From Collinsella tanakaei YIT 12063 (GTDB taxonomy: Bacteria; Actinomycetota; Coriobacteriia; Coriobacteriales; Coriobacteriaceae), in assembly GCF_000225705.1 (NCBI RefSeq), contig NZ_JH126468.1, positions 62,001 to 126,000 of the forward strand: DNA of 64,000 nt, read 5' to 3'. The notes beneath the pieces were generated by a model that saw nothing but the letters and a program-made list of their open reading frames with translations, was not told the origin of the DNA and searched no databases. The position numbers and the translations under genes are program-made. Positions 1 through 64,000 of this stretch are shown here, one piece after another. Position 1 is the first letter of the stretch. Each line of letters begins with the position of its first letter.

Positions 1-593
1 AGAGCGCATAGTCGAACAAATCTCCTAAATGCAGCTAGATTCCTTACGTCAAGGTACTCGGCTACATCTCTTTCAACATATGTATCAAGATAGCTGGAGA
101 AAAACATCGAGGCGGGCATCCCTGTGCTCAATAGGCGCGGATAACCGCCCGAGAACATAAAGCTCTCGGGACTGCACGCCGGGTTATAATCACGGCACTC
201 TTCATACGAAACAGAAAGCAATTTGAGCAAGCCGACCCTTCCCGCCAGCGACTGGCCGATGCGCTTAGTGAGCAGAAAGTTCTGCGAACCCGATAAGATA
301 TATTGCCCCGCCTCACCACGCTCGTCCGACACTACCTGAATAACTGAAAACAACTCGGGAGCATATTGCGCCTCATCGATGATTAGTTTTGACGGACGAG
401 TTCGAATGAACCCCACAGGATCTTCCAATGCCTCGCGGCGCAGCTGCGGGTCTTCAAGATTGGCATAAGCGTAAGCATCAAAAACACTCTTGACCAATGT
501 CGACTTGCCGCTCTGACGAGGACCGGTTACCGAAAGGACTGGAAACCACTGCGCTTGCGCCCGCATCTGATCCGCCATGATTCGATTAATCAT
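1..593 (-). CDS. AAA_14 (DUF4143-type) ATP-binding protein, partial
   Basis: The frame opens at an ATG whose first base is 593 and runs off the left edge, so about 197 N-terminal residues are visible. They show a Walker A motif (TGPRQSGKST, residues 23-32), a Walker B (LIIDEAQ, 70-76) and SGSQNF at 101-106, the pattern of AAA_14 ATPases that normally end in a DUF4143 nuclease-like domain lying outside the window. The biological role of this family is not settled; members are scattered singly in gut bacterial genomes. Nothing nearby suggests an operon partner. Identity is firm at family level only, and whether the gene is intact cannot be seen. Confidence 0.8.
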   Translation of the reverse strand, partial: MINRIMADQMRAQAQWFPVLSVTGPRQSGKSTLVKSVFDAYAYANLEDPQLRREALEDPVGFIRTRPSKLIIDEAQYAPELFSVIQVVSDERGEAGQYILSGSQNFLLTKRIGQSLAGRVGLLKLLSVSYEECRDYNPACSPESFMFSGGYPRLLSTGMPASMFFSSYLDTYVERDVAEYLDVRNLAAFRRFVRLCA

Positions 594-824
594 ACGTATC
601 CTCACCAGTGCCTTTCTCCAGGATTATGCATTAGTTATTTCCATAATATTACATTAGAGAATTCCAGAATTCGACATTAGGCTACTTTACGGCCTCCCGC
701 CGCTCCGCCTTGTCAGACCGCAATGCGACAAAAACGACGCCTCTCCCTCTGACGCGCATGCTCATGCCCCACTCCCATCACCCAACTCGATGCCCATATC
801 GTTCATCGGCATTGCAAACAAAAA
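594..824. other. Non-coding stretch between the AAA ATPase and the ppc terminator
   Basis: No convincing gene is seen here. The part next to 593 must carry the promoter of the ATPase gene and is AT-rich around 630-670, including two GAATTC copies separated by two bases (about 659-672). The overlapping open frame on the plus strand is low-complexity antisense sequence. Confidence 0.5.
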
Positions 825-856
825 GAGCCCGGACGCCTCCAAAGGCACCCGGGCTC
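825..856 (-). terminator. Rho-independent terminator of ppc
   Basis: GAGCCCGG (825-832) pairs with CCGGGCTC (849-856), with a further GCCT/AGGC pairing inside. On the minus strand the hairpin is followed by a run of T (818-824). It lies 69 bp beyond the ppc stop codon. Confidence 0.85.
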
Positions 857-924
857 AATTGCGCAAGCGTACAATTTGACGTTCAAGTCGCACGTGATCC
901 ACATGCGGACGAGGGACGAGGGTA

Positions 925-3708
925 TTACCCCGTGTTCTGGAGACCTGCGGAGACACCGGTCACGGTGGCGAGGATCAGGCTCATGTACTCGGCCTTAGCC
1001 TCCTCGGACAGCTCGTCCTGGTTCATGCGGACCTCGCGCAGAGCGCGGACCTGCGCCAGCGACAGGGCATCGACAAACGGATTGCGCACGCGGACGGCGC
1101 GACCCAGCACGCGGCGCTTCTCAAGCGGCCAGGTGCTACCGGTGATGGCGAGCGTCCACTTGCGAGTGAGCTGCATCTCCTCGAACACCTTGGTCGCCAA
1201 GTCGTCGCGGTCGCCTAGGGCCAGGTACATCTTGGCGATGCGGAAATCGGTCTTTGCGATGGACATCTCGATGTTATCGATGAACGTGCTGAAAAGGGGC
1301 CACTCGGCATATGCCTGCTGCAGCAGCTCCAGGTCGCCCAGGGCCTCGCATGCACTGCCCAGACCGTACCACGCGGCCAAGTTGATGCGCGCCTGGCTCC
1401 AAGAGAAGACCCAGGGAATGGTGCGCAGGTCATCCAGCGATTTAGCGCCCAGGCCGCGCTTGGCCGGACGGCTACCAATGGGCAGCAGGCCAACCTCGGT
1501 CAGCGGGGTCACGGTGGAGAACCACGGAGTGAAGTCCGGGGTGTTCAGCAGATCCAGATAGGTGTTGTGCGCCACATCGTTCAGACGCGCCGCCATATCG
1601 GCGAAGCGCTCGGTGGTCTGGGTGTTGGTGCGCTCAACGGACGGCGCGGAGTTGAGCAGCGTTGCCGCCGCGACGCTCTCCACGTGGCGCTGTGCCAGCG
1701 CCGGGTTGCCGTAGCGAGCGAAGATGACCTCGCCCTGCTCGGTTGGCTTGAAGAAGCAGTTGACCGAACCCGCGGGCTGAGCCAGGACGGCGCGGTTGGC
1801 AGGACCGCCACCACGACCCACGGCACCGCCGCGGCCGTGCATCAGCACCAGGTCGATGTCATTGCGCTCCGCCCATGCGGCGATGCGGGCCTGCGCGGAA
1901 TGCAGGGCCAGCGTAGCCGTGGTGGGGCCGGCGTCTTTGGACGAGTCGGAGTAGCCCAGCATGACCTCGAGGCGGCGGCCGCTCTGCTCCAGACGGCGCT
2001 GGACCGCGGGGATCGCGAGCATGTCGTCCAGAACATCGACGCAGTTCTCAAGGTCTTCAAGCTGCTCGAACAGCGGAATAACGTCCACCACGGGCACGTC
2101 CTCCGGATGGGCGAATGCCAGCTGCGCCAGCTCGTAGACGTCGGCGACGTTCTGCGCGCTCTTGGTGAACGAGATGATGTAGCGGCGGGCGGCCTTGATG
2201 CCAAAGCGCTTCTGGATGCTGCCCAGCGCGCGGAAGGTATCGAGCACCTCGCGGGTCATAGGGGCGAGCTCGCCATGGATTCCGTGCTCGCGGATATCGT
2301 CCAGGGCTCTGGTGTGAACCACGGAATGCTGGCGGAACTCGGTCTCGACCATATGGAAGCCAAAGGTCTCCGTCTGCCAGATGATGGTCTGCACCGGCCC
2401 GTATGCCGCGCGGACCGCACCGGACGCGGCGAGAGAGCGCTGGACCACGCGCAGGTCGCCCAAGAACTCCTCGGCGCTGTTGTACATGGTGTCCGCGTTG
2501 CGGGCAACGGTGGCATCCAGGCGCGCGGCCATGACCAGCATGACGGCGCGATGGGGCTCTGACGCGGAGATGGTCATGGCGCGATCGGTGAGGACCTCGC
2601 TCATCTCCACCTGATGGTTCCACAGGTTGAGCAGCTCGTCGGTGGGCTTGGTGTACTTGGCCTCGAGGGTGAGGTTGCGGCCCACGCGACGGCACTTGTT
2701 GGCAAGGGTGGACACCATGTGCGTAGCGAACTTGGCGGCAACCTGACGGCTCACCTTGGCGGTGACGTTGGGGTTGCCGTCGCGGTCGGTGCCAATCCAG
2801 CTACCCGGATGGAAGAATGCGGGGCAAACGGGCGGCACCGTGCCCGCCTTGTCACCCAAGATCCAGTCATCGAAACGACGATAGACCATGGGGATGGTGT
2901 CGAACAGCGTGTTGTCGAAGATGTCGATGATCGTGTCGGCTTCCTCTACCGGCGTGGGCTTCTTGGGCGCCACGGGCGAGGTACGAAGCAGCGCGTCGAT
3001 CTCCTGCAGAAGATGACGCTCGTTCTCCATAAGGTCGGAGCCGCCCAGGCGCGGGCGCTCCGCCAGCAAACGGGAGATGCGGCGGATCTTGCCCTCGACC
3101 GCCTTGCGACGGGCCTCGGTGGGATGCGCCGTGAAGACGGGATGGAACTCGAGGCGGGCCAACAGCTCGTTGGCCTTATCCTCGCCCACCTCATCGATCA
3201 TCTGGCGGTAGGCAACGGTGAGCTCGTTGACCGGATCGACCGCGGAATCGATGGACACGCGGCTCTCGCGCTTGCGCAGGGTCTCGACGCGGTAGTTTTC
3301 CTCAGAGAGGTTCGCCAGATGGAAGAACGTGGTGAAGGCGCGGACGATGATCTGGGCGCGGTCGAGAGACAGCGAGTCGATCAGCTCGATGGCGTCGCGG
3401 AACGCATCGGCGGTAGCGCTCTGAGTGGTAGGGATGCCCTGCTCGTTGGTGGGGTCGCCCGCCGCCTCCTCGCCGGGGTTTCCCTCGTTGGCGGCGATGA
3501 CGCTGGCAAGCAGCTTATCGAAGATGTTGCAGATGTCCTCGTCATACTCGCGCAGGACCTTGCGCTCCAGGCGTACGAACAGCGCCAGGTGGTCGCGGAG
3601 CTCGGCGGGGATATTGATCTCGCCCAAAGCTTCCACGGCGGCGCGCGCCTCATCGATGTCGATGCGACTTACCCTTACGGGCGCCTGGGTTTCTAGATGT
3701 TCTGCCAC
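925..3708 (-). CDS. ppc: Phosphoenolpyruvate carboxylase
   Basis: Carboxylates phosphoenolpyruvate with bicarbonate to oxaloacetate, the anaplerotic entry to C4 acids in the cytoplasm. The 927-residue protein has the usual length and the family landmarks: FTAHPTEARRKA near residue 193 with the catalytic histidine, GSWIGTDRDGNPNVT, the LGYSDSSKDAGP block, the glycine-rich HGRGGAVGRGGGP phosphate-binding loop, and the canonical C-terminal QNTG. I place the start at the GTG at 3708 because GGGGAGG lies four bases upstream; an in-frame ATG 54 bases further upstream has no comparable ribosome site. It is a single gene with its own terminator. The family is often allosterically controlled by aspartate and acetyl-CoA, but nothing in the sequence tests that here. 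Confidence 0.97.
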   Translation of the reverse strand: MAEHLETQAPVRVSRIDIDEARAAVEALGEINIPAELRDHLALFVRLERKVLREYDEDICNIFDKLLASVIAANEGNPGEEAAGDPTNEQGIPTTQSATADAFRDAIELIDSLSLDRAQIIVRAFTTFFHLANLSEENYRVETLRKRESRVSIDSAVDPVNELTVAYRQMIDEVGEDKANELLARLEFHPVFTAHPTEARRKAVEGKIRRISRLLAERPRLGGSDLMENERHLLQEIDALLRTSPVAPKKPTPVEEADTIIDIFDNTLFDTIPMVYRRFDDWILGDKAGTVPPVCPAFFHPGSWIGTDRDGNPNVTAKVSRQVAAKFATHMVSTLANKCRRVGRNLTLEAKYTKPTDELLNLWNHQVEMSEVLTDRAMTISASEPHRAVMLVMAARLDATVARNADTMYNSAEEFLGDLRVVQRSLAASGAVRAAYGPVQTIIWQTETFGFHMVETEFRQHSVVHTRALDDIREHGIHGELAPMTREVLDTFRALGSIQKRFGIKAARRYIISFTKSAQNVADVYELAQLAFAHPEDVPVVDVIPLFEQLEDLENCVDVLDDMLAIPAVQRRLEQSGRRLEVMLGYSDSSKDAGPTTATLALHSAQARIAAWAERNDIDLVLMHGRGGAVGRGGGPANRAVLAQPAGSVNCFFKPTEQGEVIFARYGNPALAQRHVESVAAATLLNSAPSVERTNTQTTERFADMAARLNDVAHNTYLDLLNTPDFTPWFSTVTPLTEVGLLPIGSRPAKRGLGAKSLDDLRTIPWVFSWSQARINLAAWYGLGSACEALGDLELLQQAYAEWPLFSTFIDNIEMSIAKTDFRIAKMYLALGDRDDLATKVFEEMQLTRKWTLAITGSTWPLEKRRVLGRAVRVRNPFVDALSLAQVRALREVRMNQDELSEEAKAEYMSLILATVTGVSAGLQNTG

Positions 3709-3979
3709 GGTGCCTCCCCTTCCATCATTGGGAACGTGACTAACAAAACAAAGGTTGGACAATGCCGAAACGATTATATGCCCGCATTGGTTTACAGAGA
3801 CGACGCTTTAGTTAGCGAAAGCAATCTTTAACGTTTCTCTAAAATCGGCGGACGAGTCGCTTTGTCCGGCAAGCGGCCGATAAAAACAGTAACCGCATGC
3901 CGCTTTCGCCGCAAGCCGTTGAAGGCAAAAACAAGAACCGGCCGCGGGCGCATGGCTCGCAGCCGGAATCGGGATGCAG

Positions 3980-5293
3980 TTACAGGCGGCCCAAAAGCTC
4001 GTCCACAAGCTCCGTGCGGGCGACCAGCTTCTCATCGCCCGTGCCCATATCGCGCAGGCGAACGTTGCCGGAGGCGAGCTCATCCCCGCCAATGACCACC
4101 ATATATGCGGCGCCAACCTTATCTGCCTGCTTGAACTGGCTCTTCAGCGAGCGGCCCTGGTAATCGCACTCGGTACGGATGCCGGCAGAGCGCAGCAGGT
4201 TCGCAAGGGAGAACACCTCGCCGCGCAGCTCGGCACCGGCGTTAGCCACGTAGACGCAGCGCTCGACGTCATCGGCCATCTCTCCGCCAAACGCCTCCAG
4301 GGCGAGCATGGCGCGCTCGAAACCCACGGCGAAACCGACGCCCGGCGTGGGCTTGCCGCCCTCCAGCTCGACCAGGCCGTCGTATCGGCCGCCGCCGCCA
4401 ATGGAGCCAACGCCCGCGCCGGGGGCCTCGACCTCGAAGACGGTGCGGGTGTAGTAGTCGAGGCCGCGCACCAGCGTGGGGTCCTCGACGTAAGCGATGC
4501 CTGCCTCGTCCAGGTACTGCTTGACCTTGGCATAATGGTCGCGGCACTCGTCGCACAGGTGCTCGGGCATGAGCGGGGCGTCCGCCATGACCTGGTGACA
4601 GTGCTCGTTTTTGCAATCAAAGGCGCGCAGAGGGTTGAGCTCGGCGCGCTCGCGGCACTCGTCGCACATCTCGTCCGCATGGTCCAGGATGAACTGGCGC
4701 ACCTTATCGCGATAGGCGGGGCGGCACGCGGGGTCTCCCATGGAGTTGATCAGCAGGCGCAGCTTAGAAAGGTCGAAGCCCAGACGCTCGTAGAAGCGCA
4801 TGAGCATGATGATGCACTCGGCGTCCGCCGCCGGGTCCGGAGCGCCCAGCCACTCGATGCCCACCTGGTGGAACTGGCGCAGGCGTCCCTTCTGCGGGCG
4901 CTCGCCGCGGAACATCGCCTCGGCATAGTACAGCTTCACGGGAGCGGCGCCCTGCGGCACCAGGTTGTTCTCGACCACCGCGCGCACCACGCCGGCCGTA
5001 CCCTCGGGACGAAGAGCCAGGCGCTGCTTGGCCTTGAGCTTTGCGTCGGTGCCCTCCTGCAGCACGCGCTCGAAGTTGGCACCGGAAAAGACGCGGAACA
5101 TCTCCTTGCGGACCACGTCGGTGGACTGGCCGATTCCGTGGACAAAGACGTCCAGCTGCTCGATCGCCGGAGTCTCGACGGCCTCGAAACCAAAGGGGCC
5201 AAATACCTCCGCCGCCACGTCCTGCATCTTCTGCCATGCGCGCATGTCGCGCCCGATAAGGTCCTTGGTGCCCTCAGCCCTCTGTGCCTGCAT
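3980..5293 (-). CDS. hisS: Histidyl-tRNA synthetase
   Basis: Charges tRNA-His with histidine, using ATP. The 437-residue protein is a standard-length class II synthetase: it opens with the KDLIGRDMRAW segment typical of HisRS, has motif 2 around FRGERPQKGRLRQFHQVG, the histidine-specific LVRGLDYYTRTVFEV and GGGGRYDGL segments, and an anticodon-binding C-terminal domain (YQGRSLKSQFKQADK). An insert with several cysteines (CDECRERAE, CKNEHCHQ, CDECRDH) sits between motif 2 and the histidine-specific region, as in many bacterial HisRS. The ATG is preceded by AAGGAAGGA. The gene stands alone; no T-box leader was recognised upstream. Confidence 0.97.
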   Translation of the reverse strand: MQAQRAEGTKDLIGRDMRAWQKMQDVAAEVFGPFGFEAVETPAIEQLDVFVHGIGQSTDVVRKEMFRVFSGANFERVLQEGTDAKLKAKQRLALRPEGTAGVVRAVVENNLVPQGAAPVKLYYAEAMFRGERPQKGRLRQFHQVGIEWLGAPDPAADAECIIMLMRFYERLGFDLSKLRLLINSMGDPACRPAYRDKVRQFILDHADEMCDECRERAELNPLRAFDCKNEHCHQVMADAPLMPEHLCDECRDHYAKVKQYLDEAGIAYVEDPTLVRGLDYYTRTVFEVEAPGAGVGSIGGGGRYDGLVELEGGKPTPGVGFAVGFERAMLALEAFGGEMADDVERCVYVANAGAELRGEVFSLANLLRSAGIRTECDYQGRSLKSQFKQADKVGAAYMVVIGGDELASGNVRLRDMGTGDEKLVARTELVDELLGRL

Positions 5294-5521
5294 GCGACCA
5301 TCCTTCCTTGCAGCTTGCTGCCAACTATTTCTTCGCCCAAGATATGGTTAACGGACGAGTATTTCCAACTGCACCATTATATGTGCTTGCCAAGGCCCGT
5401 TGCCCTGCCTGCGGTATCATACGCTCCAATACTACACGACCCCGCCGCAGCCATAGCAAGCCGCCAGATTTAACTCGCGCCTACGTCTCTGCGAGCGGGT
5501 CCGTTTTACAAGGGAGAAGCA

Positions 5522-6598
5522 ATGCGTCAGTTCAGGAACGATTACAGCGAGGGTGCCGCGCCGGAGATTCTCGACGCGCTGGTCCGCACCAATGCCCAGC
5601 AGACGCCAGGGTACGGCGAGGATGAATTCTGCGCCGCCGCAGCCGACCTCATCCGCGCCATCTGCGGGCAGCCGGATGCCTTTGTGAAGTTCATCCCCGG
5701 CGGCACCGCGGCAAACATCCTTGCCATCTCCGCGCTTACGGACGAGTTCGAGGGGCCCGTTCTCGCTGCAGACGCGCACCCCACCATCCACGAGACGGGC
5801 GCTATCGAAGGCACCGGACGCCGCCTGCTGGCCACCCGCGACCCCTTTGGCATCCTCACCCCTCAGGAGGCCGAGCGCGTCTGGCGCGACATGACGTCCG
5901 GCGGCTGCCATACCACCCGCCCGGGCATGATCTACTTCTCCAACACCACCGAGTTTGGCCACGCATATACCCAAGCGGAGTTTGACGCGCTGTGCGACTG
6001 GGCGCAGTCCCATGATCTCGCCGTCTACGTCGATGGTGCCCGCATGGCTAGCGCCCTCACCTCGCCGGGCTGCGATCTCACCCTTGAGCACCTTGCCGCA
6101 CGCGCCGACGCCTTCACCCTGGGCGGCACCAAGGCGGGCATGCTGTTTGGCGAGGCACTGGTGGTAAACCCGCGTAGCGACCGCGCGAAACGCGCTATCG
6201 ACCGCATCCCCTACCTCACCAAGCGCGCCGGCCTTCTCAACGCCAAGGGCCGCCTGATGGGCGTGCAATACCAGGCCGCCTTCACCGCTCCCGCCGGCGG
6301 CGGCACCATGGACGCCCCTTACTGGCGCTACGCAGCCCAGTCCAACGCCTGCGCCGCCGCCCTCGCAAGCGGCTTGCAGAACGCTGGCTTCGAGCTCTAC
6401 CTCGACGTCACCGGCAACCAGCAGTTCGTCTGGGCCACGCGCGAGCAGGCTGCACGTTTCGCCGAGGCTTGCGGCGCCGAAACCATGGTTGCCGAAGATC
6501 CTACCGGCGCCGATCGCGTGGTGGTGCGCTTTGTCACCAGCTGGGCGACTTGCATGGATGACTGCGAGGAACTCATCGAGTTTGCACGCACGCTGTAG
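5522..6598 (+). CDS. Low-specificity threonine aldolase-like PLP enzyme
   Basis: A fold-type I PLP enzyme of the beta-eliminating lyase/threonine aldolase family, which splits threonine or similar beta-hydroxy amino acids to glycine plus an aldehyde. The 358 residues include FIPGGTAANILA near the PLP phosphate site, YVDGARMASALTS with the aspartate that contacts the pyridine nitrogen, and LGGTKAGMLFG with the Schiff-base lysine. The ATG follows AAGGGAGAAGC, a good ribosome site. It is monocistronic, ends in a terminator and is divergent from hisS. The exact substrate is inferred; other beta-hydroxy amino acids are possible. Confidence 0.85.
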   Translation: MRQFRNDYSEGAAPEILDALVRTNAQQTPGYGEDEFCAAAADLIRAICGQPDAFVKFIPGGTAANILAISALTDEFEGPVLAADAHPTIHETGAIEGTGRRLLATRDPFGILTPQEAERVWRDMTSGGCHTTRPGMIYFSNTTEFGHAYTQAEFDALCDWAQSHDLAVYVDGARMASALTSPGCDLTLEHLAARADAFTLGGTKAGMLFGEALVVNPRSDRAKRAIDRIPYLTKRAGLLNAKGRLMGVQYQAAFTAPAGGGTMDAPYWRYAAQSNACAAALASGLQNAGFELYLDVTGNQQFVWATREQAARFAEACGAETMVAEDPTGADRVVVRFVTSWATCMDDCEELIEFARTL

Positions 6599-6685
6599 CG
6601 TCTTTTCGACCGAGCCCGTTTGTCTTTCCGTTGCCCCGAATACCCTTTTGGCATTAGAGGGCCCTTAAAGCATGCGACATTCCTT

Positions 6686-6716
6686 GGACCAAGGGGGCAG
6701 ATCGCCTCTTTGGTCC
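6686..6716 (+). terminator. Terminator after the threonine aldolase-like gene
   Basis: GGACCAA (6686-6692) pairs with TTGGTCC (6710-6716), extended inward by a GGGGC/GCCTC pairing, and is followed by six T (6717-6722). Confidence 0.85.
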
Positions 6717-6952
6717 TTTTTCACCTTGCAGAGCGCGCCTTTCGCCCGCCCGAATCGACACATTTTCGAGGTTGTGGCGGATGATTGCATTGAAAATGGC
6801 TGCCCGCTTTATATACATTGCAAGTAGCAATTATTCACCTGCGATTTTGTTGGCGTTTAGCGGCAGCTACTCGGCACTTTTTAAAATCGATGCAATTCTC
6901 CTTCACTTTTGCACGGACAGCACGCCTATGCCTCACGCAAGGCCATAATAAT

Positions 6953-7020
6953 GCCCCGTAATAGCGCGGGATGCACTGAGGCGCAACCACGCCGCATGCA
7001 CCCCACGCTATAAACGGGGC
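6953..7020. repeat. 68-nt long imperfect hairpin
   Basis: GCCCCGTAATAGCGCGGG at the left end pairs almost perfectly with the right end, CCCCACGCTATAAACGGGGC, through about 23 base pairs with one bulge and some G-T pairs when folded as RNA. Neither side has a proper T-run. It sits 35 bp past the stop of the flavoprotein gene, so it may act as an mRNA 3' structure or be a copy of a palindromic repeat. Confidence 0.5.
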
Positions 7021-7055
7021 CTTCATACCAGATATCAAACGCCAGGAAACAGGTA

Positions 7056-7676
7056 CTAACGAATAAAGTTGGTCTTGGCGTTATGTACGCGACCGGGATA
7101 GGCGAAGCCGGCATCCCGGCCCGCCTTGATGCAGCGAATCAGCCACGCCATATTGAGGCCCAGCTGCTGCATGGTAGCCAGACCTTCCTCATCCCTCATC
7201 GCCTCTTCCGGCGTATTGCCGTGGATCTGGTTCCAATAATAGGACGAGACAATGGGCATGCCCGTAATGGTGAAATACTTGTTGAGCTGGTCGAACGCCG
7301 CGCTGGCACCGCCGCGGCGGCAGCTTACAACGCTGGCGCCCGCCTTGCCGGACCAATCGACCGCACCCGTATAGAACAGACGGTGCATGGCCGATGTCAC
7401 CTGACCCGATGCGGCGGCGTAGTGGACCGGCGAACCGATCACGATACCGTCTGCCTCGTTAGCGAGCGGGATCAGTTCGTTCACCACGTCATCGTGGACA
7501 CAGCGTCCCGTCTTACGGCATGCGTTGCACGCCATGCAGCCCGCCAGAGGCTTTGAGCCCAACCACACTATCTGCGCGTCGACGCCACCCTCGGCAAGGC
7601 CCTTCGCCACGTACTCCAGCGCCAGGTTGGTGCACCCCTGCCTATGCGGGCTTCCGTTAATAAGCAATGCCTTCAT
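7056..7676 (-). CDS. Flavodoxin-fold NAD(P)H/FMN reductase with cysteine cluster
   Basis: A 206-residue flavodoxin-fold protein of the NADPH-dependent FMN reductase / iron-sulfur flavoprotein type. It opens with MKALLINGSPHRQGCTN, the FMN-phosphate loop, and carries CMACNACRKTGRC near residue 50, close to the compact cysteine motif that holds a 4Fe-4S cluster in iron-sulfur flavoproteins. VIGSPVHYAAASGQ is the second flavin-contact loop. I place the start at 7676 because GGGAGGCAACC stands directly before that ATG, whereas the upstream extension looks unlike the family. The partner is unknown; a role in moving electrons or detoxifying quinones or nitro compounds is inference. The next gene upstream is also redox-related, which suggests a small unit. 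Confidence 0.85.
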   Translation of the reverse strand: MKALLINGSPHRQGCTNLALEYVAKGLAEGGVDAQIVWLGSKPLAGCMACNACRKTGRCVHDDVVNELIPLANEADGIVIGSPVHYAAASGQVTSAMHRLFYTGAVDWSGKAGASVVSCRRGGASAAFDQLNKYFTITGMPIVSSYYWNQIHGNTPEEAMRDEEGLATMQQLGLNMAWLIRCIKAGRDAGFAYPGRVHNAKTNFIR

Positions 7677-7726
7677 GGTTGCCTCCCAAATCTTCTTGCA
7701 TACTCTTTGCTCTGTAGCAGCAAGCG

Positions 7727-8533
7727 CTACAGCAAGTAAGACTTTTGCCGTTTTGCGCACTTGACCGCAAACGCCTTGCGCGCGGCGCCCAGCGCCAGGC
7801 CGCCGCCAATCTCACGCGCCCCGCGCGGACACACGTCGATGCAGCGCATGCAGGATATGCACGTATCCGCATCGGTCTTGGCGGGATCCTCCGCGTCGAT
7901 CGCGCAAACCGGGCACTGGACCACGCAGGCCCCGCAACGCACGCAGAGCTCCTCGTCTACCTGCGGCTTGAACGGAACACCGCCAAACTCCCTATAAGGA
8001 CGGCCACCCGGCACGCTCCCTAACCGAGCATCCCTCGCGCATGCGGCATGAGCAAGTTTGGACGAGGCTTGGCGCGCGAGCTCGTCCACCACGGAGAGGT
8101 CATCTTGATCGGGCCTACCCTGCGCGACGTTGGTCATAAGCGAATGGTGCGCGACCACGGCGGCGGCGCCCACGGGTGCCATCCCCTTGGACTCGAGCAT
8201 GTCCGCCAGCTCGATAAACGTATCGTCCACCGCACGGTTGCCGTACGTTACCAACATGACGGCGGGAGCGTCTACGTGCTCGACCTTGCTCAGTCGCGCC
8301 GCCACGGGTAGAGGGATGCGACCGCCGTACGAAGGCACCGCGACAACCGCCAACTCGTCATCGCCGATGGACGGCACGGCGGACGACGCCGGCGTGATAT
8401 CGTCCACCGCGACCTCAACCTGCATCCCCTGCCGTCCGCATTCCCCGGCAAAAGAATCGCAAAAGCGGCGGGCCACCGTCATGGTTGTCCCCGCGCCGGT
8501 GAATACCAAAGCATGTACGCGCGTTATCTGCAT
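7727..8533 (-). CDS. EFR1-type ferrodoxin: flavodoxin-like domain plus two 4Fe-4S clusters
   Basis: A 268-residue protein with an N-terminal flavodoxin-like domain (VFTGAGTTMTVARRF, then VVAVPSYGGRIP) and a C-terminal bacterial ferredoxin domain with two cluster motifs: CVRCGACVVQCPVC near residue 205 and CISCMRCIDVCP near residue 230. This is the layout of the EFR1 family of cytoplasmic electron carriers in anaerobes. The start at 8533 is fixed by TAAGGAGGAGAAC before the ATG; the much longer open frame upstream has no family similarity. It lies 50 bp before the flavoprotein gene on the same strand, so the two may be co-expressed. Confidence 0.88.
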   Translation of the reverse strand: MQITRVHALVFTGAGTTMTVARRFCDSFAGECGRQGMQVEVAVDDITPASSAVPSIGDDELAVVAVPSYGGRIPLPVAARLSKVEHVDAPAVMLVTYGNRAVDDTFIELADMLESKGMAPVGAAAVVAHHSLMTNVAQGRPDQDDLSVVDELARQASSKLAHAACARDARLGSVPGGRPYREFGGVPFKPQVDEELCVRCGACVVQCPVCAIDAEDPAKTDADTCISCMRCIDVCPRGAREIGGGLALGAARKAFAVKCAKRQKSYLL

Positions 8534-8556
8534 GTTCTCCTCCTTAGATAAAGAAA

Positions 8557-8580
8557 AGAGCCCCGGACAACCAGAGCTCT
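8557..8580 (-). terminator. Terminator of the DMT permease gene
   Basis: AGAGCCCCGG (8557-8566) and CCAGAGCTCT (8571-8580) form a tight stem with a four-base loop and G-T pairs in RNA. On the minus strand it is followed by TTTCTTT. Confidence 0.8.
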
Positions 8581-8678
8581 TCAATAGTACTTCTTTCGCT
8601 CGCATCATGGGAAACCGCGCCGCCGCGATTGCGCTGCATTGCAAACGCCGCCCTAAAACGCCGCCCACGCGCTCTTCG

Positions 8679-9902
8679 CTATACGCGTCCTTTCCTGCGG
8701 TCGGGAAGCAGCTTGGCCAAAAAGCTGAAATGCGTCTCTGACAGCACGATGGACAAGAAGATGAGAACAAAGCCCAAGACCAGCTTCGCCGTAAGGACCT
8801 CGCCCGCCATGATAACGGAGAACAGCACGCCAAACGGGCTCTCAAGGCTAAGGAGCAGCGAACCGGTCGCGGGCGGCACGTGGCTGAGCGCCTGGTTCTG
8901 CAGCAGCAGGCCCACCGTGGTGCACATGACCGCCAGAAACGCCAGCTGCCCCACAACCGTGGGCGTCCAGGCCTCGGCGGGAACGCGGGGCTCCGCCACA
9001 AAGGAGGTGATCAGCGAGAAGAGGCCCACAAACAGGAACATCCAGCTGGTGAGCACGCTCACGTCGCGCGTGCGGCCGATGTGCCCGACAACCGCCATAT
9101 CCAAGGCAAAGAACCCGGCGCCAACCAACGTAAGCAGGTCGCCCATTTGAATCGAGAAGTTGTCCAGAGCTACAAAACCAACGCCCACCAGGCACAGGAC
9201 CGCTGAGCTGACGTGCCATTTTGTGATGCGCTCACGGAACAGGATAAACGCGATAAAGGGGACGAGGATACAGTACGTACCGGTCAAAAAGGCGTTCTTG
9301 CCCGGCGTGGTATCGACCAGGCCCAGCGTCTGGGCGCCGTATGCCGACCATATGACGCAGCCCATCATAAAGCCCAGCCCCACGTACTCAAAGTTGAGGT
9401 GAGCGCGAATCCTCTTATGGAAGAGAACGAACATGATGGCCGCGCTGGGAAGAAATCGCGATGCCAAAAGAGTGAAAGTGGGAATGGTGTCCAGCACGGT
9501 CTTCATGGTGAGGAACGAATATCCCCAGATAAGCGCCATGGACACCAGCATGATCTTCCAAAACAGCGGCGAGCGCGCGCCCGCGCCGCGCAGGGCGCCC
9601 GGCCCACGGTCCTCGGGTGCGACCTCGACGCCGTCACCGTCGCCAAACAGGTCGCGCTCGGACTCTTTCGCCATGGCGGCGGCAGCAGCGCTACCCGGCT
9701 GCACGCTATCCTTTTTCTCGTCAATCATCGTCTTCAACGATCTCCACGCCTCGCCTTCCCCCTCGTAGCGCACGCCGGACCTGCACGCGCACGCGTACTT
9801 CCAGGTCCCTCCCTTATGCGCCTTCTTCATCGCGCGCACATCTTCGATAGTGCGCACCGAACAAATGTCGTCTTCTACACGCCCGCGAATGTCGTCGGCC
9901 AT
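8679..9902 (-). CDS. DMT-superfamily (EamA) permease with hydrophilic N-terminal domain
   Basis: A membrane protein of the drug/metabolite transporter superfamily. After about 110 hydrophilic residues come roughly ten hydrophobic segments in two EamA halves, starting at FWKIMLVSMALIWGYSF and ending near VLGFVLIFLSIVLSE; the TPGKNAFLTG segment is typical of EamA. The start at 9902 follows GGGGGAGCCGGAT. The soluble N-terminal part (MADDIRGRVEDD onward, with CACRSGVRYEGEG) is unusual for the family and I do not recognise it. Substrate unknown; DMT permeases usually export amino acids or other metabolites. It has its own terminator and appears monocistronic. Confidence 0.85.
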   Translation of the reverse strand: MADDIRGRVEDDICSVRTIEDVRAMKKAHKGGTWKYACACRSGVRYEGEGEAWRSLKTMIDEKKDSVQPGSAAAAAMAKESERDLFGDGDGVEVAPEDRGPGALRGAGARSPLFWKIMLVSMALIWGYSFLTMKTVLDTIPTFTLLASRFLPSAAIMFVLFHKRIRAHLNFEYVGLGFMMGCVIWSAYGAQTLGLVDTTPGKNAFLTGTYCILVPFIAFILFRERITKWHVSSAVLCLVGVGFVALDNFSIQMGDLLTLVGAGFFALDMAVVGHIGRTRDVSVLTSWMFLFVGLFSLITSFVAEPRVPAEAWTPTVVGQLAFLAVMCTTVGLLLQNQALSHVPPATGSLLLSLESPFGVLFSVIMAGEVLTAKLVLGFVLIFLSIVLSETHFSFLAKLLPDRRKGRV

Positions 9903-10328
9903 ATCCGGCTCCCCCCGCGCACTCCGAGCGTGGTGTCCGCACTCGCGCGCATGCGCAGGTGCCACTCGGCAACATCATGAAACGCCGGCCCCCCGGCATT
10001 CAAAAAACTGTACCATACGCCTAATGCCCAGCTCAACGCACCACGCTAAAGCGTCAGCGGCGGGTTTGATTATCTTTTAGCTAGCTTTTCTCATCCTGAC
10101 GGCCCTTCTAGCTGATAGCGCGAATCAAAAGACGCTTAAACGTGAAAGCCGGCAAGATAGCCCTGCGACAAGCTCGCATATATTGCACGTGAACGTTTTG
10201 TATGAAGTGGCACAATATAACCATTAAGGGGTAGAATCAAATAAATACCAGCGGAACCCGTTCTAGATTAACAGTGCGCGGGCGACGCAAGGTGTTCTTT
10301 CTTAAGGGCTCGGCGGCTATCCGGGCCC
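9903..10328. other. Gene-poor interval
   Basis: No supportable gene. The bases beside 9902 should hold the permease promoter. An imperfect hairpin pairing TAAGGGC with GCCCTTA lies at about 10302-10331, at the 3' end of the small frame 10329-10454. It has no clear T-run on the minus strand. Confidence 0.4.
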
Positions 10329-10454
10329 TTACTTTTGCCTTTCGTCTTCCGCGATGTGCTTACGTCGATTCCATCGTTCGGACAGCTCAAAGAGCAGCCT
10401 TGCGATGCTTGAAAGCGCCCCAAGGGCGCGAATGACTTGCAGGATTGTATCCAT
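10329..10454 (-). CDS. Small ORF, 41 residues, unknown
   Basis: A possible short gene: ATG at 10454 with GAGAGGAGC eight bases upstream, coding for 41 residues that begin MDTILQVIRALGALSSIA and end in a strongly charged tail (RWNRRKHIAEDERQK). The first half could form an amphipathic or membrane-associated helix, loosely like small holin-like or type I toxin peptides, but the match is only in general character. A hairpin follows directly. The frame may be fortuitous; the ribosome site is the main argument for it. Confidence 0.35.
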   Translation of the reverse strand: MDTILQVIRALGALSSIARLLFELSERWNRRKHIAEDERQK

Positions 10455-10653
10455 AGGCTTTGCTCCTCTCGTGAGAAGCGCCGCCCGCACGCGGACTCCG
10501 CCGGTGGCGATACTATAACACCTTGGCAATAGCAATTTTGGCTGCCATTCATTTTCTACCGTACAGCTCATGACCAGCCGGCCGGCTCCCACCCAGCTAG
10601 CCCTATCTGAAGCGCCTTAAGCGGTTAAGCAAAAGCCCGTGATAATCAGAGCG

Positions 10654-11808
10654 CTAATCTAGCTCGCGCAGCGCGCAGGAAAGCTCGTCCAGACAGCAGC
10701 GCAGTGCCTCCTCTTGCGCGCAATAGCCCAAGCGAGCGCCGCACGGCAGCTCGAAGCGACTACCGGGGACCAGCAGCACACCACGGGACGCGAGCAGCTT
10801 TCTGCAAAACGTCTCATCGTCCATGGAAAGATCCAGGCGGATAAACGACGTGGACACGCCGCGTGGCGGCACCCAGCTCGCGCGCGGCTCGCCAGCGTTC
10901 CATTCCTGCACGATGGCGCGGTTGCGGAGCATAATGTCGCGGTTACGCGCCAAAAACTGGTCGCGATGACGCAAGACGTGGACGGCCATGGCGTCGTTGA
11001 AGACCCCGGCGCAAATAAGGCTGTAATCCCGGCACGTGCGCAGGCGATCGGCAAGCTCTGCGTCGCACACGGTCCAGCCAATGCGGATGCCCGGCACGGA
11101 ATAGGTCTTGGAAAGGCTGTTGGTCGCTATACCGCGCTCGTACACGTCGACGATGCTGCAGTAGGAGTCTCTATCCTCGAGCGGCAGATACACCTCGTCC
11201 GAAAGCACATAGGCGCCAACGCTGCGGACTATCTGGGCGATTGCCTCCAGCTGCTCACGCGACAGGACCGTGCCCGTGGGATTGCTGGCGTTGTTGATGC
11301 AGATCAGCTTGGTGTCCGGGGTAACCAGGCGCTCCAACTCTTCGATGCGCGGCTGCCAGCCATCCTCCTCATGGATACGCCACAGGTCCACCTTCGCCCC
11401 CAGTGTGCGCGGAATCTCGTAAAGCGGCTGGTAGGTGGGGTATTCTACCACCACATGGTCGCCGGGGTTCACTAGCGTGTAGAGCACGGCCAGGTTGGCG
11501 CCCGTGGCTCCGTTCATCTGCAACACGTTATGGGGATCGATGCCGCGCCCGTCCACACCCTGGTAAAGTGCGGCCACCTCTTGCTTGAAATCCGGCGAAC
11601 CCTCTATCCAACCGTAGTTTTGCTTCTTTGAACCCAGTTCATCATAGAAGGCGCGAGCACCCATGCCGGGGCCACCCTGCTCATCGTCCGCAAGCGCAAG
11701 TATTTCATCCGTCGTCAGCGAGGCGATGGTGGATTGGGCGATATCCAGCGTAGCGGACGTCTCCAGCTCGTTGAGCCACTCCTCGACCTCAATGGGCTTG
11801 ATGTTCAT
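10654..11808 (-). CDS. Class I/II PLP aminotransferase
   Basis: A 384-residue fold-type I aminotransferase. NNASNPTGTVLSREQ holds the asparagine that contacts PLP, YVLSDEVYLPL the aspartate/tyrosine pair, and SLSKTYSVPGIRIGW the Schiff-base lysine; GARLGYC near the end has the arginine that binds the substrate carboxylate. The sequence resembles the MalY/PatB and aspartate/aromatic group rather than a biosynthetic enzyme I can name, so the amino acid substrate is undecided. It stands alone on the minus strand, upstream of the aldolase terminator. Confidence 0.85.
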   Translation of the reverse strand: MNIKPIEVEEWLNELETSATLDIAQSTIASLTTDEILALADDEQGGPGMGARAFYDELGSKKQNYGWIEGSPDFKQEVAALYQGVDGRGIDPHNVLQMNGATGANLAVLYTLVNPGDHVVVEYPTYQPLYEIPRTLGAKVDLWRIHEEDGWQPRIEELERLVTPDTKLICINNASNPTGTVLSREQLEAIAQIVRSVGAYVLSDEVYLPLEDRDSYCSIVDVYERGIATNSLSKTYSVPGIRIGWTVCDAELADRLRTCRDYSLICAGVFNDAMAVHVLRHRDQFLARNRDIMLRNRAIVQEWNAGEPRASWVPPRGVSTSFIRLDLSMDDETFCRKLLASRGVLLVPGSRFELPCGARLGYCAQEEALRCCLDELSCALRELD

Positions 11809-11930
11809 AGACGCTAGCCTTTATAACCGCAGCCAGCCTGTACCCGCCTAGACCCTACCAAACTTGAAGGCGCTTGAGCGCATCGACTCGACCAGCGGCG
11901 AGCATCAAGCTTCGCGCTATGGCGGCAAGT

Positions 11931-11958
11931 TACTTAGAGTTACTTAGATCTACTTAGA
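11931..11958. repeat. Three TACTTAGA copies at exact 10-bp period
   Basis: TACTTAGA occurs at 11931, 11941 and 11951, exactly one helical turn apart. The site is about 120 bp upstream of the aminotransferase gene and just beyond the aldolase terminator. It could be a cooperative binding site; no protein is assigned. Confidence 0.5.
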
Positions 11959-11966
11959 AGTAAAAA

Positions 11967-11996
11967 GCGCCCGCCTGACAATTGCCAGACGGGCGC
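11967..11996 (-). terminator. Terminator of the class II aldolase gene
   Basis: GCGCCCGCCTG (11967-11977) pairs with CAGACGGGCGC (11986-11996), and on the minus strand is followed by TTTTT (11962-11966). Confidence 0.9.
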
Positions 11997-12024
11997 CTTC
12001 TATTCACTTATTCGGTCTGCGCGA

Positions 12025-12873
12025 TTAGGCGCGGCCCACGGAACCCAGGTTCTCCATGCGGATCTTGACGATCTTGGTGATCTCCTCGGCACCGGCCTTG
12101 CCCGGGTTCTTGGGATCGAAGTTGTTGGGATTCTCGGCCATATACGCCATGTAGCCCTTGGTGTAGGCCTGACGCAGCTCGGTAGCGTAGTTGACCTTGC
12201 AGATGCCGTTCTTGACAGCCTCGGCAACCTGCTCATCGGGCACTCCGGAGGTGCCGTGCAGGACCAGCGGCACGTCGACGGCGGCGCGGATGGCTTTCAC
12301 AACGTCCTGGTCGATGTGGGGCTCCTCGGTGTACACGCCGTGAGCGGTGCCAACGCCGATGGCGAGGCTGGTGCAGCCGGTACGCTCGACGAACTCCTTG
12401 GCCTCAACGGGATCGGTGTAGGGGGACTCGCCCTCGACCTCGACGTCGTCCTCCTTGCCGCCGACCTTGCCGAGCTCGGCCTCGACGGGGATACCCATAG
12501 CGGCGCCGGCGTCGGCGACCAGCTTGGTGAGGGCGATGTTGTCCTCGAAGGTCTCGTGGGAACCGTCGATCATGACGGAGGTGTAGCCGGTACGCAGGGC
12601 CTTCATGCAGCGATCATAGCCGTCGCCGTGGTCCAGGTGCAGGGCCACAGGCACGGAGGCGCGCTCGGCAGCGGCCTTGACCATGCCGTAGAAGTAATCC
12701 AGACCGGTCTTCTTGATGGTGCCAGAGGTGGTCTGCATGATGACGGGGGACTTGGTCTCCTCGGCAGCGGCCAGGACAGCCATGACGAACTCGAGGTTCT
12801 CGACGTTGAAGGCGCCGACGGCGTAGTGGTTCTTCTGCGCGTCGAGCAGCATCTCCTTGGTGGTAACGAGCAT
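12025..12873 (-). CDS. Class II fructose/tagatose-bisphosphate aldolase
   Basis: A zinc-dependent class II aldolase of 282 residues that cleaves fructose 1,6- or tagatose 1,6-bisphosphate to dihydroxyacetone phosphate and glyceraldehyde 3-phosphate. ALHLDHGDGYD carries the catalytic aspartate and a zinc histidine, EAELGKVGGKEDD another metal ligand region, VGTAHGVY and LHGTSGV the remaining histidine and phosphate-binding sites, and KVNYATELR the substrate loop. The length is close to KbaY/GatY (about 285). The start at 12873 follows GGAGGGAGCG. It is divergent from a DeoR-type regulator, which points to an inducible rather than purely glycolytic role. The window has lacABC but no lacD, so this enzyme could complete that pathway; fructose specificity is equally possible. 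Confidence 0.9.
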   Translation of the reverse strand: MLVTTKEMLLDAQKNHYAVGAFNVENLEFVMAVLAAAEETKSPVIMQTTSGTIKKTGLDYFYGMVKAAAERASVPVALHLDHGDGYDRCMKALRTGYTSVMIDGSHETFEDNIALTKLVADAGAAMGIPVEAELGKVGGKEDDVEVEGESPYTDPVEAKEFVERTGCTSLAIGVGTAHGVYTEEPHIDQDVVKAIRAAVDVPLVLHGTSGVPDEQVAEAVKNGICKVNYATELRQAYTKGYMAYMAENPNNFDPKNPGKAGAEEITKIVKIRMENLGSVGRA

Positions 12874-13132
12874 GAGCGTGCGCTCCCTCCTGTGCTCCGC
12901 TGGGTTTTGCGGGCACCTACATCGCCGACCCCCTATAGACCGGCGCTCCTTGTTTGATATTGTACGGAATCCGCGCAGATAGGTAGGCGAGCGACACGCA
13001 GGCAACGCTGCCGGCGCGCATATGGCAAGAAAAGGGAACGAAAGCCCGCGCTCCACCCTATCGCGACGCGGCGCTTGAAATTTCCTCGTCCACATCTTCT
13101 AATCGCTATAAAAGAAAGTGATACAAAGGCGT

Positions 13133-13155
13133 TTTCTTTCTTAAATAGAAAGAAA
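13133..13155. promoter_or_regulatory. Inverted repeat, probable DeoR operator
   Basis: TTTCTTTCT and AGAAAGAAA form a perfect 9-bp inverted repeat with a five-base spacer, in the divergent region between the aldolase (start 12873) and the DeoR-type regulator (start 13265). A further AAAGAAA lies about 20 bp to the left. This is the expected place for an autoregulatory operator. Confidence 0.6.
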
Positions 13156-13264
13156 TGAAAACTAGAATCTCCATAAAGGCGCTACACTTTCAGAGGAACC
13201 CATCCAAAGAGCCGGCAGCGCAATCATTAGAAGAGAAGCATCCGCTTGCAAAAGGAGACTCGCC

Positions 13265-14065
13265 ATGGCAACCACCAATTCGCACTCGTTTGCCGAAGAA
13301 CGGCGCGCGGCAATCATGTCCATGCTCGACCACAGCGCATCCGTGCAGGTAACCGAGCTGGCTCGCACTTTTGGCGTCTCCGTGGTGACCGTCCGCGCGG
13401 ACCTGGACGCGCTGGAGTCCGACGGCAAGCTTCGCCGCACGCACGGCGGGGCGGTCTCGCTGCATAAGGCGCTCACGGTCTCCGTACAGGACCGTCGCAT
13501 CAACGTCAACGCCGAGGCCAAGCAAGCCATCGCCCGCCGCGCGATCGAGTTGGTCCGCGATGGGGACACGGTGCTGGTGGACTCCGGAACCACCGCGCTG
13601 GAATTTGTCCGCATGCTCGACATGCGCTCCGGCGTCACCGTCATCACAGCGGACATCACCATCGCGGACTTCATCGACGAGAGCATGCCCACCGTCGACG
13701 TGATCTTACTTGGAGGCGCGCTGCGCAAGGGCCACCGCTACCTGCACGGCATGTTGGCGCTGCGCTCGCTCGAGGTGCTTCATGCCAACCTGGCGGTGCT
13801 CTGCCCCGGCGCCTTTGTGCCCAACCGCGGGTTCATGACAGACTACCCGCAGATGGCTCAACTCAAGCAGGCGTTTATTGGCGCCGCATCATCCGTCTGC
13901 GCGCTGATGGACGCCAGCAAGACGTCCGCGGACGGCCTTATGCGCTTTGCGGGCATCGAAGACGTCGAGGCCATTGTTATGGACGAGGACCCTGACGGGG
14001 TGGTCGCCGCCGCCATCGCTGAGCTACCCGAGGGCGCCCGAACGCCGCGATTGCTGCTGGCGTAG
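13265..14065 (+). CDS. DeoR/GlpR-family transcriptional regulator
   Basis: A 266-residue regulator with an N-terminal winged helix (RRAAIMSMLDHSASVQVTEL, then FGVSVVTVRADLDALE, then KLRRTHGGAV, the family signature) and a C-terminal sugar-phosphate sensing domain (DGDTVLVDSGTTALE, VITADITIADFI, LLGGALRKGHRYLHG). DeoR proteins usually sense a phosphorylated sugar intermediate. Its divergent position beside the class II aldolase and the shared inverted repeat at 13133-13155 suggest that it controls the aldolase and itself. The ATG has AAAGGAGA about ten bases upstream. The effector is unknown. Confidence 0.9.
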   Translation: MATTNSHSFAEERRAAIMSMLDHSASVQVTELARTFGVSVVTVRADLDALESDGKLRRTHGGAVSLHKALTVSVQDRRINVNAEAKQAIARRAIELVRDGDTVLVDSGTTALEFVRMLDMRSGVTVITADITIADFIDESMPTVDVILLGGALRKGHRYLHGMLALRSLEVLHANLAVLCPGAFVPNRGFMTDYPQMAQLKQAFIGAASSVCALMDASKTSADGLMRFAGIEDVEAIVMDEDPDGVVAAAIAELPEGARTPRLLLA

Positions 14066-14149
14066 GCCTGGAGCAGGTCTGCCGCGCCGCGTTCCTCGCC
14101 GCATTCCCAGCTGTGGGCCCGGCGCGTCCCCTGCTGCGGCGAGGCGAGT

Positions 14150-14436
14150 GTGTCAAAAAGTGCCTTGGTGCGGAAGTTTGGTCAAATAATGCGTTAGTGC
14201 GGGCTAGAAGCGCTCTGACCAAGTTGCTTTATGCATAAGTTAATCTCGTCCAATTCATTTACCTTATAAAATAAGAATCCTATATTCACAAGGTACCCGC
14301 ACTATATCTCGTCCGTACCGCACTAACGCATTATTTGTCACGATATTTACCGCACTAAGTGATTATTTGGTCCAAGTCCCGCACTAACTGCATTTTTGGT
14401 CCAGCCAGAATTCCGCAGCAAGCGACTATTTGGCAC
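14150..14436. repeat. 287-bp nested inverted-repeat element
   Basis: The 26-bp ends (14150-14175 and 14411-14436) are inverted copies identical at 21 of 26 positions. Inside are more copies of a unit close to CCGCACTAANNNATTATTTGG: one inverted at 14181-14203, and direct copies at 14317-14340, 14349-14373 and 14378-14402, plus a degenerate one at 14296-14314. Neighbouring copies start about 29-33 bp apart. The centre is AT-rich and no gene is present. It could be a small non-autonomous mobile element or an array of protein-binding sites. Confidence 0.65.
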
Positions 14437-14513
14437 TCACGGCTCCATGCTGATCGCGCGCAATCCCGCATGCTCCGATAGCCACCCATCAAAAGACGCC
14501 CATCAAACGCAAA

Positions 14514-14541
14514 CCGCCGCTGGCTGCAAAGCCAACGGCGG
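14514..14541 (-). terminator. Probable terminator of the cut operon
   Basis: CCGCCGCTGGCT (14514-14525) pairs with AGCCAACGGCGG (14530-14541) around a four-base loop. On the minus strand it is followed by TTTGCGTTT. It lies about 150 bp beyond the last gene of the operon. Confidence 0.75.
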
Positions 14542-14689
14542 TAAGAGAGAGGATGCAGGCGCACGCGCGACCGCGTGGAGGCACGGTTAACGCAGTGATG
14601 CGGGCGCTGCCAGGGATATGCGAGACGCCGCGCGCGGGAATAGCCCAGATGGCATAGGGGCTTCTCTAGCGCGCGGCAAAGAAGGAGAT

Positions 14690-15790
14690 CTAGAAGCTGA
14701 GCCCACGGAAGGCGTCGCGATAGAGGTTCACCAGGTCCTGCTTGGAAACGGGGCGCACGTTGGGAAGCGTGCAGCGGTCGTGCATCGCCGCCTCCGCCAT
14801 GTCGCTGATAGCCCGCTCGAACTCCAGGGCGTCGATGCGCTCGATACCGGAGAGAGAGTGCTCGATGTCCAACGTCTGGCGCAGGTCCAAAACGGCGCGA
14901 AGCAGCTCGTCGGCACCCGCCATGCCCAGCTCGCCGGCAAGGCGCTCGTAGGGCCCGCGATACTTCTGCTCCGCCATGTGAAACGCCATCACGTAGGGCA
15001 GCAGCACCGCGTTGAGGCGACCATGGGCAACGTGGAAGCGACCGCCCAGGGCGTGCGCCAGGGAGTGGTTGATGCCCAGACCTGCATTGGTGAACGCCAC
15101 GCCGGCGATGCAAGAAGCCTCGATCATGCGGGCGCGGCTACGCATGGACATGCCGTCGCGATAGACCGCAGGCAGGTCGGAAAGCACGGTGCGAACGGCC
15201 TTGACCGCCATTGCGTCGGTGAACGCGGTGGCGTCCTGCGAAACGTAGGCCTCGATGGCGTGGGTCAGCACGTCCATGCCCGTGTCGGCGGTGATGCGCG
15301 CCGGGACGCTGCGGGTAAAGTCGGCCTCAAGCAGGGCGCCGTCGGGAGCGAGCAGGTCGTCGATCAAAACAACCTTGTTCTCGCCGCGCGTGATGACCGC
15401 GAAGTTGGTGACCTCGGAGCCGGTGCCGGCCGTTGTGGGAATGGCCAGGAAATAGGGCTTGGCCATACCGCGGCCGCAGCAGGTGTACAGAACCGCCTTG
15501 GCGGCATCGATGCAGGAGCCGCCGCCAAACGCGATCACCATGTCGGGACGAGCCGCCTCGACCGCCGCGACGCCCTCGTCCACCAGCTCCTGGCTGGGAT
15601 CGGGCTTGACGTTGGAATAGGTCTGGTAGCGCGCGCCCGCCGGCAGGTGCTGGGCCATCTTGGCGACCATGCCGGATGACTCCAAAAAGCCGTCGGTGAT
15701 GATGAAGATGTCGCGATAGGGCATCTGCTCAAGGCGCTCGAGGGCACGGGACCCAAAGAACAGCTCGGTCTTCAGCTTGAAATCGTTCAT
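14690..15790 (-). CDS. cutO: Iron-containing alcohol dehydrogenase of the choline microcompartment
   Basis: Reduces acetaldehyde to ethanol with NADH, regenerating NAD+ inside the shell. The 366-residue protein is a group III iron-dependent dehydrogenase: FGGGSCIDAAKAV binds NAD, IPTTAGTGSEVT follows, and the metal ligands lie in DTGMDVLTHAIEAYVS and NHSLAHALGGRFHVAHG. It is the last gene of the long minus-strand operon, 30 bp after the MerR regulator, and pairs with the acetaldehyde dehydrogenase at 19471. No obvious encapsulation tail is seen. The symbol follows the choline-utilisation nomenclature by context. Confidence 0.88.
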   Translation of the reverse strand: MNDFKLKTELFFGSRALERLEQMPYRDIFIITDGFLESSGMVAKMAQHLPAGARYQTYSNVKPDPSQELVDEGVAAVEAARPDMVIAFGGGSCIDAAKAVLYTCCGRGMAKPYFLAIPTTAGTGSEVTNFAVITRGENKVVLIDDLLAPDGALLEADFTRSVPARITADTGMDVLTHAIEAYVSQDATAFTDAMAVKAVRTVLSDLPAVYRDGMSMRSRARMIEASCIAGVAFTNAGLGINHSLAHALGGRFHVAHGRLNAVLLPYVMAFHMAEQKYRGPYERLAGELGMAGADELLRAVLDLRQTLDIEHSLSGIERIDALEFERAISDMAEAAMHDRCTLPNVRPVSKQDLVNLYRDAFRGLSF

Positions 15791-15820
15791 CGCACTCGTC
15801 CTTTCAACGTCGCGCGGAAC

Positions 15821-16681
15821 CTAGCCCTTGATGGGGACGAGGATCTCGGTAACAAACAGGTCGGAATCGTAGGTGGTCCAGTAATCGGTAACAAAGCGCT
15901 CGTAGGAGCAGCCGCACACTTGGTGTCCGTTCTGCTTGGCGAACGCAAAGAGGCGCCGGTACGCCACATCGATGTTCTCGAAGGCGCCGGAGTGGTAGGT
16001 GGAGAGGTAGAGCCCGCGCGGGCGAACGTAGGCGTACTTGGGATCGATGGGCCGCAGCGCCTTTTGGAGGATCGCGGCGTCGCACGGCGCAGTGAAGGTC
16101 TCCGGCTCGGCGTCGCCGAACTCTCGCTTCATGATCACCGGACCGGAGATGACGTTCTCGACCTTGTCGACAAACGCGGTGAACTCGAGGTTGATGGTCG
16201 CTTCGGCGTAATCGCCCGTGAAGCGATACGGCATGCGCAGAAGCTCTTCGCAAGACAGAAACTTGGTGTTAACCGCCAGCGGACAGGAGTTGAGCACAAA
16301 GCTCGCCTCTTCGACCAGCTCGTTCCAGTCGTCGATGATCTCCAGACGCTCGTTGAGCTCGCGGACCGCGCGGGCGCACTCAGCCCGCTGCTCGCGGAAA
16401 CTGCGCCGGATATGGCTGAAATCCGTGCAGTCGAAGACGTCGGCGATCTCTTCCAGCGACAACCCCATCTTCTTGAGGTAGTTGATCACCGGTATCTTGA
16501 GCATGGTGCGGCGCGAATAGTAGCGATAGCTGTTCTCGCCAATCACATCCGGCTCGATGAGCTTCATATCGTCGTAGTGCCTCAGCGCGCGCTGGGACAG
16601 CCCGCCGATCTGGCTCACCTCGCCGATGCGATACAGGTCGTCATGGCAGGAGGCCTCCGCGCTGTTGTGCGTGCAACTCAT
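15821..16681 (-). CDS. MerR-family regulator with GyrI-like effector domain
   Basis: A 286-residue one-component regulator. The N-terminal winged helix reads YRIGEVSQIGGLSQRALRHY, followed by the SYRYYSRRTMLKIPVINYLK segment, then a dimerisation helix and a C-terminal domain of about 150 residues resembling the BltR/BmrR GyrI-like ligand-binding fold (PRGLYLSTYHSGAFENID). Such proteins activate promoters when they bind small, often cationic or aromatic molecules, so choline is an attractive but untested ligand. I choose the ATG at 16681, two bases after the DUF4125 stop and with GGGGGTGT upstream, over an earlier in-frame ATG. The gene sits inside the cut operon. Confidence 0.88.
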   Translation of the reverse strand: MSCTHNSAEASCHDDLYRIGEVSQIGGLSQRALRHYDDMKLIEPDVIGENSYRYYSRRTMLKIPVINYLKKMGLSLEEIADVFDCTDFSHIRRSFREQRAECARAVRELNERLEIIDDWNELVEEASFVLNSCPLAVNTKFLSCEELLRMPYRFTGDYAEATINLEFTAFVDKVENVISGPVIMKREFGDAEPETFTAPCDAAILQKALRPIDPKYAYVRPRGLYLSTYHSGAFENIDVAYRRLFAFAKQNGHQVCGCSYERFVTDYWTTYDSDLFVTEILVPIKG

Positions 16682-16683
16682 AT

Positions 16684-17370
16684 CTACACCCCCGGCAAGC
16701 GGTCGATGGCGCAAGCATAGGCGTACGCATCGAGAATGGGATTAACATCTGATCTCGCCATATCGTCCAACGCGTCGCGCAGGAACCAGACGGTGCGCAG
16801 CGAATACGGCGCCACCTCGGCGAGCATGTAGTCCACCGCGGACACGCGCTGCGGCAGCGAAGTCTCGGCGCGGGCGTGCGCTGCGGCCTTGGGAGAGGTC
16901 TCTGCCGCTTTGCGGGCAAAAGCGGCAAGGGCACGCTCGACCTCGTGCAACGCGCATGCCCTAACCGGCGATACGGCGGGAAGCACGTGGGACCAGTCCG
17001 CACGGAAGCGCTCGGGGTCGGTCACGGCCATCATGCGCGCGTACTTCTCGGCAACCGGATTCCTGCCGGCGGCGTCCAAACCCTTGAGATCGTCGAGGAC
17101 CAGATGGACAAACGCAAAGGAAAACGCCAGGTACTGGGCGAGGCGGTATATGAAGAACGACCGGGCGTCATCCTGGCAGGCCGCGCGCCCTTCAAGACCC
17201 TCGACCCTATCGAAGAACGCCCACTCGAGAGCGACAACCTCTTTGATCGCCGCCATATCGGACGCGCATGCACCGCAGCGAGCGAGCAGCTCGCGCACGG
17301 ACGGCACGTCGAAATACGCCTCGATGACAAATCGCTCGGCGCACGGGCACAAGCCATCGCCAAACCTCAT
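16684..17370 (-). CDS. DUF4125-type helical protein
   Basis: A 228-residue, mainly alpha-helical protein with features of the DUF4125 family, whose function is not known to me. It begins MRFGDGLCPCAERF and contains RSFFIYRLAQYLAFSFAFV and ALDDMARSDVNPILDAYA. RACALH in the middle fits the very loose Rx4-6H pattern of HEPN RNases, which can occur by chance. The start at 17370 is supported by AAGGAGGG ten bases upstream and avoids overlap with the preceding gene; an upstream ATG (17436) lies inside that gene. It is next to a nucleotidyltransferase-like DUF4037 protein and a TPR protein, and probably works with them. Confidence 0.75.
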   Translation of the reverse strand: MRFGDGLCPCAERFVIEAYFDVPSVRELLARCGACASDMAAIKEVVALEWAFFDRVEGLEGRAACQDDARSFFIYRLAQYLAFSFAFVHLVLDDLKGLDAAGRNPVAEKYARMMAVTDPERFRADWSHVLPAVSPVRACALHEVERALAAFARKAAETSPKAAAHARAETSLPQRVSAVDYMLAEVAPYSLRTVWFLRDALDDMARSDVNPILDAYAYACAIDRLPGV

Positions 17371-17389
17371 CTCCCAACCCTCCTTAATC

Positions 17390-18322
17390 CTACCGATAGG
17401 AGCCCGCGTCGACGGGAAGCGACGCCAGGTAGGCATCCGGGATCCCGCGGCAGATCTCCATTGCGACCGTCAACAAGAAGTCGTCGTCCGTCTGCGCCCA
17501 ACCAAGACGGCGGACCACCTGCGCGACCAGCGAGCACAAGGACTCGACAAGCTCTTGCGGCATCGAATCGACAGGGGCGGACGCGAGATAGCCGATGCTG
17601 TCGACCAGTGCGGCGGGCGCGGCGGCGCGCTCCTTCAAGGAACGGAACGACCACTTGTAGAATGGCATGTATACCCCACTAATAAGGTGCATTACAACCA
17701 TAAGCGACGTGATAAATTCTGCACGCGCTGCGTTCGCCGCAACAAGGTCGTGGCGGCGAACGCAGCGTGGCAAATTGTATTGACCGGCCTGCGCCATGCC
17801 GGCGAGTTCGGCTGCAACCTTCTTTTGAAGAACGGCTTGGGGATAGAACGCCAGGTACGGGGCGCGGCGACGGGCCATGACCCCCGCGGGATCGGAAAAG
17901 ATCTCGCCGGCGGTGAACTCGGCAAGCAGCTGCTGCGGTATAAAAAGCCATTCTTTGGACGAGGACGGGGCGGATGCCAGGCCGGTGTAGCGCATACGGA
18001 ATTCGTCCGCATCGAACACACCGGTACGCTTGCCGCTCAACGGGGTCGAGACGCGACGATACCCCATGAACTCACGGGGCAGCTCGTCGTAGCGGCGCTG
18101 AAGCTCCGCTCCAAAGGCGGCGAAGTCGGCGGGCTCGAGCCAGATGCAGAAACCGGGGCCAAAGTCATGGTCGCGCGAGATCTGGTCATCGAATCCCAAG
18201 CACTCCGAGCCGGGGCCCACCAGGCCCAGGGCGCAGCGTTGGCGAAGCCCCTCGAGGCTGCCCGCGAAAAGGGAGGCCGCATATCGCTCGCAATATGCAC
18301 GCGACAGGTCCATGCCCTTCAT
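17390..18322 (-). CDS. DUF4037 nucleotidyltransferase-like protein
   Basis: A 310-residue protein whose N-terminal region (GLVGPGSECLGFDD, then SRDHDFGPGF, about residues 33-57) has the GS...DxD arrangement of nucleotidyltransferase folds, here in the form typical of DUF4037. A helical C-terminal region follows. The family suggests transfer of a nucleotide to an unknown target, but no substrate has been established that I know of. The ATG follows AAGGAGGT with good spacing and lies 12 bp after the TPR gene; DUF4125 follows 19 bp later. It sits in an operon otherwise devoted to a choline microcompartment. Confidence 0.78.
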   Translation of the reverse strand: MKGMDLSRAYCERYAASLFAGSLEGLRQRCALGLVGPGSECLGFDDQISRDHDFGPGFCIWLEPADFAAFGAELQRRYDELPREFMGYRRVSTPLSGKRTGVFDADEFRMRYTGLASAPSSSKEWLFIPQQLLAEFTAGEIFSDPAGVMARRRAPYLAFYPQAVLQKKVAAELAGMAQAGQYNLPRCVRRHDLVAANAARAEFITSLMVVMHLISGVYMPFYKWSFRSLKERAAAPAALVDSIGYLASAPVDSMPQELVESLCSLVAQVVRRLGWAQTDDDFLLTVAMEICRGIPDAYLASLPVDAGSYR

Positions 18323-18334
18323 ATGCGACCTCCT

Positions 18335-19147
18335 TTACGCATCGGCCAGGCGCTGCATGCGCCGGCATTCCTCTTGAAGACGCTCCACCATAGGTGAAGC
18401 ACCCACTTTGTCCCGCAGCGATTCGGCGGCTCGGTGCATATGATCCGCCGCAAGGCGATAATCGCCCATGAGGTAGGCGATTTGGCCCGAGCACGCAAAG
18501 GCGTTGGGACGATGTATGTCGCGCCCATGCGAGATGGTCTCGTATGCACGCAGGGCCGCGTCGATCTCTCGACGGGCCTCATCCAGGCGCCCCTCCTTCA
18601 CCAAGGTCTGGGCAAGGGAGACCTGGGCGACCGCGCGCTTGTCCTGCGCCCCGTCAACCAAGTCGAGCAGGGATACGGCCCGTCGCAAGTCGCGGCGGGC
18701 AAGGGCGTACTCCCCCATCTCGCGGTAGGCGGCGCTGCGGTTGTTGCAAATCGCCGAGCGCTGGTAGGCGGTCTTGATTCCGTCTCCCAGCAAAGCCTCG
18801 GCACGGTCGAACAGGTCGACCGCCGCAGCGTAGCGTCCCTGGGCCACCAGCACGTCTCCCTTGTTGATAAGCAGGTTCGCGCTCGAGGCGGCATCCGGTG
18901 AGGACATGCGCCCGTGGACAAGCAGAGCCTCGTCGTACAGGGCCTCCGCCTGGCGGAGGTTCCCGCGCACGCGCTCCACGCCGCCCAGCTCGCTGGCGAC
19001 CGCGACGATCGCCAGCGGATCGCCGGAGCGGCGCGCGGCGGCAAGCGAATCCGCTAGATAGCGGTAGACCTTGTCGCCGCGGCCATCCCTATAGAGCCCG
19101 TCGACCCGGGCGTAGAACGCCTTGAGGTCGAAAGCTCCCGCAGCCAT
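18335..19147 (-). CDS. Tetratricopeptide-repeat protein
   Basis: A 270-residue all-helical protein made of about five to six TPR-like repeats: GNLRQAEALYDEALLV, QGRYAAAVDLFDRAEALL, MGEYALARRDLRRAVSLL, EGRLDEARREIDAALRAY and MGDYRLAADHMHRAAESL. It has no signal peptide, enzyme domain or DNA-binding domain. TPRs bind partner proteins, so it probably scaffolds the DUF4037/DUF4125 pair or links them to the shell. The ATG lies two bases after the stop of the shell-protein gene at 19150, which implies translational coupling. Confidence 0.82.
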   Translation of the reverse strand: MAAGAFDLKAFYARVDGLYRDGRGDKVYRYLADSLAAARRSGDPLAIVAVASELGGVERVRGNLRQAEALYDEALLVHGRMSSPDAASSANLLINKGDVLVAQGRYAAAVDLFDRAEALLGDGIKTAYQRSAICNNRSAAYREMGEYALARRDLRRAVSLLDLVDGAQDKRAVAQVSLAQTLVKEGRLDEARREIDAALRAYETISHGRDIHRPNAFACSGQIAYLMGDYRLAADHMHRAAESLRDKVGASPMVERLQEECRRMQRLADA

Positions 19148-19149
19148 CG

Positions 19150-19416
19150 CTAGGGCAGGATCTTCTCGATCTCGGAAGCGGGACGCGGAATCACGTGAAC
19201 GGAGCGAAGCTCACCCACGCGCTGCGCCGCAGCGGCGCCGGCGTCGGTAGCTGCCTTGACGGCGGCCACGTCGCCGCGAACGAACGTGGTAACGATGCCG
19301 GCGCCAACGTTGACCTTGCCCACCAGGCGGACGTCGGCCGCCTTGACCATAGCGTCGCTAGCCTCGACAACGCCCACGGCGCCGTAGGTCTCGACCATTC
19401 CCAATGCCTCGTTCAT
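19150..19416 (-). CDS. BMC-H microcompartment shell protein
   Basis: An 88-residue single-BMC-domain protein that should form a hexameric tile with a central pore. The sequence from [20 protein letters not shown] through [18 protein letters not shown] is canonical, ending in [15 protein letters not shown]. It is related to, but clearly distinct from, the pair at 21132 and 21585. It follows the acetaldehyde dehydrogenase gene by 54 bp; a short GCGCCT/AGGCGC hairpin lies between them. Confidence 0.95.
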
Positions 19417-19470
19417 CTTTGTTCCTCCTCAGTGCGCCTCATGAAGGCGCGTAGGTGCTGTATGTCGGCG

Positions 19471-21084
19471 TTAGACGCCCTTGAATGCGTTAACGAGCTC
19501 TTCGACCATGCGCTTTAGCTCTTCTGCGTCGATGACGTCGGACTTGCGCTCGCCGTCAGATACCGGAGCGGACGCGTTGGGGGCGCAGCAGCCGCAGCCG
19601 GCGGAATAGGTGATGCCGGACACGCCCTTGGGCTCGCTGGGAGCAGCGGCGGATACGGGTGCGCAAGCGCCGTGCTTCTTGGCGAGCTCGGGGTGGTACT
19701 TAGCGAAGAGCTCGTCATGGGCGACCAGCTCGACGGGCTCGATGAGGCCGTTGGCGACGCGCTTGACGTTGATCAGGTGCTCGGGACCGACGTTCTCGGA
19801 AATGGAGCTGCCGCCCCAGGTGCCGCAGCCCAGCGTGAGCGCGATGTCCAGGCCGGTGGAAAGGCCGGTGCCGCCCTGGGTGCCTCCCGTGTTGATGAGG
19901 ATGCGGGACGCGGGCTTGATGGAGAACTTGCGGACTATGTCCTTGCTCTCCGTATGGATGCTCATGGTGTGGCCGATGCCGTTCTGGAGCAGGGCGATGG
20001 ACAGATCGCAGGCCTCCTCCCAGTTATCGACGGTATAGAAGGCGAGCACGCTGGTGAGCTTCTCGTAGGACAGCGGCCAGGCGTCGCCCACGCCGTGCTG
20101 CTCGCCGATGAGCACGCGGGTGCCGGCGGGAACGGAGATGCCGGCGGCGTCGGCGATGACCTGGGCGGAACGGCCCACGAACTTGGGGCTCATGGCGTGG
20201 CCGTTGCGGAACAGCAGGGTGCAGACCTTGCGGCACTCCTCTTCGTTGAGGAAATAGGCTCCCTGGCGGGTGAACTCGGCGACGACGGCGTCGCGGTTGC
20301 AGGTCTCGCAGATGACGCTCTGCTCGGAGGCGCAGATGGTGCCGTTATCGAAGGTCTTGGAGGCCATGATGCGGCGGACGGCGGCGGGCACGTCGGCGGT
20401 GCGCTCGATGTAGGCGGGCGAGTTGCCGGCGCCGACGCCCAAAGCGGGCTTGCCGGAGCTATAGGCGGCCTTGACCATGCCGGGACCGCCGGTCGCGATG
20501 ATCATGGCGACCTCGGGCGAGTGCATGAGCTCGTTGGTGGCGGCCATGGTGGACAGCGAGATGCCCTGGATGACGTTCTCGGGAGCGCCCGCCTCGACGG
20601 CGGCGTCGTTCATGATCTTGATCGCCATGGCGGTGCACTTGGCGGCCGCCGGATGGGGCGAGAAGACGATGGAGTTGCGCGCCTTGATGGCGATCATGGA
20701 CTTGTAGAGTACCGTGGACGTGGGGTTGGTGGACGGGACGATACCCATCAGCAGGCCCACGGGCTCGGCCAAGACGATGGTCTGCTTCTTCTCGTCGACC
20801 TCGATGATGCCGATGGTCTTCTTGTCGCGGATCTGCTCGTAGAGCAGGCCCGAGGCCATGTGGTTCTTGTAAACCTTGTCGCACACCACGCCAAAACCGG
20901 TCTCCTCGACGGCCATCTGGGCCAGGACCTCGGCGTTTGCCTCTGCAGCCTCGACCATGTTGCGCAGGATGCGGTCAATCTGCTCCTCGCTGTAATGCGC
21001 GATCTGGTTAGCAGCAACCTTGCCGCGGCGAGCCAGCTCGCGAGCGGCCTGGATGCTCTGAAGATCGAAATCAAACTCCTGCAT
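19471..21084 (-). CDS. cutF: CoA-acylating acetaldehyde dehydrogenase of the microcompartment
   Basis: Oxidises acetaldehyde from choline cleavage to acetyl-CoA with NAD+ and CoA. The 537-residue protein belongs to the PduP/EutE/AdhE-N group: ATGGPGMVKAAYSSGKPALG forms part of the cofactor site and TFDNGTICASEQS carries the catalytic cysteine at residue 251. After the enzyme domain comes a linker containing SAGCGCCAPNAS, then an amphipathic C-terminal helix (DVIDAEELKRMVEELVNAF) that looks like an encapsulation peptide. The start at 21084 follows GAAAGGAGGCACG. It provides NADH for the alcohol dehydrogenase and acetyl-CoA for PduL. Confidence 0.93.
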   Translation of the reverse strand: MQEFDFDLQSIQAARELARRGKVAANQIAHYSEEQIDRILRNMVEAAEANAEVLAQMAVEETGFGVVCDKVYKNHMASGLLYEQIRDKKTIGIIEVDEKKQTIVLAEPVGLLMGIVPSTNPTSTVLYKSMIAIKARNSIVFSPHPAAAKCTAMAIKIMNDAAVEAGAPENVIQGISLSTMAATNELMHSPEVAMIIATGGPGMVKAAYSSGKPALGVGAGNSPAYIERTADVPAAVRRIMASKTFDNGTICASEQSVICETCNRDAVVAEFTRQGAYFLNEEECRKVCTLLFRNGHAMSPKFVGRSAQVIADAAGISVPAGTRVLIGEQHGVGDAWPLSYEKLTSVLAFYTVDNWEEACDLSIALLQNGIGHTMSIHTESKDIVRKFSIKPASRILINTGGTQGGTGLSTGLDIALTLGCGTWGGSSISENVGPEHLINVKRVANGLIEPVELVAHDELFAKYHPELAKKHGACAPVSAAAPSEPKGVSGITYSAGCGCCAPNASAPVSDGERKSDVIDAEELKRMVEELVNAFKGV

Positions 21085-21131
21085 CGTGCCTCCTTTCAAT
21101 CACGCGATGCCTGATGGCGATGAAAGCGTTC

Positions 21132-21575
21132 TTACTTGGCGGCGGGCAGGATGGTCTCGACGGAGCCGTCGGGGCGAGGGATGACGTGGACGGATAGGAG
21201 CTCGCCTACGCGCTGCGCGGCGGCGGCGCCGGCGTCGGTAGCGGCCTTGACTGCTCCCACGTCGCCGCGGACGAACACGGTGACGAGGCCGCCGCCGACC
21301 TGCTCCTTGCCGACGAGGGTGACGTTGGCCGCCTTGACCATGGCGTCAGCGGCCTCGACCGCGCCTACGAGTCCCTTGGTCTCGATCATGCCGAGGGCCT
21401 GAGTCATGTTTGCCATCTTGATCTCCTTCTTGGGGGTCTGCTCGGGCTGCTTGGGTTCAGCCGTCGCGGGTGCTTCTTGCTTGGGTTCCTTTGCGGCGTG
21501 CGCTGCGGGAGCCTTCTTGGGGGCCTCTACCGGAGCCTCCTGCTCGCCGGCGGCCGCAGGCTTCTTCTCTGCCAT
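21132..21575 (-). CDS. BMC-H shell protein with N-terminal Ala/Pro/Lys extension
   Basis: A 147-residue product: residues 54-147 are a canonical BMC-H domain ([20 protein letters not shown] and onward), almost identical to the neighbouring 95-residue protein. Residues 1-53 are a low-complexity, charged Ala/Pro/Lys/Glu/Gln segment (for example [17 protein letters not shown]). The codon for Met54 is preceded by AAGGAG, the same ribosome site used by the neighbouring copy, so the gene probably makes both a long and a short form. The extension could be a flexible tail on one shell face, or an anchor. It begins nine bases after the neighbouring gene ends. Confidence 0.9.
21414..21428 (-). promoter_or_regulatory. 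Internal ribosome-binding site and start codon
   Basis: AAGGAG (21423-21428 on the minus strand) stands six bases before the in-frame ATG at 21416 within the extended BMC-H gene. The same bases precede the start of the short copy at 21872. This predicts a 94-residue short product from the gene. Confidence 0.65.
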
Positions 21576-21584
21576 GGCGAGCCT

Positions 21585-21872
21585 TTAGGCCTGGGTGCCG
21601 GGCAGGATGGTCTCGACGGAGCCGTCGGGGCGAGGGATGACGTGGACGGAGAGGAGCTCGCCCACGCGCTGAGCGGCGGCGGCGCCGGCGTCGGTAGCGG
21701 CCTTGACTGCTCCCACGTCGCCGCGGACGAACACGGTGACGAGGCCGCCGCCGACCTGCTCCTTGCCGACGAGGGTGACGTTGGCCGCCTTGACCATGGC
21801 GTCAGCGGCCTCGACCGCGCCTACGAGCCCCTTGGTCTCGATCATGCCGAGGGCCTGAGTCATGTTTGCCAT
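21585..21872 (-). CDS. BMC-H shell protein, tandem copy
   Basis: A 95-residue hexameric shell protein. Residues 1-91 match Met54 onward of the neighbouring extended protein with essentially no change; only the last few residues differ (GTQA against AAK). The two gene bodies are also nearly identical at DNA level, which points to recent tandem duplication or gene conversion. The ATG follows AAGGAGATCAAG. It is probably a major facet protein. Confidence 0.95.
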
Positions 21873-21906
21873 CTTGATCTCCTTCTTGTTGCAGGTTTCC
21901 TACTAC

Positions 21907-22542
21907 CTACTTGATGATTCGAACGACCGAGCCGTTTGAGATGCGCAGCGCGTTCGCTTCTTCCGTATCGATGTGGCAGTCGAGCTCACTGGAATCGTTC
22001 GCTCGGATAGCCACGTTATCCAAGCGGCCACCGCGTTCCCCGCCAAAGGCGATCGAGACGATCTGCCCGTCGCGAAGGCCCATCGAGGCCGCCTGCGCCA
22101 ACGACATGTGGATGTGGCGCGCGGCGACCATGACGCCGCTGGGAATGGCGACCGTTCCCTTGGGTCCCGCCAGGGTGATTCCCGGGGTGCCCTCGAGCTT
22201 TCCGCTCATGCGCACCATAGCCGGCACGCCGAGCTTGAACGAATCTCCGGCAAGGATCTCCACCTGGGTCTGGGAGCGCACGGGACCGAGCACGCGGACG
22301 CGCTCGATAACGCCCTTGGGACCCACCAGCGTGACGGTCTCCTTCGACGCGAACTGACCGGGCTGGGAGAGGTTCTTGATCGGCGTGAGCTCGTAGCCCG
22401 CTCCGAACAATACCTCGAGGTCGCCCTGGCTCAAGTGCACGTGGCGCCCGGAGACGCCGACCGTCGCGGTCAAGCTCTGCTCCGACCGCTCGCCCAGGAA
22501 AGACGCCAAAAGACCAGTGAGGTCTTCGAGGGAACTAGCCAT
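21907..22542 (-). CDS. pduL: PduL-type phosphotransacylase
   Basis: Converts acetyl-CoA and phosphate to acetyl phosphate, recycling CoA within the shell. The 211-residue protein has the two halves of the PduL fold with the zinc-binding HxH pairs SGRHVHLS (about residue 33) and AARHIHMS (about residue 140), plus GPVRSQTQVEIL. The first 25 residues (MASSLEDLTGLLASFLGER) are amphipathic and could be an encapsulation peptide. It overlaps the preceding gene by 8 bp. No acetate kinase is in the operon, so ATP formation must use a kinase encoded elsewhere. Confidence 0.93.
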   Translation of the reverse strand: MASSLEDLTGLLASFLGERSEQSLTATVGVSGRHVHLSQGDLEVLFGAGYELTPIKNLSQPGQFASKETVTLVGPKGVIERVRVLGPVRSQTQVEILAGDSFKLGVPAMVRMSGKLEGTPGITLAGPKGTVAIPSGVMVAARHIHMSLAQAASMGLRDGQIVSIAFGGERGGRLDNVAIRANDSSELDCHIDTEEANALRISNGSVVRIIK

Positions 22543-22933
22543 GGCACGCCCCCGATTTCACGCCGCTCAGCATGCAGGCGAGCTCTTGCTCGGTCCAGAT
22601 GCCGCGGTCGACGGCCGCGCGGATGACCTTCTCCATCTCCTCGGCGCTCAGCGCCGGCTCTCGATGGTCGCAGCATGCGAAATGCTCGGCGGCGCATGCT
22701 TGTGCGGGCGTCGCCGCCTGCTCGCTCATAGCGCCCCGGCACGGCTGTGCGGGCTCTGCCGCCTTGGCGGGCGCGGGCTCGGCCGCTACCTCGTGCGCGC
22801 ACTGGAGAAGAACCCCGCGCTCGCGAGCGATATCGCGCGCCTGTGCGGTGACGATGGTGTTGTCGTCGACCAGCAGGCTCTCGCCCTTAGCGGCGGCGTC
22901 TTCCACGTCTTTCGCGCTGATCAGTCGTTTCAT
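22535..22933 (-). CDS. EutQ-N-like microcompartment-associated protein
   Basis: A 132-residue protein in two parts. The N-terminal 45 residues (MKRLISAKDVEDAAAKGE, then TIVTAQARDIARERGV) resemble the N-terminal segment of EutQ and related microcompartment proteins. A cysteine-rich linker (CRGAM, CAAEHFACCDH) leads to a C-terminal helical part (MEKVIRAAVDRGIWTEQEL) that may be a targeting helix. The cupin domain of EutQ is absent. Function unknown; it could be an adaptor between core enzymes and shell. The ATG follows AGGAGGAGGCA. Confidence 0.65.
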   Translation of the reverse strand: MKRLISAKDVEDAAAKGESLLVDDNTIVTAQARDIARERGVLLQCAHEVAAEPAPAKAAEPAQPCRGAMSEQAATPAQACAAEHFACCDHREPALSAEEMEKVIRAAVDRGIWTEQELACMLSGVKSGACHG

Positions 22934-22947
22934 TGCCTCCTCCTTTC

Positions 22948-23217
22948 CTATAGACTCACGTCTTCGTCGATGATTCCTACAATGACCGCGTCGACGGGAG
23001 CGTTTTTTTGGAACCTCTCCCTCACGAACTGGTAGGCGCTCGACCCCGTGGTCACCAGTACGCGCTCGCCCATTCCGGCGCTGATGGTGTCGATGCAGAC
23101 GATTTGCTTGCCGGCGTCGATGCCGGTGAGAACCTCGACGCGCATGAGCTTCATGCCATCGAGCTCCTCGTACTTGTTGGTCGCCCAGATCGAACCGATG
23201 AGCCTACCGATAACCAT
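22948..23217 (-). CDS. EutN/CcmL-type BMC-P vertex protein
   Basis: An 89-residue pentameric shell protein that caps the vertices of the polyhedral compartment. MVIGRLIGSIWATNKYEEL is the standard N-terminus; GIDAGKQIVCIDTISAGMGERVLVTTGSSA and DAVIVGIIDE are also diagnostic. It is the only vertex-type shell gene in the operon. It overlaps the preceding shell gene by 14 bp. Confidence 0.95.
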   Translation of the reverse strand: MVIGRLIGSIWATNKYEELDGMKLMRVEVLTGIDAGKQIVCIDTISAGMGERVLVTTGSSAYQFVRERFQKNAPVDAVIVGIIDEDVSL

Positions 23218-23509
23218 TGGCCTCGCCTCCTTCCCTCTCTATGCGGCCAAGACATTCAACGACCTCCGCCGTATCGCCGGCGATGGCCAGGAGAACCATG
23301 TTCTGCGGGCAGCTTCCCCGCACGTCGGTGACCCTCACGCCCGCCGTCTTCTCGGCGATGTCGCTCGCGACCACCATGTCGATCAGCTTGCCCTGGACCA
23401 AACCGACCGCCGCCGGGGAGAAGTCCTCTCCCCATCGCGCCCCGCTACGGGACCTGATGATGTTCATCGTCCCGGCGGAGGGAGCCTTGATGATGCGGAT
23501 ATCGATCAT
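23204..23509 (-). CDS. GrpU-like permuted BMC shell protein
   Basis: A 101-residue BMC-domain protein. After an N-terminal segment (MIDIRIIKAPSAGTMNII) come AVGLVQGKLIDMVVASDIAE and RVTDVRGSCPQNMVLLAIAG, a divergent BMC fold like GrpU of glycyl-radical microcompartments. In GrpU proteins a cysteine in this region can bind an iron-sulfur cluster at the pore; the CPQN here sits at about the right place, but the assignment is inference. It may therefore be an electron-conducting or gated tile. It starts directly after the EutJ-like gene. Confidence 0.7.
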   Translation of the reverse strand: MIDIRIIKAPSAGTMNIIRSRSGARWGEDFSPAAVGLVQGKLIDMVVASDIAEKTAGVRVTDVRGSCPQNMVLLAIAGDTAEVVECLGRIEREGGEANGYR

Positions 23510-24355
23510 CTAGCGCCCCTCTCCTTGGACCTTGGCCCTGCAACCGCAGGCGATTCCCAAGGGCGTAACAAACATGGGTCGGCTCGGCTTCACCACGGGC
23601 ATGCCAAGCTGGTGCTCCATGCGGTCCTCGATGCCGGTGAGCTCTGCTGTGCCGCCCACCAAGATGACCTCGGGCACCTCAAAGCCCCTGCAGGAACGCT
23701 CCACGATGCTCGCGACCTTATCCACGGTGGGACGCACGATCCTGAGCACCTCGGCGTGGTTGGCGGAATCGCGCTTGTAGCTCTCCGCCTCATCGAAACC
23801 CACGCCCTTCGCGCCGGCGAGCACCAGCGAGAAATGGGTTCCTCCCGTGGACTCGTCCACGCACTGCACCACCCGCCCGTCGCAAAGCACGGAGATGCCG
23901 GTGGTGCCACCGCCGATATCGACCACGGCGCCGTTCTCGATTCCCATCACCATGTTTGCGGCGGTGGGCTCGTCAAAGACCGCCACCACGTCGAACCCGG
24001 CGCTCTCGGCGACGTTTCTCACCACGCCGCCGTCCAGGTTCTCCGTTCCCGGAGGGATCGCCACGGCCGCCTGGAAAAGCTCGCAGCCAAGGCGGCCCTC
24101 GAGCTGCTCCTTAAGGGAACGGGCGATGTCGCAGGCGCCCATGTAATCCACCACCATGCCGTCGCGGACGACATCGGCGAACTGGTAAGCGCAGGCGACG
24201 GGCTCCCCGGCAGCGTCCACCACCACAAGGACGATGAACGCGGTGCCCACGTCGAGCCCGCAGTAGAGTTCCGCGCCCTCGGCGACCGGCTCGGGAGAAT
24301 CGACCGTGGCCATCAGGACGTCGAGCAGACGATTGGTTTCCTTCAAATCAACCAT
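23510..24355 (-). CDS. EutJ-like actin/Hsp70-fold ATPase
   Basis: A 281-residue protein of the EutJ family, with the actin/Hsp70 nucleotide-binding motifs LYCGLDVGTAFIVLVV (phosphate 1), GAVVDIGGGTTGISVL (phosphate 2) and VILVGGTAELTGIE (adenosine). It lacks the substrate-binding domain of Hsp70 and is thought to be a chaperone or reactivase for microcompartment enzymes. I place the start at the ATG at 24355 (MVDLKETNRLLDVL); the longer open frame upstream is arginine/proline/serine-rich antisense-like sequence. It overlaps the EutT-like gene by 8 bp. Confidence 0.88.
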   Translation of the reverse strand: MVDLKETNRLLDVLMATVDSPEPVAEGAELYCGLDVGTAFIVLVVVDAAGEPVACAYQFADVVRDGMVVDYMGACDIARSLKEQLEGRLGCELFQAAVAIPPGTENLDGGVVRNVAESAGFDVVAVFDEPTAANMVMGIENGAVVDIGGGTTGISVLCDGRVVQCVDESTGGTHFSLVLAGAKGVGFDEAESYKRDSANHAEVLRIVRPTVDKVASIVERSCRGFEVPEVILVGGTAELTGIEDRMEHQLGMPVVKPSRPMFVTPLGIACGCRAKVQGEGR

Positions 24356-24938
24356 GGTCGACCTCCTCCTGGGCCTTGGCGATCGCTCGGGCGATCTCGT
24401 ATCGGACGCGTCGGGCCTCGTGGACCCAGGTTTCCATGCGGTCTCGAGTCTCCTCGGCCAAATCGGCCTTGGCGCTCGTCCAGAAATGCATGGTCCGGAC
24501 GAGCTCGGCGTCGAGCAACGCCGCCTCGAAGTAGATCGGATGCAAGTCGGACGCCGGCGTCGGCACGCATGCCGGCTCGTCGTCCTCCGCATCCAAGACG
24601 ACCCCGCCGGGGTCCCCCTGCCTCCAAGCCGCTCCCGCGGCGTAGCAGGCGCGAGACAACCCCCGGCTGATGCCGCAGCTGCGGCGCGCGAGCAAGCAGA
24701 GCTTTGCGCCGAGCACGCGGACGTCGTCGAGGAAGGAGTCGCACAGCCGCTGGTCATCGGGCTTGGGCGCCCCCGTCTCCGCACGGGGCAGAGCCGTTCC
24801 GGCATCGAACGTGATGCGGAAATCGACCAGGAACTGGCGAGCACCCGGCGTCAAGCGCGTATCGGGCGCAAGACGGTAGGTGTCGAACGGGCAGGCGGCG
24901 TATTCATCGCGCAGCTCGCTCTCCGTCACGTAGCGCAT
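24348..24938 (-). CDS. EutT-like protein lacking the cobalamin cysteine motif
   Basis: A 196-residue protein resembling the EutT/cobalamin adenosyltransferase family of microcompartment loci: MRYVTESELRDEY and TRLTPGARQFLVDFRI at the N-terminus, followed by a helical bundle ending in RVRYEIARAIAKAQEE. The HX11CCXXC metal site of EutT is not present. The pathway is a B12-independent glycyl-radical route, so this is unlikely to be a working adenosyltransferase and may be a structural or regulatory relic. GAGAGGAGGAAGC precedes the ATG. Confidence 0.65.
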   Translation of the reverse strand: MRYVTESELRDEYAACPFDTYRLAPDTRLTPGARQFLVDFRITFDAGTALPRAETGAPKPDDQRLCDSFLDDVRVLGAKLCLLARRSCGISRGLSRACYAAGAAWRQGDPGGVVLDAEDDEPACVPTPASDLHPIYFEAALLDAELVRTMHFWTSAKADLAEETRDRMETWVHEARRVRYEIARAIAKAQEEVDHG

Positions 24939-24985
24939 GCTTCCTCCTCTCGGTCTCGTTCAAATCCCACGGTCCCCGCCTCGCA

Positions 24986-25426
24986 TCACATGCGTGCGGC
25001 GACCCAATCCAACAATTCGCCAACGCCCTCGCCCGTCTCGGTCGAGACGCACAGGATTTCCGTGCACCCCGCCGCCTCGAGCTTGGCGATGCCCTTCGCG
25101 CGCGCGTCGGCGTCTGCGGGAGCCTTGGTGAGAACTCCCAAACACGGGCACGTGAAAGCCCGCGCGTACCCGCTTGAGTAAAAGGACTCGCAGGTACTGC
25201 CGTCCAGAAGCATCAGCATCGAGGAGGCCTGGTTTTGCGCCAACATGATGATGATGCTGTGCATCCAATGGTTCTCGATATAACGGCCGGGAACCTCGAA
25301 GCAGCGCTCGCGGTAATAGCAATCCTCGCGGTGGGCGTGGTTGGATTCCCCGCCCTCCACAAGGTCCGCCAGCGTGGACTTTCCCGAACCGTCGAGACCG
25401 ATCACCATGAGGCGCTTGGTGCTCAC
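24986..25426 (-). CDS. EutP/PduV-like P-loop GTPase
   Basis: A 146-residue Ras-like P-loop protein. The P-loop is VIGLDGSGKST, a switch-region YYRERCFEVPGRYIEN follows, and LGVLTKAPADADA stands where the TKxD guanine motif is expected. EutP and PduV proteins are linked to microcompartment positioning or acetate-kinase-like activity in other systems; here the role is unknown. It starts at GTG 25426, overlapping the EutS-like gene by four bases. Confidence 0.88.
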   Translation of the reverse strand: MSTKRLMVIGLDGSGKSTLADLVEGGESNHAHREDCYYRERCFEVPGRYIENHWMHSIIIMLAQNQASSMLMLLDGSTCESFYSSGYARAFTCPCLGVLTKAPADADARAKGIAKLEAAGCTEILCVSTETGEGVGELLDWVAARM

Positions 25427-25761
25427 GACCTGGTCACCTCCGCGCAGCAGAAGCCCATTTGGTCGTGAAGGAACCGGACGACCTCGCCGATAGCGGTCTC
25501 GACGCTCTGGACGTCGCCCAAAACCACCACCGATCCGGTGAAGCGGTCGAGAAATCCGATCGAGACCGACGCCGCCTTTGACGCGACGTCCGCCGCGATG
25601 ATCGCGGTCTCCTCGGGCGAGAGCGTGAGGATGCCTATCGACTCGCCGCTGGGCACGCCGATCCGCTCGTGGATCTCAGGGCCCGGGCTGGCGATGACGT
25701 GGGCGATCGTCACCTGCTTGCCGGGGACGGATTCCTGGATGATGCGCGAAAGCTTCTCCAT
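25423..25761 (-). CDS. EutS/PduU-type BMC-H shell protein
   Basis: A 112-residue circularly permuted BMC-H protein. RIIQESVPGKQVTIAHVIAS, the ILTLSPEETAIIAADVASKA segment and SIGFLDRFTGSVVVLGDV match the EutS/PduU group, whose N-terminal strands form a beta-barrel over the hexamer pore. GGGGAGGGGAGC precedes the ATG. It begins 12 bp after the CutD gene. Confidence 0.95.
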   Translation of the reverse strand: MEKLSRIIQESVPGKQVTIAHVIASPGPEIHERIGVPSGESIGILTLSPEETAIIAADVASKAASVSIGFLDRFTGSVVVLGDVQSVETAIGEVVRFLHDQMGFCCAEVTRS

Positions 25762-25773
25762 GCTCCCCTCCCC

Positions 25774-26718
25774 TTAATGGCTCACGAGGTTGACGGTGAA
25801 GTCGGCGTCGCCTATCCAGGACTTGATGCGCTTAAGGTCGGCCTCGGTGAGCGAGGGATCGTCCTTGATGGCGTAATCAAGGTCCAGCTGGCCGTACTTG
25901 CCCACGCCGAGCTTGTGGTACGGAAGCAGGTCGACGCCGTCGAAGTTCTTCTGGTAGCGATAGGGCGTGAAGAAGGCGATCACCGCATCGATCTCCTCCT
26001 TGCTGTCGTTGACCCCCTTGAGCAGGGGCATGCGCACGCGCACGTTGAAGCCGTTCTCAAGCAGCGTGCGAACATTCTCCAAGATCAGCTCGTTGTTGGC
26101 GCCGGTCCACTGCTTGTGCTTGACCGGGTCCATGTGCTTGATATCGAAGAGGAACAAATCGACGTGCTCGGCGACCTTCAAAAGCGTCTTGGTGGGAACG
26201 TAGCCGCAGGTCTCGACGGCGGTGTGGTAGCCGCGCTTATGGCAGGCGACCAGCAGGCTCAAGGCTGCCTCGGGCTGTGCCAGGGCTTCGCCGCCGGAGA
26301 GCGTGATGCCGCCGCCGGACATGCGGTAGAAGTCCGCGTCCTGATCGAAGAAGGCCAGAAGCTCGTCGATCGACTTGTCCTCGCCCATGATCTTCAGGGC
26401 GTTGTGCAGGCAAGCCTCCTCGCACAAATGGCATCCCATGCACTGGACGTCGCGACGGACCCTGTGCTCGCCCGCCACCATCTGGTGGATGTCGACGGGG
26501 CATACGTCCACGCATGCGCCGCAGTTGACGCATGCCGAGGCCTTGAACATGACCTCGTGCCCGCGATGCTGGCTCTCGGGATTGGAGCACCATGCGCACC
26601 GCAGCGGGCAACCCTTGAAAAACGCCATCGACCGAACGCCGGGGCCGTCGTACATGTTGTACTTCTGAAGGTTGAATATACGAGCTTTACGCTCTACATT
26701 CGCTTGCTCAAGACTCAA
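25774..26718 (-). CDS. cutD: Choline TMA-lyase activating enzyme (radical SAM)
   Basis: Uses S-adenosylmethionine and a reduced 4Fe-4S cluster to install the glycyl radical on CutC. The 314-residue protein has the radical SAM motif in FKGCPLRCAWCSNPES, two ferredoxin-like clusters (CVNCGACVDVCP and CMGCHLCEEAC) typical of glycyl-radical activases of this class, and SGGGITLSGGEALAQPE for SAM binding. The start is a TTG at 26718 behind AAGGAGGT. It lies 63 bp after cutC. Its specificity for CutC is inferred from adjacency. Confidence 0.95.
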   Translation of the reverse strand: MSLEQANVERKARIFNLQKYNMYDGPGVRSMAFFKGCPLRCAWCSNPESQHRGHEVMFKASACVNCGACVDVCPVDIHQMVAGEHRVRRDVQCMGCHLCEEACLHNALKIMGEDKSIDELLAFFDQDADFYRMSGGGITLSGGEALAQPEAALSLLVACHKRGYHTAVETCGYVPTKTLLKVAEHVDLFLFDIKHMDPVKHKQWTGANNELILENVRTLLENGFNVRVRMPLLKGVNDSKEEIDAVIAFFTPYRYQKNFDGVDLLPYHKLGVGKYGQLDLDYAIKDDPSLTEADLKRIKSWIGDADFTVNLVSH

Positions 26719-26781
26719 CGCCCTACCTCCTTGTGTATTCCGGCGCCCGGTCGGTTCTTCTTGCTAAAAGGCAATCTCTCG

Positions 26782-29319
26782 CTAAAACTTGGTGAGCATG
26801 GTGCGGCTGATGATCTCGTCCTGAACGTCCTTGCACAGCTCGACAAAGAACGCGCTGTAGCCGGCGACGCGGACCACCAGGTCGCGATGCTCCTCGGGGT
26901 GCTCCTGGGCATCAAGAAGGGTCTTGTTGTCCAGGTAGTTGAACTGCATCTCGCCGTTGCCGTACATGCAGGCGGTGCGGAGCAGGGTCACCAGGCCGTT
27001 CTCGCCCTCGGGGGTGTCCAGCAGGCCGGCCATCAGCTTGAAGTTGTGGACCATGCCGATGTTCATGCTGTCGTTGGCCATCTTGGAAACGGACTTGATG
27101 ATGGCCGTGGGGCCGTTGAAGTCCGCACCCTGGGTGGGGCTGATGCCGTCGGAAAGCGGGGTCCAGGCGCGGCGGCCGTTTGCGGACGCACCGGTCAGCT
27201 GACCGAAGGGCGTGTTGTTGGAGATGGACAGCGTGCCGTGGGACAGGCGCGAGTACAGCGTCTTGAACTGGCTGTGGATGTGCTCGGTGTAGTGGACGAT
27301 GTCGGCGCAGATGCTGTCCGCGTAGTCGTCGTCGTTACCGTACTTGGGAGCCTTCAGGCAGTCCTGGCGCATCTGCTCATAGCCCTCGAAGTCCGCCTTG
27401 AGGCCTTCGTTGAGCTCCTCAAGCGTGTACTTGTGGTCGTCGAAGACCAGCTTCTTGATAGCGGCCATGGAGTCTGCGTAGGTCGCAAGGCCGCTCCACA
27501 CCACGCCGGGACCGAAGTTGTACATGGCGCCGCCGGCGGAGACGTCGCGACCGTGCTCCATGCAGCCCTCGAACATGATGGACATCAGGGGCTTGGGAGC
27601 CATATCGCGATGGACGCGCTGGGAGATGACGGTAGCCACGGAGGTCCACTTGGTCATGTAGTAGATGGTCTCCTTGACCGCGTGCTCGAACTCCTCGTAG
27701 GTGGAGTACTGGGACAGCGGGCCCAGGTCCGGAGTGACCTGCTTGCCGTACCACAGGGGCACGCCGTGATTGAGCGTGAGCTCGATGGCAATGGGCCACT
27801 GGGTGTAGGAGGTGGAGGTCCACTGATACAGGCGGCCGGACTTCTGGGGCTCGACGCAGCCCATCATGCAGTAGTCGCGCGAATCCTCAACGGAGATGCC
27901 CTTGGCAAGCATCATCTTGATATGGGAGTCGTCGAAGTGGCATGCGGGGAAGCCCATGCCGGAGCGAACGACGTCGACGATCTTGCGCAGGTACTTCTCG
28001 GGAGACTTGTTGTGGATGCGGCAAGCCAGCGAGGGCTGGTAGATCTTGACGTGGCGCACCGCGTCCATCAGCAGGTAGGTGAGGTCGTTGGTGGCGTCAG
28101 CGCCGGCGCGGGTCACGCCGCCCAGGGTCATGTTGACAAAGGGCTGGTAGCCGGCGAAGAACTTGGAAGAGGCCTCGCTGGTGACCCACATCATCTCGCT
28201 CATCTTGATGAGCATGCAGCCAGCCAGGTCGAATGCCTGGTAGTTGTTGAGGCGACCGGACTCGATATCGGCCTTGTAGAACGGATACATGTACTGGTCG
28301 ACGCGGCCGATGGACATGCCGGTCTGGTTCTCCTCGACGGGGAGCAGGGACTCGATGACCCAGACGGACTGGATCGCCTCCCAGAAGGTGGTGGGCTTGT
28401 GGGCGGGAACGTTGCGCAGGTTAGCGGCAATCTGCTCCAGCTCGGCGCGACGGCGGGGATTCTGCTCGCTACGGGCCTTCTCCAGCGCGTAGTCGGACAG
28501 GCGACGGGCGTAGATCATGACGCCCTCGGTGGTCTCGACGATGGACTTGTAGAAGTAGATCTTATCGAGGTCGTCGGGATTCTCGTAATCCAGATGGGCC
28601 AGGTACTCCTTGGCCTCGTCCTGGATGTCCTGCATGCCCTTCTTCATCAGGATGACGTCGTAGCCCGGGTTGGAGTCGCCGCCGCCGTTGACCTGGTGAT
28701 AGGAGCAATCGGAAACAAAGGACTCGCCGGAGAGCTCCCAGACGCCCGCCTCGCGATACTGGTCCTCGCAGTACTCGTCCAAAGACTTGCCCTCCCAGAA
28801 CGGGAAGAGCTCCTCGCGCATGTACTTCTTATCCTCTTCGGAGATGAAGAAGGGATCCTGCGGACGGGTGCCGATGGTGTCGATCTCGTCGCGCAGCCAA
28901 CGCCAGGCGATGTCGGGAGAGAACGCGCCGGCGCGAGGAGCGCCGCAGGGGGAACCGACGATCAGCTCGTCGTCCTGGATGACCAGCGGGGCGGTCTCGC
29001 AGCAATAGCGGAAGCACTTGGCGCGCAGAAGGATCTTGGGCATGCCCGGGTTCTTCTTGGTGAACTCGGTGACGGCGCGGGCGCGGTACGTGGTGATGGT
29101 GGGCACCTGCTTCAAGAAATTCTGCTTGAGGCGAACGTGGCGCTCGGTGGGGCCGTCGGGGATCTCGGTGGGATCGGCGGTAGCGGCGACCTTGGTGGTC
29201 AGCGGGCGGTCGAGCTGGTCGTACACCTGCTCGAACATCTTGCGGACGGTGTCGCGCTGCTCGTCGCTCATCTCCTTGGTGGCGTCGGACAGCTCCTTTG
29301 CAAACTCCCTGATATCCAT
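26782..29319 (-). CDS. cutC: Choline trimethylamine-lyase (glycyl radical enzyme)
   Basis: Cleaves choline to trimethylamine and acetaldehyde by glycyl-radical chemistry in the microcompartment lumen. All key residues known from Desulfovibrio CutC (D216, F395, C489, E491, G821) are found one position lower: D215 in [11 protein letters not shown]394 in YQPFVN, C488 and E490 in [11 protein letters not shown], and G820 in RVAGYSAFF. The length (845) is the short form without the long N-terminal extension of type II enzymes. This excludes pyruvate formate-lyase, diol dehydratase and isethionate lyase on pattern. It is preceded by AGAGGTAAGG and followed by cutD. Confidence 0.97.
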
Positions 29320-29333
29320 CCTTACCTCTTTTC

Positions 29334-30866
29334 TCAGTACGTTTTAACGTCTTCCAGCAAGCTGGAGAACCAATTGGACATTGACTCGGAAGCGGGCTTC
29401 TCCCGGCATTCCTCAAGGCGATCCGGCTCCTTCTCGCATGCGCTTTCGCAGGCGGTCGGCGCCGCAGCCTCATCGGGATCCATGAGGCCCGCATCCTTCA
29501 ACAGCTCGCAGTCGCCATGGGAGGCACCCACGCCAACCTGGCGGCGGCGGATGAAGTCTCGATAGGTCACGCCCATATCAGATGAGCAGGCGTTATCCCA
29601 TCCGGTAATGGTCAGCGTCTTGGGTAGCGTGGAATGACAACCGGTCGCGCCCATTCCCGTTCCCACGTTGACCAAGATGCGACCGACGGGCTTTTTGAGG
29701 ACGAATTGCCTCACCACCTCGCCGTCGCGGGAGAAGATCGAAAGCGCGTTGCCGTCCCCGCTGTTGAGGATGAGCTCGATGCACTTCTCGCAGGCACCGC
29801 GCCAACTCTCCTCGACGTAGTAGGACAGCACCGGGCCGTACTTGGCCTTTGAGAAGACGCTGTGCTCGGAAACATAGGGCTTCTCGACCACAAGCACCTT
29901 GGTGCTCTCCGGGACCACCAACCCGGCGCGGCGCGCCATGTCGAAGGCGGACTTGCCGATCAGCTCGCGATACGGCTTGCCGCACGGCTTGAAGAGCGTC
30001 TTAGCCAGGGACTCGGCCTCTTCATCGCTCAGGAAATAGCACCCGCGCGCCTTGAGCTGAGCCCTGAACTTCTCGTCCACCGCCCGCTCGACCACAAGGG
30101 ATTGCTCGGCTCCGGGCATCATGCCGTAGCAGAAGCTCTTGCCCGCGACCACCTCTTCGGCGCAATGAGCCAGGTCGGCGGTCTCCTCGACAAAGACCGG
30201 GTTGTTGCCGATCGATGCGTGGTAGACGTCCTTGCCGCCCAAGTCGCTGGCGACCACGCGCTCGTATTCGCGCGAATCGATCACCATGCGAACGGCGGGT
30301 TGGCAGGCGAGCCAAGCGTCGCCCTCCTCGGAGTACTGGTGCAGAAAGCCCAGCGCCTCGAGCGGGTAATGGCAGGCGGCGGCTACATCGGCCACCTCAG
30401 CCATCAGCGACTCGCAAGTCGCGTGCGTGCGAACGCGGGCAGAGAAGATCACGGGGGTCTTTGCCTTGACCGCGCACAGAAGCTGGCTTAACAGGGTGGG
30501 AACCGTCAGCCAATCGGGCAAAAACGAGACGACCACGCCCTTGGGCAGTCCCGTCTCGATGCCATGGGTCCAGCCATCGCGGTAGATCTGCTGTACCTCG
30601 AGCTGCGAGGAGACCTCATCGAGCATCTCGGTGAGAACCCACTCGGTCAGAGCGCGCTCGTCTTCCGGGTTGCCGTAATCGCTCTCGCGACAGGCCTGCT
30701 TGGCGAGGTCGCCCGCCTGCGGCAGCAGCCTCTCTCGAAGCTGCTGCAGAAAGCCACGGACCAAACCGTCGCCCAGGCCCTCGAGCACGCCTTGGGATTC
30801 CTCGGCATGCTCCAACAGGATGCGCGCTTCCTGAATGGATAGAAGATCGTTATCGATCAGCGGCAT
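29334..30866 (-). CDS. cutB: Aldehyde dehydrogenase homologue lacking the catalytic cysteine
   Basis: A 510-residue relative of the acetaldehyde dehydrogenase at 19471. Aligned on the shared EQS, the catalytic segment TFDNGTICASEQS is replaced by [13 protein letters not shown], which puts proline (residue 251) where cysteine should be. The glycine-rich cofactor segment is also changed ([20 protein letters not shown] in place of ATGGPGMVKAAY). It ends in a cysteine/glutamate-rich linker and a short helix ([14 protein letters not shown]) that could target the lumen. It is probably a structural or regulatory pseudoenzyme, or an enzyme with different chemistry. Many choline loci carry two dehydrogenase genes, hence the tentative symbol. 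Confidence 0.8.
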
Positions 30867-30881
30867 TGAACATGCGCCCCC

Positions 30882-31193
30882 TTAGTACGGCAGCAGGTTC
30901 TCAACGCAGTAGCGCTGGGTGATCTTTTTAAGATCGGGATGCGGACGAGGAATGACAACGGAGCTGTAGACCTCCGCGCCCATCTCGCCCACCGCGGCCA
31001 CGCCGGCCTCGACCGCAGCCTCGACCGCCGCGACGTCGCCCTCGACCAGAATCGAGATGTAGCCCGATGCAGTGTTCTCGTAACCGATAAGCGTCACGTC
31101 GCCGGCCTTGCACATGGCGTCGGCTGCCTCGAGGACAAAGACCAGGCCAAAGGTCTCGATGGCGCCAAGCGCTCCGGAATAACCCTGTGTCAT
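30882..31193 (-). CDS. BMC-H shell protein
   Basis: A 103-residue hexameric shell protein: YSGALGAIETFGLVFVLEAA, GYENTASGYISILVEGDVAA and SSVVIPRPHPDLKKI. It differs from the other BMC-H copies at pore and edge positions and has a C-terminal extension (TQRYCVENLLPY). It lies ten bases after the previous shell gene and is the second of a pair upstream of the core enzymes. Confidence 0.95.
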   Translation of the reverse strand: MTQGYSGALGAIETFGLVFVLEAADAMCKAGDVTLIGYENTASGYISILVEGDVAAVEAAVEAGVAAVGEMGAEVYSSVVIPRPHPDLKKITQRYCVENLLPY

Positions 31194-31202
31194 GGCTTCC
31201 TC

Positions 31203-31499
31203 CTAGAAATCGACGTCGTGGACGGAGACCACGTCGCCCACAGCGGGCACGGGTCGCTTCATAACGTTCTGGGCCGTCAGCTTGCCGATGGACTTGGCTG
31301 CCTCGGCGCCGGCCTTGACGGCCGCCTCGCAGGCCGCCACGTCGCCGCGGACAATGACGGTTACCAGCGTGGAGCCAACGTTCTCGTAGCTGATGAGCTC
31401 CGTGTCGCCGGCCTTGAGCATGGCGTCGGCGGCGAGGAGAGCGGGGACCATGCCGATGGTCTCGATAAGGCCGATAGCCTGTTCTCCCTGATAGCGCAT
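31203..31499 (-). CDS. BMC-H shell protein
   Basis: A 98-residue hexameric shell protein with EQAIGLIETIGMVPALLAAD and VTVIVRGDVAACEAAVKAG, and a C-terminal tail (VGDVVSVHDVDF) not found in the other copies. It is about equally distant from the other four BMC-H proteins, so the operon supplies several distinct facet tiles. It follows the small helical gene by 15 bp. Confidence 0.95.
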   Translation of the reverse strand: MRYQGEQAIGLIETIGMVPALLAADAMLKAGDTELISYENVGSTLVTVIVRGDVAACEAAVKAGAEAAKSIGKLTAQNVMKRPVPAVGDVVSVHDVDF

Positions 31500-31514
31500 G
31501 GGAACCTCCCCTTC

Positions 31515-31781
31515 CTACTTGATGTACGAGTTGATGGACTGCTTCTGCTCCTCGGTGGCGCGGTAATACACCAGCAAGTCGTCGTGAGAATCCAGATCGA
31601 TTCGGGACTCCTCGATGAGGCCGTTCTTCTCGGCAGTCATAAGCGCGGAGGTCATCTCGTCGCGGGTGAAGGCGCGGCGGGAAGCGTACTCGCCCTTCAG
31701 GGCCTCCATGACGTCGTCGACGCAAGCCTCGTCAACCGTGGTGAAGTACTTGAGCATTGCGTAGTTCAGCGGGCGCGACAT
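31515..31781 (-). CDS. Small protein of the choline locus, winged-helix-like
   Basis: An 88-residue protein (MSRPLNYAMLKYFTTVDEAC and onward, ending in ATEEQKQSINSYIK). The alternation of helices and a short beta segment looks like a winged helix, but no DNA-binding signature is certain. Similar small proteins occur beside cutC in other genera as far as I recall; their function is unknown. It starts one base after the permease stop codon, so translation is coupled. Confidence 0.6.
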   Translation of the reverse strand: MSRPLNYAMLKYFTTVDEACVDDVMEALKGEYASRRAFTRDEMTSALMTAEKNGLIEESRIDLDSHDDLLVYYRATEEQKQSINSYIK

Positions 31782-31782
31782 G

Positions 31783-32874
31783 CTACTCCCCCTTCTTCTT
31801 TAGGAAGTCCAGCGGGTTCACGGCGATGACGGTGATGCCAGCGACCATGACGAGGGCTGCGATCCACGCGATCGCGGGCAGGGCGAAGCCCTCGATGCCC
31901 ATGATCAGGCCGATGATGATCCAGCTGCACAGCGGGACAAAGAACGAATAGGTGCCGTTGCAGGCCATTCCCAGAGCGGTGCCGCACATGCTGTTGCCGC
32001 GGTACCAGTTGGAGAACGAGGTGTAGGCGAAGAAGCCGGAGGCAACGAAGAAGAACACCGACGGGATATCGGCGAAGGCCTGGCCGACGCACTGGTAGGT
32101 GATGGCGAGGTCGCCGCCGCCAAAGAGGGTGAGCAGGGGCAGGATGATGATCAGGTTCACGGAACCGGAGGTAACCTGGCGGATGGTGATGCCGATCTGC
32201 GGGTCGATCATCGACGTGCCAAAGCCGCCGATGCAACCCTCGATGCCCCAGCCGAGGGCGGCGATGAAGGCGAGCAGCAGGCCGGGGACAACACCCGGGC
32301 CAAGGGCGCCGGTAAGGCCGGTGAAGCCGATCATGCCGCTCGCGAAGACGCAGATCAGGATGCCCAGAATAACGCGCGGGCCCATGGGCTGCTTGAAGAG
32401 GAAACGGGAAAGGATGGCGCCGATAGCCGGGCAGAGCGCGGCGATGGGGGTCACGATGGGGCCCGCCATGGAAAGCGCGATAACGTAGGCAGCGCCCGCG
32501 ATGGGACCGCCCACCAGCGCCGCGGCGACCATGATGATGCCGGGCTTGGAGCGGAAGGTCTGGATGAAGTCGCCCAGCTTGCCCTGCTTCGCGGTAAGCA
32601 GAAGGGCCCAAACGGCGCTGAACAGATCGTTGAGCGCGGTGGCGATGGTGGGGAGAATAAATACCACCAAGAAGCTGCTCGCCTCGAGGGTGCCCATCCA
32701 ATCGGCCCATACGCCCTGCGTCTGGGCAGCCATGATGAACGCCGAGTACAAACCGTAGGTGATGCCGGAATACAGCGCGATCATGAGGCCCTTCTTCAGG
32801 AAGCTCTGGTCGAGCTTCCTCTTCTTCTCAAGGGCAAGTTCATGGCGCGCGTCTGCGGTTGCCGCTCCTTGCAT
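31783..32874 (-). CDS. DMT-type permease, probable choline or trimethylamine transporter
   Basis: A 363-residue membrane protein with about ten hydrophobic helices in a DMT-like arrangement, beginning at GLMIALYSGITYGLYSAF and ending at IAALVMVAGITVIAV, followed by a lysine-rich cytoplasmic tail. It is the first gene of the choline operon, so it probably brings choline in or lets trimethylamine out; the direction is not visible. The ATG at 32874 has GGAGGAAGG upstream; a TTG four codons earlier is less likely. It is not a BCCT or ABC choline carrier. Confidence 0.8.
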   Translation of the reverse strand: MQGAATADARHELALEKKRKLDQSFLKKGLMIALYSGITYGLYSAFIMAAQTQGVWADWMGTLEASSFLVVFILPTIATALNDLFSAVWALLLTAKQGKLGDFIQTFRSKPGIIMVAAALVGGPIAGAAYVIALSMAGPIVTPIAALCPAIGAILSRFLFKQPMGPRVILGILICVFASGMIGFTGLTGALGPGVVPGLLLAFIAALGWGIEGCIGGFGTSMIDPQIGITIRQVTSGSVNLIIILPLLTLFGGGDLAITYQCVGQAFADIPSVFFFVASGFFAYTSFSNWYRGNSMCGTALGMACNGTYSFFVPLCSWIIIGLIMGIEGFALPAIAWIAALVMVAGITVIAVNPLDFLKKKGE

Positions 32875-33342
32875 ACCTTCCTCCAATCTATGGGGGTTGC
32901 ATAAGTCCTGTACTTCGAAACTCTAGAAATTGACGTAGCGGCAGGGTCTACCCAAGCGCCCGCGACAAGCGGCAGGCGGTTGAAAAGGCCATGCGAGCGC
33001 TTGCCCAAGCGAGCGAATAAGGCGTTATTTGGTTTTTAGGACGAACGCTAGAAAGTGAACGGTCGTTATTCACACGCGAGCGGTTTGCGTTGCCAAACGA
33101 GCCTTCATTCAACCCGAAACATCGCTAGAAGCCTTTAGCCCCAATACCCGTGACAGTTATGGATTTAGGCTTTTACCTCGCCAGTCCACGCATCGATACG
33201 CTCCAGTACACGCAACTAAGCGCAAGATAGCGTCCTTTTTCACCTCATTGCACAGATAATGGGCGTTCATGAACCTTTCCGCTACGGCAATGTTTCCAAA
33301 TTGTTACCAACGAGCGAATGGCACCTTAGCCGCAAACAAAAA
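32875..33342. other. Upstream region of the choline operon
   Basis: No gene is seen. This interval must contain the promoter of the 18-kb operon. GTGAACGGTC stands at 33055-33064, a sequence also present at 56207-56216 upstream of the aga PTS. I could not fix -35/-10 boxes or a MerR-type spacer with confidence. Confidence 0.5.
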
Positions 33343-33375
33343 GCGCCGGCCCCGTAATTCATACGGAACCGGCGC
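33343..33375 (-). terminator. Terminator of the lacR-lacA-lacB unit
   Basis: GCGCCGG and CCGTA on the left pair with TACGG and CCGGCGC on the right. On the minus strand the hairpin is followed by TTTTTGT. It separates the lac genes from the choline operon. Confidence 0.9.
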
Positions 33376-33493
33376 CTTCTCACCGCTGGCAGTTGCCGCG
33401 GCTCGATGCTACCGCTATGGACGATTCGGGCAAACGCGAAGGGATACACGCCCGCCTGCAATCGTTACGGCTTGATAGGTTTAGCGCAGCGAA

Positions 33494-34012
33494 TTAGTCA
33501 TGGTACTCGCCGCGGTCCCACTTCTCCAGGAACTCGTCAAAGAAATGCGGATCTGCCTGCGCCGCGGGATCAGCCTGGTTGACGGCGTCGATCTTGGCGA
33601 CCAGGGCGTCGTGCTCGGGAGTCTGCTCGTAGCTCTCCTTGATGAAGGCGAGCATGATGTCGGCCATGAGGAACTCGCCGGTGATCTTGCCACCGAAACC
33701 GATGACGTTGGCGTTGAGCTCGCGGCGGGCGTACAGGGCGCTGGTCATGTCGCGAACCAGGGCGCAGCGGGCGCCGGGAACCTTGTTAACGGAGTTGGTG
33801 ATGCCGATGCCGGTGCCGCAAAGGACAACGCCGAGGTCGGCCTTACCGGAGGCTACAGCCTCGCCCACGGCCTTGCCGTAGATGGGGTAGTGGGTACGGG
33901 TGTGGCTGTAGGGGCCGCAGTCCAGTACCTCGTAACCGGCCTCCTCAAGGCGGTCGTGCAGATAGGTCTTCTCGTCGGTAACAATGTGGTCGCAGCCAAG
34001 TGCAATGATCAT
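33494..34012 (-). CDS. lacB: Galactose-6-phosphate isomerase subunit LacB
   Basis: With LacA, converts galactose 6-phosphate to tagatose 6-phosphate. The 172-residue protein belongs to the RpiB/LacAB family: [13 protein letters not shown] at the N-terminus, [34 protein letters not shown] with the catalytic cysteine, and [14 protein letters not shown]. The HTRTHYP motif is typical of LacB rather than RpiB. It lies 12 bp after lacA and is the last gene of a lacR-lacA-lacB unit. Confidence 0.95.
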
Positions 34013-34024
34013 CTGAGGTCTCCT

Positions 34025-34453
34025 TTACGCCATCTTGTTGAGCATGTCGACGCGAATCTGATGGCGACCAGCGGCGTAGTCGGCCTTGAGGAACTCGCGG
34101 GCGATCTTCTTCGCGACATCGTTGCCGATGACGCCGGAACCCAGGCAGATCATGCGAGCGTTGTTGTGCTCGCGAGTCATGTAGGCGCTGCGCTCGTCAG
34201 AGATGTTCGCAGCGACCATGCCCTTCACGCGGGTCGCGGCCATGTAGCTGCCCACGCCGTACTCGTCAAAGACGATGCCCTGGGAATCCTCGTTCTCCAG
34301 CAGGTCATGCGCCACCGCCACAGCGGAATCGACAAAATCCGCAGCGGGCTCGACGGAGAGGTCGACAACCTCGTGACCATCCTCGAGCAGCGTCTCCTTG
34401 ATGAGCTCCTTGAGCGGCATGCCCGCCGCGTCAGAACCGATGACAACCCTCAT
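34025..34453 (-). CDS. lacA: Galactose-6-phosphate isomerase subunit LacA
   Basis: Partner of LacB in the heteromeric isomerase. The 142-residue protein opens [18 protein letters not shown] and contains [20 protein letters not shown], where the catalytic cysteine loop of LacB is replaced, as usual in LacA, and [17 protein letters not shown]. Both subunits are needed for activity in known systems. It follows the DeoR-type regulator by 79 bp. Confidence 0.93.
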
Positions 34454-34532
34454 GCTGTCCTCCTTTACATGCGCGCACCCGATATGCGCGCTTGGTTACC
34501 TTGTCCAGGCACCGACGCCACCCGCGAAGAAG

Positions 34533-35300
34533 CTAGCAGATCACCTTGGTGAAATCCTCGACCTGCTGGCGCTTCTCGTCCGAAATCGAACCTTCGCAGA
34601 TAAGCGCGTCGATGTTTGAAAGCCTGTAGAACGTGTAGAAGTCCCGCTGGCCGATCTTGCTGGAATCCGCCACCAGATACCGGGTATCCGCCTGGTCGAA
34701 CGCGAGCTGCTGAAAGCGTCCCTCGTCCATATTGGAGGTCGAGACCGCGTCAAAGCAGATGCCGTTGGCGCCGATAAAGGCGACGTCTATACCCAGAGTC
34801 GAGATGGCGTCCTCCGCCACGGGGCCCACAAACGCGGTAGTGCGCCTGCGGTACATGCCGCCGATAAGGCAGAGCTCGTAGTTCTCGTTGGGCTCCAGCA
34901 GGGTGAAGATGGACTGCGAGTTGGTGATGATGCGCAGGTGGCACGAGGGCAGCAGCGGACCCATCTGCTCGATGGTGGTTCCCGTGCCCAAAAAGATCGT
35001 TGAATCCTCCTCGACCAAGCCTGCGGCCGTACGCGCTATATCGATCTTCTCGCTCGCATGGCGGGCGCGCTTCTCGATATGGCTGTACTCGTGGCGGATC
35101 ATCGAGCGGTGCTGCGAAGACGCGCTACGGGCTCCCCCGTGGACGCGAATCACCTCGCCGGCGCCCGCCAGCTCCTCCAAATCGCGGCGAACAGTCATGT
35201 CCGACACACCAAGGGCGTCCACGATCTCCTTGACGGAAACGGTGCCCTGGCTCTCGATAAGGCGCATGAGCCTATCCTGTCGTTCAGCTTTGATCACCAC
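34533..35300 (-). CDS. lacR: DeoR-family regulator of the lac/tagatose genes
   Basis: A 255-residue DeoR-type repressor: winged helix ERQDRLMRLIESQGTVSVKE, then GVSDMTVRRDLEELAGAGEV and VHGGARS, and a sensor domain with STIFLGTGTTIEQM, IITNSQSIFTLL and LIGGMYRRRTTAFVGP. In lactic acid bacteria the homologous LacR responds to tagatose 6-phosphate, which fits the downstream lacAB. The start is one of two consecutive GTG codons at 35300/35297 behind AAAGGAGG. Three AACAT repeats of 10-bp period just upstream may be its operator. Confidence 0.85.
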   Translation of the reverse strand: MVIKAERQDRLMRLIESQGTVSVKEIVDALGVSDMTVRRDLEELAGAGEVIRVHGGARSASSQHRSMIRHEYSHIEKRARHASEKIDIARTAAGLVEEDSTIFLGTGTTIEQMGPLLPSCHLRIITNSQSIFTLLEPNENYELCLIGGMYRRRTTAFVGPVAEDAISTLGIDVAFIGANGICFDAVSTSNMDEGRFQQLAFDQADTRYLVADSSKIGQRDFYTFYRLSNIDALICEGSISDEKRQQVEDFTKVIC

Positions 35301-35320
35301 GTCCTCCTTTCACAGTTTCC

Positions 35321-35345
35321 AACATAATCAAACATCTTTCAACAT
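35321..35345. promoter_or_regulatory. Three AACAT repeats, 10-bp period
   Basis: AACAT occurs at 35321, 35331 and 35341, exactly ten bases apart, 21 bp upstream of the DeoR-type gene. The copies lie on one face of the helix, as expected for cooperative binding. Confidence 0.5.
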
Positions 35346-35407
35346 GCAAGAACTTTTCTAAAGATGCATTCAATATAAGTCGAACACCATTGTTTTCCTA
35401 CTGTTTT

Positions 35408-35441
35408 ACCGTTTATCGCTAGATATCTACCGTTTACGGTG
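35408..35441. promoter_or_regulatory. Pair of ACCGTTT motifs, 21-bp period
   Basis: TACCGTTTATC (from 35407) and TACCGTTTACGGTG (35428-35441) stand 21 bp apart in the divergent lacR-lacF region. The same pair with the same spacing is found at 56221/56242 before the aga PTS. Confidence 0.55.
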
Positions 35442-35533
35442 TTTTATTACGAGAATATCTGTTTGCTTTTGTTGAGATGATATTGTGCGAATAGCCCGGA
35501 TATTCCAGTCCACTGTGTGCGTGTCAAACTATT

Positions 35534-35547
35534 TGAGCACGTGCTCA
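35534..35547. promoter_or_regulatory. Palindrome TGAGCACGTGCTCA, LacI-type operator
   Basis: A perfect 14-bp palindrome 18 bp before lacF. The same core recurs at 43412-43427 (before lacE2) and, with one change, at 42025-42036 (before the second LacI-type gene). Confidence 0.75.
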
Positions 35548-35564
35548 TTCCTTACGGAGGAACC

Positions 35565-35903
35565 ATGGCAACTAAAGAAGAAATCTCGATGATTGGTTTT
35601 GAGATCGTCGCATATGCCGGAGACGCCCAGACCGATCTTATCGCCGCTTGCGAAAAGGCGGGCAAAGGCGATATCGAAGGCGCGCGCTCCCTTCATGAAT
35701 CTGCGAAGCAAGCGCTGATCGACGCCCATGATGTTCAGACCAAGCTTCTTTCCCAGGAGGCAGGCGGCGGCGAAATGGACGTGACCTTCATTATGGTGCA
35801 CGCGCAAGACACGCTGATGACCACCATGCTACTTGAGAAGCAGACCAAGTTCATCATCGATGCGTATGAGCGCATCGGCCAACTTGAGGCCAAACTCGCC
35901 TAA
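35565..35903 (+). CDS. lacF: Lactose-type PTS EIIA component
   Basis: Phosphocarrier of the lactose PTS: takes phosphate from HPr and passes it to the EIIB domain of LacE. The 112-residue protein has the lactose/cellobiose EIIA helical fold; MVHAQDTLMTTMLL holds the phosphorylated histidine. The start at 35565 follows ACGGAGGAACC; an upstream in-frame ATG lacks a ribosome site. It is monocistronic with its own terminator and operator, so one EIIA gene appears to serve both lacE genes. Confidence 0.93.
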   Translation: MATKEEISMIGFEIVAYAGDAQTDLIAACEKAGKGDIEGARSLHESAKQALIDAHDVQTKLLSQEAGGGEMDVTFIMVHAQDTLMTTMLLEKQTKFIIDAYERIGQLEAKLA

Positions 35904-35945
35904 AGAGGCCCTACACAGGAAATACCCGCGACAGCTTGTTTCCCC

Positions 35946-35975
35946 GGGTGCAGCGTCCCCCTTTTTGCTGCACCC
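35946..35975 (+). terminator. Terminator of lacF
   Basis: GGGTGCAGC (35946-35954) pairs with GCTGCACCC (35967-35975), then TTTTT. Confidence 0.93.
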
Positions 35976-36001
35976 TTTTTCGTTCATCTGCCGCATGAAA
36001 A

Positions 36002-36038
36002 GACGGAGCCGAAAAGCGCACTTGCGCCCGGCTCCGTC
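36002..36038 (-). terminator. Terminator of the first LacI-type gene
   Basis: GACGGAGCCG (36002-36011) pairs with CGGCTCCGTC (36029-36038); TTTT follows on the minus strand. Confidence 0.85.
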
Positions 36039-36069
36039 CTGCTATCTAGATACAGGCAAAAGGCCAACG

Positions 36070-37083
36070 TTACCTAAGGTCGCGAACAGATCCGCGCTCG
36101 ACCAGATGGCCTGGGAACAGCTTATGGTTGCACCCATCTTCCATGCGCTCTGGAATCACCAGCTTGCCAATTGCCCACTCGGCAATGGCGGAGTTATCAA
36201 AATGCAGCGACGTCAGCCGGGAATTGGGAACAAATGTGGACGAGATATCGTCGGCGCCAACCAAGCTCACATCGTCTGGCACCGAAATACCCGCATCGGA
36301 CAGTGCGCACATACATCCATATACCATTGCGTCGTCGGATGCAAACACGGCGGTGCAGGCGCCGCTACGCACTTTATCGGCCAACAGCACTCCGGCCGCA
36401 TATCCGCTTTCCGGACTCCAGTCGCCCGCGATAACCCGTGGCGGCTCAATCCCGTTGTCAAGCATGGCCGAGCGCCAGCCGCTCTCGCGCGCAACGCTTG
36501 CGAGCGATCGCGATGGGCCGCTGATGTGCCAAATCTTTGTATGACCTCGCTCCACCAGGTAGTTCACCACCGCACGGGCGCTTGCTTCCTGATCGGAATC
36601 AACGGTAGGACATACAGGGTGATCGTGCATGGAAATGATCACTTCTGGGAGGCCTGCACGAGGCACAAACGTGTCAAAATCCTCCGGCGTGCGGTTGAGA
36701 ACGTAAATCATGCCGTCAATCGACAGGCTCGACATGCGGTCAGCCGCCTGGCCAAGACTCAGCGGCTCTTCGCGATCCATTTTTAACAACGCAATGGTAT
36801 AGCCCTGCGCAGCGGCGGCATCGACAAACATCTCAAGACGGTCTCGGTTGCCCGTCTCGGAGATATTGCCCATCGCGATGCCAAGGGCCATGTAACGACC
36901 CCGCCGCAGCGCGCGCCCGGCATTACTCGGACGATACCCAAGCTCGGCAATCGCCCGCCTCACCTTCTCCTTTGTAGCAGGTCTCACCGCGGGAGAGTCA
37001 TGTACAGTACGCGAAACAGTCTGTTCCGACACACCCGCAAGACGCGCGACATCCTTTATCGATGCAGGCTTTCGATCAGCCAT
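36070..37083 (-). CDS. LacI-family regulator of the first lacE-lacG unit
   Basis: A 337-residue repressor with an N-terminal LacI helix-turn-helix (SIKDVARLAGVSEQTVSRTV, then AIAELGYRPSNAGRAL) and a periplasmic-binding-protein-like sensor domain (LGIAMGNISETGNRDR, CPTVDSDQEASARAV, AVFASDDAMVYGCM, LTSLHFDNSAIAEWAI). The start at 37083 follows AAGGGAAGGTGGG. It is divergent from lacE1, and direct repeats at 37193-37224 between them are the likely binding site. It is clearly paralogous to the regulator at 40879. Confidence 0.92.
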   Translation of the reverse strand: MADRKPASIKDVARLAGVSEQTVSRTVHDSPAVRPATKEKVRRAIAELGYRPSNAGRALRRGRYMALGIAMGNISETGNRDRLEMFVDAAAAQGYTIALLKMDREEPLSLGQAADRMSSLSIDGMIYVLNRTPEDFDTFVPRAGLPEVIISMHDHPVCPTVDSDQEASARAVVNYLVERGHTKIWHISGPSRSLASVARESGWRSAMLDNGIEPPRVIAGDWSPESGYAAGVLLADKVRSGACTAVFASDDAMVYGCMCALSDAGISVPDDVSLVGADDISSTFVPNSRLTSLHFDNSAIAEWAIGKLVIPERMEDGCNHKLFPGHLVERGSVRDLR

Positions 37084-37192
37084 TGCACCCACCTTCCCTT
37101 TAGCATGCGCACTCCTCTTGAGCATACTGGATAATCCGCTCACCGCATAAAAAGAACCGCTTAGCCTAAAAGAAACCAGCATCTCAATTCAA

Positions 37193-37224
37193 AATGTTAA
37201 CGTCATCATTGAAATGTTGACGTC
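37193..37224. promoter_or_regulatory. Direct repeats AATGTTRACGTC, 20-bp period
   Basis: AATGTTAACGTC (37193-37204) and AATGTTGACGTC (37213-37224) are two helical turns apart in the region between the first LacI-type gene and lacE1. They differ from the GAGCACGTGCTC operators used at lacF and lacE2. Confidence 0.55.
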
Positions 37225-37427
37225 GCCATTTTGATTGCTGACAGCACCGCCATCACGGTCAAGCATGCTGGTTGCCAGTGGACGCGTGCAAGGGGAGATT
37301 ATTACCGGGCTTTGTCCCCCTTGTCGCAAACATCGATCAACCTGCAGTGCCGTAGCGCAGCGCCATCTGCAACATTGGGCACAAAACAAGGCATTCTGGT
37401 TTAGCATCCTCCTGAAAGGAGAGGAAA

Positions 37428-39188
37428 ATGGAACAGCTCATTACAACCATTGAAAAGGGCAAGCCGTTTTTCAACGCCATCGCCCGCAACAAGTACCTCA
37501 AAGCAATCCGCGATGGCTTCATCTCGGTTATCCCCATCATCATTTTCTCGAGCATCTTCATCCTGATTGATGCCGTGCCCAACGTCTGGGGCTTCTACTG
37601 GCCTGCGGAAATCGACGCCATTCTTATGAAGGCCTACAACTACTCCATGGGCATCCTGGCGCTCGCCGCCGCTGCAACTACGGCCAAGCACTTCTGCGAC
37701 GCGCAGAACCGCGACATGCCCAAAAACAACCAGATCAACTTCCTCTCGGTCATGATCGCCTCCGTGGTCGGCTTCCTGATCCTTTCAAGCGACGCCATCA
37801 ACGTTGAAGTTGATTCCGTCTCCTACTCCGGCTTCGCCAACGGCTTCCTCGGATCAAAGGGCCTGCTTACCGCCTTTATCTCCGCATTCGTGGTAGGCAT
37901 TGTCTACAAGTTCTTCGTATCCCGCAACATCACCATCAAGCTGCCCGATCAGGTTCCGCCCAACATCTCCCAAACGTTCAAGGATCTCATCCCCTTCTCT
38001 GTGTCTATTTCCGTCTTCTGGCTCTTCGACCTCATCTTCCGCAATGCATTTTGCTTTTGCTTTGCCCAGGGCGTCATCCAGGTTTTCCAGCCCCTGTTCT
38101 CCGCTGCCGATAGCTACGTAGGCCTCGCTATCATCTACGGCGCAATGAGCCTGTTCTGGTTTGTCGGCGTCCACGGCCCCTCTATTGTCGAGCCTGCAAT
38201 CTCCGCTGCACTTGTCGCCAACATGTCCGCCAACCTCACCGCCTACCAGGCGGGCGAGCAGGCAACCCACGTGCTCTCCCTTTCTTCCCAGTACTTCGTC
38301 GTCTGCCTTGGCGGCACCGGCGCCACCCTGGTTATCTGCTTCATGTTCGCCTTCCTCGCCAAGTCTAAAGAGATGAAGGCGATCGGACGCGCCTCCATAA
38401 TCCCCACGCTCTTCAACGTTAACGAGCCGTTCCTGTTCGGCGCCCCCATGGTCTTGAACCCCATCTTCTTTGTCCCCTTTGTCTTTGCCCCCATCTGCAA
38501 CATCTGGGCTCTTAAGATCTTTGTCGACCTCATCGGCATGGACGGATTCCTCTACACGCTTCCCTGGACGGTCCCCGGCCCCGTCGGCATCATCATGGGT
38601 CTTGGCTTCCAGCCCCTCGCGTTCGTGTTCCTCGCCGCTGTACTCGCCATCGACTTCTTGGTCTACTATCCCTTCTTCAAGGTTTACGATCGCGAGAAGT
38701 GTGCGGAAGAGGCCGCTATGCTCGAGGAAGAGCTCGCTGCAAAGGCGGCCGCCAAGGGCGACGCCATGGCCGCAGCCTTCCAGGGCAAAATCAACGCCTC
38801 TTCAGTCGCGGACGATGAATCCAAGCCCAAGACCGCAAACACCGCCAACTCCGATTGCCTTGCAAAGCTCAACGGTCACCGCGTGCTGGTGCTCTGCCAA
38901 GGTGGCGGCACCTCCGGCCTGCTGGCAAACGCCCTCGCCAAGGCGGCCAAAGAGCACAGCATCGACCTTGAGACCGGCGCAGACGCCTACGGAAACCACA
39001 TCGACATGATGAAAGACTTCGACCTGGTTATCCTCGCCCCGCAAGCAGCCTCCTACTTTGATGACCTTAAAGCAGACTGCGAGCGCATGGGCATCGCATG
39101 CTGCGTCACCCGCGGCAAGCAGTACATCGACCTCACCCGCGATGGAGAAGCTTCCCTGCGTTTTGTTGCCGAACAGCTCAACTTGTAG
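37428..39188 (+). CDS. lacE: Lactose-type PTS EIICB component (copy 1)
   Basis: Transports and phosphorylates a beta-galactoside. The 586-residue protein has an EIIC membrane domain of about ten helices (from GFISVIPIIIFSSIFIL to GFQPLAFVFLAAVLAI), including the substrate-binding region around VHGPSIVEPAISAAL and NVNEPFLFGAP, then a linker and a C-terminal EIIB domain whose VLVLCQGGGTSGLLANAL carries the phosphocysteine. AAAGGAGAGG precedes the ATG. It forms a unit with lacG1, separated by a GC-rich hairpin. The substrate may be lactose or another beta-galactoside. Confidence 0.93.
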   Translation: MEQLITTIEKGKPFFNAIARNKYLKAIRDGFISVIPIIIFSSIFILIDAVPNVWGFYWPAEIDAILMKAYNYSMGILALAAAATTAKHFCDAQNRDMPKNNQINFLSVMIASVVGFLILSSDAINVEVDSVSYSGFANGFLGSKGLLTAFISAFVVGIVYKFFVSRNITIKLPDQVPPNISQTFKDLIPFSVSISVFWLFDLIFRNAFCFCFAQGVIQVFQPLFSAADSYVGLAIIYGAMSLFWFVGVHGPSIVEPAISAALVANMSANLTAYQAGEQATHVLSLSSQYFVVCLGGTGATLVICFMFAFLAKSKEMKAIGRASIIPTLFNVNEPFLFGAPMVLNPIFFVPFVFAPICNIWALKIFVDLIGMDGFLYTLPWTVPGPVGIIMGLGFQPLAFVFLAAVLAIDFLVYYPFFKVYDREKCAEEAAMLEEELAAKAAAKGDAMAAAFQGKINASSVADDESKPKTANTANSDCLAKLNGHRVLVLCQGGGTSGLLANALAKAAKEHSIDLETGADAYGNHIDMMKDFDLVILAPQAASYFDDLKADCERMGIACCVTRGKQYIDLTRDGEASLRFVAEQLNL

Positions 39189-39212
39189 CCAAAGCTTCGC
39201 GTGAAACGCATA

Positions 39213-39247
39213 GCCCAGCCGTCGTCCCCTTCAATCGACGGCTGGGC
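39213..39247 (+). promoter_or_regulatory. Intercistronic hairpin between lacE1 and lacG1
   Basis: GCCCAGCCGTCG pairs with CGACGGCTGGGC with no T-run after it. It probably stabilises the lacE mRNA or lowers read-through to lacG. A hairpin of different sequence occupies the same place in the second pair. Confidence 0.6.
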
Positions 39248-39315
39248 GTCCCTATTCATCCACCGGGCAATTCGCCCAATCAAACAGCACATCGAGCATT
39301 AACAAGGACCGTATC

Positions 39316-40725
39316 ATGAGCTCTAATCAGTTCCCTGCCAATTTTGTATTCGGAGGCGCCACAGCAGCCTATCAGGTTGAAGGCGAAACCCAAACGCATG
39401 GAAAAGGAAAAGTCGCTTGGGATGATTTCCTCAAGGACCAAGGTCGATTCTCCCCCGACCCCGCAAGCGACTTCTACAACCAGTACCCGCGCGATCTTGA
39501 ACTTTGCGAGCGCTTTGGCATGAACGGCATCCGCCTGTCCATCGCTTGGAGCCGCATCTTCCCCTCGGGAACCGGCAAGGTCAACCCCGAGGGTATCCAG
39601 TACTACCACGACCTCTTCAAGTGCTGCCGCGCGCACGGCGTTGAGCCCTACGTCACGCTTCACCACTTCGACACGCCCCTCGCCCTGTTTGAAAAAGGCG
39701 ATTTCCTCAACCGTGAAACCATAGACGCATTTGTCGACTACGCTACGTTCTGCTTTAAAGAGTTTGCCGACGACGTCACCTATTGGTTCACGTTCAATGA
39801 AATTTGGGCAGACGCCACCAACACCTTCATCGAGGGAACCTTCCCCGGCGGTGAAAAAGCTAACCTGGCAAAGTGCTTCCAGTGCGAGCACAACATGATG
39901 CTCGCCCATGCCCGAGCCGTCCTCGCCTTCAAGCACGGTGGGTTCTCCGGCAAGATCGGCGTTATCCAGTCGCTTGAGTACAAGTATCCTTTGGACGAGA
40001 ATTCTGCCGCAGACATCAACGCCGCTAAAAACGAAGACGTACTGCAAAACCAATTCCTTCTCGACGCCACGTTTAGAGGCGACTACGCCGCGGACACGCT
40101 CGAGGTTGCCAACCGCCTCGCTGCGGTTTCCGGCGGCAGCATCGAGATTCGCGAAGACGATCTTGTCATTATGCGCGAAGCCGCAGCGCTCAACGACTAC
40201 TTGGGAGTCAACTATTACCAAAGCCGCTTCCTGCGCGCCTACGAAGGTGAAAATGATCTGCACCACAACGGCACGGGAGAAAAGGGAACGGACCGCTTCC
40301 GCCTAGCAGGCGTTGGCGAGCGCGTAAACAAGCCCGGAATCCCCACCACGGATTGGGACTGGATCATCTACCCAGAAGGCCTCTTTGACCTCCTTGTCCG
40401 TATTCGCCTGCAGTACCCCAACTACAAGGAGATCTTCATCACCGAGAACGGTATGGGCTACAAAGATCCCTTTGTCGACGGCTTTGTGGACGATGCCCCC
40501 CGCATCGACTACGTCGAGAAGCATCTCGCCGCCGTGCTGCGAGCCATCGAGGCGGGCGTCAACGTAGGCGGCTACTTTATGTGGAGCCTGCAGGACCAGT
40601 TCAGCTGGACCAACGGCTACAACAAGCGCTACGGATTCTTCTACGTGGATTACGAGACCCAGGAGCGCACGCCTAAAGCCAGCGCCTACTGGTTTAAGCG
40701 CGTTGCACAGACCCACTGTCTGTAA
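39316..40725 (+). CDS. lacG: 6-phospho-beta-galactosidase (copy 1)
   Basis: Hydrolyses lactose 6-phosphate to galactose 6-phosphate and glucose. The 469-residue glycoside hydrolase family 1 protein has the acid/base glutamate in TFNEIWADATNT, the nucleophile in ITENGMGYKD, SIAWSRIFPSGTGKVN near the N-terminus, and SWTNGYNKRYGF near the C-terminus with the S...K.Y set that binds the 6-phosphate. Related 6-phospho-beta-glucosidases share this set, so beta-glucosides cannot be excluded. It is second in the lacE1-lacG1 unit and is followed by a terminator. Confidence 0.92.
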   Translation: MSSNQFPANFVFGGATAAYQVEGETQTHGKGKVAWDDFLKDQGRFSPDPASDFYNQYPRDLELCERFGMNGIRLSIAWSRIFPSGTGKVNPEGIQYYHDLFKCCRAHGVEPYVTLHHFDTPLALFEKGDFLNRETIDAFVDYATFCFKEFADDVTYWFTFNEIWADATNTFIEGTFPGGEKANLAKCFQCEHNMMLAHARAVLAFKHGGFSGKIGVIQSLEYKYPLDENSAADINAAKNEDVLQNQFLLDATFRGDYAADTLEVANRLAAVSGGSIEIREDDLVIMREAAALNDYLGVNYYQSRFLRAYEGENDLHHNGTGEKGTDRFRLAGVGERVNKPGIPTTDWDWIIYPEGLFDLLVRIRLQYPNYKEIFITENGMGYKDPFVDGFVDDAPRIDYVEKHLAAVLRAIEAGVNVGGYFMWSLQDQFSWTNGYNKRYGFFYVDYETQERTPKASAYWFKRVAQTHCL

Positions 40726-40811
40726 ACCCATCTTTCACCACGCAGCAGCATCGTCCGCACCTGCCGTCGCACCGCTAGTCGCACCGCTGGCCGCAGCCAC
40801 ACCCACGCACA

Positions 40812-40847
40812 AGCCCTGTTCCAGACCAAGCCATCTGGACCAGGGCT
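40812..40847 (+). terminator. Terminator of lacE1-lacG1
   Basis: AGCCCTG and TCCAGA on the left pair with TCTGGA and CAGGGCT on the right, then a T-run. Confidence 0.9.
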
Positions 40848-40878
40848 TTTTCAGTACGGCGCGGCGCCGCAAAAAAAC

Positions 40879-41922
40879 CTAGCGGGCGTCCGTCACGGTG
40901 CCGCGCTCGACCAGCTCGCCCGGCAGGCGCACCGCCTCGACCTTTGATTCTCCCGATAGCTGGGCGAAGAAGTAGTCAAATGTCTTGCGGCCGCGCTCGC
41001 GCATGTCGAAGCGCACCGTAGTCAGGTCATTGTGGGGCACCATACCCTGCATGGAATCGTCCACGCCTATAACGCTCACGTCTTCCGGCACGCGCCTGCC
41101 GTGGGCGCGCAGCGCCATGATGGCGCCCATGGCCATTTGATCGTTGGCCGCGTACAGCGCCGTCATCTCAGTGTCTTGGACGAGCTTCTCGCCCAGCTCA
41201 TAGCCGCTATCCGCGGTCCAATCCCCGTGTAGGGGCTTAACAACTTCGAGCCCCGCGCGCTCCAGCGCGTCTCGCCAACCGCGCGTCCTGAAATCCGCCG
41301 TGATCGAGTCTTTGGGACCGGCCAGGTGCCTGATCTGCGTATGGCCGCGCGAGCAAAGGTAGTCGACCACAAGCTGCGAGCAGCCGTATTGATCGGAGTC
41401 GATAGTGGTGCAGCGCGGGTGCTCCTTCATGGAGATGATGATGGTGGGCAGGCCGTTGAGCGGCTCGAACTCGTCAAAATCCTCGATGGTCCTGTTGGTG
41501 TTGAACACCATGCCGTCCACGGGAAGCTCCGCCAGGCGACGCGCGGTGTCCCGCAGGCGCACGGACTCGCTCTCATCAAACTCGATCAAGGTGACGGCGT
41601 AACCGTACTCGCGGGCGGCGGACATAAGCCCCTCCAGCGTAGCGACGTTACCCGTATGGGTGATATCGAACATGCACAGGCCGATGCAGCCGTACTTGCC
41701 GCCGCGCAGCGACCTGCCAGCAAAGCTGGGGTAGAAGCCAAGCTGGTCCATGGCGTCCATAACGCGCTTTCGAGTCTCCTCGACCACGCACGCCCGCCCA
41801 TTGACCACGCGCGACACCGTCTGCCGAGAGACGCCGGCGAGCTTGGCGACATCTGCCATGGACACCGCCCTGCCAGGCTTGTGAACCGCGGAATCTGCCG
41901 CCATCTTGTTATCCCGTTCCAT
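40879..41922 (-). CDS. LacI-family regulator of lacF and the second lacE-lacG unit
   Basis: A 347-residue LacI-type repressor: SMADVAKLAGVSRQTVSRVV (helix-turn-helix), QLGFYPSFAGRSLRGGKYG, then the sensor domain (GLCMFDITHTGN, TTIDSDQYGCSQLV, ALYAANDQMAMGAI, LTTVRFDMRERG). GAGGGGAG precedes the ATG. A near-copy of the palindrome found at lacF and lacE2 lies about 100 bp upstream of its start (42025-42036), so autoregulation and control of those two promoters is likely. It is a paralogue of the regulator at 36070 but is on the far side of lacG1. Confidence 0.92.
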   Translation of the reverse strand: MERDNKMAADSAVHKPGRAVSMADVAKLAGVSRQTVSRVVNGRACVVEETRKRVMDAMDQLGFYPSFAGRSLRGGKYGCIGLCMFDITHTGNVATLEGLMSAAREYGYAVTLIEFDESESVRLRDTARRLAELPVDGMVFNTNRTIEDFDEFEPLNGLPTIIISMKEHPRCTTIDSDQYGCSQLVVDYLCSRGHTQIRHLAGPKDSITADFRTRGWRDALERAGLEVVKPLHGDWTADSGYELGEKLVQDTEMTALYAANDQMAMGAIMALRAHGRRVPEDVSVIGVDDSMQGMVPHNDLTTVRFDMRERGRKTFDYFFAQLSGESKVEAVRLPGELVERGTVTDAR

Positions 41923-42024
41923 CCAACGGCTCCCCTCGCATTGCGCATGCTCTCAGATTGATGCTCAAATTGCTGTTTAAAATGCTGCTCTGGTAAATGT
42001 AGCATCAACTGAGCGCAAGCTGAA

Positions 42025-42036
42025 GAGCACGTGCAC
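42025..42036. promoter_or_regulatory. Near-palindrome GAGCACGTGCAC, LacI-type operator
   Basis: Identical at 11 of 12 positions to the core of the palindromes at 35534 and 43412. It lies upstream of the second LacI-type gene. Confidence 0.6.
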
Positions 42037-42430
42037 ATTGGACGAGGACCATCGCCTTATAGCCTTGCGGCAGCCCTATTGAGGACCAGAGCGGCGCCGT
42101 GATAAGTCTTGCCATATTCCTTATTCGTCCAACGCTCTATATTCTCGCCACCGAATTATTAGACGCACCTTTGTTTGGCAATCTGCTTGGACGGCACCGT
42201 TCCAAACCCCGTGACCTCCTGAGGCGGCCACCTGTCTTTGCAATGAGACCCAAAGTGCTAAGCTTAACGTGCTTGATGGCTCCGCCCTGGGCTCGGCTCG
42301 GGGTTTTGGAACCATCTTTTTTTATTCGATTGGCTCCGTTGGGTCGCCTATAGAACACCCGCAGCACCTGAGTAAAAATGAGCCCATTTCTCTTGAAAAG
42401 CCAGCCCATCGACCTCCCTCTGAGTCCTAG
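42037..42430. other. Gene-poor interval before the toxin remnant
   Basis: I recognise no gene. Short open frames on the minus strand are arginine-rich and look fortuitous. A stop codon (42428-42430) closes the frame of the toxin remnant on its 5' side, which indicates that the rest of that gene has been lost. Confidence 0.4.
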
Positions 42431-42739
42431 ATACCACTGGGCGCCAAGGCATTAAACTATGACGTAAAGAATCCAAAAACTGGTAAGTCATACCGGTTTT
42501 TCGGAGGCTCGACTATCAGAAACGTCGATATCTTTGCTAGCAAGGGCGTTAGGAAAAAGCTGAACCCTAAAGTCGCCAAGGGTCTTAGCGAGCAAATCGG
42601 TGGCAGACCGCGCGACTGGAAGCATCTCAAGGGAATCGGCACCTTCGATTACAAGTGCCATGCAAAGGATGCCGAGGTTCACCGATTAAAAGCAGCGGGT
42701 CAGCCAAAGGTAAAGTTCAAGATCAAGGAGTGGTTATAG
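42431..42739 (+). pseudogene. Polymorphic-toxin-like C-terminal domain, 5'-truncated
   Basis: An open frame of 102 codons without a start codon, opened by a stop at 42428. It reads IPLGAKALNYDVKNPKTGKS, then YRFFGGSTIRNVDIFASKG, GGRPRDWKHLKGIGTFDY, AEVHRLKAAGQPKVKFKIKE and ends WL-stop. The RDWKHLKGIGT...AEVH...KFKIKEWL pattern is that of C-terminal toxin modules found on large secreted or phage-like proteins with a small immunity gene downstream. The delivery region is missing, so the toxin cannot be made in full. The domain name is from memory and uncertain; that it is coding is well supported by composition and by the coupled next gene. Confidence 0.6.
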
Positions 42740-42924
42740 TGAAAGTTAAATACCTAGGCGAAACCTCCTTCCTCGAGCTCACCCACGATAAGATTTACAA
42801 GGTCCTTTCTGTCGAAAAGGACTGGTACCGCATCGTCGATGACACCGATGAGGACTACTTATACCCACCTGAGGAATTTGAAATCGTTGAACCAAACGAC
42901 GGGACAACGCCCGTAACGAGCTGA
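42739..42924 (+). CDS. Small immunity-like protein
   Basis: A 61-residue acidic protein starting at a GTG whose first base is the last base of the preceding stop codon; AAGGAG lies eight bases upstream inside the toxin remnant. It reads VKVKYLGETSFLELTHDKIY, then KVLSVEKDWYRIVDDT and EDYLYPPEEFEIVE, a compact beta-rich, SH3-like sequence that resembles small immunity proteins encoded next to such toxin tips. It appears intact while the toxin gene is broken, as expected for an orphan immunity gene that may protect against siblings. Confidence 0.65.
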   Translation: MKVKYLGETSFLELTHDKIYKVLSVEKDWYRIVDDTDEDYLYPPEEFEIVEPNDGTTPVTS

Positions 42925-43390
42925 TAAAAACCTCTGCTTCATCGAACCCCGCGCCCACCGCAAGAGGTATCCACCTTTCCGCACCACCCCGTCCTCAGAT
43001 ATCCCGGCGCTCCTATCATTTGAAGCTCAAGCATGAACCTCACACGCAATGATGAAGGTTCATGCTTGGCAACCAGCCAAGACGTCACTGCGAGTCGATA
43101 CGGAACCGCAAAATGTCTTCGAGCACGGTGCAATCGACTTCTTGACTTGCTAAATGCCCCTGCAGAGGGTCTTAGAGCTTGACCCAATGCCATTTCCCCC
43201 GAACTTGTTTTCCTGCACATCATAATACAATCGGCGTACAGCCAATCATTTACCGTGGGCCCATCTCGTCAAATCAAGCGATCGCCTTCTCCGCGCACCT
43301 CTGCCTACATCTATCCTGCCGCTTGCCGCCAATATTCGACCGCTCGCATCCCTTTACCCCCGAACACCCGTTGCACCGCCATCAACTCAT
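42925..43390. other. Gene-poor interval upstream of lacE2
   Basis: No gene found. It contains a perfect 13-bp inverted repeat at 43028-43068 and otherwise unremarkable sequence. The promoter of lacE2 should lie at its right end or just beyond. Confidence 0.4.
43028..43068. repeat. 13-bp perfect inverted repeat
   Basis: CAAGCATGAACCT (43028-43040) and AGGTTCATGCTTG (43056-43068) are exact inverted copies separated by 15 bases. No T-run follows, so it is not a plain terminator. Confidence 0.6.
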
Positions 43391-43411
43391 GTTAACGTGC
43401 TCATTGTAGAA

Positions 43412-43427
43412 ATGAGCACGTGCTCAT
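43412..43427. promoter_or_regulatory. Palindrome ATGAGCACGTGCTCAT, LacI-type operator
   Basis: A perfect 16-bp palindrome upstream of lacE2. The half site ACGTGCTCAT also stands just upstream (43395-43404), so a second, overlapping inverted repeat is formed. The same core occurs at lacF. Confidence 0.75.
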
Positions 43428-43541
43428 AACGAGTAACATCCGGGCAAAACATACTCGTAAGCAGCACAAGCTCGCCCTGGCAGCCATCTCTACCAGCACG
43501 CTTAGCGGCTGCCAAAGCAAACCCATGCAAACGGAGGGTTC

Positions 43542-45428
43542 ATGGAAAAGCTCATAGCGCTCATCGAGAAAGGCAAGCCTTTCTTCAACGCCATCGCGCG
43601 CAACAAGTACCTCAAGGCAATTCGCGACGGCTTCATCTCCGTCATGCCCATCATCATCGTCTCCAGCATCTTCCTTTTGGTCAGCGCCGTCCCCAATGTC
43701 TGGGGCTTCTACTGGCCGGCAGAGATCAACGACGTTCTCATGAAGGCCTACAACTACTCCATGGGCATCGTCGGCATCTGCGCTGCGGCTACCACGGCCA
43801 AGCACTTCTGCGATGCGCAGAACCGCGACCTGCCCAAGAACAACCAGATCAACTTCATCTCGGTCATGATCGCATCGCTCATCGGTTTTCTGCTGCTCTC
43901 CAGCGACGCCATCAGCTTCACGGATAACGGCGTCTCCATCTCCGGCCTCGCCAATGGCTACATGGGATCCAAGGGCCTGCTAACCGCCTTTATATGCGCG
44001 TTCGCCACCGGCATCATCTACAAGTTCTTTATCAAGCGCAACATCACCATCAAGATGCCCGAGCAAGTGCCGCCCAATATCTCCCAGACCTTCAAGGACA
44101 TCATCCCCTTTGGCGTCTGCCTGGTCTTCTTCTGGGGCTTTGACTTTGCATTCCGCAACATCTTTGGCTTCTGCTTCGCCCAAGGCGTTATCCAGGTGTT
44201 CCAGCCGCTCTTCTCCGCGGCAGACGGCTATCTGGGCCTTGCCATCATCTACGGCGCCATGTCCCTCTTCTGGTTTGTAGGCGTCCACGGCCCCTCCATC
44301 GTCGAGCCCGCCATCTCCGCCGCCCTCATCTCCAACCTCGAGCTCAACATGGCCATGTACCAGGCCGGTGAGCACGCAACCGCCGTCCTCACCAAGCCGC
44401 TTCAGGATTTCGTCGTCGCCATGGGCGGCACCGGCGCCACGTTGGTGGTCTGCTTCATGTTCGCCTTCCTCGCCAAGTCCAAAGAGATGCGCGCCGTGGG
44501 CCGTGCCTCAGCCGTGCCGGTTTGCTTTGGCGTCAACGAGCCGTTCCTCTTCGGCGCTCCCATGGTCTTGAACCCCATCTTCTTCATCCCCTTCATCTTC
44601 GCGCCCATCGCCAATATCTGGATCACCAAGTTCTTCATCGACGTCTTGGGTATGAACGGCTTCATGTTCAGCCTTCCCTGGACCACCCCCGCGCCCTTGG
44701 GCATCGCCATGGGTCTGGGACTTCAGCCCCTTGCGTTCCTGCTCATCCCCGTCCTGCTGATTGTCGATTTCCTCATCTATTTCCCCTTCTTCAAGGTATA
44801 CGACCGCGAGAAATGCGCCGAAGAGGCAGCCGCGGACCAGGCTGAGGTCGCCCAGCGCGCCGCCCAGAAGCAAGCAGCCATGAACGCCGCATTCCAGGGC
44901 AAGGCCGACACCGCAAGCGTCGCCACCGGTGCCGTCGCCCAGGCCGCCGCAAGCATGGCAGCGGAGAAAAAGCGCGCCGCCGGCCAGTCTATGGACGAGG
45001 AATCTGCGAGCAATGCCACCCCTGCCGTATCCCCCGCTGCATCTGATGACGCAGCCTCCAGTGCCTCGTCCAGCACCATCGCCGCGGCGGGCGACCCCTA
45101 TGCAGCGCTCAACGGCCGTCGCGTCCTGGTCTTGTGCCAGGGAGGAGGAACCTCCGGCCTGCTCGCCAACGCGCTGGCCAAAGCCGCCCGCGAGCACGGC
45201 ATCGACCTTGAGACCGCAGCAGATGCCTACGGCAGCCACATCGACATCATGGCCGACTTCGACCTGGTTATCTTGGCACCCCAAGCGGCGTCATACTTCG
45301 ACGACCTCAAGGCCGACGGCGAGCGTATGGGCGTCGCCTGCTGCGTCACCCGCGGCAAGCAGTACATCGACCTCACCCGCGACGGCGAGGCATCGCTGGC
45401 ATTCGTAGCCCAGCAACTGGGCATCTAG
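43542..45428 (+). CDS. lacE: Lactose-type PTS EIICB component (copy 2)
   Basis: A 628-residue paralogue of the protein at 37428, with the same EIIC domain (GFISVMPIIIVSSIFLLVSA, VHGPSIVEPAISAAL, GVNEPFLFGAP) and EIIB domain (VLVLCQGGGTSGLLANAL with the phosphocysteine). The linker between the domains is about 40 residues longer and rich in alanine and serine. ACGGAGGGTTC precedes the ATG. It uses the GAGCACGTGCTC operator shared with lacF. No separate EIIA gene is next to it, so LacF is the likely phosphate donor. Confidence 0.93.
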   Translation: MEKLIALIEKGKPFFNAIARNKYLKAIRDGFISVMPIIIVSSIFLLVSAVPNVWGFYWPAEINDVLMKAYNYSMGIVGICAAATTAKHFCDAQNRDLPKNNQINFISVMIASLIGFLLLSSDAISFTDNGVSISGLANGYMGSKGLLTAFICAFATGIIYKFFIKRNITIKMPEQVPPNISQTFKDIIPFGVCLVFFWGFDFAFRNIFGFCFAQGVIQVFQPLFSAADGYLGLAIIYGAMSLFWFVGVHGPSIVEPAISAALISNLELNMAMYQAGEHATAVLTKPLQDFVVAMGGTGATLVVCFMFAFLAKSKEMRAVGRASAVPVCFGVNEPFLFGAPMVLNPIFFIPFIFAPIANIWITKFFIDVLGMNGFMFSLPWTTPAPLGIAMGLGLQPLAFLLIPVLLIVDFLIYFPFFKVYDREKCAEEAAADQAEVAQRAAQKQAAMNAAFQGKADTASVATGAVAQAAASMAAEKKRAAGQSMDEESASNATPAVSPAASDDAASSASSSTIAAAGDPYAALNGRRVLVLCQGGGTSGLLANALAKAAREHGIDLETAADAYGSHIDIMADFDLVILAPQAASYFDDLKADGERMGVACCVTRGKQYIDLTRDGEASLAFVAQQLGI

Positions 45429-45474
45429 ATCCCTACGCGCGCGACAGCACGCTCGAATAGAGCCCCCCATTCCC

Positions 45475-45517
45475 GCGGTCCGGGAGCAGCACGCTTCGCC
45501 GCCTTCTCCCGGACCGC
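45475..45517 (+). promoter_or_regulatory. Intercistronic hairpin between lacE2 and lacG2
   Basis: GCGGTCCGGGAG pairs with CTCCCGGACCGC, with no T-run. It matches in position, but not in sequence, the hairpin between lacE1 and lacG1. Confidence 0.6.
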
Positions 45518-45567
45518 CCCCAACCCCTTTCAGCCCTAACAGTCCTTCAAACAAGATTGGATTCGCC

Positions 45568-46998
45568 ATGAGCCCCATCTTTTCCGCCGATACCCCCCAG
45601 CGCTTTCCGGACAACTTTGTTTTTGGTGGCGCCACCGCCGCCTACCAGGTAGAAGGCGCCTGCCAGACCCATGGCAAGGGCAAGGTCGCATGGGACGACT
45701 ACCTCGCCCAGCAAGGCCGCTTTTCGCCCGAGCCCGCCTGCGACTTCTACAACCGCTACGATAGCGACCTCGAGCTGTGCGAGCGCTTCGGCATGAACGG
45801 CATCCGCGTGTCGATCGCCTGGAGCCGCATCTTTCCCAATGGCGGCGTGGGCGAGCCCAACCCAGAGGGCATTGCCTTCTACCACAACCTGTTCGCCAGC
45901 TGCCGCGCGCGCGGAGTCGAGCCATACGTGACCCTGCATCACTTCGACTCCCCCGCCGCGCTCTACGCCAACGGCGACTTCCTCAACCGCGACACCATCG
46001 ACGCCTTTGAGGCGTACGCCCGCTTCTGCTTTGACGAATACCCCGAGGTAACCCGCTGGTTCACGTTCAACGAGATCGCGGCGGCCACGCTCAACCGCTA
46101 CGTCGAGGGCACTTGGCCGCAGGGCAAGAAGGGCTGCCTGCACGAGTGCCTGCAGGCCCAGCACAACATGATGCTCGCCCACGCCCGCGCCGTCTTGGCC
46201 TACAAGCAGGGCGGCTACCCCGGAACAATCGGCGTCATCCACGCATTGGAATACAAATACCCCTATGATCCCGCCTGCCCCGGCGACGTCCAGGCAGCCA
46301 AAAACGACGACGTTTTGCAAAACCGCCTGCTGCTCGACGCCACCTTCCGCGGCGACTACGCCCCCGACACGCTGCAGATCATCGACCACCTCTGCCAAGC
46401 GAGCAACGGCTCCGTCGAGTTTTTGGACGATGACCTCTCGATTATGCGCCGCGCCGCGCAGCTCAACGACTGCCTGGGCATCAACTATTACCAAAGCCGT
46501 TTTCTTAAGGCGTTCGACGGTGAGACCGACCTTCATCATAACGGCACGGGCGACAAGGGCACCGGCCGCTGGCGCGTGGCGGGCGTGGGCGAGCGCGCCG
46601 TACGCCCCGGCGTTCCCACCACGGACTGGGATTGGATTATCTATCCCAAGGGCCTGTTCGACCTTATGATGGATATTTCATTGTGCTATCCCAATTACAA
46701 GCAGCTGTTTATTACGGAAAACGGCATGGGTCGCAAAGACCAGCTTGTCGATGGCACCGTGGACGATTCCGAGCGCATTGCATACGTCGAAGACCACCTG
46801 CGCTGGATCCTTAAGGCCATCGAATGCGGCGTCGACGTTGGCGGCTACTTTATGTGGAGCCTGCAGGACCAGTTCAGCTGGACCAACGGCTATAACAAGC
46901 GCTACGGCTTCTTCTACGTTGACTTTGAAACCCAGCAGCGCACGCCCAAGGCCAGCGCGTACTGGTTCAAACGCGTCGCCCAGACCAAACGCCTGTAA
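45568..46998 (+). CDS. lacG: 6-phospho-beta-galactosidase (copy 2)
   Basis: A 476-residue GH1 enzyme, close paralogue of the protein at 39316. The acid/base glutamate is in WFTFNEIAAATLNRY, the nucleophile in FITENGMGRKD, and the phosphate-binding S...K.Y in SWTNGYNKRYGFFYVD. The small differences around the active site (IAAATLNRYVEG against IWADATNTFIEG) suggest a different aglycone preference, which may explain why both copies are kept. It follows lacE2 and ends in a strong terminator. Confidence 0.92.
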   Translation: MSPIFSADTPQRFPDNFVFGGATAAYQVEGACQTHGKGKVAWDDYLAQQGRFSPEPACDFYNRYDSDLELCERFGMNGIRVSIAWSRIFPNGGVGEPNPEGIAFYHNLFASCRARGVEPYVTLHHFDSPAALYANGDFLNRDTIDAFEAYARFCFDEYPEVTRWFTFNEIAAATLNRYVEGTWPQGKKGCLHECLQAQHNMMLAHARAVLAYKQGGYPGTIGVIHALEYKYPYDPACPGDVQAAKNDDVLQNRLLLDATFRGDYAPDTLQIIDHLCQASNGSVEFLDDDLSIMRRAAQLNDCLGINYYQSRFLKAFDGETDLHHNGTGDKGTGRWRVAGVGERAVRPGVPTTDWDWIIYPKGLFDLMMDISLCYPNYKQLFITENGMGRKDQLVDGTVDDSERIAYVEDHLRWILKAIECGVDVGGYFMWSLQDQFSWTNGYNKRYGFFYVDFETQQRTPKASAYWFKRVAQTKRL

Positions 46999-47041
46999 GC
47001 AGCGCGGCATCCGTTAGCCCCAAACAACCATCACCAACCGC

Positions 47042-47080
47042 ATGCGCCCCCTGCCAGCACCGCTGCCGCAGGGGGCGCAT
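47042..47080 (+). terminator. Terminator hairpin of lacE2-lacG2
   Basis: ATGCGCCCCCTGC pairs perfectly with GCAGGGGGCGCAT (13 bp); only a short T-rich tail follows. Confidence 0.75.
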
Positions 47081-47120
47081 TTGCGTCTGCCGACGTCGTC
47101 GCCTTTTATAACGGAAAAAA

Positions 47121-47148
47121 GGAGGGAAACCCCACCGGGCTCCCCTCC
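47121..47148 (-). terminator. Terminator of lacC
   Basis: GGAGGG (47121-47126) pairs with CCCTCC (47143-47148), with CCC/GGG pairing inside. TTTTTT follows on the minus strand. Confidence 0.8.
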
Positions 47149-47212
47149 CTTTGTAGCAAGCTGTCCGCATCTACAACGACATGCTTAAGGCAAAGCCCCT
47201 TGGGGCAAAGGC

Positions 47213-48148
47213 CTAGAGCTCGGTCACCTCGACGGCGTTGTAGACCTCGTCCCAACGATTGATGACCAGGTGGCCGGTCTGCGGATCCATGGCGTTGAGC
47301 TTACCGCAGGTGTTGCCGGTCTTAAGAACGGTGGCGGCGTCGGCGCCCGCGGCGATGGCATGGGCGAAGCCGGCGATGGTGGAGTCACCGGAGCCGGTCG
47401 CGTTGACCGCAGGGATGGGCGGGGTGACGGCGCGGTAGATCTTGCCGCCGTTGAAGCCGAAGGAGCCCGCGGCGCCCATGGAAACGACGACCCAGGGGAT
47501 GCCCTGGAAGCGCTCGTCGGCCTGAAGGGCGGCTGCCAGCTCGGAAACCTGGTCGGGGGTATAGCTGGTTCCCAGAAGCGCGTTGATCTCGGTAAGATTC
47601 GGCTTCACCAGGGTTGGGGTGACATCGGACTCGAGCGCGGCGTTGAGGGAGGCACCTGAGGTATCCAGCAAGACGGGAACGCCCGCCTCGTTGCACTTAG
47701 CGACCAGCTCGACATAGTAGTCGGCGGGAACACCCTTGGGCAGGCTGCCGGAAATGGTGACGCAATCGGCCTTCTCGACAAGCTCGGCGAACTTGGCGGT
47801 GAAGGTGGCGAGCTCGTCGGCCGAAACCTCCGGGCCGCTCTCCAGCAGCTCGGTCTGGTTGCCCTCGTGCAGGATATTCAGGCAGATGCGGGTCTCGCCG
47901 GCGATGGGGGCAAAATCATGCTTGATGCCGTCGGCGTCCATAAGCTCGCCCATGTAAGCGCCCATGTGGCCGCCCATAAGGCCGGTCGCGACAACGTCGT
48001 CGCCAAGCTGGCACAGCACGCGGGAGACGTTAAGGCCCTTGCCGCCGGCGGTCTTCTTGGGAACAACGCGGTTCACGTCGTCGATGATAAGGTGGTCGAG
48101 ATGATACGCGGTATCGATCGCGGGGTTCATGGTGACGGTAAGAATCAT
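47213..48148 (-). CDS. lacC: Tagatose-6-phosphate kinase
   Basis: Phosphorylates tagatose 6-phosphate to tagatose 1,6-bisphosphate with ATP. The 311-residue PfkB-family protein has the N-terminal substrate motif (ILTVTMNPAIDTAYHL), the KKTAGGKGLNVSRVL signature, and NATGSGDSTIAGFAHA with the catalytic aspartate. 1-Phosphofructokinase is the nearest alternative; the setting with lacAB, nagA and agaS favours LacC. It is the last gene of the minus-strand run from nagA and has its own terminator. It is the only such kinase in the window, so both sugar routes depend on it. Confidence 0.87.
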   Translation of the reverse strand: MILTVTMNPAIDTAYHLDHLIIDDVNRVVPKKTAGGKGLNVSRVLCQLGDDVVATGLMGGHMGAYMGELMDADGIKHDFAPIAGETRICLNILHEGNQTELLESGPEVSADELATFTAKFAELVEKADCVTISGSLPKGVPADYYVELVAKCNEAGVPVLLDTSGASLNAALESDVTPTLVKPNLTEINALLGTSYTPDQVSELAAALQADERFQGIPWVVVSMGAAGSFGFNGGKIYRAVTPPIPAVNATGSGDSTIAGFAHAIAAGADAATVLKTGNTCGKLNAMDPQTGHLVINRWDEVYNAVEVTEL

Positions 48149-48223
48149 TGTCGGTTCCTTTCAGGTGGAATCAAGCGGCTTGGATCCAAGCCGAGGGCAT
48201 GGTTGTTGAGGCGAACGGGCGCG

Positions 48224-49099
48224 CTAGAAAACTTCGACGGTAAAGCTGCGCACCACGGTCTCACCGGGCTTCGCGACCAAGCAGCCGCGCTTGTTCTCGA
48301 ACACGTCATCCTCGTCGGAGCAAGTGGAGAGGCCTCCCCAGGGCTCGATCGCGACAAAATCGCCCTCGGGCTTGCTCCAGACAATCAGATAGGGCATGTC
48401 GGGGAAGCTCACGCGAACGCCCTTTTCCTCGTCCTTCTTGACCAGCTCCACAACGCGGCTTGAAAGAACGTCGAAGATGGTCTCGGCGAAATCGAACAGC
48501 TCGTGCGTCAACGGAAGGTCTCGGCCATCCATGGGGTTTTCCACGCGGTTCTCCACGTCGATCAAGCCGGTGGAGGGCACGGCGCAGCAGAGCTTCTCGG
48601 CCTCATCGCTCTCGAAGCGCAGCTTGTAATCGCTATACTGCTCGCCTTCGTCCAGAGGGCAGGCAAAGCCGGGGTGGCCGCCGATAAAGAACGGCATGTC
48701 CTCATGCCCCGTGTTGGCGACCTCATAGGATACGGTGAGCTTTGCGCCATCGATGGCGTAGCGGGCGGTGAGCTCAAAGGGATAGGGATACTGCTCGAGC
48801 AGCTCCGGCGTGCTCTTGAGTACGAACGCGGCGGTAGTCTCATCGCCGCCGGCGAACTCGAATTCCTGCTTGCGGGCGAATCCGTGGCGCGCCAGGTTGA
48901 CCTCTTTACCGGACGCGGTCACCGCATGGTTATCGCGAAGGCCGCCGCAGATGGGAAAGCAAATAGGCGCCTGCCCGCTCCAAACGGCAGGATCGCCCTG
49001 CCAGAGATACTCGCGGCCATTTGCCGCAATGGAGGTGAAGGAACCGCCGGCGCTGGTAAGCGCAACGGTAAGCTGATCGTTCTTGAGAATGTGCTCCAA
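48224..49099 (-). CDS. Aldose 1-epimerase-family protein
   Basis: A 291-residue protein of the galactose mutarotase superfamily, in the subgroup acting on aldoses or hexose phosphates. ICGGLRDNHAV with an arginine near the sugar site, NTGHEDMPFFIGGHPGFACP with the catalytic histidine, and IEPWGGLSTCSDE with the catalytic glutamate are visible. It starts at a TTG at 49099 with AAAGGTAGAG upstream. It probably balances anomers of galactose or N-acetylgalactosamine released by the neighbouring pathway. Confidence 0.87.
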   Translation of the reverse strand: MEHILKNDQLTVALTSAGGSFTSIAANGREYLWQGDPAVWSGQAPICFPICGGLRDNHAVTASGKEVNLARHGFARKQEFEFAGGDETTAAFVLKSTPELLEQYPYPFELTARYAIDGAKLTVSYEVANTGHEDMPFFIGGHPGFACPLDEGEQYSDYKLRFESDEAEKLCCAVPSTGLIDVENRVENPMDGRDLPLTHELFDFAETIFDVLSSRVVELVKKDEEKGVRVSFPDMPYLIVWSKPEGDFVAIEPWGGLSTCSDEDDVFENKRGCLVAKPGETVVRSFTVEVF

Positions 49100-49317
49100 A
49101 GCTCTGCTCTACCTTTCTTGGCTACGGGCGCGTGCCCGAGCCACGTACGGCGCCGGAACCTTTCGCCCCGGCTTATCGATAGCTTGCCCCCAAGTACCCA
49201 TGTAGCATAGCCCAGATTTGCGCCGCGCAGAAGCGGCACAGGATCTCGCCCATGCCTCATGCAAGATATTGACGCCGCGACGGACGGTTCCCATCGCGGC
49301 GCCATATTGAATTCAGT

Positions 49318-50478
49318 TTATGCCTTATAGACGGAAACGCCGCCCAAGTAGGTCTCGGCAAGCGTCAGGTCCTTGCCCAGAACAACAAAGTCCGCATCGC
49401 GGCCGGGACGGATGGAGCCGCACACATCGTCGATATCGTTGGCCTCAGCAGGCGCCTGGGTCGCCATGTAGATCGCCTCGGCCTTGGTGGCGATGCCCCA
49501 ATCCGCAACGTTCTTGACGGCGTCCTTCATGTTAAGGATGGAACCAGCGAGAGAGCCGCCGTCCTTCAGGCGGGCGGTACCGCCGGCGACCACGACGGGC
49601 AGCTCGCCCAGGAAGTAATCGCCATCGGGCATGCCGCCGGCGCACATGCAGTCGGTGATCAGGGCGACGTGCTCGTGACCCTTAGCGTGCATGACGATGC
49701 CGGCGGAGATGGGGTTGACGTGATGACCGTCGCAGATGAGCTCGGAGAAAGACTTGTCCTGGCTGGACAGCGCGGCGCCCACCATGCCGGGCTCGCGATG
49801 GTGCAGGCCGCTCATACCGTTGTAGGTGTGGACAAAGACCTTGGCACCGGCATCGAGGCAAGCCTGGGCCTGCTCGCAAGTTGCCGCGGAGTGACCGAGG
49901 GCGACCACGACGCCGGAGGCGACGGCATCTGCGGTGAACTCGGCGGCGCCCTCATACTCGGGAGCAACGGCGATCTTCTTTACCAGGCCGTGAGCGGCCT
50001 CCTGCCAGGCATTCAGCTTCTCCATAGTGGGAGCGGACAGGTAAGCGGGGTTCTGGGCGCCCTTGTACTTCTCAGTAAAGAAGGGACCCTCGAGGAAGAT
50101 GCCCTGGATGCGGGCGTGCGGCCGGTCGTCGCCGGCCTCGACGTACTCGGCGACGCTGGCGCAGGCGCTCTCAAGCTGCTCGGTGCTCGCGGTGAGCGTG
50201 GTGGGCAGATAGCTGGTGACGCCGTTGCGCAGGATGCCGCGAGAAACGGCGGCGACGCTCTCGGCCTTGCAATCCATGATGTCGTGGTTATCGAAGCCGT
50301 GGATATGCGTATCGACGAATCCGGGGGCGATCTCGTGCCCGGAGTAGTCCAGAACCTCGCAGTCCGGAGCCTCGGTCACGTGCTCGCCAAAAACGCCGTC
50401 CTCAACCATGAGGTAGCCACCGCGGGCTACGCGGGTGGGAAGATAGAAGGCGTCTGCCTTGATTGCATAGGTGCTCAT
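49318..50478 (-). CDS. nagA: N-acetylhexosamine-6-phosphate deacetylase
   Basis: Removes acetate from N-acetylgalactosamine or N-acetylglucosamine 6-phosphate. The 386-residue amidohydrolase has PGFVDTHIHGFDNHDIMD with metal-binding histidines, GIFLEGPFFTEKYKGAQNP, ALGHSAATCEQAQACLD, HTYNGMSGLHHREPGM and LITDCMCAGGMPDG with the catalytic aspartate. In this setting (agaS, GntR regulator, mannose-family PTS, tagatose genes) the galactosamine form is more likely, so AgaA would be an equal name. TTAGGAGAC precedes the ATG. A terminator separates it from agaS. Confidence 0.92.
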   Translation of the reverse strand: MSTYAIKADAFYLPTRVARGGYLMVEDGVFGEHVTEAPDCEVLDYSGHEIAPGFVDTHIHGFDNHDIMDCKAESVAAVSRGILRNGVTSYLPTTLTASTEQLESACASVAEYVEAGDDRPHARIQGIFLEGPFFTEKYKGAQNPAYLSAPTMEKLNAWQEAAHGLVKKIAVAPEYEGAAEFTADAVASGVVVALGHSAATCEQAQACLDAGAKVFVHTYNGMSGLHHREPGMVGAALSSQDKSFSELICDGHHVNPISAGIVMHAKGHEHVALITDCMCAGGMPDGDYFLGELPVVVAGGTARLKDGGSLAGSILNMKDAVKNVADWGIATKAEAIYMATQAPAEANDIDDVCGSIRPGRDADFVVLGKDLTLAETYLGGVSVYKA

Positions 50479-50573
50479 TCTTGTCTCCTAACACACGTAA
50501 GATGAGCGTATATCTGCAGCTATACCCCAGTTTGCCTGAAAGGTATGGACGGCAGTGCATTAACCTAAAAAGA

Positions 50574-50605
50574 GCGCCCGCCCGTCCTGATGACTGGGCG
50601 GGCGC
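50574..50605 (-). terminator. Terminator of agaS
   Basis: GCGCCCGCCC (50574-50583) pairs with GGGCGGGCGC (50596-50605), and on the minus strand is followed by TCTTTTTAGG. nagA therefore needs its own promoter. Confidence 0.9.
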
Positions 50606-50686
50606 AGAATCATTACCGCATGATGCGGTCGCGCACGTAGTGCTCAAAACCTCAAGGTAAGGCTAAGCTTGCGTGGTCGATAGCGC

Positions 50687-51853
50687 TTAGGCCTCGAAGG
50701 GGTGGATGGTGACGCCCTTGACCACGCGGTTAACGGTGCCGGTGGGAGACGGGGTGTCGGGGGTGTTGCCAACGCGGACGGAGTTCAGCAGGGAGATCAC
50801 CTGGGCGAACATGACAAAGGGAAGCGCCAGGTAACCCTCGGGCAGAGCCTCGCGGCCAGCAAAGGTGAAGGACTCGCCCTCGAAAGCAGGGGTGAGGTCC
50901 TGCTGGATGGCGACGGTCTTCTGAGCGATCTCGTCACCGTTGATCTCGTTCAGGATATCGAGGTCGTACTGACGGGTGTACTCGTCGTTGTTCATGAAGA
51001 CGAAGACCAGGGTCTTGTCGTCGACAAAGGACTTGGGTCCGTGGCGATAACCCATGCAGGAATCCCAAGAGGTTGCGACCAGGCCGTGAGCGAGCTCGAG
51101 AATCTTGAGCTGGGACTCCTGAGCCAGGCCCACGAAGGAGCCGGAGCCAAGATAGGTAACGCGGTTGAAATCGCCGGCCAGCATGGAGGAGATCTCCTCC
51201 TCGCGAGCAACGACCTCCTCGCCCATCTCGGCAGCCTGCTTAACCCAGGCCTCCTTGGTAGCGAGATCGGCGGAGTCGAAGATCAAGGTGGAGAGCAGCG
51301 TCATGCAGCTGTAGGAGCCAGTCATGGCAAAGCCCTTGTCATTGGCACGGGGAATCAGCAGGGTCAGGGCATCGGGGTCGTCGGCGGACTGAACGGCGAG
51401 CTTGCCCTCGGGAGCGCAGGTGATGTTGAGGAACTTGATGTTCTTCACGAATTTGCGGGCAACCTCGACGGCCGCAAGAGACTCGGGGCTGTTGCCGGAG
51501 CGGGCGAAGGATACCAGCAGGGTGGGATCCTCGGCGCGCAGGAAGTCGCGGGGAGCCGAAACGATATCGGTAGTCGCGATGGGCTTGAAATCATAGAGGT
51601 TGGTATCGCCAGCGTGGCGAAGGTAGGGGGCGCAGGTATCGCCGACGTAGTCAGAAGTACCGGCACCGGTGAAGATGACGGACAAGCGACCCTCGCCCAT
51701 GGCGCGAGCGTCGGCAAGCAGGGCGTCGATAGCGTCCTTGTTGTCCTTGTAGATGTTGAGGGTGTCCAGCCACAGCTCGGGCTGCTGCTTGATCTCGCCG
51801 GTGGTGATATCGGCACCAAGCGCCTTCAGGCTCTCAATATCCTTCTCGAACAT
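50687..51853 (-). CDS. agaS: Galactosamine-6-phosphate deaminase/isomerase, AgaS type
   Basis: Converts galactosamine 6-phosphate to tagatose 6-phosphate and ammonia. The 388-residue protein has two SIS domains: VIFTGAGTSDYVGDT and VSFARSGNSPESLAAVEV in the first, YLGSGSFVGLAQESQLKILE and YRHGPKSFVDDKTLV in the second. AgaS and glucosamine-type isomerases are related; the aga PTS and tagatose genes favour AgaS. The ATG at 51853 follows GAGAGGTATTG; a TTG two codons earlier is less likely. The operator TGGTTGTAACCA lies 62 bp upstream. Confidence 0.9.
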   Translation of the reverse strand: MFEKDIESLKALGADITTGEIKQQPELWLDTLNIYKDNKDAIDALLADARAMGEGRLSVIFTGAGTSDYVGDTCAPYLRHAGDTNLYDFKPIATTDIVSAPRDFLRAEDPTLLVSFARSGNSPESLAAVEVARKFVKNIKFLNITCAPEGKLAVQSADDPDALTLLIPRANDKGFAMTGSYSCMTLLSTLIFDSADLATKEAWVKQAAEMGEEVVAREEEISSMLAGDFNRVTYLGSGSFVGLAQESQLKILELAHGLVATSWDSCMGYRHGPKSFVDDKTLVFVFMNNDEYTRQYDLDILNEINGDEIAQKTVAIQQDLTPAFEGESFTFAGREALPEGYLALPFVMFAQVISLLNSVRVGNTPDTPSPTGTVNRVVKGVTIHPFEA

Positions 51854-51914
51854 TAACAATACCTCTCTTTCCTAGAAGGCTCACTACCTTGTAGTATATG
51901 CCTTAAATGGTTTG

Positions 51915-51928
51915 CTGGTTGTAACCAG
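51915..51928. promoter_or_regulatory. Operator CTGGTTGTAACCAG before agaS
   Basis: TGGTT and AACCA form an inverted repeat around GT. The identical 12-base core stands at 56136-56147 before the PTS operon. Extra half sites (ATGGTTTGC, GTTAACCA) flank it. The GntR-type regulator encoded next door is the likely binder. Confidence 0.7.
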
Positions 51929-51965
51929 TTAACCAAAAGATAAACCTAACGAAACCGCCATATAT

Positions 51966-52697
51966 CTAGTCATTCCTATGATGGAAGACCTTGTATTTGA
52001 ATTGATCCGCTCGAGCAACGGAAAGCGTGTATTCCACGATCTCGTTGCTGACGTTATACGTGGTGCGAACAAGATCCAGCACCGGCGCGCCCTCGCTGAT
52101 ATCCAGCAGGCGAGCATCCGCGGGACGAGCGATGCTTGCGAAGAACTCCTCCTCTGCCACGCGGATCTTCTCGCGAAAATCCTGCTCGATAACATCGTAG
52201 AGGGGCTTCTTCTCAAGCATGGGGCGCTTGAGGGAAAGAAACTTCCTAACCGGAAGATAAGAGCGCTCGATCATCATGGGCATGCCGTCTGCCGAGCGAA
52301 GACGCTTGAGTTTGAAAAGCTTTTCGCCGATGCGGGTGCCCATATGCTCGGCGAGGTTTTTATCAGCCTCGAACTCGCAGAACTCCAAGATGGTGGTCTC
52401 GGGAACGCGCCCGAGTTCACGCATCTGCTCCGTAAAGCTATAGGACTGCATGAGGTTGGTGGTCTGCGCAGAGCGGTCGGCGACGAACGTGCCGCGCCCA
52501 TGCTGGCGAATCACCAGGCCAAGGCGCTCAAGCTCTTGAAGAGCCAAGCGCACCGTAGTACGGGAAAGACCATAGCGCTCAGACAGCTCGCGCTCGGATG
52601 GCATAAGATCGCCGGGACGATACTCGTGGTCAATCTTCTCGGACAAAATGTCAACTAGCTGATCGTACAAAGGCTGCTTGCGCGCGCCGATTGCCAT
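51966..52697 (-). CDS. GntR/HutC-family regulator of the aga genes
   Basis: A 243-residue regulator: an N-terminal GntR winged helix (QPLYDQLVDILSEKI, then MPSERELSERYGLSRTTVRLA and GRGTFVADR) and a UTRA ligand-binding domain (ETTILEFCEFEADKNLAEHM, KLKRLRSADGMPMMIERSYL, VEYTLSVARADQFKYKV). Regulators of this group, such as NagR and AgaR, bind sugar phosphates of N-acetylhexosamine pathways. Its position between agaS and the PTS, both with TGGTTGTAACCA in their promoters, fits a local repressor. It has its own upstream terminator-separated unit. Confidence 0.9.
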   Translation of the reverse strand: MAIGARKQPLYDQLVDILSEKIDHEYRPGDLMPSERELSERYGLSRTTVRLALQELERLGLVIRQHGRGTFVADRSAQTTNLMQSYSFTEQMRELGRVPETTILEFCEFEADKNLAEHMGTRIGEKLFKLKRLRSADGMPMMIERSYLPVRKFLSLKRPMLEKKPLYDVIEQDFREKIRVAEEEFFASIARPADARLLDISEGAPVLDLVRTTYNVSNEIVEYTLSVARADQFKYKVFHHRND

Positions 52698-52744
52698 GAG
52701 TCTTCGCCTCCTTTTCCAGTAATCGTTCCCGCAGGGGAATAAAA

Positions 52745-52777
52745 AGGCCGTAACCCGATACGTACGAGTTACGGCCT
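52745..52777 (-). terminator. Terminator of the aga PTS operon
   Basis: AGGCCGTAAC (52745-52754) pairs with GTTACGGCCT (52768-52777), and TTTTTATT follows on the minus strand. A second hairpin with GGTGCGC/GCGCACC stands at about 52803-52830, directly before the end of the operon. Confidence 0.9.
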
Positions 52778-52844
52778 ACATACACACACATGTAGTAAGG
52801 GGCGGTGCGCCCACATCTCTATGAGCGCACCGGGCCATAGAGCC

Positions 52845-53927
52845 TTACCAGATGCTGGGCCACAGGCCGAAGGGGCCAGCGCCAAGCAGGCCGATGATGA
52901 GCAGCAGGACGATGCCCTTGATCGGCGTGAAGTTGTGCTTAGCGAACAGGAAGTAAAGCATAAGCACGAGAGCCAGCGGAACCAGCTTGGGGAGAACCGT
53001 GTCGAGGGTGGAAGCCACGGAGTAGCTAACCTCGGTCTCGGTGACGGTACCGTAGGTAACGGAGCTCATGCCGTTGCCCAGGTCGACAACGCCGCAATCA
53101 ACAGCGTTGCCATCGGCGTCAGCGGCCTTCAGGGGGTTGCCGTCGACGTCGGTGAGAGCCATGGTGCCGGGCTCAGCGGTCTCGGTGTCGATGCCCTCGA
53201 GGCCGGCGAAGTTCTCAGCATCCTCGTTGGACACGATCACGGTGTTGGCAGCGAGGCCACGGGTGGTGCCGTTGGGGATGGTGAGGTTAATCTGGGTGCC
53301 ACCCATGGTGACGGTCAGAGCGCCGACGACGAAAACGCCGAGGATGGAAGCGGCGCGGGTGAACGCCTGCATGTTGGCGGTCAGAGCATCGATAGCGCCG
53401 GTACCAACCTTATAAGCCCACTTCATGAGGCCGAAGCGGCAAGCAGCCTGGGCCAGGTTGAAGATGAGAAGGAAGATGAACGGAGCCGCGATGTTGCCCT
53501 CGATAGCCATGTTCGAGGTGATACCGGCGGTGATGGGCACGAGCGTCAGCCAGAACAGGGCGTCGCCGATGCCGCCCAGAGGCGAAGCAGCGGAGATGCG
53601 GACGGCGCGGATGGTCTGGGTATCAAGCTTGTTCTGCTCGAGGGAGAGAACGATACCCATAACGAAGGTGACCAGGAACGGGTGCGTGTTGATGAAGTCC
53701 AGGTTGTGGTACATCGACGCAGCGAGGTCGTTCTTGTTGGTGTGAACCTTCTCGAGGCCGGGGATCATAGCGAACAGCCAGCCGCCGGACTGCATGGTCT
53801 CATAGTTGAACGAGGACTGCAGCCAGTAGGAACGAAGAGCCATGCGGTTCAGCGTCTTCGAATCAACCTGCGGAGCGGGAGTAAGATCCTCATACTGTGC
53901 AGGTACAACAAACTCATTAGATGCCAT
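52845..53927 (-). CDS. agaD: Mannose-family PTS EIID component with large loop insert
   Basis: Membrane subunit that forms the transport complex with EIIC. The 360-residue protein is longer than usual (about 270-300). The typical parts are present: RMALRSYWLQSSFNYETMQ, SPLGGIGDALFWLTLVPITA, FGLMKWAYKVGTGAID and the final helix GIVLLLIIGLLGAG. About 70 additional residues (roughly 221-295, with NTVIVSNEDAENFAGLEGID and DVDGNPLKAADADGNAVD) sit in the loop before the C-terminal helices, which should face outside. It overlaps the EIIC gene by 11 bp. The sugar is inferred from nagA and agaS. Confidence 0.88.
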   Translation of the reverse strand: MASNEFVVPAQYEDLTPAPQVDSKTLNRMALRSYWLQSSFNYETMQSGGWLFAMIPGLEKVHTNKNDLAASMYHNLDFINTHPFLVTFVMGIVLSLEQNKLDTQTIRAVRISAASPLGGIGDALFWLTLVPITAGITSNMAIEGNIAAPFIFLLIFNLAQAACRFGLMKWAYKVGTGAIDALTANMQAFTRAASILGVFVVGALTVTMGGTQINLTIPNGTTRGLAANTVIVSNEDAENFAGLEGIDTETAEPGTMALTDVDGNPLKAADADGNAVDCGVVDLGNGMSSVTYGTVTETEVSYSVASTLDTVLPKLVPLALVLMLYFLFAKHNFTPIKGIVLLLIIGLLGAGPFGLWPSIW

Positions 53928-54714
53928 CGCTCATGTCACCTCCGTCAAAAGCAGCGCCCTTGAGCTCGGTCTGCTGCTGGAAGTCCCAGAAAGCGATGCC
54001 GAAGCCGATAAAGGTCAGGATAAGCAGGGCAGGGCCGGCGATAGCCGGGATGTTGACCGCGATGAGGGCGAGGCCAAAGCCCATGAAGAAGAAGCCCCAC
54101 ATGTCGCGGTTCATCATAATCTTCAGCAGGATTGCGAAGCCGACGAACTTCATCATGCCGCCACCAGCGGAAAGGCCGGTGTTGACCCACTCGGGGATTG
54201 CCTCGACAACAGCGTTGCCGAAGGCCTGGCCACCGATGAAGAACAGGGTGACGATAGCGGCGAAGATGAGGCCGAGGATGCACTCGGAGATGACGGTCAG
54301 GCGGGTGATCGCCTTGGTGTCAGCCTTGACGGCAGCAGCGCGGAAGGACTCAAGCATGGGAGCACGAAGCGTGAAGAACAGGGTCACGCCGTACTGACCG
54401 AGGAGCGCGAACGGGATAGCAGCAGCAACTGCAACGTTAACGTCCATGTTGAGAGAGCAAGCGAAGACAGCAGCCATGATGCCACCGATGACGGCGTTAG
54501 GCGGCTGAGCACCACCAATCGGCATGTTACCGATGGTCATCAGCTGGTAGGTACCGCCGACGACAAGACCGGTCTGCACGTCGCCGAGGATTGCGCCAAC
54601 GATAGCGCCGGTGACGATGGGCTGGTACAGGGACTCGAGGAAGTCGAACTGGTCGATAGCCGCGATAAACGTGACCACGAAGATAAGTGCGACCTGAACA
54701 AACGAGACGTCCAT
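53917..54714 (-). CDS. agaC: Mannose-family PTS EIIC component
   Basis: A 265-residue integral membrane protein of the mannose/sorbose/N-acetylgalactosamine family, with several helices from ALIFVVTFIAAIDQFDFLES to ILTFIGFGIAFWDF. VVGGTYQLMTIGNMPIGGAQ and PPNAVIGGIMAAVF are family landmarks for the substrate channel. It is the permease half of the EIIC-EIID pair. AAAGGAGGAGCATAAG precedes the ATG. Substrate assignment rests on the neighbouring genes. Confidence 0.9.
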   Translation of the reverse strand: MDVSFVQVALIFVVTFIAAIDQFDFLESLYQPIVTGAIVGAILGDVQTGLVVGGTYQLMTIGNMPIGGAQPPNAVIGGIMAAVFACSLNMDVNVAVAAAIPFALLGQYGVTLFFTLRAPMLESFRAAAVKADTKAITRLTVISECILGLIFAAIVTLFFIGGQAFGNAVVEAIPEWVNTGLSAGGGMMKFVGFAILLKIMMNRDMWGFFFMGFGLALIAVNIPAIAGPALLILTFIGFGIAFWDFQQQTELKGAAFDGGDMSDGI

Positions 54715-54806
54715 CTTATGCTCCTCCTTTCAAAATTCTTTTGCAAAGAAAACTAACGATTGTGCGGAAGACTGTTAAGCCTTACGCGGCGGATACTAAC
54801 GAGCGG

Positions 54807-55289
54807 TTACGAGAACAGCTTGTTGATATCCTCGACCGGCGTGCTCGGAACACGCCTGATCTCAAGCTCCACCCCCAGTTCCTGAAGCTCCTTGAAAGCA
54901 GCTACATCGGCGTCGTCGACGGCCACAGAGGTGGCTACCTGCCGCTTTCCTTCCGACATGTGCATGTTGCCGATGTTGACCTTACGTATAGGCACTCCGC
55001 CCTTGACGAGCGTAAGCACGTCCTGCGGAGTTTCGGCCACGATAAAGATCTTCTGCTTGGGCGACGCCTTCGCGATGATGTCGATGGTGTGCTGCAGCGA
55101 GAAGAAACGGGTGGCGACGCCGGCCGGGGCCGCCATCTTCATGAGGTTCTGACGCATGGTGTTGCCGGAAACCTCGTCGTTGGCGACGAGGATGAGGTTG
55201 GAACCCAGGGTGGAGTTCCACTGGGTCGCAACCTGACCATGAATCAGGCGGTTATCGATACGGGTGAGAAGAATGTTGGGCTCTGCCAT
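54807..55289 (-). CDS. agaB: Mannose-family PTS EIIB component
   Basis: A 160-residue cytoplasmic phosphotransfer protein. ILLTRIDNRLIHGQVATQWN holds the phosphorylated histidine, and LILVANDEVSGNTMRQNLMK and VNIGNMHMSEGKRQVATSV are family landmarks. It receives phosphate from the EIIA at 55649 and passes it to the sugar during transport. AAGGAACGGATCACC precedes the ATG. It is separated from yajC by 75 bp and from EIIC by 92 bp, within the same operon. Confidence 0.92.
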   Translation of the reverse strand: MAEPNILLTRIDNRLIHGQVATQWNSTLGSNLILVANDEVSGNTMRQNLMKMAAPAGVATRFFSLQHTIDIIAKASPKQKIFIVAETPQDVLTLVKGGVPIRKVNIGNMHMSEGKRQVATSVAVDDADVAAFKELQELGVELEIRRVPSTPVEDINKLFS

Positions 55290-55364
55290 GGTGATCCGTT
55301 CCTTTCGTGTACGCGATCTGGCTTATTACATCCAAAGGGTTGATGCTTTATCCCTTGAGGTGTC

Positions 55365-55649
55365 TTACTTGCTGATCTCCTGGATTGCATAACGAGAGAC
55401 GTCGAGGATTGCGCCGGAGCGAACCTTGATCTCGACCTTATCGCCGTTGACGCTCTTAACGGTTCCAAAGATGCCGCCGGCAAACATTACTTCCTGGCCG
55501 GGGGCAAGTTCGGTGTGGATCTGCTCGAAGTACTTGCTCTTCTTCTTGATGTTGGCCTTGGACCAGAAGTAGTAGACCAGGCCCATGACTGCGAGAAGAA
55601 TGATCAGGGCGACGGAGGAAGCAAGGACGTTCGCTCCAAAGTCGGCCAT
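55365..55649 (-). CDS. yajC: YajC-like membrane protein
   Basis: A 94-residue protein with one N-terminal transmembrane helix (SVALIILLAVMGLVYYF), a lysine-rich stretch, and a small beta domain (GQEVMFAGGIFGTVKSVNGD) typical of YajC/preprotein translocase accessory subunits. YajC-like genes within mannose-family PTS operons are known in Gram-positive bacteria; their role there is unclear and may concern assembly of the membrane subunits. Its ATG overlaps the stop codon of the EIIA gene by one base. Confidence 0.88.
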   Translation of the reverse strand: MADFGANVLASSVALIILLAVMGLVYYFWSKANIKKKSKYFEQIHTELAPGQEVMFAGGIFGTVKSVNGDKVEIKVRSGAILDVSRYAIQEISK

Positions 55650-56095
55650 TAGATGCCGTCCTCGTCGAGCTCGTCAGCGTCGTCGCCGCCCATAACGGAG
55701 GCGAGGGACTGACGGGTGACGGCGGCCTGGCCAACGGTGACGGCCTGCTCGGCAAGAGCGGTCACGTCGGTGGCGCCGTTGCGAGCGAACAGGAGCTCGA
55801 TGATCATCGGCAGATTGGTACCGGTGATGATCTCGATCTTGTCGACGTCGTTGGCGATCATCATCGACTGGTTAAACGGGGTGCCGCCAAGAAGGTCGAC
55901 GAAGACGATAACGCCCTCCTCGCACTCGGCACGCATGGAGGTGATGGCGGAACGAAGATCATCTCCATAGGTAGCAGCCTCAGAGCCCTCAAAGGGAACG
56001 ATCTGGAATGCGGGCTGGTCGCCGGCAACCATATCGAGGGCGCTCTTAAGGCCGCAGGAGAACTCTCCGTGACCCGTCAGGATAAATCCGATCAT
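55649..56095 (-). CDS. agaF: Mannose-family PTS EIIA component
   Basis: A 148-residue cytoplasmic protein that takes phosphate from HPr. MIGFILTGHGEFSCGLKSAL carries the phosphohistidine; GVIVFVDLLGGTPFNQS and IEIITGTNLPMIIELL are diagnostic. The start at 56095 follows AAGGAGTCGGTGG; an in-frame ATG 39 bases further upstream would cover the operator TGGTTGTAACCA at its 5' edge and lacks a ribosome site. It is the first gene of the operon. Confidence 0.92.
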   Translation of the reverse strand: MIGFILTGHGEFSCGLKSALDMVAGDQPAFQIVPFEGSEAATYGDDLRSAITSMRAECEEGVIVFVDLLGGTPFNQSMMIANDVDKIEIITGTNLPMIIELLFARNGATDVTALAEQAVTVGQAAVTRQSLASVMGGDDADELDEDGI

Positions 56096-56135
56096 CCACC
56101 GACTCCTTTTCAATGTGTACGCTAAGGTGCGCAAC

Positions 56136-56147
56136 TGGTTGTAACCA
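56136..56147. promoter_or_regulatory. Operator TGGTTGTAACCA before the aga PTS operon
   Basis: The same 12 bases as upstream of agaS (51916-51927), 41 bp before the EIIA start. It probably binds the GntR-type regulator encoded at 51966. Confidence 0.7.
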
Positions 56148-56220
56148 CGTGATAAGTGGTGCCTATATTAGCACCGCTCAACCATTCGTCAATTTGCATA
56201 GGCTCCGTGAACGGTCTCAC

Positions 56221-56250
56221 ACCGTTTGTTGGCGATTTTCTACCGTTTAC
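56221..56250. promoter_or_regulatory. Pair of ACCGTTT motifs, 21-bp period
   Basis: ACCGTTTG at 56221 and ACCGTTTAC at 56242 are 21 bp apart, the same motif and spacing as at 35408/35429. The first also forms ACGGT-CTCAC-ACCGT (56211-56225). Confidence 0.55.
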
Positions 56251-56634
56251 AGTAATAGTACACCCGCTTACCTGCCTATTTTTATTGATTGGGAACACCT
56301 GTTTTTAATTTCCACCCATCTACAGGGTATGAAAACGAACATATCGCCGCATGATATGCTCTACATCAATCCCGCTGGTCAGTTGTGGAGAGCGGTTCAT
56401 TTCTATGAACTGGTATGAACAGGATTGTGAATTTCAATATTTTACCAACGATTATGTGAACGGTGTTCATATACCGCTCACCGACGTTCAACGGTCATTT
56501 TTCATCCCAATTTGACTTAGAAATTGCTATTCCCTACCGGTCAGATTTCTCAGTCGCCATCGCATCTCCTAGAGAGCAGATCGCTTCTGGCCCACTTCGC
56601 CTCTTCCGTGATGCTCCCAGTGGATTCGCTAGAA
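56251..56634. other. Gene-free AT-rich interval
   Basis: No gene is seen. It contains TATGAAC at 56404 and 56414 (10-bp period) and the inverted repeat TGAAC-GGT-GTTCA at 56457-56469. Short open frames here have no coding character. Confidence 0.4.
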
Positions 56635-56676
56635 AACAAAACAGGCCGAAGACATTCGCCTTCGGCCTGTTTTGTT
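56635..56676. terminator. Bidirectional terminator with 17-bp perfect stem
   Basis: AACAAAACAGGCCGAAG (56635-56651) and CTTCGGCCTGTTTTGTT (56660-56676) are exact inverted copies around an eight-base loop. T-runs arise on either side. It stands directly after the tRNA 3' fragment on the minus strand, as tRNA terminators do. Confidence 0.9.
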
Positions 56677-56679
56677 CAA

Positions 56680-56725
56680 TGGAGCCAGCAACCGGGCTTG
56701 AACTGGTGACCCCCGCTTTACGAAG
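56680..56725 (-). other. tRNA 3'-end fragment (attachment-site scar)
   Basis: On the minus strand this is the 3' part of a tRNA from the anticodon loop onward: CTTCGTAAAGCGGGGGTC, a T-arm with loop TTCAAGC (one A-C mismatch in its stem), then TGCTGGCTCCA ending in CCA. A CGT anticodon would fit tRNA-Thr. The other half (D-arm and 5' acceptor) is missing: the bases beyond 56725 do not pair. Next to an integrase gene, this is the usual trace of integration into a tRNA gene. Confidence 0.65.
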
Positions 56726-56966
56726 TCTTGCACACACTCATTTCCTGCTATTATTCTATGTAATTCAGATTTAATATAATCACAGGTAGATTGCTGTTTT
56801 TTACGTTTCGATAACCCATCATTAGTTTTGCTTTTCACCCCTATTTCACCCCTTGAGGATTTTCAAGGGTGAAAAAGTAGATCCATCATCTGGGTGACCA
56901 ATTGGGTTGGTCACCCAGATGATAGATCTACTTTGCTTTGAAGCTAATTACTAATGGATTCTCGAA

Positions 56967-58209
56967 TTGGAAAGAATGCCAAAGGATACCGCGGAACCTA
57001 TAAAAGGCAAGCCAGGTTCCTTTAGACTCTGCTTCTCGCTTGACAAAGATCCCTCGACCGGGAAATACCGTAGAAGCAAAATGCGCACCTTCCATTGTAG
57101 GTCCAAAAAACTCAAGAACTGGCCGGCGGAATACCGTAAGGAGCTTGAGGGCATTAATGAAATGCCCAACTCAGCCCAGACTCTAGCTGAGTACGCCACC
57201 GACTTTCATACTTTGAGGAAAACGATCCTTAAATCCCCCCCCCTGCTTTCGATCGGGAGTCCGGATACATCAAACATATTAAAGAGATGTTTGGGAATAC
57301 CCCTCTTGCCAGCCTTCGCTTAGACGATGTTAAACGCGCCTACTCTCTTGCCCTAGAAAACGGAATGTCGGAAGCAGGGCTTTACGGCACCCATGTTAAG
57401 CTGCGCCAAATACTAAACGATGCCGTTGCAATGAACTTTTAGATCGCAATCCATGTAATGCGATCAAGCTTCCCAAACCAATATATAAAGAGCGAGAGGC
57501 GCTTAGCGCTGAAGAAGCCTCCCGCTTTCTTCACTGCCTTATTGACGAGCCTCCGTCCTCAAAGATAACGGGCGCCCTTATTCTTCTGCTTTGCGGTCTT
57601 AGACGAGGCGAGATGCTCGGCTTGGTCTGGGATGATTATGACCCCATCAACAAGACGCTTCGTATATGTCGGCATTATACCAATGATAAGGTCCCCCGGG
57701 CACCAAAGTCTAAAATGAGCAATAGAACAATTGCCATCAGTACTCAGTTGTCCCAGCATCTCGACTCCTGGAAAAAGATCCAAGAAGAACTCGCCCTAGC
57801 CGGCTGCATCCAAAATGACGACACTCCAATTGTTCATTCCCTGATAGCTTCGCGTCGCAATAAAAAGGGCTCGATGGTCTCAATCGCTGGAAATCTAGAT
57901 GGTCATAATTTTGATCGATGGTTTCGCAATTTCTGCGTTGACAATGATTTTGGGGCTTACTCTGTAATCAAAAAGGAGTTTACCAAAAACGGAAAGAAGC
58001 ACATACGAGGCACTGGGTACAGCGGACTTGTTCCTCATGCGCTAAGGCACACGCAAGCAACGTTGCTAATCGGCGAGGGAGCGGATATTAAGACTGTCCA
58101 GGCGAGACTTGGGCACGCGTCACCCAGCACCACGCTCTCCATCTATTCGCATGCAATAGAATCAAAGGATAGGGAGGCAGCCGAGGCTTTTGATAGCCTC
58201 GTATCTTGA
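56967..58209 (+). pseudogene. Tyrosine recombinase (phage-type integrase), frameshifted
   Basis: A site-specific recombinase broken into three frames. The N-terminal DNA-binding part is open from 56967 to about 57225 and then shifts at a run of C; the middle continues in another frame (FDRESGYIKHIKEMFGNTPL, then LENGMSEAGLYGTHVKLRQI) to a stop at about 57440 (AMNF-stop); the catalytic part resumes with DRNPCNAIKLPKP and is open to 58209. The catalytic residues are present: arginine in CGLRRGEML, PHALRHTQATLLI and the GHASPSTTLSIYSHA end with the tyrosine. With two frameshifts it is probably inactive, unless one is a sequencing error at the C run. Confidence 0.85.
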
Positions 58210-58302
58210 AACATTTAACTGAATCTATCCACCCATCATCCGATGATTGCCCTATATAGTTACTCCACCTCTGAAGAAATCATCAATGAAATTGAGCAAT
58301 GC

Positions 58303-58336
58303 GCTGCGCCTGGACATTGCTCTTTCCAGGCGCAGC
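58303..58336. terminator. Hairpin between integrase and dgaF
   Basis: GCTGCGCCTGG (58303-58313) pairs perfectly with CCAGGCGCAGC (58326-58336). An alternative, overlapping pairing GAGCAATG (58294-58301) with CATTGCTC (58315-58322) excludes it. It probably ends the dga operon, but the T-run is poor. Confidence 0.6.
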
Positions 58337-58418
58337 ATGCCGTTTTCTGAGTCGCTACGAGTGAAGAACGCGGGATGAAAAGCATTCCATCCCATCTGGC
58401 AATCGCTTCTGCGATCCT

Positions 58419-59156
58419 CTAGACCAACGTTTTAACCATGTTCAGCAGCTGCTCCACACACTCGATCTTGGTGCATCCAGTGCTTTTATCGATAATTGAG
58501 CTATAAACGTGAGGGATGATCCGCTTAACCCCTGCGTCGATGATGATCCTCATGATTTCTTCGAAGTTATCCAGGTCAATTCCGCCGGTAGGCTCGAGAC
58601 AGAAGTCCTCTCTGGCGCATGCTTCGGCAACCGCCTTGAGCTCGTCCCTAACCTTTAGCCCGCCCATCGGGAAGAACTTGAGAGAGTTTCCGCCCATCTC
58701 CTTAATCATCGTGATCGCGGTATCGACGGATACGGTTGCAGGGTCCGCGCAGTCCTTTGAAAGGGGACCGGTGGAGATCTTCACTTTGCCAGGAGTCCCC
58801 GTCGGAGAAACCAGGGCATTAATATGGCTCTCGTCATTCCCGACGTTTGCCCTGGTCCAACCCACTGCAGAAAATACCTGATTGAAATGGTTTGCCTTAA
58901 TCGTCTTTGCAACATCTGCCACCGCACGCCACTGGGCCGGATTGCCGCCGCCGAGACCCACGGACAGATTGCCCTCAAGGACTTCCATGTACTTCGCCAT
59001 GTCCTCGACGCACGTCTCGACGTCGGGATAATTCGCAGTAAGAACGCCCACCTCGACATGCCCTTCTGCTGCTTTATAAATATCGCGAGCGTTTTCGAGG
59101 CATCCCGCCAGCACGTTAAGGCAGACACGGTCGTTATAGTAATTAATGTTTGTCAT
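58419..59156 (-). CDS. dgaF: 2-dehydro-3-deoxy-6-phosphogluconate aldolase, DgaF type
   Basis: Cleaves 2-keto-3-deoxygluconate 6-phosphate to pyruvate and glyceraldehyde 3-phosphate. The 245-residue protein matches the DgaF family, found with DgaE in D-glucosaminate operons: NDRVCLNVLAGCLENARDIY at the N-terminus, GNLSVGLGGGNPAQW, SLKFFPMGGLKVRDELKAVA with the presumed Schiff-base lysine, and FCLEPTGGIDLDNFEEI. It starts five bases after the dgaE stop and is the last gene of the operon. Confidence 0.93.
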   Translation of the reverse strand: MTNINYYNDRVCLNVLAGCLENARDIYKAAEGHVEVGVLTANYPDVETCVEDMAKYMEVLEGNLSVGLGGGNPAQWRAVADVAKTIKANHFNQVFSAVGWTRANVGNDESHINALVSPTGTPGKVKISTGPLSKDCADPATVSVDTAITMIKEMGGNSLKFFPMGGLKVRDELKAVAEACAREDFCLEPTGGIDLDNFEEIMRIIIDAGVKRIIPHVYSSIIDKSTGCTKIECVEQLLNMVKTLV

Positions 59157-59161
59157 GTAGG

Positions 59162-60280
59162 CTACTCCCCCATTATCTTTTCCAACTTGCCGACGATCAG
59201 CTCCTTGTCCCCTTGAACCAGGGGGCGGGGATCAAAATCGATCATCCCGAGGTTGAGGAACTCGGTGCGCGCCCAAATGGTAGGGTCGCCCTTTCGAAGC
59301 TCCTCGTTTACTTGGTACATTGTTTTACGAACGTTCGGCGCCGCCTGATCGATGGCCACCCTACAGCGCCAGATTGCGCGACCCGCCTCGTCTTGAATGA
59401 GCGTCGCCCTAAGGCCCGAAATGGCTTCTATCTTCTCGACCAGGTAGCCCGCCGCCTCTTTGTTTATCTCCGCCCGGGCTTCGTGGTCGATTTCCTCGTA
59501 CTGGCCCAACGCCTCCAGAAGCCCCGTAATCTGCTCCTTGCCGACCTTCATGGCGCGGCCGATGCCCCGATACTGCTTCTTCACGTAGCCGATAAGCTCT
59601 TCCTTACCGCATACGAATCCCGAGGTGGTTGCCTCCAGCGCCTTTGCCCCGGAATAGCAGACGAGATCGGCTCCCAGGGCGATGTATTTTCGGAAGTCCT
59701 CTTCGGCCGCTGCGTCGACTACGAACGGAAGCCCGTGCCGGTGAGCGATGTCTCTCATCGCCTCGATGCCCACCATGCCCTTTTGCACGCAATGATGGCT
59801 CTTTACATAAAGAAGGGCAACCGTTTTATCGGTAATCGCCTCCTCGATGTCTTCAGGATGGACCTCGTTTGCGGTTCCCACCTCCACGGGGACTCCGCCA
59901 CCCAGCCTAATCATTGTGGGCATGGGGGCTCCATAATCGATTGAATGCCCCTTCTGGAGGACGATTTCGTTCGCCATTCCCGTTGAATCGGGCATTCGTG
60001 CGACGGCGGTCCATTTGCCCTTTGTGATCAACCCGGCAACCGACATGGCAATGGCGGCTGACGCGCAGCTGGTTGGGCAGGCGTCTTCCGCCCCCGTATG
60101 GGTGGCGATCATTTTGCCCGCCCGGTCGATGAGGTCGTCGATGACGACGTAGGACTGGGCCCCAGCGACCGCGGCGCTGGCGACCCTGTCCGAGATCGTC
60201 GACACGCCGAGCTTCGTCACGCGGCCGCTAGCGTTGACGACTCGCGACAACCCCATACCTTGATAAATGTTATGCACCAT
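59162..60280 (-). CDS. dgaE: D-glucosaminate-6-phosphate ammonia-lyase, DgaE type
   Basis: A PLP enzyme of the SelA-like family that removes ammonia from D-glucosaminate 6-phosphate, giving 2-keto-3-deoxygluconate 6-phosphate for DgaF. The 372-residue protein has RVVNASGRVTKLGVSTIS, CASAAIAMSVAGLI, PFVVDAAAEEDFRKYIALG with the PLP-contacting aspartate, and VCYSGAKALEATTSG with the Schiff-base lysine. SelA itself is longer and lacks this operon setting. It is separated from dgaD by a GC-rich hairpin. Confidence 0.92.
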   Translation of the reverse strand: MVHNIYQGMGLSRVVNASGRVTKLGVSTISDRVASAAVAGAQSYVVIDDLIDRAGKMIATHTGAEDACPTSCASAAIAMSVAGLITKGKWTAVARMPDSTGMANEIVLQKGHSIDYGAPMPTMIRLGGGVPVEVGTANEVHPEDIEEAITDKTVALLYVKSHHCVQKGMVGIEAMRDIAHRHGLPFVVDAAAEEDFRKYIALGADLVCYSGAKALEATTSGFVCGKEELIGYVKKQYRGIGRAMKVGKEQITGLLEALGQYEEIDHEARAEINKEAAGYLVEKIEAISGLRATLIQDEAGRAIWRCRVAIDQAAPNVRKTMYQVNEELRKGDPTIWARTEFLNLGMIDFDPRPLVQGDKELIVGKLEKIMGE

Positions 60281-60303
60281 TTCTCATCCAAACTTAATAG
60301 AGC

Positions 60304-60335
60304 GCGGCGGGGCTCATTCGCTGGAGCCCCGCCGC
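60304..60335 (-). promoter_or_regulatory. Intercistronic hairpin between dgaD and dgaE
   Basis: GCGGCGGGGCTC (60304-60315) pairs perfectly with GAGCCCCGCCGC (60324-60335), without a T-run. It probably separates the stable transport-gene mRNA from the enzyme genes. Confidence 0.6.
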
Positions 60336-60346
60336 CAATTAGAGTT

Positions 60347-61213
60347 TTACAGGATGCCCAGAAGCGAGCAGACAACGGAGAAGACGACGACCGAGATAAG
60401 GATCACGTTATAGCGGGGTCCTTTTTTGGTCAGGTAGAAGTAGATTCCGAAGACCGCGAGCAGCGGGAGGAGGCCCGGAACAATCTGGTTCAAGATATCC
60501 TGCACCACGATGGTCGTGCCTTCAGAGACCGTGAACGAAAGCGGCGTGGTTATGGTCACATAGGAAGCGGACAGCGCGCCCATCATGATCAGGCCGATCA
60601 CATTGGCGGTAAAGATGATGGACTTCATCATGCCGCCCTGCATGATGCCGACGATGGATTTCTTTCCCAGCTTATATCCCTTATGGATGAGGAGGTACGA
60701 GATCGCCATAGTGGAAGCGGGATACAGAATCAGGGGCCCGATGCCGCCGAGGGCCATTCCGTCCGATGCGAAAGGAAGGAAGATGCCAAGGATGATGGGC
60801 ATCAAAGCCGCCCAAATAATAGCATCTCCCATGCCCGCAACAGGACCCATCAAGCCGGTCTTCACACCCGTGATTGCCGAGTCCGACACGTCTCCGCCGG
60901 TGGCCTTCTCCTCCTCCATGGCAATGGTGATGCCCTGGATGATGGAGCCGAGCGTTCCTTCGGTGTTGAAGAAGATCAAGTGGCGCTTGAGCGCCTCGGA
61001 GAGGTCTTCTTTCTTGGTGTAGAGCTTCTTCAGAACCGGAGTCATCGAGGCACAGAAAACCAGGGACTGCAGGCGCTCGTAAGAATTCGAGAGCTCTGCG
61101 CCAGCGTAGTAGATCCACATGGATTTGGTAACGTCCTTCTTGGAAAGGACCTTGGCGGGCTCGGACGTCGCGGTCGCACCAGCATTTGCCGAAGAGGTGT
61201 CGAGGTTACTCAT
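60347..61213 (-). CDS. dgaD: Mannose-family PTS EIID component for D-glucosaminate
   Basis: A 288-residue membrane subunit of normal length. KSMWIYYAGAELSNSYERLQ, GPVAGMGDAIIWAALMPII, YKLGKKSIVGIMQGGMMKSI and the terminal VILISVVVFSVVCSLLGIL are family landmarks. Its extracytoplasmic loop (TTPLSFTVSEGTTIVVQD) is short, in contrast to the aga EIID. It overlaps the EIIC gene by 8 bp. Substrate is inferred from dgaE and dgaF. Confidence 0.9.
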   Translation of the reverse strand: MSNLDTSSANAGATATSEPAKVLSKKDVTKSMWIYYAGAELSNSYERLQSLVFCASMTPVLKKLYTKKEDLSEALKRHLIFFNTEGTLGSIIQGITIAMEEEKATGGDVSDSAITGVKTGLMGPVAGMGDAIIWAALMPIILGIFLPFASDGMALGGIGPLILYPASTMAISYLLIHKGYKLGKKSIVGIMQGGMMKSIIFTANVIGLIMMGALSASYVTITTPLSFTVSEGTTIVVQDILNQIVPGLLPLLAVFGIYFYLTKKGPRYNVILISVVVFSVVCSLLGIL

Positions 61214-61973
61214 TCAGAACACCTTCCTTCCTGAACATAATCATGCGGAGAATAAGGGCGAAGCAGGTTCCAAAGATTGCCATGGCCATGGTGGTTAAGC
61301 CGGCATCGCCGAAGTAAACCATTGCGAAATAGCCAATAAGGAAGAAGGGGATCATGCTCTTCTTGCCGATGACCATTATGGTGATTGCGAAACCAAGAGC
61401 CGGGAGGATTCCGCCCATGATTTCAAACGAATGCATGAGCCAATCGGGGATGACCGCGAGCAGGTCCGCCGCCGCGGACGCGCCAAGATAGTTGATGGCG
61501 AACACGAGGGGGAAGCGGATGAGAAAGCCCATGAGGGCGGGGTACAGGAAGGCGCAGCGCATGATGCCGTTGCAGTTCGCGTCCTCTGCATACTTGTCCG
61601 CCAGGTGAACCCAAATGGAGTTCGTTGAGCGGCGGAGCTGGTCGACGAAAACGCCCGCGACGCCGAAGGGGATTGCCAGGGCGACTGCGACCTCGGGGCT
61701 CATATTCGCCATAACGCCGAGAGGGATCGCGATGCATCCAGCGAGGGCGGGGTCCGAGGGAACGTTGCCGCCCGGAGTAGACGTGACGCCGAGGTAGACG
61801 AGCTGCAATGCCGCGCCGATCTGCATTGAGAGGACCATCTCCCCGGTGATGAGACCGACGAAAACGGCGATTACCGTTGGCTGCAGGAGCGCGCTCGAGA
61901 AGGTGTAACCAAAGCGCAGGCGGCAAAACCAGTAGTACACGCCCATGAAAATTGAAATCGCCAATACGTTCAC
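61206..61973 (-). CDS. dgaC: Mannose-family PTS EIIC component for D-glucosaminate
   Basis: A 255-residue membrane protein: ISIFMGVYYWFCRLRFGYTF, MQIGAALQLVYLGVTSTPGG, GCIAIPLGVMANMSPEVAVA and the final MFRKEGVLNE. I place the start at the GTG at 61973 because TAGGAGGAG precedes it by four bases; the longer frame that begins inside the EIIB gene has an arginine-rich, non-homologous N-terminus. It follows dgaB by ten bases. Confidence 0.9.
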   Translation of the reverse strand: MNVLAISIFMGVYYWFCRLRFGYTFSSALLQPTVIAVFVGLITGEMVLSMQIGAALQLVYLGVTSTPGGNVPSDPALAGCIAIPLGVMANMSPEVAVALAIPFGVAGVFVDQLRRSTNSIWVHLADKYAEDANCNGIMRCAFLYPALMGFLIRFPLVFAINYLGASAAADLLAVIPDWLMHSFEIMGGILPALGFAITIMVIGKKSMIPFFLIGYFAMVYFGDAGLTTMAMAIFGTCFALILRMIMFRKEGVLNE

Positions 61974-61983
61974 GATTCTCCTC

Positions 61984-62475
61984 CTAACTACGGTATTTCT
62001 TAAGGATGGACTCCACGCCCTGAGGGGCGTCCTCCGGAATCGTCTGGAAGTAGATCTCGATTCCCCTTGAAGACAGGTCGTCCAGCACGGCAGCATCGGC
62101 ATCATCGAGCGTGATGTTCTGGAACACTACCTTTCGGTTGGGTGCGCCGCCAAGGCCGCCGACCTGAATAGACGTAACGTTCACGCCGCAATCCACCAGC
62201 TCCTTCATGGAGGCAAGATCGGGGAGCAGGAGCAGGACCCGTCCGGCGCCGAAGCGCCCATCCGCGAACGAATCGATGGTCTGCCGCTTCGTGAAGCAAT
62301 CTACTTTGATTCCCTCCGGGGCGCTCATGAGGTATATGCTACGCATAAAGTCGTCGTTCGCAAGATCGTCGCTGACCACGATAATCCGATTTGCCTGGGA
62401 CTGATTGACCCATTTGGTCATCACCTGACCGTGGATCAGTCGCGAGTCGATTCGGCACAATGCAATATCCGCCAC
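61984..62475 (-). CDS. dgaB: Mannose-family PTS EIIB component for D-glucosaminate
   Basis: A cytoplasmic phosphotransfer protein of 163 residues if it starts at the GTG at 62475 (VADIALCRIDSRLIHGQVMT, phosphohistidine in LIHGQ). AAAGG lies ten bases upstream and the protein then begins as the family does. The ATG at 62508 would add eleven residues and has only a weak CGGGG site. QVGGLGGAPNRKVVFQN and DIQ/GVESIL-type C-terminal features agree with the family. Confidence 0.88.
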   Translation of the reverse strand: MADIALCRIDSRLIHGQVMTKWVNQSQANRIIVVSDDLANDDFMRSIYLMSAPEGIKVDCFTKRQTIDSFADGRFGAGRVLLLLPDLASMKELVDCGVNVTSIQVGGLGGAPNRKVVFQNITLDDADAAVLDDLSSRGIEIYFQTIPEDAPQGVESILKKYRS

Positions 62476-62566
62476 GTCTTTCACACCTTTCAAGACAACG
62501 AATTCCATGCCCCGGAAATCGGGGCCTTATAAAGGGTTGGTTTTAGGTACATGATGGCTTCGGGCT

Positions 62567-62977
62567 CTATTTCCCCATATTGGAAAGGATTTCTTTCACG
62601 ACGTCCTTTGCGGCCCCCCTGCCGACTTCGAGAAGCTTGTCGGCGTCAAGCGCTCCTTGATACTGCAGCTGGGAGCAAGCCTCCAAGAGAAGCGGTGCCG
62701 ACAATCCGCTGATAACGCGCATGCCAGAAGCATGCCCGATCTTCGCTGCGACATTTGAAGTGGTTCCACCGAAGATATCTGTCAATACAACAGATTCGTT
62801 GGAAAGATCCGCCAGATACTCCTCCACCATTTGGTAATACTCGGCAAAGGTGTACTGGGGCAGAAGGGGGATCTCGTGAACGCAGGTTATTTCCCCAAAA
62901 ACCATTTTCAAGCTCTCGACAAGCTTCGTACCCCATCCTCCGTGGGTCAGAATGACGATTTCGGTTTTCTTATCCAT
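62567..62977 (-). CDS. dgaA: Mannose-family PTS EIIA component for D-glucosaminate
   Basis: A 136-residue phosphocarrier, first gene of the dga operon. EIVILTHGGWGTKLVESLK carries the phosphohistidine, and SVVLTDIFGGTTSNVAAKIG and MRVISGLSAPLLLEA match the EIIA fold. The start at 62977 follows GGAAGGAGGTTAGG; an upstream in-frame ATG lies within the operator region and is rejected. It is divergent from the RpiR-type regulator. Confidence 0.9.
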   Translation of the reverse strand: MDKKTEIVILTHGGWGTKLVESLKMVFGEITCVHEIPLLPQYTFAEYYQMVEEYLADLSNESVVLTDIFGGTTSNVAAKIGHASGMRVISGLSAPLLLEACSQLQYQGALDADKLLEVGRGAAKDVVKEILSNMGK

Positions 62978-63027
62978 CCTAACCTCCTTCCTATTTTTGT
63001 AGCCATGTAGTGATGAACTGATTTTAT

Positions 63028-63185
63028 TGTAGTGCACTACATTCATAATGGCTGCAGATTATGTAGCGCGCTACAGACAAACGGTAGGTTTTTCCCCGTA
63101 AACGTTTATTGACTAGTTATTTTTCTGTCTTGCAATGTAGCGAACGATAAGATTTACTACAAACGGTGATAATAGATGTAGCTAC
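63028..63185. promoter_or_regulatory. RpiR-type operator cluster in the dga divergent promoter
   Basis: TGTAGTGCACTACA (63028-63041) and TGTAGCGCGCTACA (63062-63075) are perfect 14-bp palindromes with centres 34 bp apart. Further, weaker copies: TGTAGTG half site at 63006, a spaced TGTAGCG...ACTACA (63136-63161) and GTAGCTAC (63178-63185). The cluster covers both divergent promoters. AAACGGT also occurs here (63079 and 63161). Confidence 0.75.
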
Positions 63186-63220
63186 TTATTTCATTTAACC
63201 TATCCAGAGAGGCCGCACCC

Positions 63221-64000
63221 GTGTCCCTTATTGAATCCATGACCGTTGTCGACATCATAGACGCCATGTCTAACCAGTTCACCAACGTGGACTGGAAGAT
63301 CAGCCAGTTCATCGCAAGCCATCCCGATGATTTCTGCTCGATGACTGCAGCAGAGATCGCTCGGCAGGCAGGGGTGTCTGACGCAAGCGTTATTCGCTTT
63401 GCCCAAAAGATCGGCTTCGATGGTTTCCAGGAACTCAGGAGCAAGTTTAAGCGAGAGCTTTCCGCCACTCGTCAAAGCAATCCATCAATCGAAGCAGCCA
63501 CCCTGCAGGCTCCGCTTGTCGAATCAATCGCGAAGCTCTTCGACGGAATCGAATCATCATCCGTTGATGAATTCGCACGCCTGGCAGACGCCTGCGATTC
63601 TATCCTTATCACCGGTATTGGTCGAGCGGCGAATCTCGCCTCCATCTTGACGAACAAGCTCATGCTTCTTGGCATGAGGGCGGTCGCCATCACGGATCCT
63701 GACATAATGAGCGTGCAGGCAGAAACCTCCAAAAGCGACACTCTTTTCATCTTCCTCGACCTAACAGAAAACACCAACCGCATGGAACGTTGTGCAACAA
63801 TCGCGTGTACGCACAATTCAAAACTGATCACTCTTAGCCATCATCACGAGTCAAGTCTGCGCGACCTTTCCAACTGCTACTTCTTTTTACCTCCTTCGTC
63901 GGGGCCGAATCAGAGCTACTCCATCAGCTCTGAAACAATGGTTCTGGTTATATGGGACCTCCTTTTTGGTGCTTTGCTGCGTTCCCGACACGATGATTAC
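63221..64000 (+). CDS. RpiR/MurR-family regulator, partial at window end
   Basis: 260 codons open to the window edge. The N-terminal helix-turn-helix (FTNVDWKISQFIASHPDDFC, then MTAAEIARQAGVSDASVIRF and QKIGFDGFQELRSKFKREL) is typical of RpiR/MurR proteins; a SIS domain follows (CDSILITGIGRAANLASILT, LLGMRAVAITDPD, FIFLDLTENTNRM). SIS domains bind phosphosugars, so glucosaminate 6-phosphate or a product is a likely effector. The start is GTG at 63221 behind AGAGAGG; an ATG six codons later is the alternative. The known dga operon of Salmonella uses a sigma-54 activator, so the regulation here is different. Confidence 0.88.
   Translation, partial: MSLIESMTVVDIIDAMSNQFTNVDWKISQFIASHPDDFCSMTAAEIARQAGVSDASVIRFAQKIGFDGFQELRSKFKRELSATRQSNPSIEAATLQAPLVESIAKLFDGIESSSVDEFARLADACDSILITGIGRAANLASILTNKLMLLGMRAVAITDPDIMSVQAETSKSDTLFIFLDLTENTNRMERCATIACTHNSKLITLSHHHESSLRDLSNCYFFLPPSSGPNQSYSISSETMVLVIWDLLFGALLRSRHDDY

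Follow-up and report, generated by a model that had tools for sequence, protein, structure and literature searches.

What do three adjacent genes for a TPR protein, a DUF4037 protein, and a DUF4125 protein do within a choline microcompartment operon? The genes lie on the minus strand of the window (the whole 64,000-nucleotide stretch of Collinsella tanakaei DNA analyzed here), and a sequence-only reading had proposed that they form a control module, in which a nucleotidyltransferase, a helical partner, and a TPR sensor act on microcompartment assembly or metabolic state.

A three-gene cassette in a cut operon

The TPR protein (270 amino acids; 18335..19147, minus strand) matches Pfam TPR_12 (E = 2e-19) and four TPR_2 stretches. 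It is followed by the DUF4037 protein (310 amino acids; 17390..18322, minus strand; PF13228, E = 1.5e-28) and the DUF4125 protein (228 amino acids; 16684..17370, minus strand; PF13526, E = 3.5e-32). For the latter, the start was taken as Met-23, because the 250-residue open reading frame reaching to 17436 overlaps the DUF4037 gene. Directly upstream of the TPR gene lies a gene for a microcompartment (BMC) shell protein (19150..19416, minus strand; PF00936, E = 4e-25), and directly downstream of the DUF4125 gene a MerR/GyrI-like regulator gene (15821..16681, minus strand; likely start 16681) that is part of the cut locus. The regulator scores 209.7 bits against NF053782 (“choline utilization transcriptional activator”), under the 450-bit cut-off. 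Read from the sequence, the gaps are 2 bp between the shell and TPR genes, 12 bp between the TPR and DUF4037 genes, 19 bp between the DUF4037 and DUF4125 genes, and 2 bp from there to the likely MerR-type start, which confirms the arrangement first described for the trio (12–19 bp apart, behind a shell gene and ahead of a MerR gene). The host, a member of the Coriobacteriia with a 2.49-Mb genome, carries a single copy each of DUF4037 and DUF4125.

The GRE (glycyl radical enzyme) of the locus is the choline trimethylamine-lyase CutC (26782..29319, minus strand; TIGR04394, 1650.7 bits with a cut-off of 1050), encoded ∼10 kb upstream of the trio in the same operon. Its radical-SAM activating enzyme CutD (25774..26718, minus strand) shows a CxxxCxxCxN motif. 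The operon also encodes two EutE-like aldehyde dehydrogenases (19471–21099 and 29334–30866; TIGR02518 matches), an alcohol dehydrogenase, further shell proteins, EutJ, and PduL. Its gene content, which combines CutC and CutD with a pair of aldehyde dehydrogenases and with shell proteins, identifies it as a GRM1-type choline microcompartment locus. The GRM1 type is described with an additional aldehyde dehydrogenase and is reported from Olsenella uli (PMC4207490). Whereas cutC, cutD, both aldehyde dehydrogenases, the shell genes, EutJ, and PduL are shared with the GRM1 choline locus, the trio differs in being an optional cassette there, and it is not mentioned in the text of the BMC surveys consulted.

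Two features of the operon were noted in passing. The shell genes at 21132–21872 have nearly identical BMC domains, and the second of the pair in operon order carries an extra Lys/Ala/Pro-rich N-terminal extension of ∼50 residues. On the plus strand, an open frame of 1298 codons (25669–29565) runs antisense to cutC and cutD and most likely just reflects high-GC codon usage.

A conserved unit with a predicted nucleotidyltransferase

We examined 80 loci from Bacillota, Thermodesulfobacteriota, Chloroflexota, Spirochaetota, and Actinomycetota. Of 79 loci, 57 have DUF4037 adjacent to or fused with DUF4125, and 52 encode a TPR protein nearby. Natural DUF4037–DUF4125 fusions were found in 15 open reading frames, 14 of which have a TPR part in front; the remaining one (L114) is cut at a contig end. 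About a dozen further fusions join TPR and DUF4037. The domain order of the fusions, TPR–DUF4037–DUF4125, is the gene order of the window. At the level of sequence, natural fusions in this order show that the three parts make up one unit, and together with the shared order they are the strongest evidence for joint action of the three. The question whether the trio co-occurs across genomes, raised by the sequence-only reading, is thereby answered in the affirmative. Fusions of DUF4037 to TPRs had already been noted in a survey of HEPN domains (PMC3710099).

Exceptions to the full set exist. A diverged DUF4125 subfamily of ∼200 amino acids is encoded near genes for 4-hydroxyphenylacetate decarboxylase (HPAD) in four loci (L059, L060, L061, and L047), one of which (L047) also has a TPR gene. 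No DUF4037 was seen near DUF4125 in these four, indicating that DUF4125 can exist without the nucleotidyltransferase. In eight Actinomycetota DUF4125 loci (families f39 and f55), the stretch seen contains no GRE and no trio partners.

The DUF4037 protein carries a GxGS...DHD motif, in which GS (Gly-38 and Ser-39 in the window protein) is followed by DxD (Asp-51, His-52, and Asp-53) at a spacing of 9–13 residues. Gly-38, Ser-39, and Asp-51 are present in 36 of 36 relatives and Asp-53 in 35 of 36 (one Asp to His), so that the nucleotidyltransferase pattern noticed at the outset is invariant or nearly so. Asp-144, a candidate for the third catalytic carboxylate, is conserved in the alignment as well, and the family has invariant motifs of its own, GQYNxxR and PxxKW.

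No solved structure matched DUF4037 or DUF4125 by sequence. Structure prediction for DUF4037 was carried out on a two-part piece of a natural fusion (L129:9083-10591) whose DUF4037 part is 38% identical to that of the window. In the model (mean pLDDT 95.5; pTM 0.71), the DUF4037 part matches 3c18 (E = 2.3e-3, probability 1.00), LinB, and ANT(4′), the last with a Z of 12.1 and an rmsd of 6.7 over 237 residues. The C-terminal bundle of DUF4037 matches the HEPN protein 4nqf (Z = 9.5). Lower matches are DrrA (6yx5, Z = 7.2) and GlnE (1v4a, Z = 5.7). DUF4037 is thus predicted to be a nucleotidyltransferase with the fold of the aminoglycoside nucleotidyltransferases and a C-terminal helical bundle, and the fold whose absence from a structure prediction would have spoken against the sequence-only reading is present. 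The HEPN survey had placed DUF4037 with the C-terminal domains of aminoglycoside nucleotidyltransferases, without the catalytic Rx4-6H motif (PMC3710099). Although DUF4037 shares the fold, the GS...DxD motif, and the C-terminal helical bundle with ANT(4′), LinB, and 3c18 (DNA polymerase β superfamily), identity to them is only 9–12%, and DUF4037 differs by its own motifs, by being co-encoded or fused with TPR and DUF4125, and by its place in GRE operons.

The window DUF4125 protein is modeled as all-helical (pLDDT 93.3), as had been supposed from its sequence. No PDB chain is close to the model (best Z = 2.8 among the matches listed), no HEPN chain is among the matches listed, and DUF4125 is possibly a protein of new fold. 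Its RACALH segment, which had been thought to fit a HEPN motif loosely, did not hold up as such: RACALH (Rx4-6H) is present in the window protein, but the His column is Asp or Glu in 29 of 42 rows, and on this motif we reject HEPN in DUF4125. Nearly invariant are Glu-49, Trp-50, Phe-53, Cys-65, Gln-66, Arg-76, Asn-104, Glu-108–Lys-109–Tyr-110, Tyr-181, Glu-185, and Ser-190; so many conserved residues suggest a site rather than a mere scaffold.

Linkage to glycyl radical enzymes

DUF4125 is rare, being present in 27 of 298 Coriobacteriia genomes. Of the 33 Coriobacteriia copies, 26 have a GRE gene (PF01228) within 12 kb, where gene number and genome size would predict 1.44 (P ∼ 1e-30), and the GRE-near copies span 13 of 14 Coriobacteriia genera. 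In a second set of 46 genomes, picked by DUF4125 similarity only, mostly from other phyla and with many short contigs, 17 of 54 copies lie within 12 kb of a GRE gene (1.65 expected, P ∼ 5e-14). Relative to the genome background, both sets are enriched by a factor of about ten or more. The scan of genome contigs was run with a single peptide pattern, EKYARMM, and favors copies carrying this motif. Among 396 sampled Actinomycetota, all 12 DUF4125-bearing genomes fall among the 78 that have a GRE.

Within the 298 Coriobacteriia, DUF4125 is present in 12 of the 13 genomes with CutC and in 11 of the 13 with HPAD, and overall in 21 of 24 genomes with either enzyme versus 6 of 274 others (P = 7e-24). 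All these P values assume independence among loci, which does not strictly hold, as the CutC-linked copies are one clade. In the DUF4125 tree, the CutC-linked copies form this single clade with a support of 100/100, and GRE-linked copies are scattered over many branches. By GRE type they are scattered but clustered (21 changes versus 38 when shuffled), and, the one CutC clade excepted, the tree does not suffice to show that DUF4125 traveled together with each type.

The linkage has its limits. Outside the Coriobacteriia, a GRE within 12 kb is missing from about two thirds of the loci, for which broken contigs account only in part. Most Coriobacteriia with only pyruvate formate-lyase (PFL) or NrdD have no DUF4125, indicating that DUF4125 answers no general GRE need and is tied to certain catabolic GREs. 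Natural GRE loci without DUF4125 also exist, one with CutC (genome G116) and two with HPAD (G066 and G133). In a further genome, G156, the DUF4125 gene sits at an HPAD locus, and a cutC fragment with one in-frame TGA (G156:C12:16200-17384) is apparently what is left of a decayed cut locus.

Around DUF4125, the GRE and its activase are the commonest neighbors from outside the trio (35 and 36 of 110 loci, respectively), whereas the main shell-gene cluster is found in 11 of 110. Same-strand runs with small gaps that hold a GRE or activase gene occur in 20 loci, and shell genes are lacking in 14 of these. One such run (L033) consists of an hpdB-like GRE, an 85-residue small subunit, the activase, TPR, DUF4037, and DUF4125, and the start of the TPR gene adjoins the stop of the activase gene.

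The partner GREs, assigned by NCBIfam, are of many kinds. Besides CutC in the window and other Coriobacteriia cut loci, they comprise HPAD (L033 and L047 over the cut-off, L128 below), indoleacetate decarboxylase (L038 and L111), a partial sulfopropanediol dehydratase (L086), the PFL2 family (L042 and L099 over the cut-off, L044 and L068 below), and, in Lachnospiraceae, the class III ribonucleotide reductase NrdD with NrdG2 (L135 and L097); a benzylsuccinate-synthase-like activase (L083) scores below the cut-off. As these enzymes differ in substrate, the common factor is the type of catalyst.

We conclude that the link of the trio to GREs is well supported, and that TPR, DUF4037, and DUF4125 probably constitute one unit serving these enzymes. 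LrcL (DUF4125) and LrcM (DUF4037) were detected as proteins in a GRE-using limonene degrader, where their genes follow bssE on a contig other than that of the GRE operon (PMC12583861). Beyond this operon description, we found no paper in the open-licence literature that ties the trio to GREs. Each of the parts falls into a known fold or a named Pfam family, and the module and its GRE link are apparently undescribed.

Possible function of the module

The proximity of the trio to shell genes invites the explanation that it is a microcompartment-specific control module acting on shell assembly. Indeed, the trio directly follows a shell gene in the window and other Coriobacteriia cut loci, and BMC genes occur together with TPR and DUF4125 in a Lachnospiraceae locus (L099). 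However, 22 of 23 GRE-linked loci of the L062–L141 set lack BMC genes, and genome G116 has a complete-looking cut locus (L150 = G116:C10:16000-35900; CutC, 1624 bits) without the trio. In G116 the shell gene, TPR, DUF4037, and DUF4125 are all absent between the aldehyde dehydrogenase (stop at 10843 of L150) and the MerR gene (start near 11008), and the MerR and alcohol dehydrogenase genes are kept, indicating that the trio is an optional cassette that is not needed for the microcompartment genes as such. With most relatives devoid of nearby shell genes, the company that the trio keeps, with or without a microcompartment, is that of GREs; we reject a microcompartment-specific role and regard action on shell assembly as highly improbable.

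GREs have radical chemistry in common but not substrates, so the most likely point of action of a recurrent partner is the enzyme, the radical, or the activase. We therefore favor a TPR-docked nucleotidyltransferase module whose role is to control or protect certain catabolic GREs or the corresponding activases, and put the probability of this reading at about one half. Docking to the GRE or to its radical-SAM activase would be the task of the TPR part, the cutD product being a possible target in the window. DUF4037, which we infer to be catalytically active, would move a nucleoside monophosphate, probably AMP, onto the GRE, the activase, or DUF4125, and DUF4125 would be either this substrate or a regulatory or effector subunit. 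Under oxidative or substrate-poor conditions, the GRE might then be switched or protected, e.g. by blocking the glycyl-radical domain or activation; the direction could be inactivation, protection from oxygen, or help with activation. What survives of the control module foreseen by the sequence-only reading is the conserved set of nucleotidyltransferase, helical partner, and TPR protein, borne out by fold and fusions, and what falls is microcompartment assembly as its target.

Protein nucleotidylation is suggested by the pairing of a nucleotidyltransferase with a TPR docking part and is modeled on the action of GlnE and DrrA toward their protein targets; for the GRE, the activase, or DUF4125, it is a tentative proposal. 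DUF4037 shares with GlnE and DrrA the fold class, a helical C-terminal part, and the type of mechanism proposed here, but the structural scores are weak, the targets and partners are others, and a protein target of DUF4037 is only proposed. Alternatively, DUF4037 could modify a small molecule, either a pathway substrate or a toxic product, in the manner of its nearest solved folds, the antibiotic-modifying aminoglycoside and lincosamide nucleotidyltransferases. We consider this unlikely, since the substrates and products of the linked GREs (choline, arylacetates, sulfopropanediol, and ribonucleotides) are unrelated and fusion to TPRs fits protein partners better.

Somewhat less unlikely, though still doubtful, is that the trio senses the metabolic or redox state and, through a nucleotide signal or partner binding, regulates the operon at the level of transcription or translation. 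The TPR part matches TPR regions of regulators such as NsdA, and regulators do adjoin the trio (MerR in the window, LuxR and kinase genes in HPAD and indoleacetate decarboxylase loci), but the trio proteins have no DNA-binding domain according to Pfam, and the regulator differs with each kind of locus, whereas the trio recurs with the enzyme. If the module belonged to anaerobic catabolic operons in general, its proximity to GREs would be indirect. The many loci outside the Coriobacteriia without a nearby GRE are consistent with such an arrangement, but it accords poorly with the rank of GRE and activase among the neighbors and with the enrichment in two sets, and is hence improbable. Least probable of all is a toxin–antitoxin or defense unit of the nucleotidyltransferase/HEPN kind, to which the HEPN-like bundle of DUF4037 (tabulated as such in PMC3710099) would lend itself. 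As in MNT-HEPN pairs, a nucleotidyltransferase stands beside or fused to a HEPN-like bundle; however, the bundle is inside DUF4037 itself and listed without the Rx4-6H motif, DUF4125 lacks the HEPN motif, with RACALH unconserved, and the catabolic operon is a stable setting. PADLOC gave no match for the three window proteins, and an anti-phage defense system was rejected on this ground.

GREs are oxygen-sensitive enzymes. In the gut they yield trimethylamine, p-cresol, skatole, and precursors of hydrogen sulfide, and GREs also initiate the anaerobic degradation of hydrocarbons. To our knowledge, little is known about their control or rescue after radical formation beyond the activase and spare-part proteins. 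A conserved module that recurs with GREs of unrelated substrates is a concrete and testable candidate for such a function, and provides context for two Pfam families of unknown function. Like the known accessory proteins (radical-SAM activases, the YfiD/GrcA spare part, and the BssE-type ATPase), it is encoded with GREs and would serve the enzyme, but none of these is a nucleotidyltransferase, a TPR protein, or a DUF4125 protein. Conceivably, albeit with less than even odds, the trio represents a previously unrecognized post-translational control or repair of GREs, in which a TPR-guided nucleotidyltransferase switches or protects the glycyl radical state by nucleotidylating the GRE, the activase, or DUF4125. 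If so, its use would extend to the GREs for choline, 4-hydroxyphenylacetate, indoleacetate, and sulfonate, among others, in several phyla.

Two split GREs were observed along the way. A CutC-like GRE under the CutC cut-off is divided into open reading frames of 772 and 98 residues (L040:13894-16533), ∼5 kb from a DUF4125 gene. In the host genome, outside the window, a PFL (G000:C2:174712-177380; L152:712-3381, minus strand) consists of a 735-residue core without glycyl domain and an 83-residue open reading frame with the motif IRVSGYAV ∼210 bp downstream. Judging from half-matches to PF01228, several Coriobacteriia and Lachnospiraceae may show the same split, and as NCBIfam has a GrcA3 family, it may be known already.

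Follow-up and report, generated by a model that had tools for sequence, protein, structure and literature searches.

A catalytically dead aldehyde dehydrogenase encoded before cutC in a GRM1 locus of Collinsella tanakaei, a candidate structural subunit of the enzyme core

The window analysed here is a stretch of 64,000 nucleotides from Collinsella tanakaei YIT 12063, and its minus strand carries a type I (GRM1) cut microcompartment locus with cutC, cutD and BMC shell genes (Table 1). Its CutC lacks a long N-terminal extension, and the gene preceding cutC, the stop of which lies 14 bp from the cutC start, encodes a homologue of the acylating aldehyde dehydrogenases (AldDH) that is referred to here as the dead AldDH. 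The protein belongs to the superfamily according to Pfam Aldedh (PF00171; 31.4 bits, gathering cut-off 23) and falls outside the equivalog family of EutE-type acetylating acetaldehyde dehydrogenases, since it reaches 238.8 bits against TIGR02518 where the cut-off is 620.1. Two further AldDH homologues are present in the genome, namely the active paralogue of the same locus and a 921-aa ORF that is taken to be AdhE, judged by its length and match.

Table 1. Features of the cut locus, in positions of the window
Feature	Position	Strand	Basis
Iron-type alcohol dehydrogenase	14690..15790	-	PRK13805 291.8 bits, below cut-off
Active acylating acetaldehyde dehydrogenase paralogue, GTICASEQS intact	19471..21099	-	TIGR02518 714.5 bits, cut-off 620.1
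cutD, radical SAM activase	25774..26718	-	TIGR04395 523.9 bits, cut-off 360
cutC, choline trimethylamine-lyase, 845 aa	26782..29319	-	TIGR04394 1650.7 bits, cut-off 1050
Dead AldDH homologue (GRM1 second AldDH)	29334..30866	-	510 aa from ATG, intact ORF
C-terminal amphipathic-looking helix of the dead AldDH (residues 493-510)	29337..29390	-	model helix 493-509, after linker 468-492
BMC-H shell protein, immediately preceding the dead AldDH	30882..31193	-	ORF match
Second BMC-H shell protein	31203..31499	-	ORF match

Elsewhere in the locus two adjacent BMC-H genes (21132-21575 and 21585-21872, minus strand) have near-identical shell domains, and one of the pair is extended at its N-terminus by about 50 residues rich in K, P and A. 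No NCBIfam model matched the 196-aa ORF at 24348-24938 (minus strand), which lies between a eutP-like and a eutJ-like gene. A hypothetical protein of similar size is encoded just before eutJ in E. raffinosus (L116), and the ORF is perhaps a conserved unannotated part of GRM1.

The preliminary description of this gene, made from the letters of the DNA, had reported proline in place of the catalytic cysteine and the loss of the glycine-rich cofactor segment, and both observations hold. Pro251 stands in gapless alignment against the cysteine of the paralogue, which reads FDNGTICASEQS in this region, and phmmer alignments to the solved acylating AldDHs 3k9d and 5j78 give the same register at the site with high posterior values. 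The cofactor segment reads ATGGPGMVKAAYSSGKPALGVGAGN in the paralogue, and its glycines are largely gone in the dead AldDH. The losses extend beyond those described earlier. When the catalytic set of Cphy1178 (N138 as oxyanion residue, C269, E357 and H387; PMC4762007) was mapped by motif onto the dead AldDH, the oxyanion Asn was found as Leu120, the CoA-side Glu as Ala341 and the general-base His as Asn373, so that all four residues are gone in the window protein, whereas all four are kept in the 69 active AldDHs of the survey described below.

The fold, on the other hand, appears to be kept. An AlphaFold2 model of the dead AldDH based on 63 sequences (mean pLDDT 88.0, pTM 0.86) contains the whole acylating-AldDH fold, and VIA-align places 446 aligned residues of it on 3k9d (Z 50.9, rmsd 2.8 A) and 446 on 5j78 (Z 49.3, 2.7 A), the entries of the same two enzymes also taking the top ranks in a Foldseek search. 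According to this model the acetylating AldDHs of Geobacillus (5j78/5j7i) and Listeria (3k9d) would share their whole fold with the dead AldDH (Z 49-51), but they differ from it in sequence (about 27% identity) and in their catalytic residues, which are missing from the window protein. Residues 468-492 form a disordered linker (pLDDT < 50) in the model, and the helix that follows looks like an encapsulation peptide and may have a role in encapsulation. Shell binding by this helix is not universal, however, because it is absent from several dead members of 463-468 aa.

A survey of the catalytic position across cut loci, as had been proposed for this gene, was anchored on CutC and thus independent of AldDH, and it covered the best 80 of 265 relatives (species genomes). 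An AldDH ORF lies before cutC in 78 of these 80 loci, a position shared by the window gene, whose 510-aa frame has no breaks, in agreement with its earlier description as intact and directly before cutC. Of the 78 upstream genes, 77 gave a readable residue at the catalytic column, the remaining copy being cut by a contig end, and two copies split over two frames (L041, L093) were each counted once, by the half holding the site. Cys was found at this column in none of the 77 (P 34, S 33, A 7, V 2, T 1), as opposed to 69 out of 69 downstream AldDHs, this second gene having been found in 69 of the 80 loci; the pattern is therefore not due to chance. In addition, all 70 full-length orthologues that lie away from contig edges have a BMC-H ORF no more than 600 bp upstream; one further copy is situated at a contig edge and does not count among the 70. 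In two MAG loci (L086, L101) cutC is present but the stretch examined yielded no AldDH, a BMC gene immediately preceding cutC in the former, and these two could represent natural losses.

Out of 71 full-length dead copies, 62 were aligned together with the window protein, and the catalytic Cys is missing from all 63 aligned. Most frequently N and C are lost together (26 copies), followed by the loss of all four residues (14, including the window), of C and E (7) and of N, C and H (6), while N, C and E are gone in 4, C alone in 4, C, E and H in 1 and C and H in 1. Parsimony on a tree of 41 rows requires at least 10 changes among P, S, A, T and V at the site, by which a special role for proline is ruled out; since the site drifts among five residues, the proline is incidental and not a selected trait. 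The earlier suggestion that a cysteine five residues upstream might stand in as nucleophile did not hold up across orthologues. Cys246 is present, but it occurs in only 8 of the 77 readable orthologues, seven of them from Coriobacteriia, and for this reason is not a general replacement nucleophile; the same applies to a Cys one residue nearer the site, which is found in some other orthologues and likewise not in general.

Estimates of dN/dS by the Nei-Gojobori method lay between 0.043 and 0.232 for the dead gene (26 of 28 pairs computable, two giving no value), compared with 0.030-0.247 (26 pairs) in the active paralogue and 0.009-0.179 (25 pairs) in cutC. Single values are rough because many dS exceed 1; none of them is near neutrality. 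The view that a different role keeps the fold under selection is supported by the low dN/dS, the position before cutC in 78 of the 80 loci surveyed and the whole fold of the AlphaFold2 model. Taken together, the dead AldDH has lost its catalytic residues, is under purifying selection, occupies a constant position and, in the predicted structure, retains the fold.

Among 49 matched loci, the mean column identity is 0.45 for the dead and 0.72 for the active AldDH, and the steepest fall is seen in the cofactor loop at residues 195-209 (0.26 against 0.97). Three regions are more conserved in the dead than in the active protein, namely the 15-residue window 380-394 (0.70 against 0.58) and the windows 3-17 (0.76 against 0.71) and 351-365 (0.74 against 0.71); the top value was reached in 0 of 2000 position shuffles, a procedure that ignores the correlation of neighbouring positions. 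In Cphy1178, helix 395-407 touches the oligomerisation domain of the neighbouring subunit (PMC4762007), and residues 380-394 probably correspond to this helix, as judged by the spacing from the HT motif and not by coordinates. The sequence comparison thus indicates that constraint has left the active site and now lies on three helices, of which the strongest would match the subunit-contact helix of related tetramers. Hallmarks of the dead clade are Glu19, Tyr331 and Cys362, each present in 62 of 63 copies, position 19 being Arg in 67 of 69 actives. Cys362 lies in a helix with a near-invariant ACEKC motif (within residues 351-369), the second Cys of which is found in 62 of 63 dead copies versus 4 of 69 actives, with both cysteines in helix 355-369 of the model; a CxxC metal or redox site is a candidate reading of this motif.

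Phylogenetic analysis places the dead copies in one clade. In the tree that contains the window and other Actinomycetota, 41 rows fall on one side of a branch with an SH-aLRT of 100, and in a second tree 11 dead rows without the window, spanning Bacillota and Thermodesulfobacteriota, are joined with 100/100. The Cys-bearing CutF of the GRM2 loci of E. coli, Klebsiella and Proteus groups with the dead clade and not with the GRM1 actives (SH-aLRT 99 with E. coli alone, 99/93, and 97/92 without AdhE), in trees that included only four EUT2-like comparison rows and a Klebsiella row that is a 437-aa piece. The alternative, in which CutF is placed with the GRM1 actives, obtained p values of 0.042 and 0.091 in AU tests, so that a sister position of GRM2 CutF to the dead clade can be called suggestive. 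The best identities of each GRM2 CutF are 53-54% with dead AldDHs, 49-50% with active ones and 57-58% with EUT2-like enzymes.

An inactive AldDH in GRM1 loci has been described before. Axen et al. 2014 found that, wherever a GRM1 locus has two AldDHs, one of the pair carries Ser or Pro in place of the Cys; they proposed a scaffold or regulator role for the inactive protein and named the actinobacterium Olsenella uli as a bearer of GRM1 (PMC4207490), and in Sutter et al. 2021 the second AldDH of GRM1A and GRM1B is marked as 'putatively inactive' (PMC8217296); both the finding and the scaffold or regulator idea are therefore already known. The window protein resembles this second GRM1 AldDH in its type of locus, its Cys-bearing partner AldDH and the Pro for Cys, and it shows every mark of the inactive group, i.e. 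a cut/BMC locus, a Cys-bearing partner, Ser or Pro at the site and a place in the dead clade. Ser and Pro are the two residues given in the survey of Axen et al., to which the present one adds Ala, Val and Thr. This wider range of residues and the relocated constraint are new as far as the literature searched is concerned, and with the exception of the tree figure of Sutter et al. 2021 the same is true of the possible kinship with GRM2 CutF.

GRM2 CutF has been shown to move full-length CutC into larger assemblies, which required the N-terminal extension of CutC, and it was proposed to be a multivalent cross-linker of CutC (PMC6971018). The cutF gene of GRM2 loci also follows BMC-H genes, and CutF (e.g. 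of Klebsiella pneumoniae) is the sister clade of the dead AldDH in our trees; it differs, however, by keeping the catalytic Cys. GRM2 CutC is 1128 aa long with a long N-terminal extension (L114, L115), whereas of the 68 GRM1 CutC ORFs detected 67 measure 845-888 aa and one has 1047 aa from stop to stop; GRM1 CutC is without the GRM2 extension. With a CutC of 845 aa and two AldDHs instead of a single one, the window does not belong to the GRM2 cut loci.

On balance, the gene product is the known second, inactive AldDH of GRM1 loci, a pseudoenzyme that most likely serves the enzyme core as a structural subunit. In such a scheme an acylating AldDH would have kept its fold and given up its chemistry, catalysis being carried out by the active paralogue. 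The dead AldDH could use the AldDH tetramer surfaces to pair with the active paralogue, with itself or with both, and it may lie next to CutC and contribute to bringing the enzymes together beneath the shell, which the C-terminal helix could touch in most dead members; we infer these partners, the gathering of the core and the encapsulation from the evidence given above. Scaffolding of CutC, or hetero-oligomers that include the active paralogue, had already been suggested for this protein, and as a candidate role this fits both the conservation of the putative contact helix and the CutF link of GRM2. Against a structural role stand the two MAG loci out of 80 (L086, L101) that have cutC without the dead gene.

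A function as regulator or ligand sensor seems unlikely to us; here CoA, NAD or acetaldehyde would be bound but not turned over, and the protein would either tune CutC or the active AldDH or act as a buffer of CoA inside the shell. Regulation is among the options named by Axen et al. 2014 (PMC4207490), and of the 33 copies with Ser at the site (S-type) 31 keep the His and 30 the Glu; because many of them keep both, ligand binding could be what selection maintains in the S-type copies. The lineage of the window protein, in contrast, no longer has any of N, C, E and H and retains little of the cofactor loop, the conservation of which has collapsed in the dead copies of the matched loci. The same S-type copies, 33 of 77 with His and Glu mostly kept, might instead use their Ser, and the window protein its nearby Cys246, as the nucleophile of an acyl-transfer or esterase reaction. 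We regard such an altered chemistry as improbable, given that the site holds Pro in 34 of the 77 copies, Ala in 7, Val in 2 and Thr in 1, that a Cys at -5 is restricted to so few of them, and that exchange of the Cys for Ala abolished the activity of Cphy1178 (PMC4762007).

The idea of a recent pseudogene on its way out is disfavoured by the data and can hardly be upheld, although the dead gene changes more rapidly than the active copy (0.45 versus 0.72 mean column identity), is missing from two MAG loci and is split into two frames in L041 and L093. The window gene and most of its orthologues have an unbroken frame, the clade spans several phyla with full support, and dN/dS is far below 1, which speaks strongly against a pseudogene; many dS values exceed 1 and are unreliable.

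Returning to the structural subunit, the simplest reading that we infer is that the GRM1 copy would have retained linking as its role, with the chemistry falling to the other AldDH. It is conceivable, albeit quite tentatively, that GRM1 and GRM2 are mirror images in which each type carries one dead enzyme copy as a linker of the core. In GRM2, the active CutF would also cross-link the core, and its binding to CutC would depend on a dead N-terminal domain that resembles CutC. The GRM1 members of this AldDH lineage would only link, another lineage would catalyse and CutC would stay short. GRM1 choline microcompartments make trimethylamine in the gut, and a dead AldDH beside cutC is a simple candidate for a linker in the packing of their enzymes. 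The link to GRM2 CutF makes the scaffold proposal testable, in that the dead AldDH should bind CutC and the active AldDH, in the manner reported for GRM2 CutF with full-length CutC.

Two of the surveyed loci stand out by their AldDHs. A MAG labelled Alkalibaculum bacchi (L057, 2-1147) has a dead AldDH of the Coriobacteriia type (480 bits to the window protein), which points to either a transfer or a binning error. In a Mailhella MAG (L109, 14246-15745), the second, Cys-bearing AldDH does not join the clade formed by the remaining GRM1 actives and scores 458 bits, compared with about 660-950 for most of them, as if the original enzyme had been replaced.
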